Below are positions 1-64,000 of a DNA stretch of 64,000 nucleotides, piece by piece (the stretch's first letter is position 1; each line of letters opens with the position of its first letter). The notes under the pieces are model-generated. The model made no database searches and was not told the origin of the DNA. It saw only the letters and a program-made list of their open reading frames with translations. The DNA is taken from assembly GCF_009766105.1 (NCBI RefSeq), contig NZ_LMUH01000022.1, forward strand, positions 161,545 to 225,544. The letters are read 5' to 3'. The stretch comes from Granulicella sp. S156. GTDB lineage: Bacteria; Acidobacteriota; Terriglobia; Terriglobales; Acidobacteriaceae. The position numbers and the translations under genes are program-made.

Positions 1-831
1 GTCCTCGATATCCGTACTGCCGCGCTTGCGCGCTTTGGAGAGAACGCCATCAAGCTCAGCACTCCCATGGCTCAGCTTGAAGAGACACTCGTTCCCCTCT
101 ATCTCTTTCATCGCTACCAGACGGAAGCTGCGGCAAAAGAGATCGGCGGTCTCGATTATCGCTACAACCTGCGCGGCGACGGCCAGATGAACCCGTCCAT
201 CGTTGATCCTGAGGACCAGAAGAAGGCTATCGCCGCCGTACTGAAGACGCTCGAACCGGAGACTCTAACTCTGCCCGAGTCGATCCTTTCGTTGCTGCCA
301 CCGCATCCTCCAGCGCTCGGCCGCACGCAGGAGTCGCTGCCATCGCATACCGGCCTCACCTTCGATCCCATCGCCTCGGCCGAAGCCGCAGCAGACCTCA
401 CACTCTCCGTTCTGCTCGATCCAGCGCGCGCCAGCCGGCTGATCGAATACCACATGCGCGTTCCAGCCTCGCCCTCGTTACGTGGTGTCCTCGAAGCCAT
501 CTCCAAGACCACGGCAGAGCGTCCGAACGCGGGCCACAGCATGTCGTCTGAAGTGGAACGCGCCGTTGAGTTCCGTGCTCTCGAAGCCATGTTGGCACTC
601 GCCGTCAATCCTGCTGCCTCCAGCCAGGCCCGAGCCATCACGCGGTCACACATCGCCGATGTGTTGAAAGAAGTAACTTCGGCTCCCCCGTTGCAGGACA
701 CGGCTGAGGCTATCCACCGGGCAGCTTTTATCGACCGCATTCAGGAGTTCGAGAGAGCTCCCGAGAAGTTTGTCCCGGCCAAACCTATCGAGGCGCCGCC
801 GGGCATGCCGATTGGAGATGACGAACAGTAA
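1..831 (+). CDS. Zinc-dependent metalloprotease, C-terminal part (DUF5117/DUF4953 type)
   Basis: The reading frame is open from base 1 to the TAA at 829-831, giving 276 residues with no start in the window, so this is the 3' end of a longer gene. The stretch VPLYLFHRYQTEAAAKEIGG followed by LDYRYNLRGDGQ is typical of the C-terminal region of large exported zinc metalloproteases carrying DUF5117 and DUF4953. The HExxH zinc site would lie upstream and is not visible. The ATG at 67 is internal and not a credible start, because the family pattern begins before it. The family is common in Acidobacteriota and Bacteroidota and its substrates are poorly known. The family call is recognition of the C-terminal pattern only. 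Confidence 0.72.
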   Translation, partial: VLDIRTAALARFGENAIKLSTPMAQLEETLVPLYLFHRYQTEAAAKEIGGLDYRYNLRGDGQMNPSIVDPEDQKKAIAAVLKTLEPETLTLPESILSLLPPHPPALGRTQESLPSHTGLTFDPIASAEAAADLTLSVLLDPARASRLIEYHMRVPASPSLRGVLEAISKTTAERPNAGHSMSSEVERAVEFRALEAMLALAVNPAASSQARAITRSHIADVLKEVTSAPPLQDTAEAIHRAAFIDRIQEFERAPEKFVPAKPIEAPPGMPIGDDEQ

Positions 832-859
832 TCTGTCGCCGCATGTCGCTGACAACAAG

Positions 860-1075
860 GCATGCCCGCCAGGTTGTTGCTTTTCTTTCTGTCATTCCCG
901 TAGGGAATCTGCTGTTGCTCTTGTCGTTGCTCTTGCTCTTGTTTTTTCGGAGTAGCAGCGGCCTTTAGGCTGCGGAAACATGGCAAACCTCTGTCGGGCT
1001 TTAGCCCTGGGCTTTTTGCTGGTATAAGCAAAGGGCCCACCGCTAAAGCTTTTTCTTGTCGGACTCTAACTTGCT
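860..1075. repeat. Intergenic dispersed repeats (REP-like hairpin plus low-complexity tract)
   Basis: The gene-free space between the convergent protease and propeller genes holds several palindromic units. At 891-911 ATTCCC and GGGAAT flank a 3-nt loop inside GTCATTCCCGTAGGGAATC. A pyrimidine-rich GCTGTTGCTCTT-type tract follows to about 948. After it come GCGGCCTTTAGGCTGC (about 958-973) and a GGGCTTTAGCCC unit (about 1000-1011). The same building blocks recur in opposite orientation near 44960-45004 and 50640-50775. No coding potential was seen. The hairpins may end transcription for the two convergent genes, but that is inference. Confidence 0.6.
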
Positions 1076-1120
1076 TTGCTCCGAACCGTCCTATCGTTAC
1101 AACTTGTGACCGGTGTTGCA

Positions 1121-2197
1121 TCAGTGTTGCGATTGACCCGGTTTTTCCGGGATACCACGGTCATCCAATATCTGTACAGCGGTAGCAGGGCCAAAATTCG
1201 CCCAGTCCCTCAGCACCCACACAACCTTCTTATCTGGAGTCACCTCGACGAGCTGAGGACCTTTTCCACTATCTCCGCGGGAGCAGATGATCGTGTTGCC
1301 GTTGGCCAACCGGGTGGCGCTCTGTGTGTTGATGAATCGATAGGCCTCCGGCAAGTCATCCGGCCTGAGTTCCCAAACCGTCTCTTTCCTGGGGTTGACC
1401 TCGCGGGTGAGGACATCCTGTTCATCGGTGATGAGCGTGTTGCCATTTTTGAGTCGAACGGCAGCCCATGGGCTCTTGATTTCGTACTTCCATATCTCCT
1501 TGAAATTCTTGTCGTATTCGACAACCTGATTCATCTCCAGAAAGGGAACGAGATAGGTTCCCTGTGCGGTGTAGCGCACTCTACGAAATTGCCCGTGAAC
1601 CTTTCCTTTGTCGGTCAGGCTGATTGCGGGCAACTCATGTTGAACTTCGATCTTATTGGTCTTGATGTTGACCACCATTAGTTTGGGAGGCAGACCATTT
1701 AGAATGAACAGGACCTTGTCCCGGCCAATAGGCTGGCAAGTATGGATTTCAGTCCCGGGAGGGGCATCGTAGCGCCACACTACCTCTTTGTTGGGTGTCA
1801 CTTCGGCTACGTATTGCATTCGACTAAAGAGGATATTGCCATTGGAGAGCATCCACACATCGTCGTACTCCCAGCCTGTTCCCGTGGAATAGGTCCAGAT
1901 GATTTTGCCGTTGTTGACGAGGAGGATTTTGTTATATCCCTCACCGATATAGAGCATAGGGTGCTGAGCCATGCCGTCTCCGGGTAAACCGGGCGGGATG
2001 GGCTGGTCCCACTTGAGGGGCGCAACCTCGCTTTCGGCTGGACCCATAGACGGCACATCGGCGGCCGTGAATCGGCCCAGTTGGGACATCAACGGCAGTT
2101 CGGGTTTGGACGTGTGTTGCCCAAAGGACACGACACACACAGCAAAGAGCGTAAAGCAGACTCCAAGGTTCGGCGGGAGTAGTTTTCTATCGCACAT
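1121..2197 (-). CDS. Secreted beta-propeller (PQQ-like) protein
   Basis: A 358-residue protein. A hydrophobic N-terminal segment (about residues 10-25, ending VVSFGQ) looks like a Sec signal peptide. The rest is a series of blade-like repeats of the type GNTLITDEQ / GNILFSR / GNTIICSRGD alternating with EVTPNKEVVWRYD / EVNPRKETVWELR / EVTPDKKVVWVLRD, typical of PQQ-like or arylsulfotransferase-like propellers. Most short blades have the form 'x-N-G-N-T-L-I' then 'E-V-x-P-x-K-x-V-W'. No catalytic motif was recognised, so a binding or scaffold role is as likely as an enzymatic one. It lies downstream of the GH31 gene on the same strand, 185 bases away. Its upstream region shares a motif with the GH31 upstream region. 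Confidence 0.6.
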   Translation of the reverse strand: MCDRKLLPPNLGVCFTLFAVCVVSFGQHTSKPELPLMSQLGRFTAADVPSMGPAESEVAPLKWDQPIPPGLPGDGMAQHPMLYIGEGYNKILLVNNGKIIWTYSTGTGWEYDDVWMLSNGNILFSRMQYVAEVTPNKEVVWRYDAPPGTEIHTCQPIGRDKVLFILNGLPPKLMVVNIKTNKIEVQHELPAISLTDKGKVHGQFRRVRYTAQGTYLVPFLEMNQVVEYDKNFKEIWKYEIKSPWAAVRLKNGNTLITDEQDVLTREVNPRKETVWELRPDDLPEAYRFINTQSATRLANGNTIICSRGDSGKGPQLVEVTPDKKVVWVLRDWANFGPATAVQILDDRGIPEKPGQSQH

Positions 2198-2312
2198 GCT
2201 ATTTTCTCGGTGAGTCAGATGAGTGCATGAGATTTTATTACCCGAAACATGGTTGAGATAGGTAGTGCCTGATGAATTGATGTCTCTGTTGTTGCATTTC
2301 AGAGTGGCAGCG

Positions 2313-2352
2313 ACCTCATTCTTCTACGAACTAACAACTCACCACACTAGTC
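2313..2352 (-). promoter_or_regulatory. Shared upstream motif, copy 1 (before the propeller gene)
   Basis: Read on the minus strand, GTGGTGAGTTGTTAGTTCG followed by a 2-nt gap and GAAGAATGAG lies about 120-150 bases upstream of the propeller start at 2197. A near-identical copy lies upstream of the GH31 gene at 4993-5032; about 31 of 36 aligned bases agree. It could be a promoter or activator site shared by the two minus-strand genes, or a small dispersed repeat. Confidence 0.4.
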
Positions 2353-2382
2353 AGCTATTTGGGATCACGACCAAAAAAATAT

Positions 2383-4743
2383 TCACTTTACCATGATCTT
2401 GATCTCTGAACCTCGATAAACGACGGCCTTGTCCGCATGCTCTTCAACCCCACCGCCAACACCATGTCCGGGATGCGTCAGGATGATGTGGAAGGTGATC
2501 TCTTGCGGCATACCGGAATAGCTTCCAGTTCGGGCGCCGAAGGTCACCGTTCTTTCGGAGTCGGACCAGCTTATAGGAATCACTGCATGCTGACCCTTCT
2601 CATAGTTATAGTTATCGCCCTCATCCTGATAGAGGTTGAAACTTCCATTGGCTCCGGGGTAGATACGCAGCTCAATGGGGCCGTCGACCTTTTCGCCGGC
2701 ATACTGCTCGTCTGGTCCGAGAGGAAGAATCGATCCTGCGCGCACATAGAGCGGGATGCGATTGAGCGGCGCTGCGGCCTGGATGGAAACACCGCCCTCC
2801 ATCTTCTCCCCAGTCCAGAAGTCGTACCAGAGCGTGTCCTTCGGCAGATAGAGACGACGCTGCGTAGCCTTCGCTTCCGTAACCGGACTAACCAGAATCG
2901 CTGGTCCGAACATAAACTGGTCCCCAATGTTCCATGTCAGAGGGTCACTCCTCCAATCCATAACCAGGGGCCGCTGAATTGTGTAGTCCTCGTTCGAGAC
3001 CTTCCATGCGAGCGAGTAGATATAAGGCATCATGCGGTAGCGGAGCTTGTCGTACTCGATAAGCGAGGACTCCACATTCGGATAACTCCACATCTCGTTA
3101 TGAGGGCGATGGCCGTGCGACCGAAAGATCGGGCAGAAGACGCCGAACTGAAACCAGCGCAGATAAAGCTCCTGATAAGCGGGATCCTCTATCTGTCCGT
3201 CATAGGTAGGCCAGTAGCCTCCAATGTCTGTTGTCCAATACGGCAGACCTGAGATTGCATAGTTCAAGCCGCCGGCGATTTGATGCGAAAGCCCCCAGTA
3301 GCTGCTGAAGACATCGCCAGACCATACCGTCGCGCCAACCCGCTGCTGCCCGAGGAAAGCCGAACGAGTAAGCAGGAAGGTGCGCTTTTGATCAGTGCTC
3401 TTCCTCCAGTGATCCTGAATACCTTCGTTATGCAGGAGAGGATAGATATTCGTGTACATCGCTCCATTGCCTATTGAGAGCTTCTTGTCACGAAGAATGG
3501 CGTCTCCCCCGTGAGGCCAGTATTCTTCCGGCTCGGCACTATCCAACCAGAAAGAGTCCCATCCCTGGGCAAACAACTTACGCGTGAGACTCTCCCAATA
3601 CACATCTCGCGCTCTCGGGTTTGAGGCATCATAAACATGCGCATCTGGTACGAAGAGGCCTTCTGCGTCGAGCTTCTTATAGGTGTCAGACGATGGGTCG
3701 ATGAGCCCCCAGGTGGAGATCATGGTGTGCACATGCTCGTCATGCAACTTCTTTAGATCGCCCGGCACATCATGGTAGTTCTCATTGAAGATCGGATCTC
3801 CTTCGTGCTTCCACCAGAACCAGTCCTGAACGATTCCATCCAAAGGAATGTGTTCGTTGCGGTAACGATCTGCAATCGAGATCATCTCATCGAGCGACTT
3901 ATAACGATCCTTTGATTGGATAAAGCCATACGACCAGCGTGGCAGCATGGGCGCGTGGCCCGTCAAGGTGCGGTACTGATGGATGACCTCATCCATCTCC
4001 GGGCCATAGACGAAGAAGTAGTCGACCCCGTCCCCGGCCATGGTGTCGAAAGAGAGTTCGAGTGGAAAGCGGTTGTCTACATAGGTGTACGAGGCCGTGT
4101 TCCAGATAATTCCGTAACCGCTCGTGGAGACAAGAACAGGAACAGCGATATCGGTATTATTCTGCCCGAGTTCAACCGTCGCCCCGCGGTAGTTGAACAT
4201 TCCATTCTGATGCTGCCCTAAACCGTAGAAGGCCTCGGTAAAGTTGGGCGAGAAACGATCTTTCACGTGAAAGGTTTTATCGCCATTCAAGTCCACAGGA
4301 GTATAGGTTCTTGGAACCGCGCTCGCTTCATGAAGGAGCGGCTTACCATCCGCGGTTGCGTAGCTCAGATTTCCCCGATCCATCGAGAGCGTAACCGTAA
4401 GATTGGCGGTTTTGACACGCGCACTCTCCGCATCCTTGCTGAACTGGAAGGGCACCCCTTTGCAGGATTGATCGGCAGGCAAAAGCCAGGGTTGCGGATG
4501 TTCGACCGCTCTTCCATCCGGGCGTGTCGTAATGTGGACGACAGAATCAGAGCACACCACCAGGTTCATGGACTCTTTCCCAATCGTCGCATCGAAGCCG
4601 CGTTCCGATTGCGTGACCTGTATCGGCGGCGGAGCCGGAGTCTGCGCGGCTAGAACAGAACCGCTAACCAACGACCCCAAAAGCGCAAACGAAAGCTGAG
4701 GACGTAGCGATAATTTTGACAGAGAAAATAATTTGCTGGCCAT
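2383..4743 (-). CDS. Glycoside hydrolase family 31 (alpha-xylosidase/alpha-glucosidase type), exported
   Basis: A 786-residue enzyme starting at ATG 4743, chosen because an AAAGGGG Shine-Dalgarno precedes it and it opens with a clean signal peptide (MASKLFSLSKLSLRP, then a hydrophobic run ending SVLAAQ). The longer frame to 4869 lacks both. GH31 landmarks are clear: the N-terminal galactose-mutarotase-like region with FYGLGQHQNG, PRWSYGFIQSKDRY opening the barrel, IVQDWFWW, the nucleophile D401 in WLDSAEPEEYW, and the probable acid/base D477 in WSGDVFSSYW. It retains alpha-linked glycans at the non-reducing end; xylose versus glucose specificity cannot be fixed by eye, though WLDSAEPE resembles xylosidase-like members more than the WNDMNEP form seen at 56455. 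It acts outside the cytoplasm. Confidence 0.88.
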   Translation of the reverse strand: MASKLFSLSKLSLRPQLSFALLGSLVSGSVLAAQTPAPPPIQVTQSERGFDATIGKESMNLVVCSDSVVHITTRPDGRAVEHPQPWLLPADQSCKGVPFQFSKDAESARVKTANLTVTLSMDRGNLSYATADGKPLLHEASAVPRTYTPVDLNGDKTFHVKDRFSPNFTEAFYGLGQHQNGMFNYRGATVELGQNNTDIAVPVLVSTSGYGIIWNTASYTYVDNRFPLELSFDTMAGDGVDYFFVYGPEMDEVIHQYRTLTGHAPMLPRWSYGFIQSKDRYKSLDEMISIADRYRNEHIPLDGIVQDWFWWKHEGDPIFNENYHDVPGDLKKLHDEHVHTMISTWGLIDPSSDTYKKLDAEGLFVPDAHVYDASNPRARDVYWESLTRKLFAQGWDSFWLDSAEPEEYWPHGGDAILRDKKLSIGNGAMYTNIYPLLHNEGIQDHWRKSTDQKRTFLLTRSAFLGQQRVGATVWSGDVFSSYWGLSHQIAGGLNYAISGLPYWTTDIGGYWPTYDGQIEDPAYQELYLRWFQFGVFCPIFRSHGHRPHNEMWSYPNVESSLIEYDKLRYRMMPYIYSLAWKVSNEDYTIQRPLVMDWRSDPLTWNIGDQFMFGPAILVSPVTEAKATQRRLYLPKDTLWYDFWTGEKMEGGVSIQAAAPLNRIPLYVRAGSILPLGPDEQYAGEKVDGPIELRIYPGANGSFNLYQDEGDNYNYEKGQHAVIPISWSDSERTVTFGARTGSYSGMPQEITFHIILTHPGHGVGGGVEEHADKAVVYRGSEIKIMVK

Positions 4744-5295
4744 ATTCCCCTTTGGCTGTAGGGCTGCAATAGATATAAACCGCAGATGAAGTTTAGCCCA
4801 ACTGAACTCTTGTGCTTTTGTAATGTCCTTTAGGCTCCAGAAGTGACGAAAGTTGGCCTTTAGGCCCAAGTAGTATCCGATCCCCCTAAAGCCCGATTCT
4901 TATATGCCCTTATTCCGTGTCCTAAACACCACGGCTCCCTCCGCTCCACAAGGCTAATGCGTCATGGCTTGCGATTCGCGCTGTCGGCAACATTCTCATT
5001 CTTCATCGAACGAACGACTCACCACACCAAGACACGGACCTCCCTGAACCTCTATCTATCGCAACCGCGAAGAGTATGAAAACAGATGCGTTAGCTGATT
5101 CAGGAATCATGGGGCTTAGACAAAAGCCAGGGAACGATACTGGAACGAAACCTCAAAAAAAAGCGGACTATCTCAGCCCGTGGTGAAGACGCAGGCCACG
5201 AGATCCTTCGCCTGTAACAAAAATTTGATTTATGCCTTGCCTCGCCTGGCTCTAGTATTCCATCCACTGCACAGCAGTAGGAGATATCTAAACGA
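4744..5295. other. Divergent intergenic region between GH31 and lipase genes
   Basis: This 552-base gap separates the minus-strand GH31 gene from the plus-strand lipase gene. It holds copy 2 of the shared motif (4993-5032), two CCTTTAGGC units (about 4828-4836 and 4857-4865) with a CTAAAGCC nearby, and an AGGAGAT ribosome-binding site at about 5279-5285 before the lipase. Short frames in it (for example 5100-5324 minus) lack start signals and family features and are not called. Confidence 0.5.
4993..5032 (-). promoter_or_regulatory. Shared upstream motif, copy 2 (before the GH31 gene)
   Basis: Minus-strand reading GTGGTGAGTCGTTCGTTCG, a 2-nt gap, then GAAGAATGAG. It matches the copy at 2313-2352 and the similarity extends a few bases past GAATGAG (G[CT]TGCC). 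It lies 250-290 bases upstream of the GH31 ATG at 4743. No stem-loop is apparent, which favours a DNA site over an RNA structure. Confidence 0.4.
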
Positions 5296-6240
5296 ATGAG
5301 CAATTCTCTCACTCCCCCTCTCACCCCCGACCAAGCCGCGCAGGCCGTACTCTACGGCAAATTGGTTAAAGCCGTCACCGCTACGTACATAGCAAACCCA
5401 GGCAAGCTGACTCCCCCGCTCCAAGGCATTCCTGACGGCTGGCAGCTCTCCGCCTGGATCAACATGTCGGACTTCGATATGGAGAATCATCAGGTAAAAA
5501 CGTATCCGGAGTTCTACGGCATCGTCGTGCAGCAGATCGCAGACCCCACCAAGCGTGTCGTCGCCTTCCGCGGCACACAGGGCAACATCGAGTGGCTTGA
5601 CGACGCGACTTCCATCCTCCAGGTGCCGTTCTTGCCGTTGCACGACGGCGGCATGGTAGGCTTGGGCTTCGGTGCGATCTACTCCTCACTGAAGATCGTA
5701 CCTGTGCCAATCATCACATCCAACACCGGCCCCGCCGCTGCTGCTACCCCCAAGCTCACCGGCACCTTTGCGGAGCAGCTCGACCAACTCGCTACCCACG
5801 AGGAGGCCCACCTCGGCATCACGCAAAAATCTGCGGCAAGCGACGGACGCCCCACTGTGGCCACCGGTCACAGCCTGGGTTCCGCGCTTGCTACGCTCTT
5901 TGCCTTGGAGGGCAGCGTTAAAAAGTTGTTCAATATCCAGCTGATCAGTACCCTGGCCTCGCCAAAGGTTGGCAACGCCAAGTTCGTGCAGACCTTCAAT
6001 GCCCAGCCTTTTAGCTCCTGGCGCATTGTCAACCTCCCTGACAAAGTCCCCCAACTCCCACCGTCCCTTCTTGGTATCGATTTCGAAGCTGTCGACACAG
6101 AGTATTCCTTCGACTCATCGTCCTTTGCGAAGCAGAATGAGGGCTGCTATCACAGCATCGATACCTATCTGCACGGGCTCGACAACAGCCTGCACGTGGC
6201 TTTTGACTGCCTTCCTATAACAATTTCAGTAACAGGTTGA
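5296..6240 (+). CDS. Class 3 lipase-like alpha/beta hydrolase
   Basis: A 314-residue protein with the Lipase_3 pattern. VVAFRGTQGNIEWLDD (about residues 93-108) is the strand plus oxyanion region. The nucleophile elbow is GHSLGSA with S193. The acid is D249 in NLPDKVPQLPP, and the histidine is H286 in CYHSIDTYL, in the usual YxHxxxYL setting. It would hydrolyse ester bonds of lipids or other esters. No signal peptide or membrane segment is visible at the N-terminus (MSNSLTPPLTPDQAAQAVLY), so it may be cytoplasmic or leave by another route. An AGGAGAT site 11 bases before the ATG supports this start. A strong hairpin at 6273-6314 follows the stop. Confidence 0.85.
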   Translation: MSNSLTPPLTPDQAAQAVLYGKLVKAVTATYIANPGKLTPPLQGIPDGWQLSAWINMSDFDMENHQVKTYPEFYGIVVQQIADPTKRVVAFRGTQGNIEWLDDATSILQVPFLPLHDGGMVGLGFGAIYSSLKIVPVPIITSNTGPAAAATPKLTGTFAEQLDQLATHEEAHLGITQKSAASDGRPTVATGHSLGSALATLFALEGSVKKLFNIQLISTLASPKVGNAKFVQTFNAQPFSSWRIVNLPDKVPQLPPSLLGIDFEAVDTEYSFDSSSFAKQNEGCYHSIDTYLHGLDNSLHVAFDCLPITISVTG

Positions 6241-6272
6241 TGTAGCTCATTTCGAGCCTGCCAATACCGTGT

Positions 6273-6314
6273 ATCTCGACCGAAGGCGGCTAAAGCGGTG
6301 CCTTCGGTCGAGAT
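6273..6314. terminator. Bidirectional terminator-like hairpin
   Basis: A 15-bp perfect inverted repeat (6273-6287 with 6300-6314, arms ATCTCGACCGAAGGC and its complement) encloses a 12-nt loop. It sits between the convergent lipase and DUF5695 genes. There is no U-tract on either side, so simple rho-independent termination is uncertain. It resembles the other palindromic units in the window. Confidence 0.55.
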
Positions 6315-6358
6315 GACAGTTCTGCGCTGGTTCCGTCTACGTACCGCTTCTCCTTACC

Positions 6359-9160
6359 TTATTTCCCTGCACTCACACCGGCGCCCAAACGCACAGTTGT
6401 ACTCGCAACGCCAAGGGAAACAACGTAAGCGCCCCTCTCTACAGCCAGCTTCTCAAGCGGCGCAATGTTGCTAACGCCATTCGGATGTGCCGTTTGTTCT
6501 ATCCGCAGGAACGCGATTGAAGTGTACGCATCGCCAGGCGCAAGCTCCACCTCGACCGAATCGGTTGCCTCATTAAATGTCACGCGCTCGAACTGACCAC
6601 TATCGAGCGTGAGCCACAGACCCAGCGGCGCCAGAAATACACGTTGCCGAAAGCTATCCCGCGGCTCAACAGTCACCACGTTGCCCTTCGTGCTCAGATT
6701 GCCACCAAAGACCAGCCAGCCAAACTCCACATCTTTGGCAACATACGTTCCTGTATTCCACGCATGGCCAAAGAAGTTAGGACCATAGTCACCTGTATAC
6801 GGATCGAAGGCCATCTTATCCGGATAGCTATGGAAGGCCGCCGAAGCAAACCCTTCCTGATCGATCCCGCTAAGGGCCCCCATCGTGCCGCCATAGCCGA
6901 TCCGCAACAGGTAGAGGTCGGAAGGATCGCGCCGATAAGCATCCAGCACTGGAATCGCATTGATACCCGAGCCATAGTGGTGCAGCTGCCGCTCGATCCG
7001 TGGATACTTACCGCCATACAGAAAGTCCCAGTACCGCCGTGCGCTGCCGTTATAGCCCCAGCTTGGAATCGTCGGCATATATCCGGTGATGGCGTCCAAC
7101 GTCACCTGAGCTTTATCGTTCATGCCAAAGTATCTAGTCCAGGCATAGACCTCTTCCTGCCCCGTCGAGTCCCAAGGCATCTCACTGCCAAAGGGGTAAG
7201 CCTGTTTCTGCCACACCTCGGCACGCGCGCGCATCGCGGCTTCAAGCGTCGCAGCTTCTGTCGTCATCCCTTCGCGGCGCAGGTCATCCAGCACCGCTAC
7301 AAAGACATCGCCCTCCATCTGGCCAAACTGCGCCAGCCCCTGCCCCAGACGAGTCATCGCCATCGTCGTCTCATAGGACTGCGTCAGATACCAACGCCAA
7401 TCATGATGCGTTACCAACCCCTGATGCTCTCGCGCCAACCGATAGAGCGCCCAATACGCAGCCACTACGTGCGGGTAGTTATACGAGCGGCCAAGATCCT
7501 CACTCGCCTCTTTGTTCCAGCTCTCCCACGACGACCAGTCCAGATCCTTGCGATAGTAGCCTGCAGGCAACTGGTCCGGTTGATAGAAGAACAAGCTCTT
7601 GCGCACGCCATACTTGCCCGGCCCATCCTTCTGCTGCAAACCGCCCCACAGAACGCCGTCAACAAAGTTCTCGAGTTGCGCAATCTGGTGCTTCTCCGGT
7701 CGCCCGTACTCTTTCATCGCAGCAGCTAGCCACGATCCTGAACCTGCCTCGTCGCCTAATCCAGCGATCCATACGCGGCTGTCCTGGGCGACGATAGCAT
7801 TCACCTCACGGTCATAGCTCATCACCGACGGGCTGCGATGAAAGGGATCATCCTTCACGTCAAACCATTGTTTGGTGAAGAGGAAACGGCCCATATCATC
7901 CACAGCTTCGGCTTCGGGTTTCATCACCCGATACTGCACTGTCTCCACCGCTCCGTCGGCATACGTGACTGTCAGCCGCGCGCGACCCCACTGCTTGCCA
8001 CGCAACGCGTAACGCTGCCAGCCATGCTCGGTAGTTCCGTCAGCCTTTACGTCGATAGCTCCCGCAGGCTCTACTGTGACCTTTTCGACTCTTTTGGGGT
8101 ACTTCAAAAACAGGCTGGCCTCGATATCCTGAGGCAGGATGTAGCCGGGAAAACCAATGGCCACAGGCCTACCGTTATCAGCAAGCGTTTTCTCAATGTC
8201 GCGAATAGAATCCGCAACCAGAAACCGCACCCCCACCGTGCGCTCCTGACCTGGATCGAGCACAATGCTCGTCGCGGGATTCCATGGCTCGGCCTGCTTC
8301 CATTCATTCTGCTGATAGGCCGCCGAGGCCACCATCCACTCATAGAAGCCCTCGAAGGTCATGCTCCGCGGTGTAAGGTCTTCAAAGAGAGCGGCCTTGC
8401 GCATCCGGCCATGAGTTCCAGCGATCGGGTTGTAGGCCTCAAAGGGAGTCTTCCCATCCGGCACCACCAGCAACGCAGGCCCATGCCCATTCAGACGTGT
8501 CACCTGCACATAGCCGCCATCCATCGCAATTGACGGGTCTGAGAAGCTGCACACCGCATGAGCCTCATCGAGATTCTTCCCATTCATCACGTTATCGAAG
8601 ATTAGGGGAATCCCCAGCGCCCCGATCTCAATGCCACGCTTCCCTGAATTTCTCAACGTGAAGCGCAGAACAATATGGCCATCCACCACCGACCAGCTCC
8701 GTGTTGCCTTAAGTGGAAACTCTGCAGGCAATGTCGGGCGCAGATCATCACGCTCCAGAACTCCGGATTTCTGTGCGCTGGGACCCAGCGGCAGCACCTT
8801 CACCGGATGCCGTTCCAACGCCGTCGAATATCCATGCCACTCGCTAGTTCCCACCTCACGCAGGCGTAGGTCGAGATCTCCCAGGTGATAGTAGCCATCC
8901 GTCGAACGAGCCGCCAGCAACTCCGCTGGAGTGAAGTCGAATCCATCTCCGTTCCTCGGTTCAAGCCCAGCTACAGTTCCCGAGGAGCGCACTAACCTTA
9001 AAGTCAGGTCTGGAGTTTCATACTGCTCCAGCCCCTGATCGAGCATCGCTCCCAGCGTTGACGCCCGGCCTGCCGGATACGACTGCCCGAAGCCCTGCCC
9101 ACCGGCTAGCACCAGCAACATCGCACACGTTAGCCAGCTGGCCGCTTTTGTTAACTGCAT
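6359..9160 (-). CDS. Exported DUF5695 family protein (likely glycan-active)
   Basis: A 933-residue protein. The ATG at 9160 is preferred over 9193 because it follows AGGAGAAGGAAG and opens with a signal peptide (MQLTKAASWLTCAM, ending GGQGFGQ). The sequence fits the DUF5695 family: ETPDLTLRLVRSSGTVAGL near the N-terminus, a beta-rich first third (DGHIVLRFTLRNSG, EIGALGIPLIFDN), and a helical middle with many aromatic repeats (YNYPHVVAAYWALYRLAREH, WGYNGSARRYWDFLYGGKYP) that suggests an alpha/alpha-barrel like those of several glycosidases. No catalytic residues are established for this family as far as I know. It is divergent from the large TonB-receptor-like gene at 9794, with operator-like palindromes between them, so the two are probably co-controlled in glycan uptake. 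Confidence 0.7.
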   Translation of the reverse strand: MQLTKAASWLTCAMLLVLAGGQGFGQSYPAGRASTLGAMLDQGLEQYETPDLTLRLVRSSGTVAGLEPRNGDGFDFTPAELLAARSTDGYYHLGDLDLRLREVGTSEWHGYSTALERHPVKVLPLGPSAQKSGVLERDDLRPTLPAEFPLKATRSWSVVDGHIVLRFTLRNSGKRGIEIGALGIPLIFDNVMNGKNLDEAHAVCSFSDPSIAMDGGYVQVTRLNGHGPALLVVPDGKTPFEAYNPIAGTHGRMRKAALFEDLTPRSMTFEGFYEWMVASAAYQQNEWKQAEPWNPATSIVLDPGQERTVGVRFLVADSIRDIEKTLADNGRPVAIGFPGYILPQDIEASLFLKYPKRVEKVTVEPAGAIDVKADGTTEHGWQRYALRGKQWGRARLTVTYADGAVETVQYRVMKPEAEAVDDMGRFLFTKQWFDVKDDPFHRSPSVMSYDREVNAIVAQDSRVWIAGLGDEAGSGSWLAAAMKEYGRPEKHQIAQLENFVDGVLWGGLQQKDGPGKYGVRKSLFFYQPDQLPAGYYRKDLDWSSWESWNKEASEDLGRSYNYPHVVAAYWALYRLAREHQGLVTHHDWRWYLTQSYETTMAMTRLGQGLAQFGQMEGDVFVAVLDDLRREGMTTEAATLEAAMRARAEVWQKQAYPFGSEMPWDSTGQEEVYAWTRYFGMNDKAQVTLDAITGYMPTIPSWGYNGSARRYWDFLYGGKYPRIERQLHHYGSGINAIPVLDAYRRDPSDLYLLRIGYGGTMGALSGIDQEGFASAAFHSYPDKMAFDPYTGDYGPNFFGHAWNTGTYVAKDVEFGWLVFGGNLSTKGNVVTVEPRDSFRQRVFLAPLGLWLTLDSGQFERVTFNEATDSVEVELAPGDAYTSIAFLRIEQTAHPNGVSNIAPLEKLAVERGAYVVSLGVASTTVRLGAGVSAGK

Positions 9161-9266
9161 TCTCTTCCTTCTCCTGCCAAACGCTGTTGACACCGCGAGA
9201 TGACCTCACCCGATCCCAATATTCATTCCTACCGGGGCATCCTCATCGGTCTTTCGTTGCAACAAA

Positions 9267-9280
9267 TTGTATACGTACAC
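9267..9280. promoter_or_regulatory. Candidate operator with TGTA/TACA half-sites
   Basis: TGTATACGTACA at 9268-9279 has inverted TGTA/TACA ends. It resembles the ATTTGTACGTACAAAT boxes of AraR-type GntR/LacI regulators but has an extra dinucleotide in the centre. It lies about 107 bases before the DUF5695 start and over 500 bases before the receptor start. The arabinose link is suggestive only, given the nearby GH127 gene. Confidence 0.3.
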
Positions 9281-9355
9281 ATAGATTAAATCCCTCGCAA
9301 TCGACACCAAAAACCTCCTATTTGGAGGAAAACCCCTTTCCTGCCTGTGAAGCTA

Positions 9356-9371
9356 GCACAATAAATTGTGC
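9356..9371. promoter_or_regulatory. Palindrome GCACAAT-AA-ATTGTGC, candidate operator
   Basis: Two 7-bp arms (GCACAAT and ATTGTGC) flank a 2-nt centre. A second small hairpin, CCTCC-TATTT-GGAGG, lies at 9314-9328. The palindrome sits 16 bases before a TTGACA box at 9388, a good position for a repressor or activator of the receptor gene. Confidence 0.4.
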
Positions 9372-9387
9372 GTTTTTCATGCTTTTG

Positions 9388-9420
9388 TTGACAATATGTC
9401 TTTTTTCTATTAATCGTTAT
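9388..9420 (+). promoter_or_regulatory. Candidate sigma-70-like promoter of the receptor gene
   Basis: A perfect -35 hexamer TTGACA is at 9388-9393. A-T-rich sequence follows, with TATTAA at 9408-9413 or TAATCG at 9411-9416 as possible -10 boxes; neither is a strong match. It would give a leader of about 370 bases before the ATG at 9794. The long frame from 9446 crossing this leader has no ribosome-binding site. Confidence 0.35.
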
Positions 9421-9793
9421 TGAACGCATAATTGTATTTTTAACTTTGAACAAGAAAAGGCAATCGGCAGTGTATCCGGTGCCTGAAGACGGTTTGAGGC
9501 CATTGAGTTTTTACCCGAAACCGTATGTGTCGCGATCGAACCTGCTGCCACAAGTCGTTGAGAAGAACTTGAAAAGGGATGGCAGACAAGACGGAATCGG
9601 AGGACCACGCTGTATGAACTTGTGCAAACGGACAAGAACGGCACGCGCAACGCGTAGACCGCAATCTACAGCGCACGTATCTGCCCGGCGGTTTGAAACG
9701 AACGCCATGCGGATCGTTGATTCGCCCACCGAGAAAAGGTTTTCTGGGACGATGTGTTCCCCACATGAAAAGGCCAGTACTGGAGGAGAAAGA

Positions 9794-12700
9794 ATGATGT
9801 CGCGAAGATTATGTAGGACGTTGGGCTTGATTGTGGGATTACTGATGACACTCCTAGCAGGTGGAGCCGCACAGGCTCAGTCCGGATCACAAGGAACACT
9901 TGCAGTTATCGTGCAGGATGCGAGCGGAGGCGCTGTGCCGGGCGCGAAGCTGGAGTTGGTAGAGGTGGAGACGAATGACCACCGCGCAGCCACCAGCAGC
10001 GCCAAGGGCATCTTCACCTTTGTCAATCTTCCCATCGGCATCTATCACTTGAGCGCGACCAGAGACGGTTACGCGACCTCCAATCTGGACAAGATTGAGA
10101 TCCATGCCGGGCAGGTGACCGATCTGCTGACGACCCTCAAAGTCGGCTCGCACGACGAAACGGTCACGGTCGACGCTAGTTCCAGCTCCGTGCTTGAGAC
10201 GACGTCCAACGAGATCGGCACAGTCATCAATCTCAAGGACGTTGAAGACCTCCCGCTTGGAAGCCGTGACCTGTCAGGTTTAGTGGCGCTGACTCCTGGC
10301 TACGCGGGAACTCCCGGCTATAGCGAGGGAGGAGTTCCACTCGGCAACTTCAACGGCCAGGTGGAGATGAACACCAGCAGCAATATGGACGGCGTGATCG
10401 GCAACGCCTCTCGCGGCAAATACTACGGAGGCAACGCGGGAACCGCCGTGACGCCACGCGTGGAGAACATCCAGGAGATGTCGGTTCAGACCGACATGAT
10501 GGACGTGGATAAAGGCTACGGGCAGGCTTCGATGCAGGTGAACTACGTAAGCCGCAGCGGCACCAACAAATTTCACGGGCGCATCTTTGAAGACTTCAAA
10601 AACGACGGTCTGTATGCCAACACCTGGTCCAACAATGCCAGTGGGCAGCGCCGGGACAAGGTCATCTATAACGATTTTGGCGTCAGCATTGGCGGGCCGA
10701 TTCTGCACGACAAGCTGTTCTTCTTTGGCACGTATTCCGAGCGAAAGATTCCCGGCTCCTACATCCTGCAAAACACGGTCATCACCACGGCCGCCCAATC
10801 GGGAAACTTCGGCTATACCTACACCAACGCATCGGGCGCAACCGCAACCAACACGGTGAATGTCTACAGCCTTGTGGCGGGACTCGGGCAGAACCTCCGC
10901 AACTCCGCAAACTCTCAGATCGCAACGCAATTGTCGGCAATCAATACCGCGGAGGCCAGCGGCACAATCGCTGCCATTGAAGGCGACCCGAATCTCTCGA
11001 CGCTGCTATGGAAACAGCCCAATCCCGAGACGCTGTACTACCCCATGGCGCGGCTGGACTATAACATCTCTTCCAAATTGCGGGCAGCGCTTTCCTGGAG
11101 CATGACACAGGACACAAAGCCAGAAAATTACGCGTCGAATTTTCCCGGGGCAGGATTCGCCAATCAAATCTCCGGCTACAAAATTCGTAACTTCACGCTT
11201 GGCCCATCGCTCGATTGGACGATATCGCCCAATGTCATCAATCAATTCCGCGGAGGCTTTCTCTATGACGCGGAAAAATACGGCTACAACGCTGCGCCCT
11301 TGTATGCTACGGAACCCTCAGTCACTTGGGCATTGACAGAGCCGAACGAAAGCTTGTCGGGCCAAAGCTATACGACACCTATCACTACATACTATCCGCT
11401 CTTCAATGCTTCAGATACCATCTCCTGGCAGCATAAGAGCCACACAATGAAGTTCGGCGCCTCCTGGTATCGCGAACAGGACCACTATTGGAATCCTCCA
11501 GCAGGCTATCCAACCTATACGCTTGGGCTGGCAAACGGAGACCCGTCTCTGAATGCCTTTTCGACGGCAAATCTTCCCAATGCCTCCTCAAACCAGATCA
11601 CCGAAGCCGAGAATCTCTATGCAACTCTGACCGGGCGCATCAGCGCAATCAATGGCAGCTATAGCTACAACCAAAAGAGCGGCTCATACGACACAGGGAT
11701 CTCTGCCTACAACCTGGACGAAGTCTCCAACGCCTGGGCCTGGTATGCGCAGGATTCCTGGCGTGTCTTCCCCAGCCTCACGATCAACTTTGGCATGCGC
11801 TGGGACTATACGGGTGACAACTACGACAAGACAGGGGCTTATCACTCTGCCGGACCAAACGGCGTCTTCGGACCGTCCGGAGTAAACAATCTATTCAATC
11901 CTGGTTCTCTTCTTGGCGAAGCGGATCCGAGCATCTCGGTCAATCCCCATGCATATAAGCCATGGCACAGATCGCCACAGCCTCAGGTAGGATTCGCCTG
12001 GAACCCCGATGTGGAATCAGGACCCTTTGCCAAGCTTATGGGGGGACACAGCACGGTGATCCGTGGCGGCTTCGGTCTTAAGAAATATACCGAGCCCTAC
12101 CAGTTTTATTGGGATGCGGCATCGGATTACGGTTCGTTCTTCTATCAATACTTCCATGCCTATCCGGCCGCCAGCACCTCACCTGGCTACTTCCAGGCTG
12201 GAAGCCTTGAGTTGGGTGACTCAATGCCGGCCTACGGTCTATCTCCAGCCGCCTATACCAAGTCGGAGCAGGAGTCCGCTCTGGCCTTCCAGGGTTTCCC
12301 GATGGTCGGTATGGATCCTAATATTCAGCAGCCCTATGTCGAGTCGTGGAACCTGGGCATTCAGCGTTCGCTGGGTGCAAGCCGTGCGATCGAGATTCGC
12401 TATATGGGAAATCACTCGGTCCATGAATGGGTTGCCACAAACCCGAATGAAGTCAACATCTTTGAAAATGGCTTCCTCACGGAGTTCCAGCACGCTCAGG
12501 CGAACTACAAGATCAATCAGGCCGCGGGAATCCAATCGTTTGCGAACAATGGCCTGGCGGGACAGTATGCGCTGCCTATCTTCACGCAGGCTTTTCAGGG
12601 AGAATCTTCTGGCGGAACTGGAATTCCCTTGTCGGATTTCGCGAACTCGCAATTCACCAACTATCTCACTCAGGGACAGGCTGGAGCTATGGCCAGCGTC

Positions 12701-13711
12701 TTAAGCGGCTACGCGGGAACCGTTCCCTATATCTGCAACCTGATCGGAGCCAACTTCAGCCCCTGCGCAAATATCCTCGGGTCTAACGGAAGTGGAGCCT
12801 ATCCGGTGAACTTCTTCCAGGCCAATCCTTATGCTTCGGGAAATGGTGGAACGGCGTATCTGGAGGCCATTGGATACTCCAATTACAACTCACTGCAGGC
12901 GGAGTTCCGGCAACAGAACTGGAAGGGGCTGCAATGGAATGCCAACTACACCTGGGCTCATTCCATGGGTCTCTCCTCCCAGGAAAACTATACCGCGGGG
13001 GCGAATCTCTTTTCTTTGCGAGCTAGCCAGATGCACCGCAACTACACTCCTGGCGAATACGACATTCGCCACGTGATTCATATGAACGGAACCTACGATC
13101 TTCCCTTTGGCAAGAATCAACCGTGGCTGAGTTCGAACAAGATCGTCAGCACCGTGGTTGGAAACTGGACACTGGGAAATATCATCACCTGGCAGACCGG
13201 AATGCCGCAGCAACTGACAGGCGGCTATGACACCTATAACGACTTTGCCGATGGCGGAATCTCTCTGAATGGCATAACGTCTGCCATGCTGCAAAAAGCC
13301 GTACATGTGCATCGTCTGCCGCAAGCTGTTATCAACTCCAACGCGGCCAATGGAACTCCAAACTATGTGGTCATGCTGGACCCGAAGTATCTCTCGTCGG
13401 CCTACAGCGGCGGGGCGAATAGTAACTACATCGCTCCCAATACAACAGCCGGTTCGCTGGGACAGACAATCTTCCTGCATGGGCCGCACGGCTTCTATGA
13501 AGACATGGCACTCTCCAAGGTCTTCCCCATCCGGGAGAAAATCAAGCTGTCGTTTCAGGGGGAGTTCCTCAACGTCTGGAATCATCCAGTCTTTGGGAAT
13601 AGCACTAACTGGATGAATGCAAGTACACAGAGCAGCGCCTTCGGTCTTGCAACCGGGGGGCCTAACAATCTTCCGCGGCACATTCAACTTCGTGCCAACA
13701 TTGAGTTCTAG
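9794..13711 (+). CDS. Large TonB-receptor-like outer membrane protein (carboxypeptidase-regulatory N-domain)
   Basis: A 1305-residue protein. The ATG at 9794 follows GGAGGAGA by 5 bases and starts a signal peptide (MMSRRLCRTLGLIVG, ending AAQAQ). Residues about 30-115 form a CarboxypepD_reg/Cna-B-like domain (GTLAVIVQDASGGAVPGAKL, then GIFTFVNLPIGIYHLSATRDGY), followed by TVTVDASSSSVLET and a plug-like part (DLPLGSRDLSGLVALTPG). The rest is a long beta-barrel with many YxxQDSWR and GMRWDYTG motifs. It is the Oar-like class typical of Acidobacteriota, thought to import or bind large glycan-derived ligands. The last residues IQLRANIEF end in phenylalanine, as barrel proteins usually do. The neighbouring DUF5695 and GH127 genes suggest plant arabinose-containing glycans as ligand; that is inference. 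Confidence 0.85.
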   Translation: MMSRRLCRTLGLIVGLLMTLLAGGAAQAQSGSQGTLAVIVQDASGGAVPGAKLELVEVETNDHRAATSSAKGIFTFVNLPIGIYHLSATRDGYATSNLDKIEIHAGQVTDLLTTLKVGSHDETVTVDASSSSVLETTSNEIGTVINLKDVEDLPLGSRDLSGLVALTPGYAGTPGYSEGGVPLGNFNGQVEMNTSSNMDGVIGNASRGKYYGGNAGTAVTPRVENIQEMSVQTDMMDVDKGYGQASMQVNYVSRSGTNKFHGRIFEDFKNDGLYANTWSNNASGQRRDKVIYNDFGVSIGGPILHDKLFFFGTYSERKIPGSYILQNTVITTAAQSGNFGYTYTNASGATATNTVNVYSLVAGLGQNLRNSANSQIATQLSAINTAEASGTIAAIEGDPNLSTLLWKQPNPETLYYPMARLDYNISSKLRAALSWSMTQDTKPENYASNFPGAGFANQISGYKIRNFTLGPSLDWTISPNVINQFRGGFLYDAEKYGYNAAPLYATEPSVTWALTEPNESLSGQSYTTPITTYYPLFNASDTISWQHKSHTMKFGASWYREQDHYWNPPAGYPTYTLGLANGDPSLNAFSTANLPNASSNQITEAENLYATLTGRISAINGSYSYNQKSGSYDTGISAYNLDEVSNAWAWYAQDSWRVFPSLTINFGMRWDYTGDNYDKTGAYHSAGPNGVFGPSGVNNLFNPGSLLGEADPSISVNPHAYKPWHRSPQPQVGFAWNPDVESGPFAKLMGGHSTVIRGGFGLKKYTEPYQFYWDAASDYGSFFYQYFHAYPAASTSPGYFQAGSLELGDSMPAYGLSPAAYTKSEQESALAFQGFPMVGMDPNIQQPYVESWNLGIQRSLGASRAIEIRYMGNHSVHEWVATNPNEVNIFENGFLTEFQHAQANYKINQAAGIQSFANNGLAGQYALPIFTQAFQGESSGGTGIPLSDFANSQFTNYLTQGQAGAMASVLSGYAGTVPYICNLIGANFSPCANILGSNGSGAYPVNFFQANPYASGNGGTAYLEAIGYSNYNSLQAEFRQQNWKGLQWNANYTWAHSMGLSSQENYTAGANLFSLRASQMHRNYTPGEYDIRHVIHMNGTYDLPFGKNQPWLSSNKIVSTVVGNWTLGNIITWQTGMPQQLTGGYDTYNDFADGGISLNGITSAMLQKAVHVHRLPQAVINSNAANGTPNYVVMLDPKYLSSAYSGGANSNYIAPNTTAGSLGQTIFLHGPHGFYEDMALSKVFPIREKIKLSFQGEFLNVWNHPVFGNSTNWMNASTQSSAFGLATGGPNNLPRHIQLRANIEF

Positions 13712-13992
13712 GGCGCATCATCAAACTTCGTTCTAGGCTTTAGCCAATTCTTTATTTTGAACGGACAGGGCTTCAGCCCCGCCGTTAGGGCATCACCATA
13801 AAATCGGCTTTAGCCGCAGAGGGAACGATGTCTATCTCAGTACAAAAGCTATCCATTGGATGACACACCCGAAAGCCCAACACACGTTTCGATTGGTCCT
13901 TCTCTGCACTAACTTGCAGCGAAGGACCAAGTGGGTTATCCATAACTGCGCTCAAGAGTCGCAACGGTAACAAAAGAAGAAAGGCAGGGACG
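13712..13992. repeat. Intergenic repeat with CTTTAGCC / GGCTTCAGCC units
   Basis: The gap contains CAGGGCTTCAGCCCCG (about 13768-13783) and CGGCTTTAGCCGCAG (about 13805-13819), each self-complementary around TTCAG/TTTAG, plus a CTTTAGCC half-unit near 13739. These are the same TTTAG-centred palindromes found at 1000-1011 and 50645-50697. No coding sequence was seen. A weak GGCAGGGACG precedes the GH127 ATG. Confidence 0.5.
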
Positions 13993-15927
13993 ATGAGCAC
14001 GAGCAACTTCACCCGCAGAGGTTTTCTTACCGGAGCAGCCGCCGCAGGCAGTGCTGCCCTCCTGCAGCGCAGCGTTGTCGCGCAGCAAAGCATCAGGGCA
14101 GCGGACGAAGACACCGCGACGGCAACACTCATCAGTCCTGCTGTAGGGAAGGTCGCGTGGAAGGCCAAGCCATTTCCGATGCCTCAGGTGCGACTGCTGC
14201 CCAGCTTCTGGCTGGACATGATGGAGTTGAACCGCAGCTTCCTGTACTCGCTTCCGAACGAGCGCCTTGCACACAACTTCCGGGTAACGGCTGGCCTTCC
14301 CTCCGAAGCCACAGCTCTCGGCGGATGGGAGGCGCCGGACTGCGAACTGCGCGGCCACTATGTTGGCCACTATCTCTCCGCGTGCGCATTGCTACATGCG
14401 AGCACAGGAGACATTGCCATCCGCGATAAGGCTAACGCGCTCGTCGCCACTCTCGCGGAGTGCCAGGCGAAGGATGGTTATCTGGGAGCTTATCCGGCAA
14501 CCTTCTACGATCGCCTGCGCAAGCACGAGAAAGTCTGGGCGCCGTTCTACACGTACCACAAGATCCTCGCCGGCATGCTCGACATGTACGAGCACACCGG
14601 CAATAAGCAGGCTCTGCAGATTGCCATTCGCATGGCCGACTGGGCCGATGCATGGTCCGCGCCCATCCCTGCAGATGACTGGCAGAAAGTGTTGCTGATC
14701 GAGCACGGCGGCATGAACGAAGCCTCCTTCAATCTGTATGCGATCACCGGCAAGACCAAATACCGCGACCTTGGTTATCGCTTCGAGCATAAGAAGATCT
14801 TCGATCCGCTCGCGGCAGGCGAGGACAAGCTCGACGGCAATCACGCGAACACCAATATTCCCAAGGTCATTGGCGCAGCGCGCGGCTACGAACTCACCGG
14901 CGACGAACGCTATCACCGCATCAGCACCACCTTCTACCAGGAGGTCGTAGACCATCACGCCTACTGCACCGGCGGCACCAGCAACGGAGAGTTCTGGCAT
15001 AAACCGGACGCCGTAGCCACAGAGCTCGGCGGTGCAGCGCAGGAGTGTTGTTGCTCGTACAACATGATGAAGCTGTCGCGGCACCTCTTCGGACAAGAGC
15101 CGGATGCGAAGTACTTCGACTACTATGAACGCCTGCTTCTAAACGTTCGTTACGGCACACAAGACCGCAATGGCATGCTGATGTACTACGTGCCGCTGCA
15201 ACCTGGCCTCTACAAGACCTTCGGCACCCCCTTCGACGCGTTCTGGTGCTGCACCGGAACAGGCAGCGAAGAGTATGCCAAGCTGACCGACTCCATCTAC
15301 TTCCACGATGACAACTCTCTCTATGTGAACCTCTTCATTCCCTCGAAGCTCGACTGGTCGGAGCGCGGCCTGCGTCTGCGCCAGACAACGAAGTTTCCCA
15401 ACGAAGAGAAGATCACCTTTACGATCGACAGCGCTCCAAGACAGGCAACGCCGATCAAGATTCGTGTCCCCTACTGGGCAACGAGCGGCGCCACCGTGCG
15501 CGTGAACGGCGCAGTGCAGAGTGTATCGGCAACGCCGGCGAGCTATCTCACGCTGGATCATCCGTGGACAGCGGGCGATGCCGTTGAACTCGAGTTGCCC
15601 ATGACGATGCACATCGCGGTAGCTCCCGACGACAAGCAGGTGCAGGCTGCCATGTATGGCCCCCTGGTGCTGGCGGCAGTGCTCGGCACCGAAGGACTCA
15701 CCAACGGCATGATCTATGGAGGATCAGGACCGGATGACGAGGACCGAGGCATACCAATGCCCGAGGTGACAGAGCCAGGTGTATGGTTCGAACGAGTAGA
15801 GGCCAGCGCAAACTACTCCCTGCGCTTCCACAGCAAGGGACGCGGGCCGATCCACACGCTCGTGCCACTCAACGAGATCATGGACCAGCGCTACTCGGTC
15901 TATCTGCGAAACACAGCAAAGACCTAA
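13993..15927 (+). CDS. Tat-exported glycoside hydrolase family 127 (beta-L-arabinofuranosidase type)
   Basis: A 644-residue protein. The N-terminus FTRRGFLTGAAAAGSAALLQ is a twin-arginine signal. The body matches GH127 (old DUF1680): LPSFWLDMMELNRSFL, GWEAPDCELRGHYVGHYLSA, YHKILAGMLDMYEH. The zinc/cysteine site can be followed: E351 and C353 in the QECCCSYNMMK segment, and C419/C420 in WCCTGTGSEEYAKL, matching the Glu-Cys-Cys-Cys set in which one Cys of the last pair is the nucleophile in HypBA1. Such enzymes release L-arabinofuranose from beta-linked arabino-oligosaccharides, including those on hydroxyproline. Proline-adjacent chemistry is relevant because a complete hydroxyproline operon lies 5 kb downstream. 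C352 beside C353 makes a CCC run not needed for the site. Other GH families of the same fold remain possible. Confidence 0.85.
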   Translation: MSTSNFTRRGFLTGAAAAGSAALLQRSVVAQQSIRAADEDTATATLISPAVGKVAWKAKPFPMPQVRLLPSFWLDMMELNRSFLYSLPNERLAHNFRVTAGLPSEATALGGWEAPDCELRGHYVGHYLSACALLHASTGDIAIRDKANALVATLAECQAKDGYLGAYPATFYDRLRKHEKVWAPFYTYHKILAGMLDMYEHTGNKQALQIAIRMADWADAWSAPIPADDWQKVLLIEHGGMNEASFNLYAITGKTKYRDLGYRFEHKKIFDPLAAGEDKLDGNHANTNIPKVIGAARGYELTGDERYHRISTTFYQEVVDHHAYCTGGTSNGEFWHKPDAVATELGGAAQECCCSYNMMKLSRHLFGQEPDAKYFDYYERLLLNVRYGTQDRNGMLMYYVPLQPGLYKTFGTPFDAFWCCTGTGSEEYAKLTDSIYFHDDNSLYVNLFIPSKLDWSERGLRLRQTTKFPNEEKITFTIDSAPRQATPIKIRVPYWATSGATVRVNGAVQSVSATPASYLTLDHPWTAGDAVELELPMTMHIAVAPDDKQVQAAMYGPLVLAAVLGTEGLTNGMIYGGSGPDDEDRGIPMPEVTEPGVWFERVEASANYSLRFHSKGRGPIHTLVPLNEIMDQRYSVYLRNTAKT

Positions 15928-15988
15928 AGCCCGCACACACAGAGGCCAGCCAGGTATTGTCCTGATCGTATGAAAAGTGTTTTGCACC

Positions 15989-16051
15989 TGTCTTTTGCTT
16001 TTGTTTTTCTTGTTTGTCATTCCGAGCGTAGCGAGCGAATCTCGGAATGAC
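15989..16051. repeat. REP-like hairpin with low-complexity tract
   Basis: GTCATTCCGAG and CTCGGAATGAC (16017-16051) form an 11-bp stem around a GCGTAGCGAGCGAAT loop. A CTTTTGCTTTTGTTTTTCTT tract runs into it from 15989. A short GCAAGAGC follows. The arrangement (tract, then TGTCATTCC hairpin) matches 17775-17837 and, inverted, 44960-45004. The 307-base gap holds nothing else recognisable besides a weak ribosome-binding region before the permease. Confidence 0.6.
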
Positions 16052-16234
16052 AACCAGAAAAGCAAGAGCACTTTTCATGGGGTTGTACTACTAGAGTTGT
16101 TAAACAGAACGCCAAACTCAGGAGAATGGATTGCACGCTACGAAACAAAGCCGTAGACGTTTTCTGAAGACCACTTCTCTCGTCGCAGAACTGCCGCCGC
16201 TCTCTGCAGCGGCGGTAACGGTTGGGGCATAGCG

Positions 16235-17737
16235 ATGGAGACAAGACCAGAGGTAACCGCATCCGTAGATTCCATCGAGCACCCGGCCGAGTTCCGCAAG
16301 GCGCTCGGTCTGTTCGACTCCATCATGATCGTCGCCGGAATCATGGTTGGCTCCGGCATCTTCATCGTCAGTGCGGAGATCTCGCGGCAGGTCGGCTCTT
16401 CCGGATGGCTGCTGGCCGCCTGGGTCATCACCGGTGTTCTCACCTTGTCGGCGGCGCTCAGTTACGGAGAGCTCGCCGCCATGATGCCGCAAGCGGGTGG
16501 CATGTACACCTACCTTTGCGAGGCCTTCTCCCCACTGCTCGGATTTCTGTATGGCTGGACGCTACTTACCGTCATTCAGACCGGAACCATCGCAGCGGTC
16601 GCGATCGCCTTCGCGCGCTTTAGTGGAGTGGCGTTTCCAATCGTCAACGAGAGTCACTACCTGATCGCTCCCGTTCGCATACTGCCTGGCTACGCGCTCT
16701 CACTCTCAACCGCGCAGGCCGTCGCGCTCGGCATCATCCTGCTTACTGCAATTGTCAACAGCTACGGCGTGCAGTGGGGCAAACTGATCCAGAACATCTT
16801 CACCGTTGCCAAGCTGACCGGCATGGTCGCACTGCTTGCCCTCGGAGCCCTTGCGTTCTTCCTCCATCCCAACATCTTTCACGCCAACTTCACCGGGGCC
16901 TGGCATCCGCACGATGTTGTCGGGATCGGCGGCGTGAGCGCAGTGACCTCCTTCGGCATGTTCGTTGCGTTGTGCGTCTCGCAGACCGGCTCGCTCTTCT
17001 CTGCCGACTCGTGGCACGACATCACCTTCGTCGCCGGCGAGGTGCGCAACCCCAAGCGCAATCTTCCCCTCGCGCTTGGCCTTGGAACCTCGCTGGTCAT
17101 TACGCTTTATCTACTCTGCAATCTCTGCTATCTCGCGGTACTGCCGCTGCATGCTATCCAGACAGCGCCTGGCGATCGTGTCGCGACCCTGGCCGTCGAC
17201 ACCATCCTCCCCTCCTTCGGCAAGCTGGCCATGGGTCTGTTGATCATGGTGTCCACCTTCGGCACCGTGAACGGTCTCACCCTTGCAGGAGGACGCGCCT
17301 GTTATGCGATGGCGCAGGATGGCCTGTTCTTCCGTCGCGCAGGACAACTCAACAAAGCGCGCGTCCCCGGTTGGGCGCTGGCGCTGCAGTGCCTGTGGTC
17401 GCTCTTCCTGGTGCTTCCCCGCACCTACGACGCCGCAACCGGCCAGTATGGAAATCTTTACAGCAATCTGCTGGACTATGTGATCTCGGCAGCGCTTCTC
17501 TTCTACATCCTCACTGTCGCCGCTCTCTTTCGTCTGCGCCGCACCCGCCCGGATGTACCTCGTCCCTACCGTGCCTGGGGCTACCCCTGGCTTCCTGCGC
17601 TGTACATCGTCGGCGCAGCCATCGTGCTTTCAGTCTTGTTCTGCTACAGAACCGCAACCACTTGGCCAGGCCTGCTGATCATTGCGAGCGGCATACCCGT
17701 GTACTTCTTCCTGAGAAGACGATCCTCGAAGCCCTGA
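16235..17737 (+). CDS. APC-family amino acid permease
   Basis: A 500-residue membrane protein with about 12 predicted transmembrane segments. The first helix carries the APC signature MIVAGIMVGSGIFIVSAEI (glycine-rich GSGIF substrate site), then AALSYGELAAMMPQAGGMYTYL, and later SADSWHDITFVAGEVRNPKRNLP, the usual motif between helices 6 and 8. It transports amino acids or related cations across the inner membrane, probably with protons. It lies 307 bases after GH127 and 3.2 kb from the hydroxyproline operon on the opposite strand, so uptake of hydroxyproline or small Hyp conjugates is a reasonable guess but unproven. Ribosome binding before the ATG is weak (GGTTGGGG). Specificity cannot be read from sequence. 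Confidence 0.85.
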   Translation: METRPEVTASVDSIEHPAEFRKALGLFDSIMIVAGIMVGSGIFIVSAEISRQVGSSGWLLAAWVITGVLTLSAALSYGELAAMMPQAGGMYTYLCEAFSPLLGFLYGWTLLTVIQTGTIAAVAIAFARFSGVAFPIVNESHYLIAPVRILPGYALSLSTAQAVALGIILLTAIVNSYGVQWGKLIQNIFTVAKLTGMVALLALGALAFFLHPNIFHANFTGAWHPHDVVGIGGVSAVTSFGMFVALCVSQTGSLFSADSWHDITFVAGEVRNPKRNLPLALGLGTSLVITLYLLCNLCYLAVLPLHAIQTAPGDRVATLAVDTILPSFGKLAMGLLIMVSTFGTVNGLTLAGGRACYAMAQDGLFFRRAGQLNKARVPGWALALQCLWSLFLVLPRTYDAATGQYGNLYSNLLDYVISAALLFYILTVAALFRLRRTRPDVPRPYRAWGYPWLPALYIVGAAIVLSVLFCYRTATTWPGLLIIASGIPVYFFLRRRSSKP

Positions 17738-18153
17738 CAACTTAGAGCCGTTTCCGCAATGGTGTTTAGGAGCAGTTGCCTTTGCGGTTGCCGTTGCCTT
17801 TCTGGTTGTCATTCCGAGGCGCAGCCAAGGAACCTGCTTTCTCCCGTTTTTTCTTACGCCGCCACTGGAACAGTAAGTAATGGATCAGGATGATTGCCGT
17901 ACGCTCTCCCGGAACCTACTGAGTCAAGGCTCTTGCCGCAGTTTTGAAGTTGCCGAAAGGACTACTTTACGGATATCCAAAGACTGCGATCTCTATTCAG
18001 CCACTCGCGCCTGTCAAATCTAGGGCTCTGTCACTCAGTCTGGAAAAGCCGAGACGCGGACCGTCTGGCTGAACACGCTGAGGAGCTATCCGCCTCTATG
18101 TCGAATTTGCTACGGATCTCACCCCAGAGCACCGGGAAGGAAGGTTCACCTAT
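17738..18153. repeat. Intergenic region with REP-like element
   Basis: This 416-base gap holds a TTGCCTTTGCGGTTGCCG-type tract (about 17775-17806) followed by GTTGTCATTCCGAGGCGCAG and a diverged right arm (17807-17837). The remaining about 300 bases to the TIGR03435 stop show no gene, clear hairpin or promoter that I can support. Confidence 0.5.
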
Positions 18154-18876
18154 CTAATTCGCACTCGCCTTATCGACCTTGTCCACGACCATCACATCCA
18201 CCATATCTTTCTCCCGCACCAGCTTCAGCCCAATCTCTCCCTGCAGAGTCTCATTCAGTACCAGCAGGTAATCATCAATCCCCTTTGGCTGCTCCGACAG
18301 GTACTTCGTGAATTCGAACGCAAAATCCCACCGCCCCGCCAGCCCAGTCTTATCCACTATCGGCCTCTCCTGCACGTCCCCCAGAAAATCTGCAAACTCC
18401 TGCATCGTCAACGCCCGCGCCACGGTCCCTGTCGCCGAGTTCTGGTGAAACGACTCCTCCCCTTCCTTGGCCGGGATCAACTTCGGTCCGCTCTTCGCCA
18501 CCTCCAGCGCATACGACTTCAGTTCGCGCTTCTCCTTGTGAAACGCCAGCCCAAACCGCTCTGCCAGCAGCGACCGCATCATCTCCTTCATCGCGTCCTT
18601 GCTCACAACGCCATCGGACTTAGCCGTAATGTCCCACCGCTCCGACGTCAGCAAGTCCGGGCCTACCACCTGCGCCCTTTGTACGCCATAGGCCCACTTG
18701 ATGCACGTGGCGATCGTCACATCTCGCATCATCAGGGTCCCCGGCCACAGCTTTGTCTCACCATCACTCTCAAACTGCACCTGTGCTGCTCTCGGACGGA
18801 TCGTCGCCGCAGCAAACGTCGCCTGAGCCGCCGCCACACCGCTCCACAACATTGCCAACAGGACCAGGACCTTCAT
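18154..18876 (-). CDS. TIGR03435 family secreted protein
   Basis: A 240-residue protein with a short signal peptide (MKVLVLLAMLWSGVAAAQA). The body matches the TIGR03435 soil-Acidobacteria family: FAAATIRPRAAQVQFE near the mature N-terminus, MMRDVTIATCIKWAYGV, GPDLLTSERWDITAKSD, MMRSLLAERFGLAFHKEKRE, and VDKTGLAGRWDFAFEFTKYL near the C-terminus. The family is usually present in many copies per acidobacterial genome and its function is not established. The protein probably acts in the periplasm. It is encoded downstream of the DUF885 peptidase on the same strand, separated by 184 bases. Confidence 0.85.
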   Translation of the reverse strand: MKVLVLLAMLWSGVAAAQATFAAATIRPRAAQVQFESDGETKLWPGTLMMRDVTIATCIKWAYGVQRAQVVGPDLLTSERWDITAKSDGVVSKDAMKEMMRSLLAERFGLAFHKEKRELKSYALEVAKSGPKLIPAKEGEESFHQNSATGTVARALTMQEFADFLGDVQERPIVDKTGLAGRWDFAFEFTKYLSEQPKGIDDYLLVLNETLQGEIGLKLVREKDMVDVMVVDKVDKASAN

Positions 18877-19060
18877 CGCGTCACCTCAGATTGCTACAGC
18901 CCCCTAGACCGGGCGACGCTCCAAAAGTTTCATCTGCTCCTTCAAAATTCGAAAAGGAAGGTGGAATCGCCAGCCTCGGGCGGCCTACGTTCCCCTCCGC
19001 AAAGACAGCGGCTAGGATATATAGCCCCTTCTGGACTCGCATTCACGTTGGCCTCTTCCC

Positions 19061-20866
19061 CTACTTCCCGACCTTCGACTCCTCATCGATCCAGCGCGTC
19101 ACGCTCGCATCCAGCACATCCAACGGCACAGGCCCCAGTGACAACACACGAGCATGAAACTGCCGAACGTCGAAGCGTTCTCCCAACCGCACTCGCGCGC
19201 GTTCACGCAGTTCGAGAATCTTCTGCTGACCCAGCCGATAGCTCAACGCCTGCCCCGGCCACGAGATATAACGATCCACCTCAGTCTGGATGTTCTGATC
19301 GTCCATTGCCGTATGCTGCTTGAAGAAGTCGACCATCTGCTGCCGTGTCCAATGCTTCTCGTGTACGCCGGTGTCGACAACCAGACGAATCGCCCGCCAC
19401 ATCTCGTTCTGCAGCCGTCCATATTCGCTATACGGGTCCTGGTAAAAACCCAGCTCTTTGCCGAGCAGCTCCGCATACAAGGCCCACCCCTCGGAGTAAG
19501 CGTCGTATGAGGCAAAACGCCGGAACTGCGGCAGCTCTTTGAGCCCGTCCGCGAAGGAAAACTGCAAATGATGTCCGGGAAGTCCCTCGTGGTACGCGAT
19601 GGCCTCGACATTCAGCAGCAATCGATCGCTGGGGTTATAAAGATTGACATTCACCCTGCCGGGGCGGCCGCTCGCGATAGAACCCGGAGAATAGTCCGCA
19701 GGCACCGCATTCGGCGCGCGGAAGCTATCCATCGGCACGACCTCCAGCGGCAGTACTGGAGGAACAGGCACAACCTCCGCCAGCTTGGAACGCGACTGGT
19801 CTTCATAGTGCTGATACAGCCCCAACAGTTGATCCGCAGAGGTTGCCCGCAGCTTCGGGTCAGATTGAATGTGCTTATGAAAGCTGGGCAGGTCGCTATA
19901 TCCCTGTGTCTTCGCGAGCGCCAGCATCTGCGCCTCAATCGCGTGGACCTCGCGCATGCCCTCGTCAAAGATCGCATTGGCATCCATGGTCGTCTGTACG
20001 TGCTCGCGAATGGCATTGCGATATAACGCTTCCCCATTCGGCAGCGCCCAGATGCCAGGCTCGGTACGTCCGGCCGGTGCATACGTATCGTGCACAAACG
20101 TTGCGAAGAGCGCATAGGCCGGTAGCACGCTCTGCGCGATGGCCGCCAGCAAATCAGCACGCAACGTCTGCTGCTCCGCAGCGCTTACCGCAGAGGGAAA
20201 GTGCTCGAGCGGCAGCGCAAAGGGACTCTTCTCAGGAGCAGTCGAAGCGATATCCTGCGACTGGACCGCAACCTTCTCCAAAAGGTAGCGCGGCTCCATC
20301 AGATGATCCTGCATGCCCTGCCGCATCACGGACATCTCCTGATCGAAGACACGCGGTACCTGCCGCAATCGTGCAATGTAGTTTCGATAGTCCTGAGCAC
20401 TGCGAAAGGGCATCTGCGAATACATCGCAGCGAGATCCAGATGCACGCCGTTCATCTGGCTGACCGGCATCTCCCACTCCTTCAGCCGATAGCTCTCGAG
20501 CGACGCCTCAAGCTCGCGCTGCATCATCTCGCGACTGATCATGTGCTGCTCATCGAGATCACTTGCAGGAATCTTATCCAGCAGCTTCAACTGCTGCTCG
20601 GCATGGGCCGCCTCACGTGTCTCCTCCGCGGCGGAGTAGTCGCTCAAACGATCGTTGAACCGCGTATCTCCGACATACGTCGCCGTCTCGGGATGGTGTT
20701 CGAGTTCATACTCCCAGTCCGCGGCGAAAAAAGCGTCAAGCTGCGCCGCATTGCTGGACGGCTGCTTCTGTGTAGCGGCTTGCGCGAGAGACACCCGCGC
20801 CGGAAGAGCAACGGTCAGCAGCGCTCCCAATAGCAGACAACGCTCCGCGATCCAACGATGATTCAA
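19061..20866 (-). CDS. Exported DUF885 family metallopeptidase-like protein
   Basis: About 601 residues from a TTG at 20866, chosen because AAGGAAG precedes it and a clean signal peptide follows (NHRWIAERCLLLGALLTVA, ending SLAQA). Longer starts at ATG 20920 or 20986 are possible but would bury that signal. The DUF885 hallmarks are AYHEGLPGHHLQF, an HExxxH-like zinc site, and SEGWALYAELLGKELGFY downstream, followed by DTGVHEKHWTRQQMVDFF. The fold is that of gluzincin-like peptidases, and some relatives have measured carboxypeptidase or dipeptidase activity. Here it may trim peptides in the periplasm. It ends 90 bases downstream of the hydroxyproline operon's last gene, on the same strand, so it may receive read-through. 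Confidence 0.75.
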   Translation of the reverse strand: MNHRWIAERCLLLGALLTVALPARVSLAQAATQKQPSSNAAQLDAFFAADWEYELEHHPETATYVGDTRFNDRLSDYSAAEETREAAHAEQQLKLLDKIPASDLDEQHMISREMMQRELEASLESYRLKEWEMPVSQMNGVHLDLAAMYSQMPFRSAQDYRNYIARLRQVPRVFDQEMSVMRQGMQDHLMEPRYLLEKVAVQSQDIASTAPEKSPFALPLEHFPSAVSAAEQQTLRADLLAAIAQSVLPAYALFATFVHDTYAPAGRTEPGIWALPNGEALYRNAIREHVQTTMDANAIFDEGMREVHAIEAQMLALAKTQGYSDLPSFHKHIQSDPKLRATSADQLLGLYQHYEDQSRSKLAEVVPVPPVLPLEVVPMDSFRAPNAVPADYSPGSIASGRPGRVNVNLYNPSDRLLLNVEAIAYHEGLPGHHLQFSFADGLKELPQFRRFASYDAYSEGWALYAELLGKELGFYQDPYSEYGRLQNEMWRAIRLVVDTGVHEKHWTRQQMVDFFKQHTAMDDQNIQTEVDRYISWPGQALSYRLGQQKILELRERARVRLGERFDVRQFHARVLSLGPVPLDVLDASVTRWIDEESKVGK

Positions 20867-20955
20867 ACGCCCACTTCCTTTCTTGCGTCCATATTTATTG
20901 GGCGATATTCGCACAAGCATTGCCAGAGCACCAACCCTCCCACGTTTTGCCACAC

Positions 20956-22545
20956 TTACTGATGCCCACTCCATACACCGTTCCACAAACGCACAATGCC
21001 GAGAGGGTTGTCATCCTGCAATGCCGGCTCAAGAGCCGACTGCGGTAGTCCCTGGTAGGCCACCGGACGCACGAAACGGAAGATGGCCTGGCTGCCCACA
21101 GAGGTCGATCGACCATCCGACGTCGCCGGATACGGGCCTCCATGCACCATCGCGTGGCACACCTCTACCCCAGTCGGAAAGCCGTTGAAGATAACCCGAC
21201 CGACCTTCGTCTCAAGTACTCGCAATAGCTCGCTGTGCTCTCGAAGGTCCTGCTCGGTGCCAAGAATCGTGGCTGTGAGATGCCCCTCCAGCCCCCGCAC
21301 AGCCTGTAACATCTCATCTTCGCCGCTGTAATTCACCAAAAGCATAGTCGGACCGAAGATCTCTTCAGCCGAAGCCGGATCAGCAAGAAACTCACTGCCC
21401 GTTGTCTCCAACAACACCGTCTGTGCGGAGAATCCCTCTCCCGCCGCTGCGCCTGCCGCCGTTCGTTGCTGCCCACGCTGGACCTGAGCCTTTTCATAAG
21501 CAGAAGCGATCCCAGAGGTAAGCAGAGAGAACGACGGTCCACTCTGCGTCACGCTTCGCAGCCGTTCCACGAAAGCTTTGCTGTGCGACGCCAGCGCAAA
21601 CACGATGCCGGGTTTCGTGCAGAACTGTCCTCCGCCCAGCGTGAACGAGGCATGCAATCCCGTTGCTAGTTCTTCACCACGCTCTGCGAGGGCACCCGGC
21701 AATATAAAGACAGGATTCGTACTGCCCATCTCCGCATAGACCGGGATCGGATCATGACGCTTCGCCGCAAGATCCATCAAAGAACGTCCGCCCCGAAACG
21801 AACCGGTGAAACCCACAGCACGAATGCCCGGATGCTGCACGAGAGCCGCACCGACTTCGTATCCGCTATCGAACAACAGAGAGAAGTATCCTGCGGGAAG
21901 ACCGCTCGCCTGCACCGCTTCCGTAATAATGCGGCCAACGATTTCACTTGTACCCGGATGTGCGGGATGCGCCTTGACAATCACCGGATTGCCGGCAGCC
22001 AGCGCGGACGCTGTATCGCCACCTGCCACAGAAAACGCCAGCGGAAAATTGCTTGCACCGAAGACAGCAACCGGCCCCAGCGGACGCAGCATCGACCGGA
22101 CATCGGGTTTTGGCGGTGTGCGTGTCGCATCTGCCGTATCGATCCGGGCCATCACCCAGGAACCCTCTTCCACCACACTGGCAAAGAGGCGCAACTGCCC
22201 ACTGGTGCGCGCTACCTCACCCGTAAGGCGAGGTAGCGGCAACGCTGTCTCCAGGTGTGCTCGTTCAATCAACTCCGCCGCAGCAGCGTCGATGCCGTCT
22301 GCGATGCTCCGCAGGAGAAGCCCGCGTTCTTTGCCAGAGGCCGCGGCCAAAGCAACAAATGCTTCCGACGCTGCTGCGACAGCTTGATCTACCTCGTTGC
22401 CAGTCGCCGAGAAAAACGCAGGTTGCAACTCGCGGCCATCGCCGGGATGATAGCCGTAAAACTTCGAGCTGCCCTCTGCGGCAACCTGGCCTGCAATCAA
22501 CGAACGTCCGACGAGCTCATGCTTGGCTGGAGTAGGGTTGCTCAT
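20956..22545 (-). CDS. Alpha-ketoglutarate semialdehyde dehydrogenase
   Basis: A 529-residue aldehyde dehydrogenase. It has the fold's GPVAVFGASNFPLAFSVAGG nucleotide region, catalytic E272 in YAEMGSTNPVFILPG and catalytic C309 in GGGQFCTKPG. The FGASNFPLAF and MGSTNP variants are those of the NADP-preferring alpha-KGSA branch. It oxidises alpha-ketoglutarate semialdehyde to alpha-ketoglutarate, the last step of hydroxyproline breakdown and also of some pentose and glucarate routes. It is the last gene of the operon, 3 bases after the Pyr4H2C deaminase, which decides for the hydroxyproline role. The protein is cytoplasmic. Confidence 0.88.
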   Translation of the reverse strand: MSNPTPAKHELVGRSLIAGQVAAEGSSKFYGYHPGDGRELQPAFFSATGNEVDQAVAAASEAFVALAAASGKERGLLLRSIADGIDAAAAELIERAHLETALPLPRLTGEVARTSGQLRLFASVVEEGSWVMARIDTADATRTPPKPDVRSMLRPLGPVAVFGASNFPLAFSVAGGDTASALAAGNPVIVKAHPAHPGTSEIVGRIITEAVQASGLPAGYFSLLFDSGYEVGAALVQHPGIRAVGFTGSFRGGRSLMDLAAKRHDPIPVYAEMGSTNPVFILPGALAERGEELATGLHASFTLGGGQFCTKPGIVFALASHSKAFVERLRSVTQSGPSFSLLTSGIASAYEKAQVQRGQQRTAAGAAAGEGFSAQTVLLETTGSEFLADPASAEEIFGPTMLLVNYSGEDEMLQAVRGLEGHLTATILGTEQDLREHSELLRVLETKVGRVIFNGFPTGVEVCHAMVHGGPYPATSDGRSTSVGSQAIFRFVRPVAYQGLPQSALEPALQDDNPLGIVRLWNGVWSGHQ

Positions 22546-22548
22546 CGC

Positions 22549-23478
22549 TTAGGCTTCCTTGAGAGCGGGAAAGGTTGTGGACTTAACCGCAGGACGATTT
22601 GCCAGCGCGATGCTCAACGCCTTCTGCGCGGCTGTCAGTTCAGCACCATGAAGCTCCAGGCGCGGAGCGCGCACTGTGGCCGAACCGGTTCCAGTCTCAC
22701 CCTGCACCCACTTGATGAGCTGCACAAACTTGGGCACCGTATCCATGCGAAGTAGAGGCAGGAACCAACGGTACAGCTCGAATGCCTCCTCACGCTTACC
22801 CGCGAGCGTCAGGTTGAAGAGCTCAACCGACTCCGCCGGGAAGGCGTTGACGAGGCCAGCAACCCATCCTCTTGCGCCAATGTTCACGGCCTCAACGAGC
22901 ACATCGTCCACGCCCACAAAGATCTCGAGCCGGTCTCCCAGAATCTCGCGAATGCCAGCAACGCGCCGAACATCGGCACTGGACTCCTTCACCGCCGCCA
23001 GATTGGCGTGTTCAGCAGCAAGCTCCGCAATCTGCTCGGGCAGAAAGTCTGTCTTATACGCCACCGGGTTGTTATAGAGCATGCAGGGGAGCTTGGTTGC
23101 AGTTATGATCGTCGCGACATGCTGCTTCATCTCTCGCCAGTCCGAGGTATAAACGTAGGGCGGCAGGACCATCAGGCCTTCACAGCCAACATCTTCCGCC
23201 TCCTTCGCCAGCTTCACCGCGTTCGCGGTCGAGAGCGATGAGATCGCCGCAACCACAGGCGTCTTTTTCTTTGCGGAAGCACGCACAGCCGTCTTCAACA
23301 CCTCGATCTTCTCCGTGTGCTCCAGCGTCGCCCCCTCACCGAGAGAGCCCAGCATCACCAGGCCGGTGCATCCGTTCTCCAGCAGCCAAGTTGCGTGCTG
23401 CGATAGAAAAGCATGATCGACAGCAAGCTTGCTGTCGAACGGTGTCGTCATTGCGGGCATTACTCCAAACCACTTCAT
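22549..23478 (-). CDS. DHDPS-family lyase, probable pyrroline-4-hydroxy-2-carboxylate deaminase
   Basis: A 309-residue member of the DapA/N-acetylneuraminate lyase family. The Schiff-base lysine is K164 in AAVKESSADV, and the tyrosine Y135 is in LYNNPVAYKTD. The N-terminal GLVMLGSLGEGATL corresponds to the substrate-binding GTTGE loop, here GSLGE rather than the GTTGE of DapA. In hydroxyproline operons this family removes ammonia from delta-1-pyrroline-4-hydroxy-2-carboxylate to give alpha-ketoglutarate semialdehyde. The loop change and the neighbours argue against lysine biosynthesis. It lies 8 bases after the flavoprotein and 3 bases before the aldehyde dehydrogenase. Confidence 0.85.
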   Translation of the reverse strand: MKWFGVMPAMTTPFDSKLAVDHAFLSQHATWLLENGCTGLVMLGSLGEGATLEHTEKIEVLKTAVRASAKKKTPVVAAISSLSTANAVKLAKEAEDVGCEGLMVLPPYVYTSDWREMKQHVATIITATKLPCMLYNNPVAYKTDFLPEQIAELAAEHANLAAVKESSADVRRVAGIREILGDRLEIFVGVDDVLVEAVNIGARGWVAGLVNAFPAESVELFNLTLAGKREEAFELYRWFLPLLRMDTVPKFVQLIKWVQGETGTGSATVRAPRLELHGAELTAAQKALSIALANRPAVKSTTFPALKEA

Positions 23479-23486
23479 AACATCTC

Positions 23487-24791
23487 CTAATGGACTATCG
23501 TTTCAGGTGAAATAGAAATCTCTTCGCTGTCGAAGACTTCAAGGGGAACGGGAAAGAGGGGCGGACGCACCGAGGTCGCGCGCCAGTTGAAGAGTGTCTG
23601 CACAGCGGAGCCGCAGATGCGTCCCTGGCAAGGGCCCATGCCGCAGCGTGTCTGCAATTTAGCGTCCGTCCAGGATATGTGCTCTTGCAGCTGCGAGAAC
23701 GGCACATCTTCGCAACGGCAGACGATAGTGTCGGGTACAGCAAGAGAGCGCAGCTCTGGACGCAGTCGAAACGCCGCCTCCAGCCTGCGTGCGAAGGCCT
23801 GTTCCCTGCTACGGCGGCCATACAACTCAGACGCCTCCCGCGCCGCGCCGGCAGCGCTCAGACCTGCAATCTCACCCTGGATCAGAGCAGCCTCAAGCCC
23901 CGCAATTCCAGTCGGCTCTCCCGCGCAAAAAACATTCGCGACCGAGGTCTGTTGTCGCACATTCACCTCAACAAAGTCGCCTCTCAATTTGCAGCCAAGC
24001 AATTCGGCGAGCTCCGTATTGGGAACAAGATGAAAACCGCAGGCCAGCAGATCGCACGGCTCACTCCATACACGCCTGCCGTTCGTCAGCCGAACCCCAC
24101 GCACCGACTCTTCCCCCTCAACCGCGACCGGCCAGCAACCCATGCGATAGGGAGTGCGCGCAAGTGAAGCACGGTAGCGCGCGCCTTGTAGCAGCTTCCC
24201 TAAACTTGACCCTAGGAGAGAGGCAGCGAACGGCAGCAACTGTCGAAGCGGTGCCTGTTCCGCAATGGCAACAACCTTCGCCCCATACTCCTGTAGATGC
24301 GCTGCCACCGCTAGAAGAAGGGGTCCGCTACCTGCGACGACGACACGCTTGCCCTCCACGTAGAAGCCGCCCTTCACCAGGGCCTGCAGCCCTCCGGCAC
24401 CAAACACTCCGGGCAAGGTCCATCCCGGAAACGGCAAGAACCGCTCCCGCGCGCCAGTGGCCAGGATCAGACGATCCCACGCAAAACTCTCCGCCCTGGT
24501 TCCGTCCGCCATAGTGATCACAGCTCGCAAGACACCCGGCGCCGGCTGATCGACGACCTGCCTGCCTGCGAGAATCTCAGCCCCGGAAGAACGAAGCGCT
24601 GCGATGGCCTTTGTCTTTGCGGGGTCTTCTTTAGTTCGTGCGGAGTCGATGCCGCCTCGCCAGATCTGTCCGCCTGCCGCTACATTGTCATCCAGCACAA
24701 TCGTGCTGCAGCCATTCTTAGCAGCCGCAGTCGCTGCGGCGATGCCTGCAGGCCCTGCTCCGATAACGAGCACATCCGTCCTTCGCATCAT
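23487..24791 (-). CDS. D-hydroxyproline dehydrogenase, FAD/NAD(P)-binding subunit
   Basis: About 434 residues from ATG 24791, which overlaps the stop of the ferredoxin-like gene (ATGA); a GGAG lies 8 bases upstream. The N-terminus RRTDVLVIGAGPAGIAAATA is a GxGxxG dinucleotide fold, and a second fold occurs at GKRVVVAGSGPLLLAVAAHL. The C-terminal part has a BFD-like [2Fe-2S] cysteine set: IVCRCEDV and CGMGPCQGRICGSA. This is the layout of the alpha subunit of HcnB/OoxA-type heteromeric amino acid dehydrogenases. It would pass electrons from the DAO-fold subunit (25032-26153) to the respiratory chain. The longer frame to 24875 overlaps the small gene fully and is rejected. Confidence 0.85.
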   Translation of the reverse strand: MMRRTDVLVIGAGPAGIAAATAAAKNGCSTIVLDDNVAAGGQIWRGGIDSARTKEDPAKTKAIAALRSSGAEILAGRQVVDQPAPGVLRAVITMADGTRAESFAWDRLILATGARERFLPFPGWTLPGVFGAGGLQALVKGGFYVEGKRVVVAGSGPLLLAVAAHLQEYGAKVVAIAEQAPLRQLLPFAASLLGSSLGKLLQGARYRASLARTPYRMGCWPVAVEGEESVRGVRLTNGRRVWSEPCDLLACGFHLVPNTELAELLGCKLRGDFVEVNVRQQTSVANVFCAGEPTGIAGLEAALIQGEIAGLSAAGAAREASELYGRRSREQAFARRLEAAFRLRPELRSLAVPDTIVCRCEDVPFSQLQEHISWTDAKLQTRCGMGPCQGRICGSAVQTLFNWRATSVRPPLFPVPLEVFDSEEISISPETIVH

Positions 24792-25039
24792 CGCTGTGTC
24801 TCCACGCTCATACCCTCGTGGCATAGCATCTGACAGGTGCGCTGGTGCGCAACACCATCTATAACTGCACGGCACTCGAAGCAGATTCCCATGCCGCAGA
24901 ACGCGGTGCGCGGCTCACCGGAGACCGACATTCGACAAGGTTCCCCCACAGCAAGCAACGCCGCACTCACTACAGAACCTGCAGGCACCACCACAGTGTG
25001 ACCATTCACGTGAATCGTTATCGTCGAACGCTCAGGCAT
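24788..25039 (-). CDS. D-hydroxyproline dehydrogenase, small [2Fe-2S] subunit
   Basis: An 83-residue ferredoxin-like protein (Fer2_4 type). MPERSTITIHVNGHTVVVPA is the first beta-hairpin, then EPCRMSVSGEPRTAFCGMG and ICFECRAVIDG. The cluster ligands read C-x4-C-x2-C (CGMGICFEC), with the fourth Cys in HQRTCQ. It overlaps the DAO-fold gene upstream by 8 bases and the FAD subunit downstream by 4, so the three are translationally coupled and probably equimolar. It is an HcnA/OoxA-linked gamma subunit that shuttles electrons between the two flavoproteins. Confidence 0.85.
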   Translation of the reverse strand: MPERSTITIHVNGHTVVVPAGSVVSAALLAVGEPCRMSVSGEPRTAFCGMGICFECRAVIDGVAHQRTCQMLCHEGMSVETQR

Positions 25040-26153
25040 GCTTCGTCTCCATCAGCGCAATACGCGACGGCAGGAACGGCGTAGCGTCGATCCCTGGGAC
25101 ACGGCCCAGGAGGCCATCGACCAACAGCCTTGCGGCTCCTGGCGCATTCGTAATTCCAAGCCCCTCGAAACCCATCGCAAGAAATATCGTGGGATCATCT
25201 GTCGGACCTATCAGTGGTAACTTGTCCGGTGTAGCGGCGCGAAAGCCTGTCCACGCGCGGATACCGGAGATCCCGGCAAGTGCCGGCATATAGCTGCGTG
25301 CGCGCTCCAGCATCGAGCGGAGTATTCTCTGGTCGATTCCCGGATTTTCATTTCCATACTGCCGCGACGACCCGATAAGCAACTGGCCTGTAAGCCGCGG
25401 CTGGATATTGAACGCAACGGAGTCCGACGATATCTGATGCGCGCTCTTCAGATATCCCAACTCCACCAGTTGATGATGGAGAAACCCGGGGTACCGGTCA
25501 GTGATGAGTAGATGCCCCTTCCTCTTCTGGATGGGCAACGAGGGGAGCAGCGCAATATCCGCTCCCGTTGCGACGACAATACGATCCGCCGCATAGGTAG
25601 TTCCGTCTCTCAGTGTGACAATCCCTTTGCCGATGTGGTCTGCGCCCTGTCCCCGCAATAACACCGCTCCGCCACGGACAGCCTCGTGCAGAAAGAACGC
25701 AGCAGCTGTCGGCGGATAGATCACAGCATCGTCCAGCACAAGCAAGCCGCCCGCAAGCCCTGCTCGCAGATTCGGCTCCGCTGCTGCAAGCGCGCGCGCA
25801 TCAAGCACCTCCGACTCCACTCCAGCCAGAGCATAGGTCTTGCGCTTCGCATGAACCTCACCCATCTCTTCGTCATCTGCCGCCACCCACACCGTGCCGC
25901 GCCGCTCGTACTCGACTCCTACTGGCAGATGCGGCAGCAGCTCCTGCCACAGCGACCGCGAATACCGGGTCAAGGCAAGCTGAGCAGGCGAGTCATCCAT
26001 CACGACAATGTGCCCCATGCCGGCAGCAGTCGTAGCGCCGCCGGGCACATCGCGCTCGACGATGCCTACCCGCAACCCGGCCCGCACACACTCCAGCGCG
26101 CAGGCACAACCAACGATGCCAGCTCCGAGAATGAGGACATCAAAACCACGCAT
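25032..26153 (-). CDS. D-hydroxyproline dehydrogenase, DAO-fold catalytic subunit
   Basis: A 373-residue D-amino-acid-oxidase-fold flavoprotein. GFDVLILGAGIVGCACALEC is the FAD-binding beta-alpha-beta, GGATTAAGMGHIVVMDDSPA follows, and the C-terminal GFEGLGITNAPGAARLL closes the FAD site. It should oxidise cis-4-hydroxy-D-proline to delta-1-pyrroline-4-hydroxy-2-carboxylate, giving electrons to the [2Fe-2S] and second FAD subunits. The gene starts at the TGATG junction with the epimerase stop (1-base overlap) and overlaps the small subunit by 8 bases. A related enzyme is sarcosine oxidase, but the neighbours point to hydroxyproline. Confidence 0.85.
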   Translation of the reverse strand: MRGFDVLILGAGIVGCACALECVRAGLRVGIVERDVPGGATTAAGMGHIVVMDDSPAQLALTRYSRSLWQELLPHLPVGVEYERRGTVWVAADDEEMGEVHAKRKTYALAGVESEVLDARALAAAEPNLRAGLAGGLLVLDDAVIYPPTAAAFFLHEAVRGGAVLLRGQGADHIGKGIVTLRDGTTYAADRIVVATGADIALLPSLPIQKRKGHLLITDRYPGFLHHQLVELGYLKSAHQISSDSVAFNIQPRLTGQLLIGSSRQYGNENPGIDQRILRSMLERARSYMPALAGISGIRAWTGFRAATPDKLPLIGPTDDPTIFLAMGFEGLGITNAPGAARLLVDGLLGRVPGIDATPFLPSRIALMETKHA

Positions 26154-27112
26154 CAGAAAGGAATCCCCTCACGAAAAGGATCCGTTGCATCAAACAAAAG
26201 AGTCGATTCGGCCGTAACCCACGCGCGCCCGCTAATGACAGGAAGAACACCGTCACCCTGCGCCATGACCGAACCCACGAAGACAGTTCCGAGGATCCCC
26301 TCCTGTCGCCATGAGGCCCCTTCGTCGAGCTTGCCATCTGCATGCAGGCAGGCCATCTTCGCGCTCGTGCCGGTTCCGCATGGAGAGCGGTCGAACGACG
26401 CACCTGGACAAAGGACGAAATTGCGGCTCGAGTTCCCCTGGTTCTCTGCCGCGGAAAAGAGCTCGATGTGATCGATGACCGCTCCGCCTTCCCCCGTGAT
26501 GCCGTTCTCTGCCAATGCGGTTCGAAGGGCTGTCGTCACGGCAATCAGAACAGTACGCTCGGCGAGCCTTAGATCATAGCTATGCTCCGCTACCAGGAAA
26601 AACCAGTTGCCACCCCATGCGACGTCTCCGGCAAATTGACCATAGCCCGGGACCTCCACGGAGACGTTCTGACGATAGCGATAGCTCGGGACATTCCGCA
26701 CGGAGACAGTGCCATCAGAATGCAGCTCCGTCTGCACCGTGCCGACGGGCGTCTCAATGGAGTGTTTCCCTGGGGCAATACGGCCGAGGTGCGCCAGCGT
26801 CGTCACCAAGCCAATCGTTCCGTGCCCGCACATTCCCAGATAGCCGACATCGTTGAAGAAGATGACACCAGCCGCCGATGCAGGATTAACCGGCTCGCAC
26901 AACAAAGCGCCAACCACCACTTCAGATCCGCGCGGCTCGAAAACTACCCCCTTACGGAAGCCATCATGCGCTGTGCGTAACAGCGCCAGGCGGCTCTGCA
27001 AATCGCCAATGCCCAGCTCGGGACCGCCCGCGATGACGACGCGCGTCGGCTCTCCGGCGGTGTGTGAGTCAATCACCTGAACACGTTTCTTATTGGTTTC
27101 ACTCTCTGTCAT
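26153..27112 (-). CDS. 4-hydroxyproline 2-epimerase (proline racemase family)
   Basis: A 319-residue proline-racemase-fold protein. QVIDSHTAGEPTRVVIAGG is the N-terminal signature. Both catalytic cysteines are present: C95 in GMCGHGTIG and C245 in RSPCGTGTSAKMA. The related trans-3-hydroxyproline dehydratases have Thr at the second site, so this should be an epimerase or racemase. It would convert trans-4-hydroxy-L-proline to cis-4-hydroxy-D-proline, the first step of the pathway. It is the first gene of the operon and faces the GntR gene across 90 bases containing a palindrome. Proline racemase is the alternative activity, but the downstream genes favour hydroxyproline. Confidence 0.92.
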   Translation of the reverse strand: MTESETNKKRVQVIDSHTAGEPTRVVIAGGPELGIGDLQSRLALLRTAHDGFRKGVVFEPRGSEVVVGALLCEPVNPASAAGVIFFNDVGYLGMCGHGTIGLVTTLAHLGRIAPGKHSIETPVGTVQTELHSDGTVSVRNVPSYRYRQNVSVEVPGYGQFAGDVAWGGNWFFLVAEHSYDLRLAERTVLIAVTTALRTALAENGITGEGGAVIDHIELFSAAENQGNSSRNFVLCPGASFDRSPCGTGTSAKMACLHADGKLDEGASWRQEGILGTVFVGSVMAQGDGVLPVISGRAWVTAESTLLFDATDPFREGIPF

Positions 27113-27114
27113 GA

Positions 27115-27137
27115 TCCAAATTGTAGACTATTTTGGA
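27115..27137. promoter_or_regulatory. Candidate GntR operator in the hydroxyproline divergent region
   Basis: TCCAAA (27115-27120) and TTTGGA (27132-27137) are perfect inverted 6-mers 11 bases apart. Between them TTGTAGACTA (27121-27130) fits TnGTnnACnA, close to the FadR-type TNGTNNNACNA operator. It lies 2-25 bases before the epimerase ATG and 65-90 bases before the GntR start, so a bound regulator would cover the epimerase initiation region and could act on both genes. Confidence 0.5.
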
Positions 27138-27202
27138 TATTTCAAGGCCAGCTTTTTCTCGGAATACTTTGTTTGCGATAAAGTGGTGACGGGTAGGAAA
27201 GA

Positions 27203-27979
27203 TTGAAAAGAAAAGTCTCTAGCTTGAAACAAGCTGCTCCCATAAAGAGTCGGCTGCAACCCTTGGTGCCCGGCAAGAAACGCGAAAAGCCGGAACATGG
27301 GACCAGCCTGCTGACTGCTTTCCAGGAGATACGCGAACTCATCGTGCATGGAAAGATGTCTCCCGGCACCTGGATCGTAGAAGCCGATTTGGCAGAGCGA
27401 CTTAACCTGAGTCGCACGCCGGTTCGCGCTGCCGTCCATTGGCTGCAGCGCGAAGGTTACGTCCTGGAACATCGTAATGTCAGCAAGTCCCGCATGATCG
27501 TAGCCCCCCTCACCAAAGAGGACGCCAACGAACTGTATCGAATCATCGGTCATCTGGAAGGCATTGCTGGGCGTGGTGCAGCGGGAATGCCAAAGAGTGA
27601 TCGGCTGGAATTGGTCAAGAAGCTTAATGAGGTCAACGACCGGTTGCTTAAGATAGCCGATGGGCGCGGTGGTCATTCCGGAGAGATCTTCGAGTTGGAT
27701 CGGACCTTTCACCGCATGATCGTCAATGCTGGTGCGGGTGCCCGGCTATCCACACTGCACAATGCTATCGAACCGCAGGCCGAGCGATATTGGCGCTTAT
27801 ATGCAAGTTCCATCATCAATGCTCTTCACACCTCCGTAGATGAGCACAAAAAGATCATCCACGGGCTTATCGAAGGCGATGCGGATGAGGTTGAGGCAGG
27901 CTTGCAGTACAACTGGCTGAAAGGCTCCGAGCGACTTGGCCACGTGATTGATATCTTCGGCGAACGCGGCAGCTGGTAA
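27203..27979 (+). CDS. GntR-family (FadR/FCD subfamily) regulator of the hydroxyproline operon
   Basis: A 258-residue protein starting at TTG 27203, preceded by GGGTAGGAAAGA; no ATG occurs before the DNA-binding region. Residues about 35-100 are a GntR winged helix (TAFQEIRELIVHGKMSPGTW, DLAERLNLSRTPVRAAVHWL, QREGYVLEHRNVSKSRMIV). The rest is an all-helical FCD ligand domain with ELYRIIGHLEGIAGR, ELDRTFHRMIVNAG and HTSVDEHKKIIHGLIEGDAD. Such proteins usually repress and release DNA when a pathway metabolite binds. It is divergent from the epimerase and shares the control region described above. The N-terminus is lysine-rich before the HTH. Confidence 0.85.
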   Translation: MKRKVSSLKQAAPIKSRLQPLVPGKKREKPEHGTSLLTAFQEIRELIVHGKMSPGTWIVEADLAERLNLSRTPVRAAVHWLQREGYVLEHRNVSKSRMIVAPLTKEDANELYRIIGHLEGIAGRGAAGMPKSDRLELVKKLNEVNDRLLKIADGRGGHSGEIFELDRTFHRMIVNAGAGARLSTLHNAIEPQAERYWRLYASSIINALHTSVDEHKKIIHGLIEGDADEVEAGLQYNWLKGSERLGHVIDIFGERGSW

Positions 27980-28120
27980 AGAGAAGGACGAACCACCCCC
28001 TTTACCTACACTGAAATGCCATCAAGAAATCATGGAACCCGCGCTGCGAACAATATCCCACTTCTTCGAACATTGAGTTCGATGTATTTAATCAGCAGCA
28101 CCTTATTACAGGAGATAGGT

Positions 28121-29368
28121 ATGTCTTTGAAGCAGCTTCAGGCAAACTACAGCGCTCTTCAAGAGCGCGGACTCACATTAGATCTAACGCGAGGAAAGCC
28201 ATCCCCGCAGCAACTCGATCTCAGCACCGAGCTTTTGAGCCTTCCTGGTGCGACAGATTTCGTGGCCGAAAATGCCACCGACACTCGCAACTACGGCGGG
28301 CTACAGGGACTGGTTGAGGCACGTCGTCTGTTATCGAGCGTCCTGGAGGCTCCAGCCGAGCAGATCGTCCTGGCAAATAATGCCAGCCTCTCCTTGATGC
28401 ATGACATCCTGGTCTTCGCACTGCTCAAAGGAACCTGCGATAGCTCTGAACCCTGGTCGAAACAGGGCGATATCGCGTTCCTCTGCCCGGTGCCTGGATA
28501 TGATCGGCACTTCAAAATCTGCGAAGACTACGGTATCCGCATGATTCCTGTCCGTCTCCTGGAAGATGGGCCGGATATGGATGAAGTGGAAAGACTCGTC
28601 GCTGCGGATGCCTCTATCAAAGGCATGTGGTGCGTCCCGAAGTACAGCAATCCGACGGGCACCGTCTATTCCGATTCCGTCGTGGAACGCCTCGCGGCGA
28701 TGAAAACTGCCGCTAACGATTTCCGCATCTTCTGGGATAACGCCTACGCGGTGCATCACCTCACCGAAGAGCAGGTCTCGATCGCAAACCTCCTGGAGAG
28801 GAGCGCCGCGCATGGTCATGCGAATCGGGCTTTCGTGTTCGCTTCCACGTCCAAGATCACCTTTGCTGGCGCCGGCCTTGCTGCCGTCGCTGCGTCAAAG
28901 CCCAATGTGCAATGGCTGCTCACGCGTTTGACGCCACGGACGATTGGACCTGACAAGATTAATCAGCTGCGCCATGTTCGCTTCCTAAAGAACCAGGAAG
29001 GCATTACTGCGTTGATGGAGAAGCATCGGCAACTACTCGCACCGAAGTTCGAAGCTGTTCTGGAGATCTTTGCGACGGAGTTATCGGGGCTCTCCGATGT
29101 CAGTTGGACCACGCCCAAAGGCGGGTACTTTATCAGCCTGGAGGTTCCCGCAGGATGTGCGAAGCGGGTTGTGGCCTTGGCTAAAGACGCCGGTGTTGTC
29201 CTGACTCCTGCAGGAGCTACACACCCTTATGGCAAGGATCCTGAAGACCGCACGATTCGCATAGCCCCCTCGTTCCCTAACCTGGCTGAGGTCCAAGAGG
29301 CTGCTAAAGCTGTCGCCCTATGCGTTCAGCTTGCAGCCGCAGAGAAGTTCGAGCAGGTGGCTGTGTAG
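28121..29368 (+). CDS. PLP-dependent aminotransferase (type Ic aspartate aminotransferase-like)
   Basis: A 415-residue protein from ATG 28121, with ACAGGAGATAGGT directly before it; the frame upstream to 28016 has no such site. LTLDLTRGKPSPQQLDLS and ARNYGGLQG-like NYGGLQGLVEARRLLSSVL are the features of the atypical aspartate aminotransferase family (PF12897) related to MocR domains. Asparagine/aspartate contacts occur in WCVPKYSNPTGTVYS and FWDNAYAVHHL, and the PLP lysine is in FASTSKITFAGAGLAA. It probably interconverts aspartate and alpha-ketoglutarate with oxaloacetate and glutamate. Its position after the GntR gene may connect alpha-ketoglutarate from hydroxyproline to amino-group disposal; that link is inference. 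Confidence 0.82.
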   Translation: MSLKQLQANYSALQERGLTLDLTRGKPSPQQLDLSTELLSLPGATDFVAENATDTRNYGGLQGLVEARRLLSSVLEAPAEQIVLANNASLSLMHDILVFALLKGTCDSSEPWSKQGDIAFLCPVPGYDRHFKICEDYGIRMIPVRLLEDGPDMDEVERLVAADASIKGMWCVPKYSNPTGTVYSDSVVERLAAMKTAANDFRIFWDNAYAVHHLTEEQVSIANLLERSAAHGHANRAFVFASTSKITFAGAGLAAVAASKPNVQWLLTRLTPRTIGPDKINQLRHVRFLKNQEGITALMEKHRQLLAPKFEAVLEIFATELSGLSDVSWTTPKGGYFISLEVPAGCAKRVVALAKDAGVVLTPAGATHPYGKDPEDRTIRIAPSFPNLAEVQEAAKAVALCVQLAAAEKFEQVAV

Positions 29369-29391
29369 CGATTCGATGTTCTATGGCCAAA

Positions 29392-29420
29392 GACACCCCC
29401 ATGAAAATCATGGGGGTGTC
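29392..29420 (+). terminator. Strong hairpin, probable terminator of the aminotransferase gene
   Basis: GACACCCCCATGA (29392-29404) and its exact complement (29408-29420) form a 13-bp stem with a 3-nt AAA loop, 24 bases after the stop. The following GTGTTTGT is only weakly U-rich. The rest of the gap to 29576 holds a second hairpin, GTTGGCTTT-AGG-AAAGCCGAC at 29532-29552, just before the leader element. Confidence 0.65.
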
Positions 29421-29575
29421 GTGTTTGTAGGATCGGGTGCGAATGACATAAATCTGCCGCCCAAGCCGATTCCCCGTTCGATCCCCAGATTCTGCCGATT
29501 ACCCCTTGATTGATCCCTTTCGCTGATATATGTTGGCTTTAGGAAAGCCGACCATTTTAGTCTTCATTCAAGGTT

Positions 29576-29635
29576 GAGCTGCTGCGGAGTCTTTTGGCGA
29601 AGCGCCGCAGCAGTCTCGGAGATCGATGACGAAGG
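29576..29635 (+). promoter_or_regulatory. Structured leader element, copy 1 (upstream of the S4 paralogue)
   Basis: A 9-bp stem (CTGCTGCGG 29579-29587 with CCGCAGCAG 29605-29613) carries a 17-nt loop containing GTCTTTTGGCGAAGCG (29589-29604). Four bases later GGAGATCGATGACGAAGG (29618-29635) follows. The 16-nt loop is identical in copy 2 at 30342-30357 while the stem sequence is wholly different but still paired. CUUUUG in the loop can pair with CGAAGG in the tail, a possible pseudoknot. The element lies 58-117 bases before the S4 ATG. It matches no riboswitch class I know. GGAG-ATCG-ATG could also start a small leader peptide whose stop overlaps the S4 start. Confidence 0.6.
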
Positions 29636-29692
29636 CTTGCAGCTTGCCGTTGAGGGCGGCGTTGCAGGCCAATCCACAAGGGAGACGGCGGG

Positions 29693-30313
29693 ATGAGTGA
29701 ACGAAAGAAGTGGAAGATCCAGCGCGCGCTGGGTCTGGAGTTGCCGGGTCTGGGAAAGCCGGGCGCGCTCGAAAAGAGAAATTATCCACCGGGACAGCAT
29801 GGCAGGCTGCGCAGGAAAACTACGCAGTTCGGCACCCAGCTCCGCGAAAAGCAGAAGCTGCTCTTCCACTATGGGCTGCGTGAGGAGCAGTTGCAGCGTT
29901 TCGTGCGCAAGGCTCGCAGCCTGAATGCCTCCGACTGGATGGAGAGCCTTATCGGGCTGCTGGAGCGCAGGCTCGACAACATCGTCTTCCGGCTGGGCTT
30001 CGCGCGCAGCGTGGCAGCGGCGCGCCAACTCGTCTCGCATGGACACATCATGGTGAATGGGCGGCGGGAGACGATTGGCTCCATGGTGCTGCGCCCCGGC
30101 GAAGTCATCTGGCTGACAGAGCGTGCCAGCCAGATGGGGCCTGTGCAGGAGGCTCTCCAGTCGCCGCGGCTTCCCTTGCCTTCTTATCTTCAGCGCCAGA
30201 ATCCGAGCACGCCGGACCGCGGAATCCTGTTGTTTATTCCCGGCTCCGGACATGTGCCGTTCGAGTTCAACAAGATACAGGTCGCGGAGTATTACGCAAA
30301 GCGCGGCGTTTGA
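29693..30313 (+). CDS. rpsD: Ribosomal protein S4 paralogue without zinc-ribbon cysteines
   Basis: A 206-residue S4 protein (uS4): LLFHYGLREEQLQRFVRKA, LERRLDNIVFRLGFARSVAAARQLVSHGHIMVNGRR is the S4 RNA-binding domain, and the C-terminus FEFNKIQVAEYYAKRGV is typical. There are no cysteines at all, so this is the C-minus form; the N-terminus MSERKKWKIQRALGLELPG lacks the CxxC pairs of zinc-binding S4. It is not in the usual S13-S11-S4-RpoA cluster, which suggests a second, conditionally used copy. Sequence between the S4 domain and C-terminus (ASQMGPVQEALQSPRLPLPS) is diverged. The GGGAGACGGCGGG before ATG 29693 is a fair ribosome-binding site. Neighbouring metal-uptake genes suggest use under zinc shortage. 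Confidence 0.88.
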   Translation: MSERKKWKIQRALGLELPGLGKPGALEKRNYPPGQHGRLRRKTTQFGTQLREKQKLLFHYGLREEQLQRFVRKARSLNASDWMESLIGLLERRLDNIVFRLGFARSVAAARQLVSHGHIMVNGRRETIGSMVLRPGEVIWLTERASQMGPVQEALQSPRLPLPSYLQRQNPSTPDRGILLFIPGSGHVPFEFNKIQVAEYYAKRGV

Positions 30314-30329
30314 TTTACCGCTAAGGGCG

Positions 30330-30386
30330 TTCCCTCAGCTGGTCTTTTGGCGAAGCGGCTGAGGGAATGGAGATCGATAACCAAGG
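30330..30386 (+). promoter_or_regulatory. Structured leader element, copy 2 (upstream of the TonB receptor)
   Basis: A 10-bp stem (TTCCCTCAGC 30330-30339 with GCTGAGGGAA 30358-30367) carries an 18-nt loop containing the same GTCTTTTGGCGAAGCG (30342-30357) as copy 1. One base later GGAGATCGATAACCAAGG (30369-30386) matches the copy 1 tail at 16 of 18 bases. UUUUGG in the loop can pair with CCAAGG in the tail. It lies 50-106 bases before the receptor ATG at 30436. No B12 box, Zur-like palindrome or other known motif was seen. In copy 2 the tail ATG is ATA, so a leader peptide is less likely here. Confidence 0.6.
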
Positions 30387-30435
30387 TGGTTGATTCATAG
30401 CAAGAATCGTCGCCGCAACCTCGAAAGGTGAGGCT

Positions 30436-32712
30436 ATGCGAAAGACTTTATCAGCGCTTGTGCTGCTGACCTGCAGTTCCCTCTGGGCGCAAGACGCCGG
30501 CAAAGACGTCGCAGGACGTGTTCTTGATCGACAGGGCAATGGGTTGTCCCACGCGGAGGTTACGCTTCGCAACACGCTGACCGGCGTAGCGCAAAAGATG
30601 CTGACGACGGATGACGGCAGATATTCCTTTGCGGGGGTCTCGTCCGGCGAGTACATTCTCACCGCTACGGCGACGGGGCTGGCGCCCGATACGCACTCTG
30701 TTCAAGTGAGAGCAGGCGCTCCGGTAGAGAACCTGGATCTTGCCCTCTCGGTCGCTACGGTCGAGCAGAGCGTCACAGTGGTCTCGGCCTCGCGCGTGGA
30801 AGAGCTGCAGCAGGATTCCCCGTTGCCCATCGATGTGGTCACGAAGCAACGGATCGAACGCACCGGCTTTGAAAGCGTCGCCGACGTGCTGAGCGAGTTA
30901 CCGGGGGGCGTTACGCGGAACAATGCCTCGTTCTCCGGTTCGTCTCAGGAACAGATCGACGGCGTTGCTTCGCAGGATATTCTCGTGCTGCAGGATGGGT
31001 TGCCGGTTGTAGGCGCGCGTGGCATCAACAGCGGCATCATCGATCTCGGTCAGCAAAACGTCGGCCGCCTGGATCGCGTGGAAGTAGTGCGGGGAGCGGC
31101 GTCGTCCCTGTACGGAACCGACGCCATCGGGGGCGTGATCAATATGATCACGCACGAACCGGTACATCCCTTCGAAGGCGGCCTTCGTCTCTCAGGCGGC
31201 GACCTGGGCACCTTCGATGGAGACCTTGACCTTGGGACACAATGGAAGAACCTCACAGCGTTCACCGACCTCGAACTGCACCGAGTCAACTCCTACACGC
31301 TGATTCCAAATGATGAGAGCACCATCGGCGCGAACAATCAGCGCTATGACGGCTTCGTCAAGCTGCGATACAGCTTCAACCCGCGAGCTTCCATCGGCTA
31401 TACCGGCGATGCGTATCACGACACCTCCACCGGAAAGAACACGGACATCACAGGAGCAGCGGCATCCGGTTACGACTATGCCGTAAGTCATGACAGCACG
31501 CAGACTCATGCGCTGGCCGGAGACTTCCTTCCGACCTCGAGCACAACCGTGCAGGCGCGCCTCTATGAGGCTCGCTTCGACTCGAACTCTTACCAAAACC
31601 CGATCAATGCGGACAACAGCCACGGTGCGCAGTTTGATTACGGCAACCTGTACGAGCGGTATCACCGTGCCGATGCGACTGTATCGCAGCAGGTGGAATC
31701 GTGGCAGTTCCTGCAGGGCGGTGACGAGTGGGTACAGGACTCGTACCGTGGTCTGAACCGCATCGTCGGCAGCGACGATGGGCAACAGATCACGACGAAC
31801 GATGTCTGGCTGCAGGACCGCATTCAGCCGTGGAAGAAGCTGATCATCAACCTCGGCGGCCGTTACAACCACCACTCGCTCTATGGCAGCCACGTAGTTC
31901 CAAAGATCGGCCTAGTGTACAGGGTGAATGACCATTGGACCGTGCGCGGAGCTTATGGCAAAGGCTTCCGTTCGCCTTCTCTGGGTGAGCTGTATTATCT
32001 GCTGCTACATCCGGAGTACGGGTATCAGGTGATCGGCAATCCGACGCTGCAGCCAGAGCGGAGTGAGAGTTATTCCGTCGGCGCCGACTATCAGGTCAAT
32101 CGCTACAGTTTTGGAGCCACACTCTATCGCAATAATTTGAACCACCTTATCAACTACGTCTATGCGGGCTTTCCCACCAGTGAAGCCGACCTGGATGCCC
32201 TGCTGGCGCAGTATGGGATTCCTGCGTCCTTCGGCGCACAGCCATTTCTTGCCACGTATCTCTATACCAACGTCGATCAGGCCTACACCCAGGGCATCAA
32301 CCTGAAGGGCAGTGTGCTTCTCACCAGGAATCTGCGCGTCGATGGGTTCTATGCCTATCTCGATCCTTACGATGTCACCGACAAACAGACCTTGACCGAG
32401 CGCAGCCGTAATCAGGGATCCGTGCGGACTGAGTATGTCTCGAACCGGTTGGGAGTTGTCGCCAACATTCGCGGTAACTTCTTCGGACGCTATCTGATCA
32501 ATGCCACTACCGGAGAGCACGAACAGGCTTACGCTCTCTGGAACTTCTACGCCTCGAAGAATATTGTGCACGGACTTCAGGCCTATGGGGCAGTCGACAA
32601 TCTCGGCAATAGCCGCGACAGCCTTCTGGCACAGACACCTCCAACCTACGATCGCACCGACTACGGAAGAACCTTCCGCATCGGCATGCGGTATACCTTC
32701 CCGCACGAATAA
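30436..32712 (+). CDS. TonB-dependent receptor of the metal/cofactor type
   Basis: A 758-residue outer membrane receptor. The signal peptide is MRKTLSALVLLTCSSLWAQ. A CarboxypepD_reg domain follows (KDVAGRVLDRQGNGLSHAEV to GEYILTATATGLAPD). The plug domain is ESVADVLSELPGGVTRNN with DRVEVVRGAASSLYGTDAIG and GVINMITHEP. The barrel ends in the TonB box-type C-terminus FRIGMRYTFPHE, with the signature RGAYGKGFRSPSLGELYY. Unlike the two 1200-1300-residue receptors here, this has ordinary length and a BtuB/CirA-like plug, so it probably takes up a small ligand such as a metal chelate or corrinoid. AAGGTGAG precedes the ATG. It probably forms an operon with the genes downstream. Confidence 0.88.
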   Translation: MRKTLSALVLLTCSSLWAQDAGKDVAGRVLDRQGNGLSHAEVTLRNTLTGVAQKMLTTDDGRYSFAGVSSGEYILTATATGLAPDTHSVQVRAGAPVENLDLALSVATVEQSVTVVSASRVEELQQDSPLPIDVVTKQRIERTGFESVADVLSELPGGVTRNNASFSGSSQEQIDGVASQDILVLQDGLPVVGARGINSGIIDLGQQNVGRLDRVEVVRGAASSLYGTDAIGGVINMITHEPVHPFEGGLRLSGGDLGTFDGDLDLGTQWKNLTAFTDLELHRVNSYTLIPNDESTIGANNQRYDGFVKLRYSFNPRASIGYTGDAYHDTSTGKNTDITGAAASGYDYAVSHDSTQTHALAGDFLPTSSTTVQARLYEARFDSNSYQNPINADNSHGAQFDYGNLYERYHRADATVSQQVESWQFLQGGDEWVQDSYRGLNRIVGSDDGQQITTNDVWLQDRIQPWKKLIINLGGRYNHHSLYGSHVVPKIGLVYRVNDHWTVRGAYGKGFRSPSLGELYYLLLHPEYGYQVIGNPTLQPERSESYSVGADYQVNRYSFGATLYRNNLNHLINYVYAGFPTSEADLDALLAQYGIPASFGAQPFLATYLYTNVDQAYTQGINLKGSVLLTRNLRVDGFYAYLDPYDVTDKQTLTERSRNQGSVRTEYVSNRLGVVANIRGNFFGRYLINATTGEHEQAYALWNFYASKNIVHGLQAYGAVDNLGNSRDSLLAQTPPTYDRTDYGRTFRIGMRYTFPHE

Positions 32713-32740
32713 ACGGACGCTGAAAGACCAAGGAGTCGTT

Positions 32741-32986
32741 ATGGATGAGATCAATGTGACGTTAGCGGAGATGTCTGGCCTGGGGCGTGTCTGGCTGTGC
32801 GAATGCAACTCGATTCACCTCAGCATCGGGCCGGTCACAGTCACGTTGGCGCCGGAGGCGTTTCTCCAGACGGCCTCTATGGTTCGTTATGCAATGGAAC
32901 AACTAGCCGTGATCGTCGCAGCGAAAGAGGTTGCGGGTGATCCGATGCAGGGGTTCGAACCGCAGCACAGCCGTTTCACGAATTGA
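32741..32986 (+). CDS. Small protein of unknown function with CxC-N-x-IHL motif
   Basis: An 81-residue protein that begins at ATG 32741 with AAGGAGTCGTT upstream, 28 bases after the receptor stop. The frame extends back to 32501 in the receptor gene but that part is shadow. The centre is VWLCECNSIHLSIGPVTVTL followed by a helix-like APEAFLQTASMVRYAMEQLA. There is no signal peptide. CxC plus His could hold a metal ion. It looks somewhat like small DUF6686-type proteins found near TonB receptors in Bacteroidota, but I am not sure of that. A function is not assigned; its location suggests a metal-related role. Confidence 0.6.
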   Translation: MDEINVTLAEMSGLGRVWLCECNSIHLSIGPVTVTLAPEAFLQTASMVRYAMEQLAVIVAAKEVAGDPMQGFEPQHSRFTN

Positions 32987-33026
32987 GATGCGGGAGCAAG
33001 AATGAACAGGAGAAGCACAAATTCGA

Positions 33027-33217
33027 GCCCCGCAGGGGCGACGCCATCACAGCCCAGGGTGAAACCCTGGGTAACTTGGCCTGATAGAACGCAGAGCCCT
33101 GAAAGGGCGACCTATTGGTGGCGGCACGATAGATCGCGCTTTCAGCGCTCTACATTCTCTTGGGTCCCATTACCCAGGGTTTCACCCTGGGCTGTGATGG
33201 CGTCGCCCCTGCGGGGC
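33027..33217. repeat. 48-bp perfect inverted repeat with 95-bp spacer
   Basis: Arms at 33027-33074 and 33170-33217 are exact reverse complements over all 48 bases. Inside each arm smaller palindromes occur (GCCCCGCAGGGGC, CCCAGGGTGAAACCCTGGG). The spacer has two more short hairpins, GAGCCCTGAAAGGGC and CGCGCTTTCAGCGC. Nothing coding is seen in the 405-base gap. It is a composite palindrome, probably a MITE-like or REP-derived element, placed in the metal cluster between the 81-aa gene and the CbiX-like gene. Confidence 0.85.
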
Positions 33218-33391
33218 TTGGATCCTTGGCACTTCTTCCCTCTGATCTCACCTGAAACTGCTGTCGTTCATCAGGAGAAAGAGCCGGGCTTTAAAGGCTG
33301 TGGCATTCCCTAATGCCCGGGCCTATCTCAGTAGCAGCAGTAAAGACGGTGTTGCAGTAAATCCAGATGCGTTTGTCCCGAAGGAGCAACG

Positions 33392-34390
33392 ATGAAAAAT
33401 ACTTTGCAAAGCATGGCCTTCCTTATCTGTCTGTTGATCGTGGGCTTCGTGCGAGCTCAGAGTTCCACTCCCGTTCGGGCGCAGCGCGAGGGAGTGCTTT
33501 TGCTTGCGCACGGCGGCAGCGCGCAGGAGTGGAATGAAGAGGTGCGCCACGTTGCCGATCAGGTTGACCTCACCATTCCTACGGAGGTCGCCTTCGGTAT
33601 GGCGACGAAATCGACCATACAGGCAGGCATCAACCGGCTGGTTGCTCGCGGAGTCACCGAGATCGTTGTGGTGCCGCTGTTTGTGAGCTCGCATAGTTCG
33701 GTCATCGACAGCACAGCGTATCTTCTTGGCCTTCGCGCACAAGAGCCTGAAGAGCTGAAGATGTTCGCCACGATGGATCACGGAGGCGGCATGATAATGA
33801 GCGGAGGCGGCATGATAATGAGCGGAAGCGCCATGCAGCACGATCCCGCTGCGACTGCTGAGGCGGAAAAGCCTATCTCCTCTTCCGTTCCGATCCGCAT
33901 GGCGTCCGCACTCGACCATCACCGGATTGTGGCGGATATTCTGCGTGACCGCGCCGCTTCCATCAGCCACAACCCAGCACGCGAAGTGGTGATTCTGATT
34001 GCTCATGGGCCGGTGCCAGAAGACGAGAACAAGCTATGGCTTCATGACATGAACACCCTCGCGGAACAGATGCAGCAGCAGACCCACTACGCAGGCATTG
34101 AATGCCTCACTCTTCGGGATGATGCGGATGAGCCTGTCAGAGATGCTGCCACAAAACAGCTTCGGGAGAAGGTCGAGCAGGTTACCAAGGCAGGCAACAC
34201 TGCGCTCATCGTGCCTTTGCTCCTCTCCTACGGGGGTATTGAGGATGGCCTTCGCAAACGCCTGTCCGGTCTCACCTACAGCATGCCTTCGCAGGCACTC
34301 CTGCCGGACACGCGCATCGTGGGCTGGGCCCTCGAAGCTGCGCGAAGCAATGTCACGGCTTCCGATACAGCAGCGGCGCTGAAGAAGTAA
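33392..34390 (+). CDS. Exported CbiX/SirB-like chelatase-fold protein with Met/Gly/His-rich insert
   Basis: A 332-residue protein with a signal peptide (KNTLQSMAFLICLLIVGFV, then RAQ). Two CbiX-type halves follow: EGVLLLAHGGSAQEWNEEV with H40, and VVILIAHGPVPEDENKLW with H205. Cytoplasmic CbiX inserts cobalt into sirohydrochlorin, but this copy is exported and is not near other corrin genes. The insert at about residues 128-150, DHGGGMIMSGGGMIMSGSAM, has a repeated GGGMIMS and nearby histidines. Such Met/His sequence commonly binds soft metals. I infer a periplasmic metal-binding or chaperone role between the TonB receptor and the FTR1 permease. The gene lies 10 bases before the FTR1 gene. 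CGAAGGAGCAACG precedes the ATG. Confidence 0.72.
   Translation: MKNTLQSMAFLICLLIVGFVRAQSSTPVRAQREGVLLLAHGGSAQEWNEEVRHVADQVDLTIPTEVAFGMATKSTIQAGINRLVARGVTEIVVVPLFVSSHSSVIDSTAYLLGLRAQEPEELKMFATMDHGGGMIMSGGGMIMSGSAMQHDPAATAEAEKPISSSVPIRMASALDHHRIVADILRDRAASISHNPAREVVILIAHGPVPEDENKLWLHDMNTLAEQMQQQTHYAGIECLTLRDDADEPVRDAATKQLREKVEQVTKAGNTALIVPLLLSYGGIEDGLRKRLSGLTYSMPSQALLPDTRIVGWALEAARSNVTASDTAAALKK
33782..33823 (+). repeat. 21-bp tandem duplication inside the CbiX-like gene
   Basis: Two identical 21-base units (33782-33802 and 33803-33823) encode GGGMIMS twice; a third partial unit (GGAAGCGCCATG) follows. The identity at DNA level points to recent duplication and copy number may vary between strains. 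Confidence 0.9.
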
Positions 34391-34400
34391 GAGGTACATC

Positions 34401-35393
34401 ATGTCTTCCTTTGCTATTCCCCACCCTGCTCGGCGCATACGGCGCGTTGGTGTGCTTGCCTTCGCCGTGGCAGCTGCTCTTCTGCTTGCCGTATTGGTAT
34501 GGCAAGGGATTACATCCTCAGGAAACCCGAACCCCACTGCTCCGCAAACTACCAGTTCAGCGGCGGTGCTCGATATTGGGGTGCTGGTCTTTCGTGAGGG
34601 GTTGGAGTGCATTCTCGTGCTGGCAGCGATCACGGCAGGCATGACAGGAGAACAGCAGGCCCACCGGCGGCCGGTAGCAATGGGCGCTGGTGTTGGATTT
34701 CTCGCAACGCTCCTTACCTGGTTCGTTGCTGTAGGAGTTCTCAATGACATCAGCCAGAAGATCTCGGCGCTTAATCTCCAGGCAGTCACAGGTCTACTGG
34801 CGATTGTTGTGTTGCTCATCGTCATGAACTGGTTCTTTCACAAGATGTATTGGACCGGGTGGATCTCTCTTCACAACCGGCGCAAGCGTGAGTTGCTGGA
34901 GGATAGAAGAGACTCTGGCACGAAGAGAAACGTGCTGCTGGGGATGGGCCTGCTAGGCTTCTCCTCCATGTATCGGGAAGGCGTGGAGGTTGTGCTCTTT
35001 CTACAGAGCTACCGGCTTAAGCTTGGCAACGAAGTCATCTTCTATGGCGTTCTGATTGGACTGTTTTTATCGGCGATCGTGACCGTTCTTACGTTTGCGG
35101 CGCATCGTAAATTGCCCTATCGAAAGATGCTGATCGTCACGGGCATCCTGCTTAGTCTTGTTCTGTTTGTCATGGTGGGCGAACAGATCCAGGAGATGCA
35201 ACTGGCCCACTGGTTGCCGACCACTACGATCCGAGGGCTCGCCGACAAGTTCCCTTCGTGGATCGGATTGTGGTTTTCGATCTTTCCAACCGTGGAGACA
35301 CTGACAGGGCAAGCGCTCGCCCTTGTTCTTGTGTTTGGTTCTTATTTTGTGGCAGAGCGGTCGTCGCGGAAGACAGCTGCGAAGTTGAAGTAA
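34401..35393 (+). CDS. FTR1-family metal (iron-type) permease
   Basis: A 330-residue membrane protein with about seven transmembrane helices. Both FTR1 motifs are present: REGLE at residues 65-69 (VFREGLECILVL) and REGVE at 192-196 (MYREGVEVVLFL). These glutamates bind ferric iron in yeast Ftr1 and bacterial EfeU. The start at 34401 is 10 bases after the CbiX-like stop, with AGAGGT as ribosome-binding site. The first helix, GVLAFAVAAALLLAVLVW, comes before a periplasmic proline-rich stretch. Iron is the family's metal, yet the neighbours (S4 C-minus, CbiX-like) raise zinc or cobalt as alternatives. It would move metal into the cytoplasm after the receptor brings it through the outer membrane. 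Confidence 0.85.
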   Translation: MSSFAIPHPARRIRRVGVLAFAVAAALLLAVLVWQGITSSGNPNPTAPQTTSSAAVLDIGVLVFREGLECILVLAAITAGMTGEQQAHRRPVAMGAGVGFLATLLTWFVAVGVLNDISQKISALNLQAVTGLLAIVVLLIVMNWFFHKMYWTGWISLHNRRKRELLEDRRDSGTKRNVLLGMGLLGFSSMYREGVEVVLFLQSYRLKLGNEVIFYGVLIGLFLSAIVTVLTFAAHRKLPYRKMLIVTGILLSLVLFVMVGEQIQEMQLAHWLPTTTIRGLADKFPSWIGLWFSIFPTVETLTGQALALVLVFGSYFVAERSSRKTAAKLK

Positions 35394-35814
35394 TAAGGGG
35401 TGTCTTGAGTGTTTGGTATAAAGTGGAGCACACGAAGAACAAGCAACAGCAAAAGCCTTAACGCGGAGGACGCGGAGGTTTCGCAAAGGTCGCAGAGGGT
35501 GTCGTAGCGGCCTCTGCGTTTTTCCGCTGCGCCCTCTGCGTTAAGGCTTTTGGACTGTCCGCCACGAATTTGCGGGGAAATAAGAGCGGCCCCATAGGGA
35601 CAACTGGCGCGTTAGCGACTCAAGACACCTCTGAACAACTACAAAAGCCTGAATTTCGAGGCAATCTACGATTGCCTGCCAGATACCCTTTTTCCGGCAT
35701 TTCCCATCTACACTATCTGAGTGCTATTTCAGCCTACAGGCCTGAGATAAGCGAACACGGGACACCGTGGTATCCAAAGTTCAGGAACTGCGGCGACCGT
35801 CGGAAAGGCTCCAA
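35394..35814. repeat. Intergenic region with AAAAGCCTTAACGC inverted repeat
   Basis: Perfect 14-bp arms at 35451-35464 and 35538-35551 enclose imperfectly paired CGCGGAGG / CCTCTGCG segments. An AAGAACAAGCAACAGC tract (35436-35450) precedes the left arm, as seen beside other repeats here. From 35552 to 35814 there is no gene or hairpin I can support, only the AAAGG before the Gly-rich gene. Confidence 0.7.
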
Positions 35815-36306
35815 ATGCGTGGACTCAATGTTCTGCTTCGTACAGCGTTGTTGCTCGCACCCCTGACTTTAATGCCAATAGCAGATGCGCAAATTGGCAT
35901 CGGCATAGGGGTAGGTCCGCCCGTCTGTTCCTACGGTTATTACAACTATGCTCCGTATCCGTGTGCCCCTTACGGTTACTACGGGCCAGGGTATTTCTAT
36001 AACGGCATCTTCCTCGGCGTAGGCCCGTGGTCTAACTGGGGTTATGGCCATGGCTGGGGTAATCATCGCTTTATCGGCGCCGGTGGCGGAAGATACTACG
36101 GTGGTGGCCGTGGCTACGGTGGAAGAGGCTATGGCGGTGGTCGTGGCTATGCCGGTAGAGGCGGCTACGGAGGTGGTCGCGGCTATGCCGGTAGAGGTGG
36201 AGCTGCCCGTGGCGGGTTTGGTGGCGGCGGACGCGGCGGTGGCGGCCATGGTGGCGGTGGTGGCCATGGTGGGGGCGGCGGTCATGGCGGTGGCGGTCAT
36301 CGCTAA
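35815..36306 (+). CDS. Secreted glycine/tyrosine/histidine-rich protein
   Basis: A 163-residue protein from ATG 35815, preceded by GGAAAGG. The signal peptide is MRGLNVLLRTALLLAPLTLM, ending IADAQ. The mature part begins IGIGIGVGPPVCSYGYYNYA and becomes a low-complexity tail of GGGRGYGGRGYGG units, GYAGRGGYGG repeats and a final His-rich GGGGHGGGGGHGG. Such proteins are common, variable and of unknown role in Acidobacteriota; the tail's histidines could bind metal or the protein could be a matrix or cell-surface component. The repeat region is compositionally biased and of little use for homology. It is about 420 bases after the FTR1 gene. Confidence 0.75.
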   Translation: MRGLNVLLRTALLLAPLTLMPIADAQIGIGIGVGPPVCSYGYYNYAPYPCAPYGYYGPGYFYNGIFLGVGPWSNWGYGHGWGNHRFIGAGGGRYYGGGRGYGGRGYGGGRGYAGRGGYGGGRGYAGRGGAARGGFGGGGRGGGGHGGGGGHGGGGGHGGGGHR

Positions 36307-36383
36307 TTCGCAGCAAATACAAATACGGCACGGCGGAGCTTCAACAGCTCCGCCGTGCCGTTTCTATTAGGTGCGCAAGATGC

Positions 36384-37076
36384 TCAGCTTACGGTGAGCA
36401 GTTCTTCGTAGAAGCCGCCGATCTCGCGCTCTCGGTCTACGAAGTGAATCTCCAGAATCCAGTGGCGCTTCTGACCTTTTTCATCCAATGAACACATCGG
36501 CAGATGGCTCTTGGGATGAACATACAGGCTCACTTTGTCGTCGGCGATCCTCTCATGGGGAAACTGTCCGATCAGGTGTCCGGCGATAGGGCCGCCGAAC
36601 TCCCATCCGAACTTCTCCGCTAACGAGTGAGCGTAGCTGAAAAGCTCGCTGCTTGTGATGTCTGGGGTTTCGTTGAAATACCGCTTGCCCTCAGCGAAAG
36701 CTTCACCGACATCCTGCCGCATCTTGTGCTTGAAAGGATCGGAGCCTAGAACAAAGGTTCTGCCGAAATCGGCTTCCCACTTCTCAAAGACTGGCCCAAG
36801 ATCGAGGAACAGGATATCGTCTTCTCCGATCGTCAGATCGGGAGGATTTTCGGCATACGGCAGCAGGGTGTTTTTGCCTGCGCGAACGATTCGCTTGTGC
36901 CAGTAGGTCGTGATTCCATACATCTCCTGGGCCAGGGCGTAGATGTCCGTGTTCAGGCTGCTCTCGGTGATCCCAGGGCGGATCAGGCCGCGCGCTTCCA
37001 CGTCATGGAATAGTTGTTCTGCCTTGCTCTGAGCTTCGCGGAGCTCTGTTGCCCGCTCCTCTTCCAACGCTGTCAT
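36384..37076 (-). CDS. M24-family metallopeptidase (Xaa-Pro aminopeptidase-like)
   Basis: A 230-residue single-domain pita-bread protein. The metal ligands can be placed: the two aspartates in FLDLGPVFEKWEADFGRTF, the histidine in GHLIGQFPHE, and glutamates in WILEIHFVD and GGFYEELLTVS. The ordinary aminopeptidase N-domain is missing, as in a methionine-aminopeptidase-size enzyme, and the sequence is closer to Xaa-Pro peptidase members. It probably removes N-terminal residues from peptides or acts on a small amidine. No signal peptide. It faces the CHY zinc finger gene with 38 bases between them. Confidence 0.8.
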   Translation of the reverse strand: MTALEEERATELREAQSKAEQLFHDVEARGLIRPGITESSLNTDIYALAQEMYGITTYWHKRIVRAGKNTLLPYAENPPDLTIGEDDILFLDLGPVFEKWEADFGRTFVLGSDPFKHKMRQDVGEAFAEGKRYFNETPDITSSELFSYAHSLAEKFGWEFGGPIAGHLIGQFPHERIADDKVSLYVHPKSHLPMCSLDEKGQKRHWILEIHFVDREREIGGFYEELLTVS

Positions 37077-37114
37077 TGCATCCTCCAGACATCCTTATCT
37101 TCTAATCTATATCC

Positions 37115-37468
37115 ATGCTTGAGCCTCGTCCCAATGTGAACGGAATCGATCTGGACCCGCAGACTCGCTGCGCGCATTACAACCAGCCGATCGACGTTAT
37201 TGCGATCAAGATGAAGTGTTGTGACCGCTACTATGCGTGCAAGGATTGCCACGAGGCGTTGGCTGGCCACGACCTCGAAGTGTGGTCGCGCGAGGAGTGG
37301 GATCAGTTGGCGGTGCTTTGTGGATGTTGTGGAACCGAGCTGAGTATACGGACCTATATGGAGTGCGGGAATACGTGTCCAGCCTGCGGGGCGCGGTTTA
37401 ATCCGGGCTGCCGGAATCATTATCACTTCTATTTTGAGACGGAAGAGACGGGTGTTCGGGGCAATTGA
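37115..37468 (+). CDS. CHY zinc finger protein
   Basis: A 117-residue protein with the CHY pattern: NGIDLDPQTRCAHYNQPIDV, MKCCDRYYACKDCHEALAGH, VLCGCCGTELSIRTYMECGN and TCPACGARFNPGCRNHYHFYF. The nine or more Cys and His residues fit three bound zinc ions. Bacterial CHY proteins are small, cytosolic, and of uncertain function; eukaryotic ones are E3 ligases or chaperones. The gene is divergent from the M24 peptidase, and ends just before a 16-bp inverted repeat. The ATG at 37115 lacks a strong Shine-Dalgarno, but the family's N-terminus begins at this distance. Confidence 0.85.
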   Translation: MLEPRPNVNGIDLDPQTRCAHYNQPIDVIAIKMKCCDRYYACKDCHEALAGHDLEVWSREEWDQLAVLCGCCGTELSIRTYMECGNTCPACGARFNPGCRNHYHFYFETEETGVRGN

Positions 37469-37483
37469 GAGGTGCCTCGTGGT

Positions 37484-37623
37484 GCAAAAAGCCTTGACGC
37501 AACGGGCCCAACGGTTCGCGAAGGAACGCGACGGCATTTGTGCTTGGGAGAATGCTTGCTCTAAGCACTACAGCCGTTGCGTATCGTAGCGGGCCGTTGC
37601 GCCCGTTGCGTCAAGGTTTTTGC
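37484..37623. repeat. Intergenic inverted repeat with GCCCGTTGCGTCAAGG arms
   Basis: The left arm at 37484-37507 and right arm at 37601-37623 match exactly over GCCCGTTGCGTCAAGG and nearly so over the flanking A/T run. Between them GGGCCGTTGCGCCCG and related pieces give further pairing. It lies between convergent genes (CHY zinc finger and MsrB) and could terminate both. Its design (outer arms with a TTAAGG/TCAAGG + poly-T edge) resembles 35451-35551. Confidence 0.7.
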
Positions 37624-37654
37624 AAGAATGATGGCAGCTGCCTAATGACGCACC

Positions 37655-38281
37655 CTAGCCCAGCTTCACGAAGCGCATGGATGCTGAGTTCATGCAGTAT
37701 CTGAGTCCGGTGGGGCGGGGACCGTCGTCGAAGACATGTCCCAGATGCGCGTCGCACTCTCTGCAGGAGACTGCGGTTCGATCCATTCCCAGGGTGCTGT
37801 CGCTATTTTCAATGATGTTCTCTTTGGCGATCGGTTGCCAGAAGCTTGGCCAACCGGTGCCGGAGTCGAACTTGGTCGCCGAGTCGAAGAGCGCATTGTC
37901 GCAGCAGATGCAGCGGAAGAGGCCGCGGTCGTGGAGATCCCAGGAGTTGCCCGTGTAGGCGCGCTCCGTGCCTGCGTGGCGCGCCACTTCATACGAGATG
38001 GGCGAGAGCTGATGCTTCCAGTCCGCGTCCGACTTGATAACGCGGGGCACACTAACTTTGCCGGTGCGTTTGCCATCTGCGGAGAACTGGATAATGGTGA
38101 CGACGCCAGGAGTTCCACCACTTCCATTTGCTTCCACAGCACCGGTCGGAGAGCGATGCAAAGACCAAAGAGCTACCGCTCCACAGACACCTGCCGCTGT
38201 TACAGCGAAGGCACGACGGCTGATACGAGGCGTGGCCTCTGTCGACTCAACTTCCGGCTGTACTTCCGATTTGTTTTCCAT
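37655..38281 (-). CDS. msrB: Tat-exported methionine (R)-sulfoxide reductase MsrB
   Basis: A 208-residue protein from ATG 38281, which AAAGGAT precedes. SRRAFAVTAAGVCGAVALW is a twin-arginine-type signal, so MsrB works outside the cytoplasm. The catalytic domain has SYEVARHAGTERAYTGNSWD, the zinc cysteines in FRCICCDNALF and SCRECDAHLGHVFDDG, and the catalytic C196 in GLRYCMNSASMRF. It reduces methionine-R-sulfoxide in proteins. The DipZ gene ends 47 bases upstream on the same strand, and a periplasmic reductant is what an exported MsrB needs. This arrangement parallels PilB-like and MsrPQ systems. Confidence 0.9.
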   Translation of the reverse strand: MENKSEVQPEVESTEATPRISRRAFAVTAAGVCGAVALWSLHRSPTGAVEANGSGGTPGVVTIIQFSADGKRTGKVSVPRVIKSDADWKHQLSPISYEVARHAGTERAYTGNSWDLHDRGLFRCICCDNALFDSATKFDSGTGWPSFWQPIAKENIIENSDSTLGMDRTAVSCRECDAHLGHVFDDGPRPTGLRYCMNSASMRFVKLG

Positions 38282-38328
38282 GGTGGATCCTTTCTTCAAA
38301 GCTGTAGTGGCTGAGATCAAGAGATGTC

Positions 38329-40071
38329 TTAGCCGAAGGTGAACGAATATGCCTGAACTCCGGGAACGAGAAACTCGATACGGAAGGTACGATCCTGCAC
38401 AGCCCCTTGCTGGCGAATCAGCTGATACAGACGGTCTTCCGTTACTGTGCCGTAGCCATCTGCATCGGTGTCTACGCCGTGATCTGCACCGGGCGCTTTG
38501 CCGTCGAGAGTTACCCGGAAGCGGATAGGTGCACCAGCCTTGGAGGGCCCGAGTACGAGATGCAGGTCACGAGCATGAAAGCGAAAGAAGATGCTGGATG
38601 AGGGAGTGAGCGAGGTTGCTATCTGGCCTTCATCTATCCATTTGCCTGCGAAGGCCCACTGATTCAGTTTGAATTCTGCAGGAGCGCGATAGAGTTGCGG
38701 ATCGTCCTGGTTGAGTCCCTCAGGGGAAGCAAAGTTCTGCGCTCTCTGGTAACCGACGTACGTCTCGGGAGATTGAACCGCGTCCGAGTCGGAGGATGCT
38801 TCGGTACCCGTGGCAGCGATCTTTGTGGCCGCATCTGGGAGGGCCTTGTGATTTGCCTCTTCCAGGAGGCTGCGAATCCACTTCTCGGATTCGTCGTAGT
38901 TTCCTTCGCCGAAGTGGTGATAACGGATGTGGCCGGTGGCATCGATGAAGTAGTGCGCGGGCCAGTACTCGTTGTTGAAGTTGCGCCAGATGCGGTAGTC
39001 GTTGTCCATCGCAACGGGATAGGTGATGCCGAGATCGTGAACGGCCTTCCGCACATTAGACTCGTCTTTTTCAAACGGAAATTCAGGCGTATGGACACCG
39101 ATGACGACAAGACCGCTGTCCTTGTACTTCTCATTCCAGGCCTTGATGTATGGCAGAGTACGCAGGCAGTTGATGCAGGAGTACGTCCAGAAGTCGACGA
39201 GAACAACTTTGCCGCGAAGAGAGGCGGGAGTAAGCGGTGGCGAGTTGATCCACGCGGTTGCGCCAGAGAGATCAGGGAGAGTCGGGAGCGAGGTGTAGTT
39301 GCTGCTGCCGGAGGCGGCCATCATCTGATCGTTCGCGGCCATGGTCTGCGCGCTTTGCGGATGGATGCGATCGACGAGCCGCTGCTCCAGACTGGAGGTG
39401 CTGGCTAAGGAGAGACGTGTGAGCACACCGCGGTCGAGACCGAGAGCCACGACAACCACACCGGCGAGAACGGCGACGCCAAGGATGCGTCGAATCCATT
39501 CTTCAGCGCCGAGAGAACGCTTCATAGCGGCGAAGACACGGCCTCCGGCGAGTAAGGCGACCGTGAGAGAAGTAGCAGCTCCAGCCGCATAGGCAAGGAG
39601 GAGGATCGCGGTATGCGCGCTGGCGCCGCCCAAGGCCGCACCTGTGAGAATGAGGCCGAGGATGGGGCCGGCGCACGGCGCCCAGAGCAGGCCCGTGCCG
39701 ATGCCGAGCAGAAAGGAGTTTGCCACGCTCGGGCCTGCATCGGAGTCCTGCGAAAGTTTGTTGCCGAGTCGTACCAGCGGGCGGGTGAGGCGGTCGGCGA
39801 GTGACGAAAACAAAAGAGTAAGGCCGAAGATCCCGAAGAGAATGAGTGCGGCGATACGTCCGAACTGATTGGCGCGGACAGCCCAGCCTCCACCGACAGT
39901 TGCGAGGCTGGCTACCAGAGCGAAGGTGACCACCATTCCCGCCAGCAGCGGAAGGCCGCTCTTGCGAAACGGCTGATCGGAGCGCGCAAAGACGAAGGGC
40001 AGGACCGGGAGGATGCACGGGCTCAGGATGGTGAGGATGCCACCGACGTAGGCCAGGAAAAGCAAGAACAT
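38329..40071 (-). CDS. dipZ: DipZ-type transmembrane thiol reductase (CcdA domain + thioredoxin domain)
   Basis: A 580-residue protein; ATG 40071 lies 12 bases from AAGGAG, with GTG 40080 or TTG 40083 also possible. The first about 230 residues are a CcdA/DsbD-like membrane domain: FLAYVGGILTILSPCILPVL with a cysteine, and GLLWAPCAGPILGLIL with the second. Next is a thioredoxin domain with the redox motif C299-I-N-C302 in VLVDFWTYSCINCLRTLPYI, then a beta-rich DipZ C-terminal domain (FHARDLHLVLGPSKAG). It moves electrons from cytoplasmic thioredoxin to periplasmic targets. The adjacent exported MsrB is the likely target. The same architecture occurs as DipZ in Mycobacterium. Confidence 0.88.
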   Translation of the reverse strand: MFLLFLAYVGGILTILSPCILPVLPFVFARSDQPFRKSGLPLLAGMVVTFALVASLATVGGGWAVRANQFGRIAALILFGIFGLTLLFSSLADRLTRPLVRLGNKLSQDSDAGPSVANSFLLGIGTGLLWAPCAGPILGLILTGAALGGASAHTAILLLAYAAGAATSLTVALLAGGRVFAAMKRSLGAEEWIRRILGVAVLAGVVVVALGLDRGVLTRLSLASTSSLEQRLVDRIHPQSAQTMAANDQMMAASGSSNYTSLPTLPDLSGATAWINSPPLTPASLRGKVVLVDFWTYSCINCLRTLPYIKAWNEKYKDSGLVVIGVHTPEFPFEKDESNVRKAVHDLGITYPVAMDNDYRIWRNFNNEYWPAHYFIDATGHIRYHHFGEGNYDESEKWIRSLLEEANHKALPDAATKIAATGTEASSDSDAVQSPETYVGYQRAQNFASPEGLNQDDPQLYRAPAEFKLNQWAFAGKWIDEGQIATSLTPSSSIFFRFHARDLHLVLGPSKAGAPIRFRVTLDGKAPGADHGVDTDADGYGTVTEDRLYQLIRQQGAVQDRTFRIEFLVPGVQAYSFTFG

Positions 40072-40222
40072 AGTGCTCACCAACTCCTTTACTTCATGGT
40101 CGAACGGTCCAAAATCCAGGACGCGGCTTATTCGCTCCGAATATCAGACTCAAAAAGGCCTATATAGGTTACGGATTGCGAGACGATTTAGTTTTATGGT
40201 GTCGTATTGCATGGATAGAACC

Positions 40223-40426
40223 ACTATAAAACTGTCATCCTGAACCCTGAGCGTAGCCGAATGGGCGAAGGACCCCGAAGGGCTCGTCTTACCCATACTG
40301 TTCACGCCGTTTCAGTCGAAGAGGTTCAGGCAGGGGGATGTTCGAGGTGGAAAAGGTGTGAACAGTATGGGCAACGTATAGGATCTCGGGGTCCTTCGAC
40401 TTCGCTCAGGATGACAGTTTTGTAGT
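40223..40426. repeat. Nested inverted repeat (TCAGGATGAC type)
   Basis: Outer arms at 40223-40243 and 40406-40426 pair over 20 of 21 bases, and inner arms CCCATACTGTTCAC (40292-40305) with 40358-40371 pair exactly over 14. GTCCTTCG/CGAAGGAC segments pair between them. Related TCATCCTGA..TCAGGATGA units recur at 58989-59140. Flanks 40072-40222 and 40427-40498 hold no gene or clear signal. Confidence 0.8.
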
Positions 40427-40498
40427 GAGTCAAGCGAGAGCAGATTTTGCGGTGACATCAAAACAAAACGAATTGGGTACAGCTAACAGGATTCTGCC

Positions 40499-41005
40499 TT
40501 AAAGCGCAGCCGTCTCGTCAGAATGCTTCTCGATATAGGTCCCGACGATGCGTGCGGCCTCTTCAAGGAATTGGCGATCGTCTTCGGTGAAGGCGGCGGG
40601 GTCGTGGCTGTCGATGTCGATTTCGCCGATGACCTTTCCATGGACGTAGATCGGGACGACGATCTCAGACTTAGTTTCGATGGAACACGAGAGATAGCGG
40701 GGATCGGCATTTACATCATCAACGATGACCGTTTCGCCGGTGGCAACAGCAGCACCGCAAATGCCCTGCGAGACGGGAATACGGACATGCTCCGTTGGCG
40801 CGCCCACGAAGGGGCCGAGGACCAGAGTCTCGGAGTCGTCTGGATCCAGCATGTAAAAGCCGGTCCAGTTGTAGTGAGCGAGACGCTGCGATATTCCTTC
40901 GACGATGCCCTGCTGCAAAACTTGCAGAGCAGTTGCGCTCGACGCAATTTGACGGAACTCGACGAGGAGTGAGCTTCTGTCGGTGGCGCGAGAGAGATTG
41001 GCCAT
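40499..41005 (-). CDS. GAF-domain protein related to free-Met-R-sulfoxide reductase
   Basis: A 168-residue single GAF domain from ATG 41005. VEGISQRLAHYNWTGFYMLD, LVLGPFVGAPTEHVRIPVSQ, GICGAAVATGETVIVDDVNA and SEIVVPIYVHGKVIGEIDID line up with fRMsr (YebR/Yke). Cysteines equivalent to E. coli C94 (GICG) and catalytic C118 (YLSCS) are present, but the position of C84 is occupied by a non-Cys (HVRIPVSQ). It might still reduce free methionine sulfoxide with a shorter disulfide relay, or be a sensor. It lies 428 bases from DipZ on the same strand. No strong Shine-Dalgarno is seen before the ATG. Confidence 0.7.
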   Translation of the reverse strand: MANLSRATDRSSLLVEFRQIASSATALQVLQQGIVEGISQRLAHYNWTGFYMLDPDDSETLVLGPFVGAPTEHVRIPVSQGICGAAVATGETVIVDDVNADPRYLSCSIETKSEIVVPIYVHGKVIGEIDIDSHDPAAFTEDDRQFLEEAARIVGTYIEKHSDETAAL

Positions 41006-41201
41006 GCTGTAAGTATCTACCAATATCAATAGATGCAGCGTCATGGCCGAAGTCGCTGCCTTGTAGGCGACATGCCGAAGAGCCGGTATACTCGGCCCCA
41101 TACGAAATGGCATACGTCGCACACTCCGCTACCTAGAAGTGAACCTGTGCGGTATTGGCAGGGCGGACTGCATTTGCCAGCATCGCCTGGAAAGGGCAAC
41201 C

Positions 41202-44200
41202 TTGGATACCTTGCAGGGACGAACCAGTACACCGCCAAGAAGGCTGGGGGCGAGTCTGGCTCTAACAGCCTTGCTAGGGCTGTGTGCAGGAGCTTGCTCC
41301 CTGTACGCCCAACAGCCGGCGAAACCGATGCTGCTGTCCCATCAGGTGCTGAGCACATGGACTACCGAGCAGGGGCTTCCTCAGGAGTTCATCACTGCCA
41401 TCACGCAGACGCCCGACGGCTTGCTATGGATTGGGACCTATGGCGGCCTGACGCGCTTTGATGGTTTGCACTTTCGCACCTTCGTCCATGACGCTCCGGC
41501 AGCTCTGCATGGAAATATCACCAGCCTTGCCGTAGATGAAAGAGGGCAACTCTGGGTGGGCACGCCGACCGGTTTGTTTCTTTACCGCGACCATCAGTTT
41601 CAGCCGATGCAGAGGCCCGGCAAAACAGAGAGTCCTCTGTCTGTACGGCAGCTTCTGCCGCGGCGGGCCGGTGGGGTCTGGGTGCGGAGCAAGTCGGAGA
41701 TCTTGCATGCGGACGACCGTGGGGTGCATGCAGAGTCGCTCCCAGTCCCGGTCAATGAAGTGCTTGATTTCTGCGAGGACAACGGAGGCAGGCTTTGGCT
41801 TGCCATGCATGATCGCGTCGTCGTGCTGCGTGGAGGCGAGATCGAGGGTTCCTACCCGCTCACCGGTGTAGGGCTGCTGTACCGCGCACCCGATGGCCGC
41901 ATCTTCGCGGGCGATGGACACCACCTCTTTCTGTTCGCAGGAGAAGACTTCGTCAAGCAACCGAACAGTGGGACGGAAGAGTTCGTTAAGGTACTGATCG
42001 ATCGCCACAACAATCTCTGGATGGCCAGCGGAGGACTGCAAGGCATCAGCCGGCTCGCGTCGGGAACGGTAGAGAAGCTGAACAAGAAGACTGGGCTCAC
42101 CAGTAACGATGTTCGCGAACTATTTGAAGACCGGAACGGCGATATCTGGATTGGAACGATCGCGGGGCTGCAGCGTCTGCATGTGGGTGTCTTCACCAGC
42201 TACACAGAGCGCGATGGCCTTGCCCCCGGCAACAATCAGTACGACGCCATCTTCGAAGATGCGAAAGGCTCTATATGGGCGGGCACGCTAGAGGAAGGTA
42301 TTGCGCAGTGGCAGGACGGACAGTGGCGTACCTACGGCGAACACGAAGGCGTGCGTCGCGGTCAGGTGCGCGGCTTCGCCGAGGCGGGAGACAAGCCTGT
42401 GTTTGCGATGGCGGATTATGGCATCTTCGGCTGGTCTGAAAAAGGGGCGCAGAGGCGGTTTCAGCCACTGCCCGATATACCTCCGGGGTACGCTACTTCG
42501 CCTCTGCGTACGAACGATGGAAGCCTGTGGTTCAGCGTGCCTCTGCCGCGTAAGGGAATCTTTCGCCTTCTCAATGGCAAACTTACTAGCTATGGAGTCG
42601 CCGACGGGCTGGGCGACGATGCAACCTGGAGTCTCGCCACGGATGCGCAGGGAGATCTATGGGCGGGCACTGCCAATGGACTCTACCGTTGGCGCAGCGA
42701 ACATTGGACAAGAGACCCGAGACCTCTGCATCAGGTCTTCGGAATACTTCCACGACCTGACGGCAGTATGTTTCTTGGAACCAGCACAGGCCTTGTCTTC
42801 TTCGCGGCTGGCAAGGACACAATAAGCTGGAACGTGGCTCAGCGAGAGGGGCTGCCGGGAGATGCGGTCTTCGGGCTCGCAGAGGATGTGCATGGAGACC
42901 TTTGGCTGACGACTACTGGCGGAATCTGTCGTATTCCTCGCCGTCAACTTGATGCGTTGAATAGCGGTGCGTCGAAGCAGGTGAGCCCCGAGATCTATAC
43001 CTTCGCCGATGGACTGAAGGGCCGCAGCGTGCTTCCGATGGGACAAGTCACGGCGACACGCGCGCATGACGGACGGCTGTGGTTTGCGACCACTGCGGCT
43101 CCGGCAGTGGCTTCCCCTGTCGCCGCTGAAGAAGCGCAGCCGCAGGCCCTGCTGGATGATGTCACGGTTGACGAACGACGTGTGACGCCGGACAAGCTTA
43201 CGGTCCCTCCGGGACGTCACCGGCTTACGTTCAACTTCACCGCGCCCAGCTTTATCGCTCCTGAACAGATTCGTTTTCGCTATCGATTGACGGGCTGGGA
43301 CACCAATTGGATTGAAGCGGATACAACGAGAGAGGCTTCTTATGTGGGGTTGCCTCCGGGCAGATACTCTTTCCAGGTGCAGGCGCTGGGACGTACCGGT
43401 GAAGCAGGTCCTGTCTCGGAAGCTACGGCGCTTACTCTTGAACCATTCTTCTGGCAGACACGGTGGTTTCTCCTGGCGATGATCTTGCTCGCGGCTGGTG
43501 TGGTGATCGAGATCACAAGGCGGCGCACGCAGGCACGCGTTGAGCGGCTCAACATGCGCTTCCAGGAACGTGCCACCGAACGCGAACGCATTGCCTCACA
43601 GATCCACGACACGTTTATTCAGGACCTTATCGGGACGGCGCTGCAGCTGGAACTCGTCGGCCTGCAGATGGAGGAAGACACTGCGGTTGCGCAGCGTTCG
43701 CTGCATGACCTGGCAGCGCGGCTGCGGGGCGTCATCGCGCGCAGCCGCGATATCATCTCCAACCTGCACTCGATGGCTGCGCCAGAGCAGGGATTGGTCG
43801 AGCTGCTAGAGCATGTCGACGCGGAGTTTCGGATGGGTGATGAGCCTGCGTTTGAAGTCGTCGGCGAGGGTGTCGCGGTGGAGCTGTCTCCGTTTGTTCG
43901 CGATGAGGTCTATCGCATCTGCCGCGAAGCGCTGGCGAACGCATTCCGTCATGCCTCGGCGAAAAACGTTCTGGTGACTGTACACTTCGACAGTGATCTG
44001 CTCAGGATCGTCGTTGCCGATGACGGTTCAGGGATGACGGAGCAGATGCAGGCACACGGACGGCCAGGGCACTTCGGCCTTTCGGGGATGCGAGCCCATG
44101 CACGCCGCATCGGCGCAAAACTTTCGGTGCAAAGCGAGTGCGATCGAGGAACTCGGGTTACGCTGGAACTCGAACTGCACCAGAAGACAACGGCGCGCTT

Positions 44201-44309
44201 CCATCAGGCAGTGCAACGCATGAGGAAAAAACTTCATGCTTACACTGTGATCAGGAAGCAGTCCAAGACTGAGACAGAAGACCAACTTCATACCGGGAGT
44301 GATGGGTGA
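41202..44309 (+). CDS. Sensor histidine kinase with periplasmic two-component propeller
   Basis: A 1035-residue protein from a TTG at 41202, which GGAAAGG precedes and a signal sequence follows (RRLGASLALTALLGLCAGAC). A GTG at 41139 is the longer choice. The propeller (residues about 50-640) has the repeats of TWTTEQGLPQEFITAITQTP, DGLLWIGTYGGLTRFDG and GDIWIGTIAGLQRLH, then a Y_Y_Y domain (HRLTFNFTAPSFIAPEQIRF), one transmembrane helix (WFLLAMILLAAGVVIEITRR), a HisKA_3 dimerisation domain with H802 in ASQIHDTFIQDL, and an ATPase (DEVYRICREALANAFRHASA, VADDGSGM). It senses an outside signal and phosphorylates the NarL-type partner, whose gene overlaps its end by 4 bases. The ligand is unknown. 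Confidence 0.9.
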   Translation: MDTLQGRTSTPPRRLGASLALTALLGLCAGACSLYAQQPAKPMLLSHQVLSTWTTEQGLPQEFITAITQTPDGLLWIGTYGGLTRFDGLHFRTFVHDAPAALHGNITSLAVDERGQLWVGTPTGLFLYRDHQFQPMQRPGKTESPLSVRQLLPRRAGGVWVRSKSEILHADDRGVHAESLPVPVNEVLDFCEDNGGRLWLAMHDRVVVLRGGEIEGSYPLTGVGLLYRAPDGRIFAGDGHHLFLFAGEDFVKQPNSGTEEFVKVLIDRHNNLWMASGGLQGISRLASGTVEKLNKKTGLTSNDVRELFEDRNGDIWIGTIAGLQRLHVGVFTSYTERDGLAPGNNQYDAIFEDAKGSIWAGTLEEGIAQWQDGQWRTYGEHEGVRRGQVRGFAEAGDKPVFAMADYGIFGWSEKGAQRRFQPLPDIPPGYATSPLRTNDGSLWFSVPLPRKGIFRLLNGKLTSYGVADGLGDDATWSLATDAQGDLWAGTANGLYRWRSEHWTRDPRPLHQVFGILPRPDGSMFLGTSTGLVFFAAGKDTISWNVAQREGLPGDAVFGLAEDVHGDLWLTTTGGICRIPRRQLDALNSGASKQVSPEIYTFADGLKGRSVLPMGQVTATRAHDGRLWFATTAAPAVASPVAAEEAQPQALLDDVTVDERRVTPDKLTVPPGRHRLTFNFTAPSFIAPEQIRFRYRLTGWDTNWIEADTTREASYVGLPPGRYSFQVQALGRTGEAGPVSEATALTLEPFFWQTRWFLLAMILLAAGVVIEITRRRTQARVERLNMRFQERATERERIASQIHDTFIQDLIGTALQLELVGLQMEEDTAVAQRSLHDLAARLRGVIARSRDIISNLHSMAAPEQGLVELLEHVDAEFRMGDEPAFEVVGEGVAVELSPFVRDEVYRICREALANAFRHASAKNVLVTVHFDSDLLRIVVADDGSGMTEQMQAHGRPGHFGLSGMRAHARRIGAKLSVQSECDRGTRVTLELELHQKTTARFHQAVQRMRKKLHAYTVIRKQSKTETEDQLHTGSDG

Positions 44310-44947
44310 CGATCAGCCAGATACAGGAACGCGAGACATTGAATGTCTTGATCGTCGACGACCATCCGATGGTGCGCGAAGGGCTCGCGGGCATCTTTGC
44401 GCGCTATGGCATCACCATCACAGGACTGGCGATGAATGGCCAGCAGGCGTTTGAGATGTATCAGGCAACGCGGCCCGACATCGTGCTGCTCGATCTGCGC
44501 CTGCCCGATCAGAGCGGTATTGAGGTGCTGCGGACCTTGCGCCGCATGGATCCTGAGGCTCGTGTGGTGATGCTCACCTCCGCCCAGGGTGAGGCTTCGA
44601 TCTATCAGGCGATTCAGGCTGGAGCTTCCGGGTATCTGCTGAAGGGTGTTGAAGGCGCAGCGCTGGCCGAGCATCTTCGTCATGTTGCGGCAGGTGGGCG
44701 GGCGCTCCAGCCGGAGACCGCAGAGAAACTCGCGAGCTATGTGGCAACGCCGCGGTTGAGCGACCGCGAGATTGAAGTACTGACCCTCATCTCTCAGGGC
44801 AAGAGCAACAAGGAAGTGGCCCATATGCTCTTCGTTACGGAAGACACCGTGAAGATGCACGTGAAGAACATCCTGCACAAACTCAAGGCGCAGGACCGAA
44901 CCCAGGCGGTCGTGCTTGCGATTCAGCGTGGTTTGCTCGCGATGTAG
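44306..44947 (+). CDS. NarL/LuxR-family response regulator
   Basis: A 213-residue regulator starting with GTG at 44306 inside the last codons of the kinase gene (GTGA overlap), so the pair is translationally coupled. The receiver has NVLIVDDHPMVREGLAGIFA and phosphoacceptor D63 in DIVLLDLRLPDQSG; K in AGASGYLLKGVE follows. The C-terminal HTH is LSDREIEVLTLISQGKSNKE and VAHMLFVTEDTVKMHVKNIL. It binds DNA when phosphorylated. Its targets are not seen; the S53 peptidase gene begins 335 bases downstream. Confidence 0.92.
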   Translation: MTISQIQERETLNVLIVDDHPMVREGLAGIFARYGITITGLAMNGQQAFEMYQATRPDIVLLDLRLPDQSGIEVLRTLRRMDPEARVVMLTSAQGEASIYQAIQAGASGYLLKGVEGAALAEHLRHVAAGGRALQPETAEKLASYVATPRLSDREIEVLTLISQGKSNKEVAHMLFVTEDTVKMHVKNILHKLKAQDRTQAVVLAIQRGLLAM

Positions 44948-45282
44948 TGCAGCTTTAGCAGCAGATTCCCTGCGGGAATGACAGAAAGAAAAACAACAGC
45001 AAAACCCGCGCCGCCAAAACTACTCGAAAGGGTAGGTTGAGTTCTACTCTTAACAGAGCACGACGGCGCATCCTTCCTTTGCTACTCTCTTGGAAAGTTA
45101 ACAGACTGTAACTCTTACCGGCAGACCTTCGAGAGGCCGGTGAGGACCTTTTTCCCTGCTTCTTCCACAAGTTGCCATGCAGGCTTCTTGGCTTTTGCGG
45201 CAGGTTTCGTTCTGGGAATCTTGTTTCCGTAGCGATCTGATTTGGAGAAACGGGCGCACGCCCATCACCAGGAGGTACTCTT
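44948..45282. repeat. Intergenic region with REP-like hairpin and AACAACAGC tract
   Basis: GCAGATTCCCTGCGGGAATGAC (44960-44982) is a small hairpin, followed by AGAAAGAAAAACAACAGCAA to 45004. It is the reverse orientation of the unit at 881-935. The remaining 280 bases contain no gene; ACCAGGAGGTACTCTT before ATG 45283 is a strong ribosome-binding site. Confidence 0.55.
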
Positions 45283-48200
45283 ATGAGTTTTTTCAGGCAT
45301 CGCCGTATCGGCACTATGTTTCTGGCCCTGTGTAGTCTAACTTTCCTCCCTGTGGATGCTCAGGTGGTCAACCAGATCACGAAGCCCGTTGATGTTTCGG
45401 TGCGGCACGCATTTACCAACACCGTTCCCCCACAGACTCATGCGGCCTCCGACATCGGTAGAGTGTCGCCGGATCTGCCCATGCAGGACATGGTCATGTT
45501 GTTGCAAGGCAGCGCTACCCAGTCGACTGCACTGGCCCAATTTATCGCCGACGCTCACGATCCGAAATCACCCAATTACCAGAAATGGCTAACGCCAGCC
45601 GAGTTTGGAGCCCGCTTCGGCGCCTCGGATCAGGACGTCCAGACGGTGAGTACATGGCTCACCGCTAACGGCTTTAGCGTAACCGCTGTTGCACGCGGCA
45701 AGAACTGGATTCGCTTCTCCGGCAAAGCCGGACAGGCCGAGCAGGCGTTTGGAACAGAGGTGCATCAGTTCTCCATCGCCGGCAAGACCTATCACTCGAA
45801 TAACACCGAGCTCTCGATTCCCGATGCACTTTCGCCAGCAGTGGCGGGATTGGTCAGCCTCAATGATTTTGTGAAGCCTTCCTTCCACACGGCACCGGCT
45901 AAGGTAGCAATCGGCCAGAATGGAAAGTTGCAGCGCGCTGCGAGCAGCACACCGGCAGGCGTGAACACGGCAGGCCTCGACTCCTCTCTACTGGTGCAGC
46001 CGAACTTCACCTCACAGGGAGCACCGGAGGAGATCTATCTCGCCCCGGGCGACCTTTCGCGAATTTACAATACGCTGCCGCTGGTAAGCAGGGGCACGGA
46101 TGGCACAGGCGTCTCGATCGCCATTGTTGGACGTTCCGACATCAGCCTTTCGGACGTTGAGACCTTCCGTACGATCTTCGGCCTCCCCTTCAATGACCCA
46201 ACTTTTATCAATGCGAACGCTGATCCAGGAGTCGTTCCCGGCGACGATGAGGAGGCTATCCTCGACGTCGAGTGGTCAGGAGCCATGGCTCCGAAGGCAA
46301 AGATCAACTACGTGATCGGAGGGAGTACCAACACCACCGATGGCGTCGACATCTCGGCTTCCTACATCGTCGACAACTTAACGGCGCCCATCATGTCCGT
46401 CAGCTTCGGTGAGTGCGAAGCCATGATCAGCCCTACGGAATCGGCGTTCTACAACACACTGTGGCAGCAGGCTGCGGCAGAAGGAATCACAGTCTTTGTC
46501 TCCTCAGGCGACGCGGGATCGAGCCTGTGCGACATTCCGAACGAATACATCGCCACGTCCTACGGACTGGGCGTAAACGGTTTGGCTTCCACGCCCTACA
46601 ACGTTGCCGTAGGCGGCACAGAGTTTGCCGACTCTAACGTCAACACCTTCTGGAACACCACTCTGAATCGCGATCTCTCTTCTGCCAAGGGCTATGTGCC
46701 GGAGGCGGTGTGGAACGAAAGCTGCAATCCTAATCTGCCGGTGAGTGCAGATAACTGCTACTACAGTCCAACCGATGAAGGTACTTACGCCGCTGGTGGG
46801 GGCGCCAGCAACTGCTCGTTGCATCCTGCCGGCGCGACGCAGAACATATTCACGGGACTCTACGCCTGCTCGGGTGGATACACGAAACCTAGCTGGCAGA
46901 CAGGCACTGGAGTTCCTGCGGATAACGCGCGCGATCTACCCGATGTGTCGCTCGCTGCCGCGGCAGAACACGATGGCTTCCTGCTCTGCTACAACGGCTC
47001 GTGTCAGTACACGACCAACCCCAACGGCTCCATCACACTGAACCAGGCGACGATCATTGGCGGCACCTCAGCGGCATCGCCCTCCATGGCCGGCATCATG
47101 GCGCTGGTCGAGCAGAAGAACGGCAGCTTCCAGGGACTGGCAAACTACAAGTTCTATCAACTGGCAGCCGCTCAGCCCTCTTCTTTGAACTGCAATTCAA
47201 GCGACGCCACGGAGCCGACGCAGACCAATGCCTGTGTCTTCCATGACGTCACCTCCGGTTCGAACGCACTGAGCTGCCTATTGAGGAACGGAGGTGACTG
47301 CTCCGTGCACGTGGCAGGCAACACATCCTATGGAGTGCTCGACGGCAACAGCGCTACTGCCGGATATGATCTGGCCAGCGGCCTCGGATCGGTGAATGCG
47401 GCTAACCTCGTCAGCGCGTGGCGCACCGTTACAACGGCGGCCTCAAAGACAAGCCTGAGTGTTTCAGCCAAGACCTTCGCGCATGGTACAGCCGTCAACG
47501 TGTCGTCTGCCGTAACGCCCGCAAACGGAACCGGCACACCTACCGGCACCGTCATCCTCAAGGCCAGCAACAGCACCACCGGCCCGGTTGTGACAGGAAC
47601 ACTTACCTCAGGCGCCTTCACGGCTTCCGTAGGGAGCTTGCCAGGTGGCACCTACGCCCTCACGTCCAACTACAGCGGCGACGGAAGCTACAGCAGCAGC
47701 GTTTCATCGCCCGTCTTGCTGAGGGTAACTCCCGAAGCCAGCATCTCTACGGCGACGTCTCTTGCGCCGAGCAAGTTCTTTATTCTCGGAAGGCAGCCGA
47801 TCGTACCCTCCACCTCCGTCTCGCTGGGCACCACCTTCTTCCTGCAGGTCGCCATCGCAGGGGCCAGCGGCCAGGGCGTACCCACCGGCACGGTGGCATT
47901 GTCCAACGGCACCAAAACCTTCGGCACCTATCCGGTAAGCAACACTGGGCAGATCTACGTTACCTGTGGCCCCAGCACAGAGTGCGACTACCCGATCGGA
48001 ACCTATACCTTCACCGCGAAATACTCTGGTGACAGCAGCTTCAAACCTTCGACGATTGCATTTCAACCCTTCACCATCACGAAAGGCGACATCTACTATT
48101 CTGTCGGTGTCAGCAACCAGGAACCATCGGCAGGTTCAACCGTAATCGCCAGTGTGTACTTTGGCTACGATCCTGCAGTGGTTCCTACCGGCAAGGTGAC

Positions 48201-49080
48201 ACTCAACCGCCAGGACACAGGGGCAGTCCTGGCCACAGGCACCATTGGCGCCAACGGCGTAGCAACGATTCCCTTCGCTGCTCCCTCCGGTACATACTGG
48301 CTAACGGCAAGCTGGCCCGGTGACGCGAACTATACCAGCAGCGGTCTTTCGGAGTATCCGCAGATCATCGCAAGCGGCGCAGGCACCACAGCAAGTGCGA
48401 CGACGCTGGCCACAGCAGTCACGACGGCAAAGCTGGGCCAGAAGAGCTCGTTCACCATCACGGTGAAGCCTGCAAAGACGACTTCAGGCGCGCCGGTTCC
48501 AACGGGAACGGTCACGCTGTACACCACAACTGGACAGGCAGCAGCCTCCATCAACCTTACGGGTGGAACGGTTACTACCTTCTATGAGTGGGACCTGGCT
48601 GGCCCGCAGAGCCTCTATGCCACATACTCCGGTGATGGCACGTATGCCGGCAGCAGCAGCCCGATTACCAACGTCACCGTCAGAAAGGCCACTCCTACCG
48701 TGGACCTGACATCGCTCGCAAGTTGTGTCGTCGAGGGTGCGGAGAGCAGCGTAACTGGATCGCTGGTAAGCGCGTTGTCGACAACCGGCGTCGTTGCGCC
48801 CAGCGGAAGCATTCAGTTCTATGACTCCCGTGAAGGCGCACCCGCCAAGGCCATTGGCAATCCTCAGGCATTGAACACCGGCAACGCCAACGCCATTCTG
48901 GCAACACTCGCTCCGGTACTGCCTGAAGGAGTAAACAGGATCACCGCCGTCTATTCAGGTGACGCCAATTGGGACACCGCTACTTCCAATCGAGTCACCA
49001 TTACAGTGACATCGCGGTGGGATGCTGCCATTGGGTGTCACCTGGACCCCTGGCACAACGGCAACGGAGGTCATGAATAG
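45283..49080 (+). CDS. Secreted S53 (sedolisin) peptidase with five Ig-like repeats
   Basis: A 1265-residue protein. After the signal peptide (RIGTMFLALCSLTFLPVDAQ) comes a pro-domain ending near FHTAPA (YQKWLTPAEFGARFG, QAFGTEVHQFSIAGKTYHSN). The catalytic domain begins at about LAPGDLSRIYN. The S53 set is E324 and D328 in DDEEAILDVEW, D410 in SSGDAGSSL and S596 in GGTSAASPSMAG, so it should be an active acid peptidase. The last about 530 residues are five Ig-like (Big_3-type) repeats, each with a YSGD/WPGD-type motif (NYSGDGSYSSS, KYSGDSSFKP, SWPGDANYTS, TYSGDGTYAG, VYSGDANWDT). The peptidase probably digests proteins outside the cell, with the repeats as spacers or surface attachment. Confidence 0.92.
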   Translation: MSFFRHRRIGTMFLALCSLTFLPVDAQVVNQITKPVDVSVRHAFTNTVPPQTHAASDIGRVSPDLPMQDMVMLLQGSATQSTALAQFIADAHDPKSPNYQKWLTPAEFGARFGASDQDVQTVSTWLTANGFSVTAVARGKNWIRFSGKAGQAEQAFGTEVHQFSIAGKTYHSNNTELSIPDALSPAVAGLVSLNDFVKPSFHTAPAKVAIGQNGKLQRAASSTPAGVNTAGLDSSLLVQPNFTSQGAPEEIYLAPGDLSRIYNTLPLVSRGTDGTGVSIAIVGRSDISLSDVETFRTIFGLPFNDPTFINANADPGVVPGDDEEAILDVEWSGAMAPKAKINYVIGGSTNTTDGVDISASYIVDNLTAPIMSVSFGECEAMISPTESAFYNTLWQQAAAEGITVFVSSGDAGSSLCDIPNEYIATSYGLGVNGLASTPYNVAVGGTEFADSNVNTFWNTTLNRDLSSAKGYVPEAVWNESCNPNLPVSADNCYYSPTDEGTYAAGGGASNCSLHPAGATQNIFTGLYACSGGYTKPSWQTGTGVPADNARDLPDVSLAAAAEHDGFLLCYNGSCQYTTNPNGSITLNQATIIGGTSAASPSMAGIMALVEQKNGSFQGLANYKFYQLAAAQPSSLNCNSSDATEPTQTNACVFHDVTSGSNALSCLLRNGGDCSVHVAGNTSYGVLDGNSATAGYDLASGLGSVNAANLVSAWRTVTTAASKTSLSVSAKTFAHGTAVNVSSAVTPANGTGTPTGTVILKASNSTTGPVVTGTLTSGAFTASVGSLPGGTYALTSNYSGDGSYSSSVSSPVLLRVTPEASISTATSLAPSKFFILGRQPIVPSTSVSLGTTFFLQVAIAGASGQGVPTGTVALSNGTKTFGTYPVSNTGQIYVTCGPSTECDYPIGTYTFTAKYSGDSSFKPSTIAFQPFTITKGDIYYSVGVSNQEPSAGSTVIASVYFGYDPAVVPTGKVTLNRQDTGAVLATGTIGANGVATIPFAAPSGTYWLTASWPGDANYTSSGLSEYPQIIASGAGTTASATTLATAVTTAKLGQKSSFTITVKPAKTTSGAPVPTGTVTLYTTTGQAAASINLTGGTVTTFYEWDLAGPQSLYATYSGDGTYAGSSSPITNVTVRKATPTVDLTSLASCVVEGAESSVTGSLVSALSTTGVVAPSGSIQFYDSREGAPAKAIGNPQALNTGNANAILATLAPVLPEGVNRITAVYSGDANWDTATSNRVTITVTSRWDAAIGCHLDPWHNGNGGHE

Positions 49081-49117
49081 GCTGCAACCCTGCAGTAACA
49101 CACAACATATCCCTGAA

Positions 49118-49151
49118 AGGCCGCCGGCTCCCCCCGGCGGCCTCTTTTTTT
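49118..49151 (+). terminator. Rho-independent terminator
   Basis: AGGCCGCCGG (49118-49127) pairs exactly with CCGGCGGCCT (49134-49143) over a 6-nt CTCCCC loop, followed by CTTTTTTT to 49151. This is the one textbook intrinsic terminator in the window and ends the S53 peptidase transcript. Confidence 0.95.
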
Positions 49152-49208
49152 GCCCCCTTTGGGATTCCTCGCAATCTTAAGTAGCATTAGGAGTCAGAGG
49201 AGAAATAC

Positions 49209-50621
49209 GTGAGCCAATCTCATTCCGATGCGCTGGTCTTCTTCGGTGCCACCGGCGATCTCGCCTACAAAAAGATCTTTCCCGCGCTGCAGTCCATGGT
49301 CAAACATGGCACGCTCGCCGTTCCAATCATCGGTGTAGCCAAGGCTGGATGGAACCTGGACCAGTTCAAGGCACGAGCAAAGGATAGCCTCGAGCAGCAC
49401 GGCGGCCTTGACGCAGAGGCATGGGAGAAGCTGAGTTCCCTGCTGCATTATGTCGACGGCGACTATTCGGATCTCTCCACCTTCGAAGCCGTTCGGAAGG
49501 AGCTTGGCACAGCGGAACGCCCCGCTCATTACCTGGCGATTCCTCCGTTTCTGTTTGAAACAGTCGTAGAGCAACTCGTGAAATCGGGCTCTGCGAAGGG
49601 CGCGCGCATGATCGTGGAGAAGCCTTTTGGCCATGACCTGGCTTCGGCGCAGGAGCTCGATCGAATTCTGCTGTCAGCTTTCCCCGAGTCTTCGATCTTT
49701 CGCATCGACCACTATCTGGCCAAAGGCCCAGTTCATAATATGGTGTCGTTCCGTTTCTCGAACTCCTTCCTGGAGCCGCTCTGGAATCGCAACTACATTG
49801 AGAGCGTGCAGATCACCATGGCGGAGGACTTCGGCATTCAGGGCCGTGGCGCCTTCTATGACCAGACGGGGACTATCCGCGATGTGATCCAGAACCATAT
49901 CTTCCAGGTGATGTGCAATCTCGCCATGGAATCCCCGGCGCGTGATGACAGTGAGTCGATGCGTGATGAGAAAGTCAAGGTATTGAAGGCCATTCCTCCG
50001 ATAGAGCCCGACGACCTGGTCCGTGGGCAGTTTCATGGCTATCTCGACGAAAAGGGCGTTGCTCCTAACTCACAGGTAGAGACCTTCGCAGCCCTCCGCT
50101 TGCATATCAAATCGTGGCGATGGGAGGGAGTTCCGTTCTACATCCGTGCCGGAAAGAATCTGCCCCTGACCTGTATGGAAGTAGTGGCTCGACTGCGCAG
50201 ACCACCTACGACAAACACCACTGAGGACGACGTGCCGCAGAACTACATACGGTTTCGCATCAGCCCTGAGATGACTGTTGCCATGGCGGTCTCTGTTACC
50301 TCTCCGAGCGGAGAAGGAAAACGAGAAGCAGTAGAACTGGTAGCTACTCGTCATCCTCGTTCCAACGAGATGGAAGCTTATGAGCGCGTGCTGACCGATG
50401 CCATGGCCGGCGATGCAACTCTATTCGCTCGACTGGACTACGTAGAAGAAGCATGGCGTATTGTCGACCCTGTTCTAAAGACGAAAACGCCGGTTTATAG
50501 CTATGAACCCCATACGTGGGGACCTAAGGAAGTCGAGCAAAAGGTTGTCCCTCCTGGCGGGTGGGATATTCCATGTGCCCAGGAGGAAGAAGACTTCCGG
50601 GTGGTAGGCCAGCCTGTATAG
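49209..50621 (+). CDS. zwf: Glucose-6-phosphate 1-dehydrogenase
   Basis: A 470-residue enzyme starting with GTG at 49209, which GAGGAGAAA precedes. The nucleotide motif is [20 protein letters not shown] (GATGDLxxxK), the phosphate/active-site region is [19 protein letters not shown] with H168 and K172, and later come [20 protein letters not shown] and [10 protein letters not shown]. It oxidises glucose-6-phosphate to 6-phosphogluconolactone with NADP, in the oxidative pentose phosphate route. In most G6PDs the signature continues RIDHYLGKE; here it is RIDHYLAKG, with the Gly and Glu replaced, as in an alternative subgroup. No gnd or pgl gene follows. Confidence 0.92.
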
Positions 50622-50639
50622 GTGGATTGGGCAAAGGGC

Positions 50640-50775
50640 TTTAACCCTGAGTCCCTTGCGGGTATAGGCAAGGAGCCCAGGGCTAAAGCCCTTTCTGGTT
50701 AGGCCTTATTTCCGCGGCCTAAAGGCCGCTGCTACTCCGAAAAACAACAGCAACGACAAAGACTCTTAAAGCAAG
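50640..50775. repeat. Intergenic repeat: AAAGGGCTTTA inverted repeat, hairpin and AACAACAGCAACG tract
   Basis: AAAGGGCTTTAACCCTGAG (about 50645-50661) pairs with the CAGGGCTAAAGCCCTTT at about 50679-50695, and GCGGCCTAAAGGCCGC (about 50714-50729) follows. A CGAAAAACAACAGCAACGAC tract runs on to 50775. The order is the inverse of 881-1012. It lies between zwf and the convergent regulator gene. Confidence 0.65.
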
Positions 50776-50818
50776 AGCGCGCTCTTGTATACCTTCATAT
50801 TCAGGTCATTGCCTCTGC

Positions 50819-52102
50819 TTACCAGAAGTACGTCGCTTCTACCTTTGGCGGTGAGGAGCGGCCATCGATGATCTCAGTGCTCAGAACGAACTCCATGTTC
50901 TGGCCGTCCCAGTTTTTGGGGGCCTGCGCTTTGATCAAGTCCATATTCGCCGGTTGGGTCAGGAACTCTCCGGCGGCTACGGTTCCTCCGCGAGCGATGC
51001 CTGCCGCAATGACGGCTGGTTTGCCCGTATTCGCATCGGCGAACCGGGCGACGATGGCGTAGTCGCGATAGTTGTTCGTGGCTTCCTGAAGATTGCGGTC
51101 GATCTCCCAGTGGGCTCGCGTAGGGGATTGTGTGTCTTCGATCCAGAAGTGGGTCATCGCGGCATCGTCGCCAAAACGGAAGCGCAGTCCGCGCGTCACA
51201 CGCAGCGTCCAGGCGTTGTCGAATGCGCCGAGAAAGATAGCCGGGCCACGGCGCAGGTCGGTCAGTGTGGTGGTGTCCTCGCCCATCAGGATGTAGGGCT
51301 GATGCCGCATATCCAGCAGGCCCGACAGACTCACGAGCGGCTGCAGGTCATCGACGAGGACGGCACTCATCTTCTCCTGCAGCTGTCGCTGTTGTGTCGG
51401 ATCGGCGGCGTTGCGAAGTGTGATCCCATCGAAGTGGCTTTGCGGGAAGCACACTACAACCGGGTCTCGCGATCCGAGCATCGGTGCCCAGAAGCGATCG
51501 AGTGTCGAAGGCCTCGAATGGATAAAGTACCAGCCTGTGGCGGAGAGCATTGCCAGGAGTGCGACTCCAGCGACGAGTAGCCAGCGAGTCGTCGATTGCG
51601 TCGTTGGGGTGGCGATAGGCTGATCGGTCTCTTTCAGGACGTCAGGCACTGTTGTCGACACAGGTTCTGTGGGCGGCCATTCGAAACGCGGGATGTAGGA
51701 ACCGAGAGGCAGGGCGATGCGCAGTTCGAGCTCGTGGCCGGGCTCCTGGTAGTACTGCGCGATGCGTCTGCGGATCTCGGCGGCAGTGACGCGCACGATG
51801 GGGTCGGAGGTCGTATCGTAGCCCGCCTCGCGGCCAAAGACTTCGATACCCAGCGTCCGTTCTTTGAGTAGATCGCTGCGGCCTTCGAGCTCTTCCTGAA
51901 CGATGAAGCGCAGAAACGAGGGGAAGCGCTTGCTTTGGGAGAAGTATGTATTGCGCAGCAGACGATCCAGTTGTTTCCGGATGCCGGCCTTCTCCTCCTC
52001 GGTATAGAGGATCGCTTCGCCTGTAGAGTATGCCGTCATGGGTTTGTTGGGGGTTGCAGTAGAAACGGAAAAATTATAGTCCGAATTCAAAAGGACTGTC
52101 AT
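50819..52102 (-). CDS. Membrane-anchored regulator-like protein (N-terminal DNA-binding-type domain, one TM helix)
   Basis: A 427-residue protein. Residues about 35-145 are the domain with QLDRLLRNTYFSQSKRFPSF, FIVQEELEGRSDLLKERTLG, EVFGREAGYDTTSDPIVRVT and IRRRIAQYYQEPGHELELRI, met in many acidobacterial proteins where it heads transmembrane or TPR/TolB-like proteins; it looks like a winged-helix regulatory domain. A single transmembrane helix (STTRWLLVAGVALLAMLSAT) follows at about 170-190, then an outside domain of about 230 residues. A one-component transmembrane regulator, in the sense of CadC/ToxR, fits this layout. It is divergent from the large receptor gene and an 18-bp palindrome lies between them, 44 bases before its ATG. 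Its start has no strong ribosome-binding site. Confidence 0.6.
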   Translation of the reverse strand: MTVLLNSDYNFSVSTATPNKPMTAYSTGEAILYTEEEKAGIRKQLDRLLRNTYFSQSKRFPSFLRFIVQEELEGRSDLLKERTLGIEVFGREAGYDTTSDPIVRVTAAEIRRRIAQYYQEPGHELELRIALPLGSYIPRFEWPPTEPVSTTVPDVLKETDQPIATPTTQSTTRWLLVAGVALLAMLSATGWYFIHSRPSTLDRFWAPMLGSRDPVVVCFPQSHFDGITLRNAADPTQQRQLQEKMSAVLVDDLQPLVSLSGLLDMRHQPYILMGEDTTTLTDLRRGPAIFLGAFDNAWTLRVTRGLRFRFGDDAAMTHFWIEDTQSPTRAHWEIDRNLQEATNNYRDYAIVARFADANTGKPAVIAAGIARGGTVAAGEFLTQPANMDLIKAQAPKNWDGQNMEFVLSTEIIDGRSSPPKVEATYFW

Positions 52103-52145
52103 ACATCGCCGAGACGAAAGCGTTCATAAGAAGAGACTTAGAGAT

Positions 52146-52163
52146 TTCTTATCATGATAAGAA
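52146..52163. promoter_or_regulatory. Perfect 18-bp palindrome, candidate operator
   Basis: TTCTTATCATGATAAGAA is exactly self-complementary over 18 bases. It lies in the 205-base divergent region, 44 bases before the membrane regulator's ATG and 145 bases before the receptor ATG. Nothing similar in length and A-T content was found elsewhere in the window. It is a natural site for autoregulation and receptor control. Confidence 0.55.
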
Positions 52164-52307
52164 TTTGTACCTTACCGCAAGGAGCCTTCACAGGTCCATC
52201 ACTGCTCACTATAAACACCCCCGATCATACAGACCCTTCGTTGCATGAGAGGAATGGCATGACCCGTTCCCGGCGTGGAGGGTTGGTTTCTAGACTTCGG
52301 AGGCAAT

Positions 52308-55300
52308 ATGAAACGCATCTGGTGCGTACTCAGTCTTCTTCTCTTTGCGGCGATGCTCTGCAGCGCCGCCTATGCACAGGTAGGCGCTGCCGCACTGAGC
52401 GGAGTCGTAGAGGACCAGACTGGAGCTGTGATCCCTGCGGCCTCCGTCGTCCTGGAAAACGCCCTCAGCAAGGCACAGCGAGTTGGTCACAGCAACGGAG
52501 CCGGCACCTTCAGCTTCGCGGCTGTGCCCAGCGGTGACTATAAATTGACGGTCAAGGTGCAGGGGTTTCAACAGTATGTGCAGACCTCTATCCATCTGAA
52601 CCCAGGCGACAATATCGCCCTGCCCGAGATCAAGCTGACGCTGGGTGAGGCGACCTCCAGCGTCACGGTCGACACCAATATCAGCGGCCTGCCGCTCGAC
52701 AGTGGGCAGATGAGTTCGACCATCACGGCCCATGACCTGGAAAACCTTTCGATCGTGGGCCGCGATGCAACCGAGTTGGAGAAGATCCTGCCCGGGTTCG
52801 CTATCCGCAGCCTGGGCGGGGCCAGCGGCGCGACCAACGCAGCGCCCGACTTTACACAGGTCACCGTGGGTCAGGCGACCCCCTACGCCTCCAACGGAGC
52901 GCCTGTAGCCGGCATCACCCTGAAGCTCGACGGCGCGAACCTGACCGACGCCGGCAACTTCGGCGCAAACCTGCAGAACATCAACGACTCGTTCGTCAGC
53001 GAGGTACAGGTACAGACCTCGAACTTCGGTGTCGACCAGTCCAACGGTCCCGTAGTCGTCAACGCCGCCACTAAGTCGGGCACGGCCAGCTACCATGGTT
53101 CTCTCAATATCTTTGCGCGGCTCGCGGCACTAAACTCCAACGACTGGCTGGCGAACAACGGCGGAATTCCGCGGAACGACGACCGCTATTTATATCCCAA
53201 CGGAACCGTCAGCGGGCCGGTACCCCACACCAGGAAGATTACGTTCTTCGCCGGCGCGGAGTATGACGCGCAGCGCAATGTGTATGCCTACGGCAGTTCG
53301 GGCAGCGCGATCATCCACGCGCTGCTTCCCACGCAAGCGATGCGCTCCGGCGACTTCAGTCCCAACGCTCTGGCGGCCTACTTCGGGCCGGAACTCACAA
53401 ACGGCACCTACGGCACATTCAACACCTCGCCGACCGTGGGTGACAACGGCTCGACCCTGACCAATGGAAATATTGCCGCCTTTCTGAACCCAGGCGCGAT
53501 GGCTCTGGTCAATGGCACGCTACCGCTGCCAACAAGGTCGGCAACCGGTACAGACGGATTCAACTACGACCAGCTCGATCTGGTGAACAACAACGTCAGC
53601 CAGTTTGTAGGCCGAGTGGACTACAACATCAGTCCGCGCAATATATTCTTTGCCCGCTACAGTTTTGAAAAAGGGAAACAGGGCCAGCCGCTGGTTCCCT
53701 ACTATGCGCCCAGCAGCATTATGGGAGAAGTAAACACTCCGGGGTACGGAGTAGACAACGACACCTGGGGACACAGCGCCGCGGCCAACTACGTCACCAT
53801 CTTTACGCCCACTCTAACCAACGAGGCCTATGCCACCATCATGTCCTTTCTGGAGTCATTCGACGCGCGGCAGATCGCAGCCCTGCAAAAAGGTGCGATC
53901 AGCTATCCCTACAACGGCGCATTCGACAATGGAGACACACAGTATCCACAGTTGGGCACGTATACGCCCTACGGCGGCCTGCCGCTCGGCCTATGGCCCG
54001 ACTACTCCCTGAACCCGCTGGAGCTGAAGAAGCTACAGCCTAACGTTGGCGACAACCTCACCAAGGTGTGGGGCAAGCACACCGTCAAGGTGGGCATCTT
54101 TGCCCAGAAGACGATCAACAACCAGACGGCGACCAACCCGGCCACGAACGGCATTATTCAGAACTACTACTATGGGCCGGCCGGCGCTTCCTTTGCCGAC
54201 TACAACGGAACGTATCCTGACGGGTCGCCCGCGTATGGCAACCAACACTTCAACAGCGGCAATGCGCTGGCGAACTTCTTTGAAGGGCAGATCCAGGATT
54301 GGCACCAGCAGAACTTCAACCCGTATACGAACCTGTACTTCTGGAACGTCGATTTTTATGGGCAGGACACCTGGCGCGCTGCCTCAAACCTGAGCCTTAC
54401 CTTCGGCGTCCGCTTCAGCAAGCTCGGGGCGTGGCAGGATGCCCATGGAATCGGCGCTGCCATCTGGAACCCGTCACTCTATACCTCCACCTACAATGCC
54501 ACGACCAACCCTTTGCCCGGTATTACGTGGCATGGAATTAATTCGTCCATTCCGAACTCCGGGTCGCCGACGCCACCGATTTTCTTTGAGCCACGCTTCG
54601 GCTTCGCCCTCGACCTCTTCAAAAACGGGAAGACAGTTGTCCGTGGCGGTGCAGGCATCTATCGCTTCCACGACTCGGTGACCGATGTGACCAGCGAGTT
54701 TGCCGAGGCTGAAAACGTGCGCTTCACCGACCTGCAAGGCTTCGGCGACAACACGCTGGAAGGAGTCAACACACTCCATCTGAATCCACATACCTACGGC
54801 AATACCGGGCTGGGCAGTACGGAGACTTACATTTCGCCGTCCACCATCTATGGCCTCGATCCCACCGACGACAAAGAGCCAGTAACCAACAACTACAACC
54901 TGAGTATTGCGCAACAGTTGCCCGGCAACTGGATTCTTCAGGCTTCCTACGTCGGGAACAACAGCAACTCGCTGATGGACAACGGCACCACACAGAATGT
55001 CGTGCTGGATAACGTGAATGCGATCCCGGTGGGAACACTGTTCACGGCTACTGCGGCAACGGCGATCAATACCGCCGCCGGCTACAACGCCTGCAACCCT
55101 ACGGGCTGCACCCCGCAGCAGGCGGCTAGCCTCGACAATATCTACAATTACACTGGAGACAAGGCCGTCCAGAAGGCGCGGCCCTTCCCCAACTACAGCC
55201 AGATTCTTATGCCGCAGCACAACACCTATGCCAACTACAACGCTTTGCAGATTGAAGCGATCAAACGGGTTGGCCACCTGAGCTTCAATGCCAACTACAC

Positions 55301-56048
55301 CTTCTCGAAGGCGCTCGGCATTCTGGGCTCTTCGGCGGATTTCAACTGGACCGCGGGCATCGATCCCTTCAACCTCGCGAACAACTATGGGCCGATGAAC
55401 TTCGACCGCTCGCAGGTCCTGAATCTTAGCTATGCGTACCAGACCGGGAAGTATACCGACAAACGTTTATTGGGCGGCTTCATTAACTATTGGCTCATCT
55501 CGGGCATCACGAATATCATGACCGGCCCCAACATGCAGACGGGCATCAGCCCTTCCCCTGGGTACTACGTGACAGGCAATATCGGCTCGGGTGCAAACGC
55601 TTATAGCGTCACCTCACAGTCGATCCTCGGCACGCCAGACGTCAACCTGCAGCCTGTACTCAAGTGCGACCCGAGGTCCGGCCTGGGGCAGCACCAGTAT
55701 CTCAATGGCGCGTGCTTCGGCCTGCCGGCGCTTGGAACGAATGGCCCGTACATCGAGCCCTACGCTCATGGTCCGGCGTTCTTCAACAGCGACCTCGCGC
55801 TGGAGAAGGGTTTCGGCCTGGGCGGAAGCCGTCATCTGCGGTTCCGTTATGCGGCGTTCAATTTCCTCAACCATCCTCTGACCAGCTTCGGCACAGGGTA
55901 CCCGGCGGAGACGACGCTGCAGTTGAGCGACACTTCCGCGAACGCGACACCTCAGACAGCAATCTACAACCCTGCGACGGGCTTCGGCACGGCTTCTTAT
56001 AAGTTGGGACGTAGACTGTCGGAGATATCGCTGAAGTATGACTTCTAA
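52308..56048 (+). CDS. Large TonB-receptor-like outer membrane protein (carboxypeptidase-regulatory N-domain)
   Basis: A 1246-residue protein from ATG 52308, preceded by TCGGAGGCA. The signal peptide is KRIWCVLSLLLFAAMLCSAA, ending YAQ. Then AALSGVVEDQTGAVIPAASV and GTFSFAAVPSGDYKLTVKVQ mark the CarboxypepD_reg domain, TSSVTVDTNISGLPLDSGQM the linker, and LENLSIVGRDATELEKILPG the plug-like part. The barrel ends in LGRRLSEISLKYDF with terminal Phe. It belongs to the same Oar-like class as the protein at 9794 but is clearly diverged. A GH31 enzyme lies downstream, so alpha-glycan oligosaccharides are a fair guess for the ligand. Control by the divergent membrane regulator is likely. Confidence 0.85.
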   Translation: MKRIWCVLSLLLFAAMLCSAAYAQVGAAALSGVVEDQTGAVIPAASVVLENALSKAQRVGHSNGAGTFSFAAVPSGDYKLTVKVQGFQQYVQTSIHLNPGDNIALPEIKLTLGEATSSVTVDTNISGLPLDSGQMSSTITAHDLENLSIVGRDATELEKILPGFAIRSLGGASGATNAAPDFTQVTVGQATPYASNGAPVAGITLKLDGANLTDAGNFGANLQNINDSFVSEVQVQTSNFGVDQSNGPVVVNAATKSGTASYHGSLNIFARLAALNSNDWLANNGGIPRNDDRYLYPNGTVSGPVPHTRKITFFAGAEYDAQRNVYAYGSSGSAIIHALLPTQAMRSGDFSPNALAAYFGPELTNGTYGTFNTSPTVGDNGSTLTNGNIAAFLNPGAMALVNGTLPLPTRSATGTDGFNYDQLDLVNNNVSQFVGRVDYNISPRNIFFARYSFEKGKQGQPLVPYYAPSSIMGEVNTPGYGVDNDTWGHSAAANYVTIFTPTLTNEAYATIMSFLESFDARQIAALQKGAISYPYNGAFDNGDTQYPQLGTYTPYGGLPLGLWPDYSLNPLELKKLQPNVGDNLTKVWGKHTVKVGIFAQKTINNQTATNPATNGIIQNYYYGPAGASFADYNGTYPDGSPAYGNQHFNSGNALANFFEGQIQDWHQQNFNPYTNLYFWNVDFYGQDTWRAASNLSLTFGVRFSKLGAWQDAHGIGAAIWNPSLYTSTYNATTNPLPGITWHGINSSIPNSGSPTPPIFFEPRFGFALDLFKNGKTVVRGGAGIYRFHDSVTDVTSEFAEAENVRFTDLQGFGDNTLEGVNTLHLNPHTYGNTGLGSTETYISPSTIYGLDPTDDKEPVTNNYNLSIAQQLPGNWILQASYVGNNSNSLMDNGTTQNVVLDNVNAIPVGTLFTATAATAINTAAGYNACNPTGCTPQQAASLDNIYNYTGDKAVQKARPFPNYSQILMPQHNTYANYNALQIEAIKRVGHLSFNANYTFSKALGILGSSADFNWTAGIDPFNLANNYGPMNFDRSQVLNLSYAYQTGKYTDKRLLGGFINYWLISGITNIMTGPNMQTGISPSPGYYVTGNIGSGANAYSVTSQSILGTPDVNLQPVLKCDPRSGLGQHQYLNGACFGLPALGTNGPYIEPYAHGPAFFNSDLALEKGFGLGGSRHLRFRYAAFNFLNHPLTSFGTGYPAETTLQLSDTSANATPQTAIYNPATGFGTASYKLGRRLSEISLKYDF

Positions 56049-56056
56049 AGAACCGA

Positions 56057-56371
56057 CAACAACCGGGTGCCCCATCCTTTGCTGCACGATGTGCGGATTG
56101 CCAAAAAGATTTGGCGGCAAAGGGTGGGGTGTAGACGCTAAGCGCACACCACAAATTTACGCAGTGCGCTCTGCGTCGGGGGTGTCGCCCGAAGGGCGAT
56201 TGCTCCTGCCCATGTTCGCTGTGCCTCAGGCTTTGGCGCCCACATCGTCGTCTGGCTGCAGTCGCCTCTACAGGCGAAAAGCGGTCGCTGCCGCGATACC
56301 CCACCCTTTGCTACACGATCTCGTGCCACTCCACGAAATCGTGCAGCAAAGGATGGGGCACCCGGTTGTTG
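56057..56371. repeat. Nested palindromic element with 34-bp perfect outer arms
   Basis: Outer arms at 56057-56090 and 56338-56371 are perfect reverse complements over 34 bases. Inner arms GCAAAGGGTGGGGT (56117-56130) and 56298-56311 pair exactly over 14. The core has GTCGCCCGAAGGGCGATTGC and other short hairpins. The ends contain CCCATCCTTTGCTGCACGAT. It fills the 406-base gap between the receptor and GH31 genes and encodes nothing seen. Confidence 0.85.
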
Positions 56372-56454
56372 CTTGTCCCTCGAATTTGTGGTGAGGTGAG
56401 ATTGGCCCATCACGATTCTGTACTAACACTTCAACGTATCACCGGAGATTAAGC

Positions 56455-58977
56455 ATGTGCGCACGAAGAGTATCTGCGAAAGTTTTCCTTTGTGCCCTTC
56501 TAGGCCTCGGAATAGCCGGGTATGCACAGTCCCCTTCCAACGTGCTCTCGTTTGCACGCGTCACTGGAGTGACACCGCTTTCCAATGGTGTGGAACTCCA
56601 CGATGGCGAACTCGTCATGCGCATCACTGCGCTGCGTGACGATGTGCTTCGGATCCGCGCTGGACGCAAGGGTGCGCTGCCCGAAGATGCTTCCTGGGCG
56701 GTATTGCCTGAGGCTCGTTCGGCCTCCGTCGCGGTAACGCAGGATACCGATGCTGCCGTCGCCGGTTTTCACACTGGTGCTTTGCGCGTCTCTGTAAGCA
56801 AGGCTACGGGGCTGCTTACGTTGAGCGATCTTTCCGGCAAGGTGCTGCAGCAGGATGCCGAGCCGATACAGTTTGAAGGCGACCGTCTGCATCTGGCGAA
56901 GACCATGCCTTCCGATGAGCACTACTTCGGGCTGGGCGACAAGACCGGCGCGTTCGACCGGCGAGGGCAGGCCTTCCGGCTGTGGAACACCGATGCCTAT
57001 GCCTGGCAGGAGTCTACGGACCCGCTCTACAAGAGCATTCCGTTCTATCTGAGCTATCGCGCCGGAACCACGCTCGGCGTGCTGATCGATAACACCTGGC
57101 CGTCGTCCTTCGACTTCGGCAAGACACTCGCCGGTACCGTTCAATATCGCGCAGAGAGCGGGCCTGCGGATATCTATCTGCTCTATGGCCCTTCGGCAAA
57201 GCAGGTGCTCGCAAGCTATGCGTGGCTGACCGGACCGACACCGCTGCCGCCGCTCTGGGCGCTTGGATTTCAGCAGTCGCGCTTTAGCTATATGACGCAG
57301 GCGCGCGTTCTCGAAGTAGCTGGACGTCTGCGCAGCGATAGGATTCCCGCAGATGCGATCTATACCGACATCGACTACCAGGATAAGAATCGCCCCTTCA
57401 GCATCAACACCACTACCTACCCTGACATGCCGGGAATGGTAGCCGCGCTGCATGCCGAGCACTTCCATGTCGTCGCGATTACGGACCTGCACATCGCGAA
57501 CGTGCACTATCCTCCATTCGACAGCGGCGTCGCGGGCGGCCACTTCGTCAAGAACCCGGATGGCACGCTCTATGTCGGTCCGGTCTGGCCGGGGCCCAGC
57601 GTGTTTCCTGACTTTACGCGGCAACAGACGCGTCTCTGGTGGGGCACGCTGTACAAAGACTTTGACCACATGGGCATCGACGGCTTCTGGAACGATATGA
57701 ATGAGCCCTCGGTCTTCATAGCCCATCTCACAATACCGGACGATGTCGTGCACCACATCGACGAGCCCGGCTTTGTGACGCGCACAGCGACGCATCGCGA
57801 GGTGCATAACGTCTATGGCATGGAGAACTCGCGCGCTACCTACGATGGCCAACTGGCATTGCGGCCTGATGTGCGTCCGTTTGTACTCACACGCGCCTCC
57901 TATGCCGGTGGCCAGCGCTACGCTGCTACGTGGACGGGCGACAACTCCGCGACGTGGAACCATCTGCGGCTTACGACGTCGATGCTGAAGAACCTGGGTC
58001 TCAGCGGCTTCTCGCTGGCAGGCGCGGATGTTGGCGGTTATGCGGGTACGCCCACGACGGAGTTGCTGACCAAGTGGATTGAGGTTGGAGCGTTTCAGCC
58101 GATCGATCGCGATCACGCAGAGAAAGGTACCGGCGACCATGAGCCTTGGGTCGGAGGAGTTGAACAGGAAGATATTCGCCGCCACTTCATCGAAACGCGT
58201 TACAAGCTGCTTCCCTACCTCTATAGCGTGATGGAAGAGAATACGCGTACGGGGCTTCCGCTGTTGAGGCCGCTGTTTCTGGAGTTTCCCGATGCCGCGC
58301 CGGATCGTCATCCTCTGGATGTCGATCTCGATGCCTCGGGCGAGTTTCTGGTGGGGCCGGATATTCTCGTTGCCGCACCACCATTCTTCGACAAGACCGA
58401 CGACTACGACGCGAAGCTTCCTTCTTCCGGATGGTATGACTTCTGGACTGGTGCACGCGTCGACAAAGCCGAAGGGAAAGTCGCGACCGGAGGATTACAG
58501 CCAGAGGCTGCAAAGGGTCCGGTGTTGTCCGTCGTGCATCTGCATCCTGAGCTGGCGAAGCTGCCCGTCTTTGTGCGCCCGGGAGCTATCCTGCCTCTTG
58601 CGCCTCTGATGCAGAGCACTGCCGAACGGCCGCAGGGTCCGCTAACGCTGCGTGTCTATCCTGGGCCCGAGTGTGCGGGGCAGCTTTATCAGGATGACGG
58701 GACCAGCTTCGCTTACAAGCACGGCGAGTTCCTGCGGATGAAGTTCGCGTGTGATGCCTCAGCGAAGGATGGCAGTCTTACCCTGCATATCGGGAAGCAT
58801 GAGGGTAGCTATCCGGCGTGGTGGAAGGAGATTGTTGTGGAGGTCGAGGGTGTGAGTAAAGCACCGGCGAGTGTCACGGTCAATGGTCGTGCGGGCAAGG
58901 TCACATCCAGCGGGAATGCGATTGTCGTTACGGTGCCGGATGGTGGTGGTGGGGTTGAGGTTGTTCTGCAGGAGTGA
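56455..58977 (+). CDS. Glycoside hydrolase family 31 alpha-glucosidase type, exported
   Basis: An 840-residue enzyme with a signal peptide (KVFLCALLGLGIAGYAQSPS). The GH31 landmarks are HYFGLGDKTGAFDRRGQAFR, FWNDMNEPSVF with nucleophile D414, TWTGDNSATWNHL with acid/base D496, SGFSLAGADVGGYAG, and the C-terminal beta-domains (YDFWTGARVD, YPGPECAGQLYQDDGTSFAY). WNDMNEP is the classical alpha-glucosidase form, so it most likely releases glucose from alpha-glucans outside the cytoplasm. It shares the family with 2383-4743 but differs in the nucleophile motif (WLDSAEPE there). CACCGGAGATTAAGC precedes the ATG. It follows the large receptor gene on the same strand with a repeat between. Confidence 0.9.
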   Translation: MCARRVSAKVFLCALLGLGIAGYAQSPSNVLSFARVTGVTPLSNGVELHDGELVMRITALRDDVLRIRAGRKGALPEDASWAVLPEARSASVAVTQDTDAAVAGFHTGALRVSVSKATGLLTLSDLSGKVLQQDAEPIQFEGDRLHLAKTMPSDEHYFGLGDKTGAFDRRGQAFRLWNTDAYAWQESTDPLYKSIPFYLSYRAGTTLGVLIDNTWPSSFDFGKTLAGTVQYRAESGPADIYLLYGPSAKQVLASYAWLTGPTPLPPLWALGFQQSRFSYMTQARVLEVAGRLRSDRIPADAIYTDIDYQDKNRPFSINTTTYPDMPGMVAALHAEHFHVVAITDLHIANVHYPPFDSGVAGGHFVKNPDGTLYVGPVWPGPSVFPDFTRQQTRLWWGTLYKDFDHMGIDGFWNDMNEPSVFIAHLTIPDDVVHHIDEPGFVTRTATHREVHNVYGMENSRATYDGQLALRPDVRPFVLTRASYAGGQRYAATWTGDNSATWNHLRLTTSMLKNLGLSGFSLAGADVGGYAGTPTTELLTKWIEVGAFQPIDRDHAEKGTGDHEPWVGGVEQEDIRRHFIETRYKLLPYLYSVMEENTRTGLPLLRPLFLEFPDAAPDRHPLDVDLDASGEFLVGPDILVAAPPFFDKTDDYDAKLPSSGWYDFWTGARVDKAEGKVATGGLQPEAAKGPVLSVVHLHPELAKLPVFVRPGAILPLAPLMQSTAERPQGPLTLRVYPGPECAGQLYQDDGTSFAYKHGEFLRMKFACDASAKDGSLTLHIGKHEGSYPAWWKEIVVEVEGVSKAPASVTVNGRAGKVTSSGNAIVVTVPDGGGGVEVVLQE

Positions 58978-58988
58978 TGCATTGTTTT

Positions 58989-59190
58989 TCGTCGTCATCC
59001 TGAAGCGTAGCTGAAGGATCCCCGCATTTTGTGGCGGCTCGGACGCAAAGCGCACCGCAAATGTTGGTGGCGTCTGGCTTACATTCGGGGCAGCACCAAT
59101 GCGGGGGTCCTTCGCCTACGGCTCAGGATGACGGCGAAAAACAAACAACGACGAAAAACAAGCAGCAGCATAAACAAGCAACAGCCAAAG
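58989..59190. repeat. Inverted repeat of TCATCCTGA type with low-complexity tract
   Basis: The left arm (about 58990-59026: GTCATCCTGAAGCGTAG... ) and right arm (about 59101-59135: ...GGTCCTTCG, TCAGGATGACGGCG) pair over TCATCCTGA and the GAAGGATCCCCGC/GCGGGGGTCCTTC region with some mismatches. A GAAAAACAAACAACGACG tract and further AACAAGCAACAGCC extend to 59190. The unit is a relative of 40223-40426. It lies between the convergent GH31 and Gfo/Idh/MocA genes. Confidence 0.7.
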
Positions 59191-59201
59191 CAAGGCGTCT
59201 T

Positions 59202-60428
59202 CTAGATCTTTGCGGATGGGATCGACATTTTGTTCTCTTCAAACACCGCATCGTGCGCGACGGAGCAGGCGATGGCGGCGCGGAAGCCGCAATGTACGTC
59301 GGCGAAGATCTCGTGTTCCCCACGAACAGCTTCGGTGAAAGAGCGCACCGCGGCGAGCGTTGGATCTTCTGATGTCGCCGTGACTACTTTTTCTCCCGGT
59401 CCGCGGTAGGGCATTTCGCCTGCCGTGGAGTAGGAGGCTCCGGTCACGACACCACGTTCGACGACTGTCTTGCCGACTGAGTCATCTGGCGAGTTGGAGA
59501 GTTTCTTCTTCTCGAAGTAGAAGGTCGCATCTTCAATCGTGATCTGCACACTGCCTTCGGTGCCGTAGATCCAGAGCTCGCAGCCCAGCTTTGCGTTATC
59601 GGTGATCGAGGAGAAGACAAGCCGCCGCCCCTGCGAGTAGCTGAAGACAGCCTGCACGTTGTCGCCGACCGTGCGCCCATCGTGGTAACGGCAGATGCTG
59701 TTGGTGCCGATGACGCTCTGAGGTTGCTCGCCGAAGACCCAGTTGGCCATATCGATGTGGTGTGAGCCGAGCTCCGTGCCCAGGCCGCCGGAGCTCTCGC
59801 GATACAGCCGCCAGTTGATGAGGTGCTCGAGCTTCCCTCCTGGGTCGGGCTGCGGCACTGTGCGGCGCCAGTCGCCGTTGCGATGCCAGTAGGCGTAGAT
59901 GTGGGTTGGCGTTCCAATGTCTCCGGCATGAACACGGCGGATAGCTTCCTGCGCCCAGGACGCATAGCGGTACTCGTGGCCGATCTGGAAGAGCACCTTA
60001 TGGCGCGTGACCTCGGCGAGAATGTTGTGATTGTCCTCCACCGTGAAACCCAGCGCCTTCTCGCCATAGATGGGCCGCCCCGTCTTCGCGGTTGCAATGA
60101 CATGCTCGGCATGAAGCCCTACCGGCGAAGCGATGAGAATGGCGTCGAGATCGGTGCGGGCCAGAAGCTCATGATGATTTGCGGTTGCAGGCACCGTCTT
60201 GCCGGCGAGGCGATTCACCTGCTCGTAGCGGGGGGGATAGATATCGCAGATCGCTTCGACAGAGACGCCGGGCACGCGGAGAAACTGGCGGAGATCCTCC
60301 TGCCCACGACTGCCGGCTCCGATCACGCCGAGGCGAATCGGCTTGACCGCCGGCGTTGCGGCGCGGGCGATGGTCGTGGAGGCAAGAGCGGCGGCAGAGG
60401 CGGATTGCAGAAAGTCGCGACGGTTCAT
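59202..60428 (-). CDS. Tat-exported Gfo/Idh/MocA-family oxidoreductase
   Basis: A 408-residue protein. NRRDFLQSASAAALASTTIA is a twin-arginine signal. The Rossmann fold follows: PIRLGVIGAGSRGQEDLRQF, then CDIYPPRYEQ, ILIASPVGLHAEHVIATAKT and RPIYGEKALGFTVEDN, with Gfo-type EKALG where relatives have EKPxx. The C-terminal domain has GGLGTELGSHHIDMANWVFG with the catalytic-type His pair. Such enzymes oxidise or epimerise sugars with a tightly bound NAD(P), and export by Tat allows the cofactor to be folded in first. With the TIM-barrel protein and second Gfo/Idh/MocA gene nearby, it may act on keto-sugar glycosides outside the cytoplasm. Substrate unknown. Confidence 0.85.
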   Translation of the reverse strand: MNRRDFLQSASAAALASTTIARAATPAVKPIRLGVIGAGSRGQEDLRQFLRVPGVSVEAICDIYPPRYEQVNRLAGKTVPATANHHELLARTDLDAILIASPVGLHAEHVIATAKTGRPIYGEKALGFTVEDNHNILAEVTRHKVLFQIGHEYRYASWAQEAIRRVHAGDIGTPTHIYAYWHRNGDWRRTVPQPDPGGKLEHLINWRLYRESSGGLGTELGSHHIDMANWVFGEQPQSVIGTNSICRYHDGRTVGDNVQAVFSYSQGRRLVFSSITDNAKLGCELWIYGTEGSVQITIEDATFYFEKKKLSNSPDDSVGKTVVERGVVTGASYSTAGEMPYRGPGEKVVTATSEDPTLAAVRSFTEAVRGEHEIFADVHCGFRAAIACSVAHDAVFEENKMSIPSAKI

Positions 60429-60455
60429 GGATACCCTTGAGTTCCTAGATTTCGT

Positions 60456-61499
60456 TCAGAGCGGGCAGCGTGTGGAGTCGATCGCTACGCCCCAGTGAAA
60501 GATCGTGCAGTGAGGATGGCCCGCATCGCCGGAGACAATGAGCGCGCGGGCTTCGGGAGCGTACTTCTTCAGAGTCTCTACGCTCTGCCCGGGTGTTTCT
60601 ACAAAGATTACATTCGAGAGCGCATCGCTTGCTGTAGCGGAGGGATCGACGATGCTGACCTGCGTGCGGCCTTCGACGGGCCGCATGGTGCGCGGGTCCA
60701 TGATGTGACAGTAGAGATGTCCAGCCACCGTGAAGTTCTTCTCGCTGCAATCGGCGCTGGAGAGAGAGGTATCGCGCAGCGTGATGACCGACAGGCTGTC
60801 ATGCGAAGGCAGCGGACCGGGTACGACGATGCGCCATCCGTCGAGATTGGGCGGCGCTCCCAGGGCGTATAGGGTGCTGCTGCCGGCCGATAGCATAGCA
60901 GCAGCAACATGCTGGGCGCGCAGGATGCGGACAGCAGCATCGACCGCGAAACCTTTGCCGATGCCGCCGGGATCCAGTTCTACGCCCGGCGATGTAAAGC
61001 TCACGGTGCGTGCGGCGGAATCGAGTTGAACTTTTTCCCAACCGGTTGCCGCGCGCAGTTGTTGCAGTTCTCCCTCAGGGGGAATGTGGCCGCTGTGACG
61101 GTAGAAGCCCCAGGCCTTCATCAAGCGGCCGACGGTGATGTCGAAGGCGCCGTCGCTGGCGCGGCTCCAGTGCTCCGACTGCGTAAGGAAGTCGAGCATC
61201 TCGGGGTCTGTGGTTACAGGCGATGCGGCCGCGTTCTGGTTGATGCGTGAAAGTTCGCTGGAGTCGCGATAGTTGGAGAGCAGTTGCTCGATGCGATCGA
61301 CTTCCTCAAAGACCTCTTCTGAGGTCTCCGCGGCTACAGTTGGATCCGCGCTGTAGAGGTACAGCGTGAACTCCGTGCCCATGGCCGGATGCGTGGTCGT
61401 ATAGAGCGTGAGAGGAGGCGTGACGGCTTTCACCAGGGGCGTGGTGGCGAGAATTGCCATCGTCAGCGCGGTCGCGAGCTTGTGCTTTATCCCTTCCAT
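60456..61499 (-). CDS. apbE: FAD:protein FMN transferase (ApbE family), exported
   Basis: A 347-residue protein with a signal-like N-terminus (MEGIKHKLATALTMAILATT). ApbE landmarks are HPAMGTEFTLYLYSADPT at the start, FDITVGRLMKAWGFYRHSG, ELDPGGIGKGFAVDAAVRIL, MLSAGSSTLYALGA and HIMDPRTMRPVEGRTQVSIV. It moves FMN from FAD to threonine or serine of target proteins outside the cytoplasm, usually subunits of NQR, RNF or flavocytochromes. No such target lies in the window. It sits between the oxidoreductase and the TIM-barrel gene on the same strand (27 bases and 9 bases apart), so the three are probably co-transcribed. Confidence 0.88.
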   Translation of the reverse strand: MEGIKHKLATALTMAILATTPLVKAVTPPLTLYTTTHPAMGTEFTLYLYSADPTVAAETSEEVFEEVDRIEQLLSNYRDSSELSRINQNAAASPVTTDPEMLDFLTQSEHWSRASDGAFDITVGRLMKAWGFYRHSGHIPPEGELQQLRAATGWEKVQLDSAARTVSFTSPGVELDPGGIGKGFAVDAAVRILRAQHVAAAMLSAGSSTLYALGAPPNLDGWRIVVPGPLPSHDSLSVITLRDTSLSSADCSEKNFTVAGHLYCHIMDPRTMRPVEGRTQVSIVDPSATASDALSNVIFVETPGQSVETLKKYAPEARALIVSGDAGHPHCTIFHWGVAIDSTRCPL

Positions 61500-61508
61500 T
61501 TTCCGGCC

Positions 61509-62495
61509 TTAGCAGGTAATGCCGGCCTTACCCAGACAATCCTTCAGACCCTTCATGCTGATGCGGGTGGAGGACTCCGAGATAGCGTCCTGGGTATCCC
61601 CTGGTCCACCGTGCCAGTGTGTCTCCAGGCTTACGGCGTGGTGATAGCCATCGCGTTTCAGAGCCTTGAACTGGCCGACCCAATCGATCAGGCCGATATC
61701 TACAGGCTGCCATTCGAAGGTCTTCTTCTCACCCGGCGTGCGTTTTACGTTCTTGCAGTGAACGTGGCCGATGCGGTGCTTCGGCAGTCTCTCGTAGTCG
61801 GAGGGATAGGGCACGTCGCCTGGAAATGTGCCGGAGTTGCCTGGGTCCCAGTTGAGCATGAAGTTCTTGTTGGGAATTGCGTTCAGCACTTCGAGAGCCT
61901 CGGGGCCGGAGCCGGTGTTGCAGGCCATCTCATTTTCCAGCAGAAGGACGAGCCCATGCTTCTCGCATTTAGTAGCGGCTTCCGCGAGCTTGCGATTGAT
62001 CTCGGCGCGCCAGGGCTTCTGGTCTTCCAGCCGCCAGAAGTCGAAGCAGCGAATGCGATCGGTGCCGAACGTCTTCGAGAGATCGATCAGCTTCTCCAGC
62101 AACTCGTCCTGCGCCTTATAGGGGACGTCCGCGGCGTTGAAGGTATCATGATGCGGGCTTTCCCTGGATAGCGGCGCACCGGGCAGATCGGTCTTGAAGA
62201 GCGGGCTGGCTAGATCCGTCACCTTCAGGTTGTACTTCGCGAGAATCTTTAGGGCCTCCGCCACCTGATCCGCGCTCGCGTCGGCGAGGCTCTTGCCCCA
62301 CAGCGTACGAATCTCAATCCAGCTCAAACCGAAGTCATGCGCGGCGACGTAGCAGGCGTGGTCGAAGTCGGGAGAGATCTCGTCGTTGATCACGGCCAGA
62401 TGGAAGGGACACGTCTGTGACTGCTGCGCCAGTAGCCTGGTGGACGCAGCTGCTGCCGCCATACCTATAACAAACTCTCGCCGCGAAACCGACAT
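61509..62495 (-). CDS. Exported sugar phosphate isomerase/epimerase-like TIM-barrel protein
   Basis: A 328-residue protein. SVSRREFVIGMAAAAASTRL is a twin-arginine-type signal. The xylose-isomerase-like barrel has FHLAVINDEISPDFDHACYV, YNLKVTDLASPLFKTDL, RIRCFDFWRLEDQKPW, LVLLLENEMACNTGSG with a metal glutamate, NFMLNWDPGNSGTFPG with Asp, IGHVHCKNVKRTPGEKK with His, and HHAVSLETHWHGGPG with the final Glu. These are the divalent-metal ligands of the AP endonuclease 2/IolE-like family. It probably isomerises or epimerises a sugar or keto-sugar. It is divergent from the last Gfo/Idh/MocA gene (267 bases), and together they suggest a keto-glycoside route outside the cytoplasm. Confidence 0.85.
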   Translation of the reverse strand: MSVSRREFVIGMAAAAASTRLLAQQSQTCPFHLAVINDEISPDFDHACYVAAHDFGLSWIEIRTLWGKSLADASADQVAEALKILAKYNLKVTDLASPLFKTDLPGAPLSRESPHHDTFNAADVPYKAQDELLEKLIDLSKTFGTDRIRCFDFWRLEDQKPWRAEINRKLAEAATKCEKHGLVLLLENEMACNTGSGPEALEVLNAIPNKNFMLNWDPGNSGTFPGDVPYPSDYERLPKHRIGHVHCKNVKRTPGEKKTFEWQPVDIGLIDWVGQFKALKRDGYHHAVSLETHWHGGPGDTQDAISESSTRISMKGLKDCLGKAGITC

Positions 62496-62762
62496 ACACT
62501 TCCCTCCAGGGCTTTAAAGAAATAACGATCCCAAGAATTCTGTCATAGAAGAGGGAGGCCTGTCTCCTGCAGCCGGCAGGGGAATCTATTTGTTTCCCAG
62601 TTGAAAACCGCTTGAATGTATAGCCGTTTCTGAAAAGACCTTTGCACCAGCTACGGTGACTCATGTAACGTTATCCCGCAAGAAACTTTGCAACTCTCAC
62701 AGCGCAGCCGCAATTTGTGCCGCGGCATTGACGACAACGGAACGAACTTCCAAGGAGGAGAC

Positions 62763-64000
62763 GTGATCTCTCGACGTGAATTTACCGGGACCCTGGCCGT
62801 AGGAGCAGCGGGCCTCGCTGCCACCACCTCAGCGAAGAGCTATGCTCAGATCCTGGGATCGAATGACCGCGTGAACTTTGCCGTCATCGGCCTGCATAGC
62901 CGCGCCTATGCTCACCTCTCTGCGCTCAAGGCGAATCAGAGCACCTCTCACGTTACGCATGTGTGCGACGTGGAGAGCAACATCCTCGCGAAGTTTGCGG
63001 GCGCCACGCAGAAGGAGCTGGGCTATGCGCCCGCGACTGAGAAGGACTTCCGCAAGGTGCTCGCCTCCAAAGACGTTGATGCGATCACCATCGCCGCACC
63101 CGACCACTGGCATGCGCCTATGGCCATCCTGGGCCTCGAAGCGGGCAAGCATGTGTACGTTGAGAAGCCGTGCAGCTATAACCCGCATGAGGGCGAGCTT
63201 CTGGTCACGGCGCAGAAGAAGTACGGCAAGCAGGCTCAGATGGGCAACCAGCAGCGCTCCTCGCCGCACACCATCAAGATCGTCGGCGAGATCCATGATG
63301 GGCTGATCGGCACGGCCTATATGGCTTCGGCGTGGTATGCGAACAACCGCAAGTCGATTGGGGTCGGCAAAGAAGTTCCCATTCCCGACACGCTGGACTG
63401 GGACCTCTGGCAGGGACCCGCGCCACGCAAGCCGTATCACGACAACTACCAGCCGTATAACTGGCACTGGTTCAAGCACTGGGGCACCGGCGAGACCCTG
63501 AACAACGGCACGCATGAGGTCGATGTCTGCCGCTGGGCTCTCGGAGCTGAGTTCCCCAACAGCGTGGAGGCCTCGGGTGGGCGTTACGCCTACAAGGACG
63601 ACTGGCAGTACTACGACACGCTCGAGGTCAACTGGAAGTACGACGACAAGCTGATCACGTGGGAAGGCCGCTGCTGCAACCCGATGAAGCGGTACGACCG
63701 TGACCGTGGTGCGCTCATCATCGGGACGAAGGGTTCGGTCATCGTCGATCGTGACGGCTACGAGGTCTATGACGACGGCGGCAAGAAGACAGATGAGTTC
63801 AAGGTCAACCATGAGAAGACTTCGTCCTCCGACCTTACGGGCAAGGACTCCATGACAGACGCGCACTTCGGCAATCTGATCGCGGCCATCCAGAAGGGCG
63901 AGGCGCTGCACTCGCCGGTCTCGGCCGGCAATGTGGCGGTCACCATGCTGCAGTTGGCCAACTATGCGTGGGAGACCAACCGTGTTCTGAAGCTCGACCC
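62763..64000 (+). CDS. Tat-exported Gfo/Idh/MocA-family oxidoreductase, partial (3' end beyond window)
   Basis: An open frame from GTG 62763, which CCAAGGAGGAGAC precedes, runs to the window end without a stop: 412 codons. ISRREFTGTLAVGAAGLAAT is a twin-arginine signal. Then NFAVIGLHSRAYAHLSALKA (Rossmann), ITIAAPDHWHAPMAILGLEA, HVYVEKPCSYNPHEGELLV with the catalytic-region Lys of EKP, QMGNQQRSSPHTIKIVGEI, and NWHWFKHWGTGETLNNGTHE, DVCRWALGAE. The D-H-W-H-A-P-M and Y-N-W-H-W-F motifs mark the exported branch typical of planctomycetes and acidobacteria. It probably oxidises glycosides or sugars. It pairs head to head with the TIM-barrel gene. Only the 3' end is missing. Confidence 0.88.
   Translation, partial: MISRREFTGTLAVGAAGLAATTSAKSYAQILGSNDRVNFAVIGLHSRAYAHLSALKANQSTSHVTHVCDVESNILAKFAGATQKELGYAPATEKDFRKVLASKDVDAITIAAPDHWHAPMAILGLEAGKHVYVEKPCSYNPHEGELLVTAQKKYGKQAQMGNQQRSSPHTIKIVGEIHDGLIGTAYMASAWYANNRKSIGVGKEVPIPDTLDWDLWQGPAPRKPYHDNYQPYNWHWFKHWGTGETLNNGTHEVDVCRWALGAEFPNSVEASGGRYAYKDDWQYYDTLEVNWKYDDKLITWEGRCCNPMKRYDRDRGALIIGTKGSVIVDRDGYEVYDDGGKKTDEFKVNHEKTSSSDLTGKDSMTDAHFGNLIAAIQKGEALHSPVSAGNVAVTMLQLANYAWETNRVLKLD

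Follow-up and report, generated by a model that had tools for sequence, protein, structure and literature searches.

A conserved hairpin in the leaders of iron genes of Acidobacteriaceae, and a candidate antisense RNA encoded by other copies of the same motif

The window analysed here is a stretch of 64,000 nucleotides from Granulicella sp. S156 (contig NZ_LMUH01000022.1, positions 161,545 to 225,544). On its plus strand, a paralogue of rpsD, the gene for ribosomal protein S4 (29693-30313), is followed after 122 nt by the gene for a TonB-dependent receptor (30436-32712), in which a domain scan of the window's genes finds CarboxypepD_reg, plug and barrel. The S4 paralogue lacks the four cysteines of the genome's main S4; S4 in Thermus can hold an Fe-S cluster. 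Behind the TonB gene comes the gene for a small protein (about 32741-32986, its start placed by eye), and beyond this lie CbiX and FTR1.

Each of the first two genes is preceded by a copy of an unusual hairpin. In the S4 leader, copy 1 (29579-29613) has arms at 29579-29587 and 29605-29613 that enclose the loop GTCTTTTGGCGAAGCG (29589-29604), and is followed by a conserved tail, GGAGATCGATGACGAAGG (29618-29635). A second, sequence-variable hairpin comes next (29634-29670; placed from the fold of L039, which has the same sequence, and from group z-scores over mononucleotide shuffles), and then the ribosome-binding site AAGGGAGAC (29678-29686), which is complementary to GUCUUUU of the loop. Copy 2 (30330-30367) fills part of the gap between the two genes. 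Its arms lie at 30330-30339 and 30358-30367, the identical loop at 30342-30357, and its tail, GGAGATCGATAACCAAGG, at 30369-30386; the TonB ribosome-binding site, GAAAGGT (30423-30429), is complementary to GUCUUU of the loop. One further match to GTCTTTTGGCGAAGCG in the window, at 21758, has three mismatches, where 0.77 matches are expected by chance. The original prediction, made from the sequence of this locus, had described identical loops, stems that differ while still pairing, and a tail after each, all of which are present as described; the tails end 57 and 49 nt before the ATGs of the S4 (29693) and TonB (30436) genes.

The motif is not private to this genome. Loop and tail, taken together as a pattern, occur in 14 of 250 genomes of the family and in 8 of 79 genera, counts that include two probable chance matches inside coding sequence (L032 and L041, omitted from the first set). 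The reversed pattern matched nothing in all 250 family genomes. A covariance model, R1, trained with copy 1 in its set and copy 2 out, recovers both here (E = 5.3e-16 and 1.8e-8, respectively), and reaches 24 of the 250 genomes at E <= 0.01, some of them weakly, and 19 at E <= 2e-4. A second model, R2, applied to evenly drawn rather than exhaustive samples, finds the element in 46 of the 298 genomes from the order and 7 of the 297 from the phylum, all of them in the window's own family. Recurrence in other genomes had been named at the outset as a check, and these numbers show it.

When named genomes were scanned with a pattern, 76 stretches matched, mostly from Granulicella, Edaphobacter, Silvibacterium, Terriglobus and unnamed Acidobacteriaceae or Acidobacteriales. 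Eighteen stretches came from outside the Acidobacteria; only one of these passed R1 at E <= 0.01 (L131, 4e-4), and it is probably a chance match. The richest genome holds about 20 copies (G302, with 18 R2 matches and 20 rows in the class table), and G130 has 14 matches. One further weak copy stands in front of a TonB gene (L359). The sequences used below were collected by searches, with patterns or trained models, that themselves rest on the conserved loop and tail, and went from 157 matches to 150 aligned and 147 distinct elements; L302-L305 and some weak R2 matches were left out. No known leader family accounts for them, as had been supposed: Rfam release 15 gives no match at gathering threshold over the whole window, and none over the element at eight loci with E up to 10. 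The one Rfam match near the elements, mir-883 (L039, 1747-1824, E 3.9), lies outside the element itself.

The stem covaries strongly. Alignment A2, made with MAFFT without structure and given a structure drawn by the author from the same rows, holds 23 two-sided changes against 10.2 in shuffles, with none of 500 shuffles as high. The larger, model-fitted A6 holds 427, of which 425 fall in nine stem pairs, against 135 (again 0 of 500 shuffles). The stems are compensatory, as had first been seen between the two copies. Matters stand differently with the H-type pseudoknot that had been suggested between loop and tail. Such a pairing is compatible with the sequences (94.6% of cells pair, against 13-59% when the columns are slid by one to three), yet no measure of covariation rises above shuffles (119 to 330 of 500 reach the value). 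These counts cover pairing of the UUGGCG/CGACAA type; one of the pairings first proposed was CUUUUG with CGAAGG. The loop UUGGCG and tail CGACAA pseudoknot was therefore set aside as compatible and unsupported, a further A-U pair being broken in several tails; a pairing of loop GUCUU with tail GAGAU was also dropped, as by eye it is lost where the tail varies.

What genes stand behind the element? Clustering of the longest ORF near each of the 150 aligned elements gives 54 TonB receptors, 27 S4 paralogues, 17 PepSY-TM proteins, ECF sigma factors in clusters of 7 and 2, 5 outer-membrane-like proteins and 2 flavodoxins; 27 ORFs are single, and 9 elements have none. Outside the window these names were read by eye from the sequences, while genes inside it were profile-scanned. 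Among the 147 distinct elements, 35 carry the label "other". Behind some of these there is in fact an S4, TonB, Sel1 or multicopper-oxidase gene, in a different frame or at a greater distance (L270:2254, L288:4060, L114:623, L254, L286:9971), and some of the rest have no plus-strand gene behind them. Proteins similar to the window's small one (32741-32986) in L249 and L258 have, by eye, the element directly in front of their genes. An unusual place is found in L092 (8550-8610) and L093 (4345-4405), where a copy lies between a CarboxypepD/TonB-like gene, which it follows directly, and a GH43-like gene, both identified by eye.

The original prediction took these to be leader elements of a metal-starvation set of genes, which agrees with the gene list. 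Among the metals it named were zinc, cobalt, nickel and iron. TonB receptors, FecI-like sigma factors, PepSY-TM proteins, flavodoxin and the palindrome described next make iron, and not zinc, cobalt or nickel, the most likely metal, and a zinc reading of the S4 paralogue was dropped, since the rest of the set are iron genes. That the hairpins are a regulatory element of iron genes is very probable.

A palindrome of the form GAC-N7-GTC lies within 130 nt upstream of 104 of the 147 elements. Other spacings (4-6 and 8-11) are found at only 1 to 5 of 147, and 4.5% of random stretches have the palindrome. The family consensus, TTGATATAGGACTAAATTAGTCGTATTTT, reads as a -35 box, a 17-nt spacer that holds the palindrome, and a -10 box. 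Compared with the E. coli IscR type 1 consensus, it has the sequence of an IscR-type operator, GAC(T)N5(A)GTC, at a promoter, and is best called a putative operator. In the window it stands at 29550-29562, within a promoter-like region (29533-29563) whose -35 and -10 look poor by eye; it is the sole GACN7GTC on the plus strand of 29401-30400, and 16 nt separate it from the first arm of copy 1. The single Rrf2-family match in this genome has three IscR-like cysteines, spaced CX6CX5C, and lies next to a frame that by eye encodes a cysteine desulfurase.

The palindrome accompanies the element before 17 of 17 PepSY genes, 7 of 7 sigma genes, 24 of 26 S4 genes and 32 of 53 TonB genes. Several of the TonB copies that lack it stand directly behind S4, as their upstream sequences show. 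The window's is one of them, with no palindrome between S4 and copy 2. This argues that the element works on RNA. Nine S4 paralogues without an element in front keep the palindrome (L317-L324, L326). Three of these, L320, L321 and L322, whose leaders also have IscR-type palindromes, share by eye a different leader sequence, CTCTTTCC...GGAAGGAG, which could hide the ribosome-binding site directly.

The ribosome-binding sites behind the element are themselves peculiar. After correction for Shine-Dalgarno strength, their complementarity to the loop leaves a residual of -1.36 kcal/mol (p = 3e-6; reversed-loop control, p = 0.08), in a comparison of 90 of 102 called starts, those outside the "other" label, with 237 control genes, where start codons were called by rule and some are wrong. 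GAAAGG occurs in 47 of 90 element genes against 16 of 237 controls. Its frequency depends on class, being 39/47 for TonB, 4/5 for sigma and 0/25 for S4. AAGG is followed by C or T in 44/63 against 34/94, and GGAG by AC in 12/31 against 9/135. Among TonB genes of two genomes, GAAAGG is found in five of six with the element and in none of 21 without it; from 130 matches, 30 loci were taken for this count and a start could be called at 27 of them, and the model search led to the re-assignment of L333 and L360.

Which strand carries the RNA? Pooled over all copies, stem mismatches show no G·U excess (A·C 121, G·U 95; isolated mismatches, A·C 88, G·U 59), and over 25 clusters a slight one at most (G·U 40, A·C 28). 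This was first counted against RNA. By gene class, however, the counts part company: S4 copies have 29 G·U and 13 A·C, whereas "other" copies with a class A tail have 1 G·U and 29 A·C. In class A, GGCTGACGA continues the tail, and at 24-30 nt beyond the element (n = 38) there is a box that on the minus strand resembles TATACT, TATAGT or TATAAT. The elements were therefore classed by this minus-strand -10 hexamer alone, independently of the stem. Of 147, 140 could be parsed and 7 could not, giving 40 of class A (at most one mismatch to TATAAT), 36 intermediate and 64 of class B (at least three mismatches). On the plus strand, class A stems have 53 A·C, 4 G·U and 1 other mismatch; the intermediate group has 34, 18 and 9; class B has 26 A·C, 57 G·U and 40 other. 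The difference between A and B has p = 3.7e-14 (Fisher test).

The A·C bias of class A means that its arms make a tight helix in minus-strand RNA, so that an RNA-like helix is found on the opposite strand at some loci. Class B, which includes both window copies and most S4 leaders, has its helix as gene-strand RNA. Folding energies express the same signal as the wobbles and are not second evidence: RNAalifold gives class A -24.2 kcal/mol on the minus and -3.0 on the plus strand, and class B 0.0 on both, while single-sequence minimum free energies are lower on the minus strand in 39 of 40 class A copies and on the plus strand in 50 of 64 class B copies. Where the tail is GGCTGACGA-like, a minus-strand TATAAT within one mismatch is found at 6/7 sigma, 8/11 PepSY, 15/22 "other" and 8/21 TonB copies; the plus strand of the same stretch gives 2/7, 2/11, 3/22 and 2/21. 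S4 leaders have such a minus-strand hexamer in 0 of 26. The conserved block of the class A minus-strand RNA begins about where transcription driven by the box would start. Eight class A loci (L260, L261, L262, L270, L275, L282, L283 and L285) have no plus-strand gene within 300 nt, barring ORFs antisense to a called gene.

The main weakness of this strand evidence is that the class A copies are close kin, which leaves few independent events. At 80% identity they form 26 clusters, with A·C 47 to G·U 4; at 70%, only 4 clusters, with about 5.2 A·C to 0.2 G·U when each cluster counts once. No conserved -35 was found at class A copies. A simple scan of two standalone loci gave no sigma70-type promoter or terminator, with a loop limit of 8 that would miss this hairpin. 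T makes up 0.50 of the first six nucleotides after the class A hairpin and 0.38 after that of class B; this modest U-richness is absent from the present genome's class A copy and from sigma copies. Many class A copies also precede iron genes with a plus-strand palindrome, so a plus-strand function remains for them.

Several smaller observations belong here. In G302, five sigma-factor genes carry the element; the minus-strand -10 is within one mismatch in four, and has two in the fifth. The class A copies at L275:3369-3466 and L283:4918-5015 lie about 40 nt past the stop of a gene that by eye encodes aconitase, in the same direction, with an S4 paralogue on the other side. A plus-strand promoter, GGCTGACGA...TATAG, was considered and set aside, its box being closer to TATAAT on the minus strand. 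Terminator-like hairpins, tried as a wobble control, gave no information, with 25 G·U to 22 A·C over 125 hairpins.

These patterns suggest, with a probability of about 0.62, that class B leaders are the targets of a small antisense RNA made from class A loci. We infer that such an RNA is transcribed and acts in trans. In this genome its source would be the opposite strand of G000:C23:431020-431079, the only clear class A copy here. This copy lies on another contig, before another TonB gene, has the minus-strand box TATGAT and favours the minus strand by 8.2 kcal/mol. The start of the RNA would lie near UCGCCAGCC, for which most relatives have UCGUCAGCC; it would carry GGGUUGUCGAUCUC, largely complementary to the leader tail, and would present in its hairpin loop GCUUCGCCAAAAAGAC, the complement of the target loop with one extra A. 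The window's elements, with their 16-nt loop, 9-10 bp stem and conserved tail, would be its target sites in mRNA leaders, met by loop-loop and tail pairing. Such pairing may tune how well iron-starvation mRNAs with the IscR-type palindrome in their promoters are translated, or how stable they are. Repression and activation are both possible, since the Shine-Dalgarno sequence is another complement of the leader loop: pairing might free that sequence by drawing the loop away, or might mark the mRNA for decay. Together with an Fe-S-sensing repressor, it could set a threshold on iron-uptake mRNAs.

Among 43 genomes tabulated, 30 have several copies and 13 have one. A copy stabler on the minus strand (threshold 2 kcal/mol) occurs in 27 of the multi-copy genomes, and one stabler on the plus strand in 25; a minus-stabler copy is present in 8 of the 13 single-copy genomes. 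This leaves 3 of 30 and 5 of 13 without a copy 2 kcal/mol stabler on the minus strand. Here, both window copies have three mismatches to the -10 box and favour the gene strand, by 1.8 kcal/mol (S4, below the threshold) and 9.1 kcal/mol (TonB); for a PepSY copy on contig 4, intermediate by its box (two mismatches), the preference for the gene strand is 7.1. The tail has a variable base, A or G, which agrees between class A and class B copies that share a genome (7/12 against 8/62, p = 0.0016, a value that ignores relatedness and uses a slightly different class rule). Pairing of this genome's predicted antisense RNA with leaders is computed at -113 (S4), -90 (TonB) and -88 (PepSY) kcal/mol, where mononucleotide shuffles give -67, -60 and -63 (sd 5-6), a strength that is due in part to all these sequences belonging to one motif family. 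A search of this genome for a small RNA that would act through a seed alone, by complement to the loop with two mismatches, gave 63 matches against 60 for the reversed control, and so singled out no such gene.

The original prediction was of a cis-acting RNA. The leader RNA element stands; the strand evidence points to an antisense-RNA target over a ligand-binding riboswitch. In a riboswitch, hairpin and tail would bind a ligand (Fe2+, heme, one related to Fe-S, or another), and the GUCUUUU of the loop would be used to expose or hide the Shine-Dalgarno sequence. The leaders do hold a conserved structured element of the kind that this demands, with a very conserved loop and tail, a strongly covarying stem, ribosome-binding sites complementary to the loop beyond Shine-Dalgarno strength, and GAAAGG enriched among element genes, including the TonB genes of the two genomes. 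A riboswitch is nevertheless unlikely, as it explains neither the -10 box on the opposite strand, nor the A·C pattern of class A, nor elements without a plus-strand gene, and the pseudoknot pairs do not covary.

Might a protein bind the hairpin instead? An iron-responsive RNA-binding protein (for example, apo-aconitase), or the S4 paralogue itself, could hold an IRE-like leader hairpin. The loop of the IRE is CAGUGN, and that found here, GTCTTTTGGCGAAGC, is not of this type. The element nevertheless resembles the eukaryotic IRE and the IRE-like hairpins of bacterial aconitase in its variable stem, fixed loop and place in the UTRs of iron genes (PMC3912134, where CAGUG is among the loops listed); it differs from the IRE in its loop sequence and its conserved tail. 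In L275 and L283 copies adjoin aconitase (by eye); in L096 and L266 the distance to it is at most a few kb. The S4 paralogue goes with the element, being present in 14 of the 19 genomes that have an element at E <= 2e-4 and in 7 of the other 231. Each is also found alone, the element without the paralogue (E 1e-60) in G017, G019, G039, G088 and the incomplete G160, and the paralogue without a detected element in G031, G101, G128, G140 and G180, so that S4 was rejected on phyletic grounds as an obligatory trans factor. With the strand evidence also against it, protein binding is improbable. Least probable is a DNA-level inverted repeat (an operator, cruciform or mobile element end), which the lack of a pooled G·U excess would fit. 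Against it, the wobbles show a strong strand bias, of opposite sense in the two classes, once the copies are split by an independent criterion; the arms vary yet stay symmetric, unlike those of a protein operator; and the operator-like palindrome is a separate upstream sequence.

Control by an antisense RNA has well-known parallels. CopA/CopT, RNAI/RNAII and FinP/traJ are loop-loop antisense RNA systems, and YUNR is a U-turn motif. As in these systems, complementary hairpin loops and tails would be carried here by the antisense RNA and the leader; the leader loop contains UUGG, which fits the YUNR U-turn of such systems, and control would be expected, as in the CopA/CopT kind, at the level of translation. 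Unlike that kind, the system proposed here has several dispersed chromosomal copies per genome, trans targets that share loop and tail and not stems, and targets that form an iron-starvation set. An RNA layer on iron genes is also found in RNA-alpha of the Vibrio anguillarum iron plasmid and in RyhB-type sRNAs; here, the targets are uptake genes plus a ribosomal-protein paralogue under one shared leader motif. IscR and Iron-Rhodo-box regulons have a palindrome at the -35/-10 of iron-uptake genes (PMC4618611, PMC11475020), as with the putative operator here; the RNA element is what is added. The part of the literature searched, on subjects other than antisense RNA in Acidobacteria, gave no description of the motif, and the antisense layer of iron control proposed here is apparently undescribed so far.

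A fuller version may be offered only tentatively, and as a whole it is doubtful. Here, one motif family would be an sRNA gene on one strand and a target leader on the other; a chromosomal antisense RNA would kiss a loop that masks the Shine-Dalgarno sequence, and thereby activate an iron-starvation regulon that includes a Cys-free S4; and the set of targets would grow as further genes gained copies of the antisense locus.

If the reading is correct, strand-specific counting of wobbles can separate a target leader from its antisense gene, and the family would be a clean system in which to follow the growth of sRNA-target networks by duplication. It would also link iron starvation to the replacement of ribosomal protein S4. 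It would mean, too, that these soil bacteria control iron uptake by a multi-copy antisense-RNA network laid over an Fe-S-sensing repressor.
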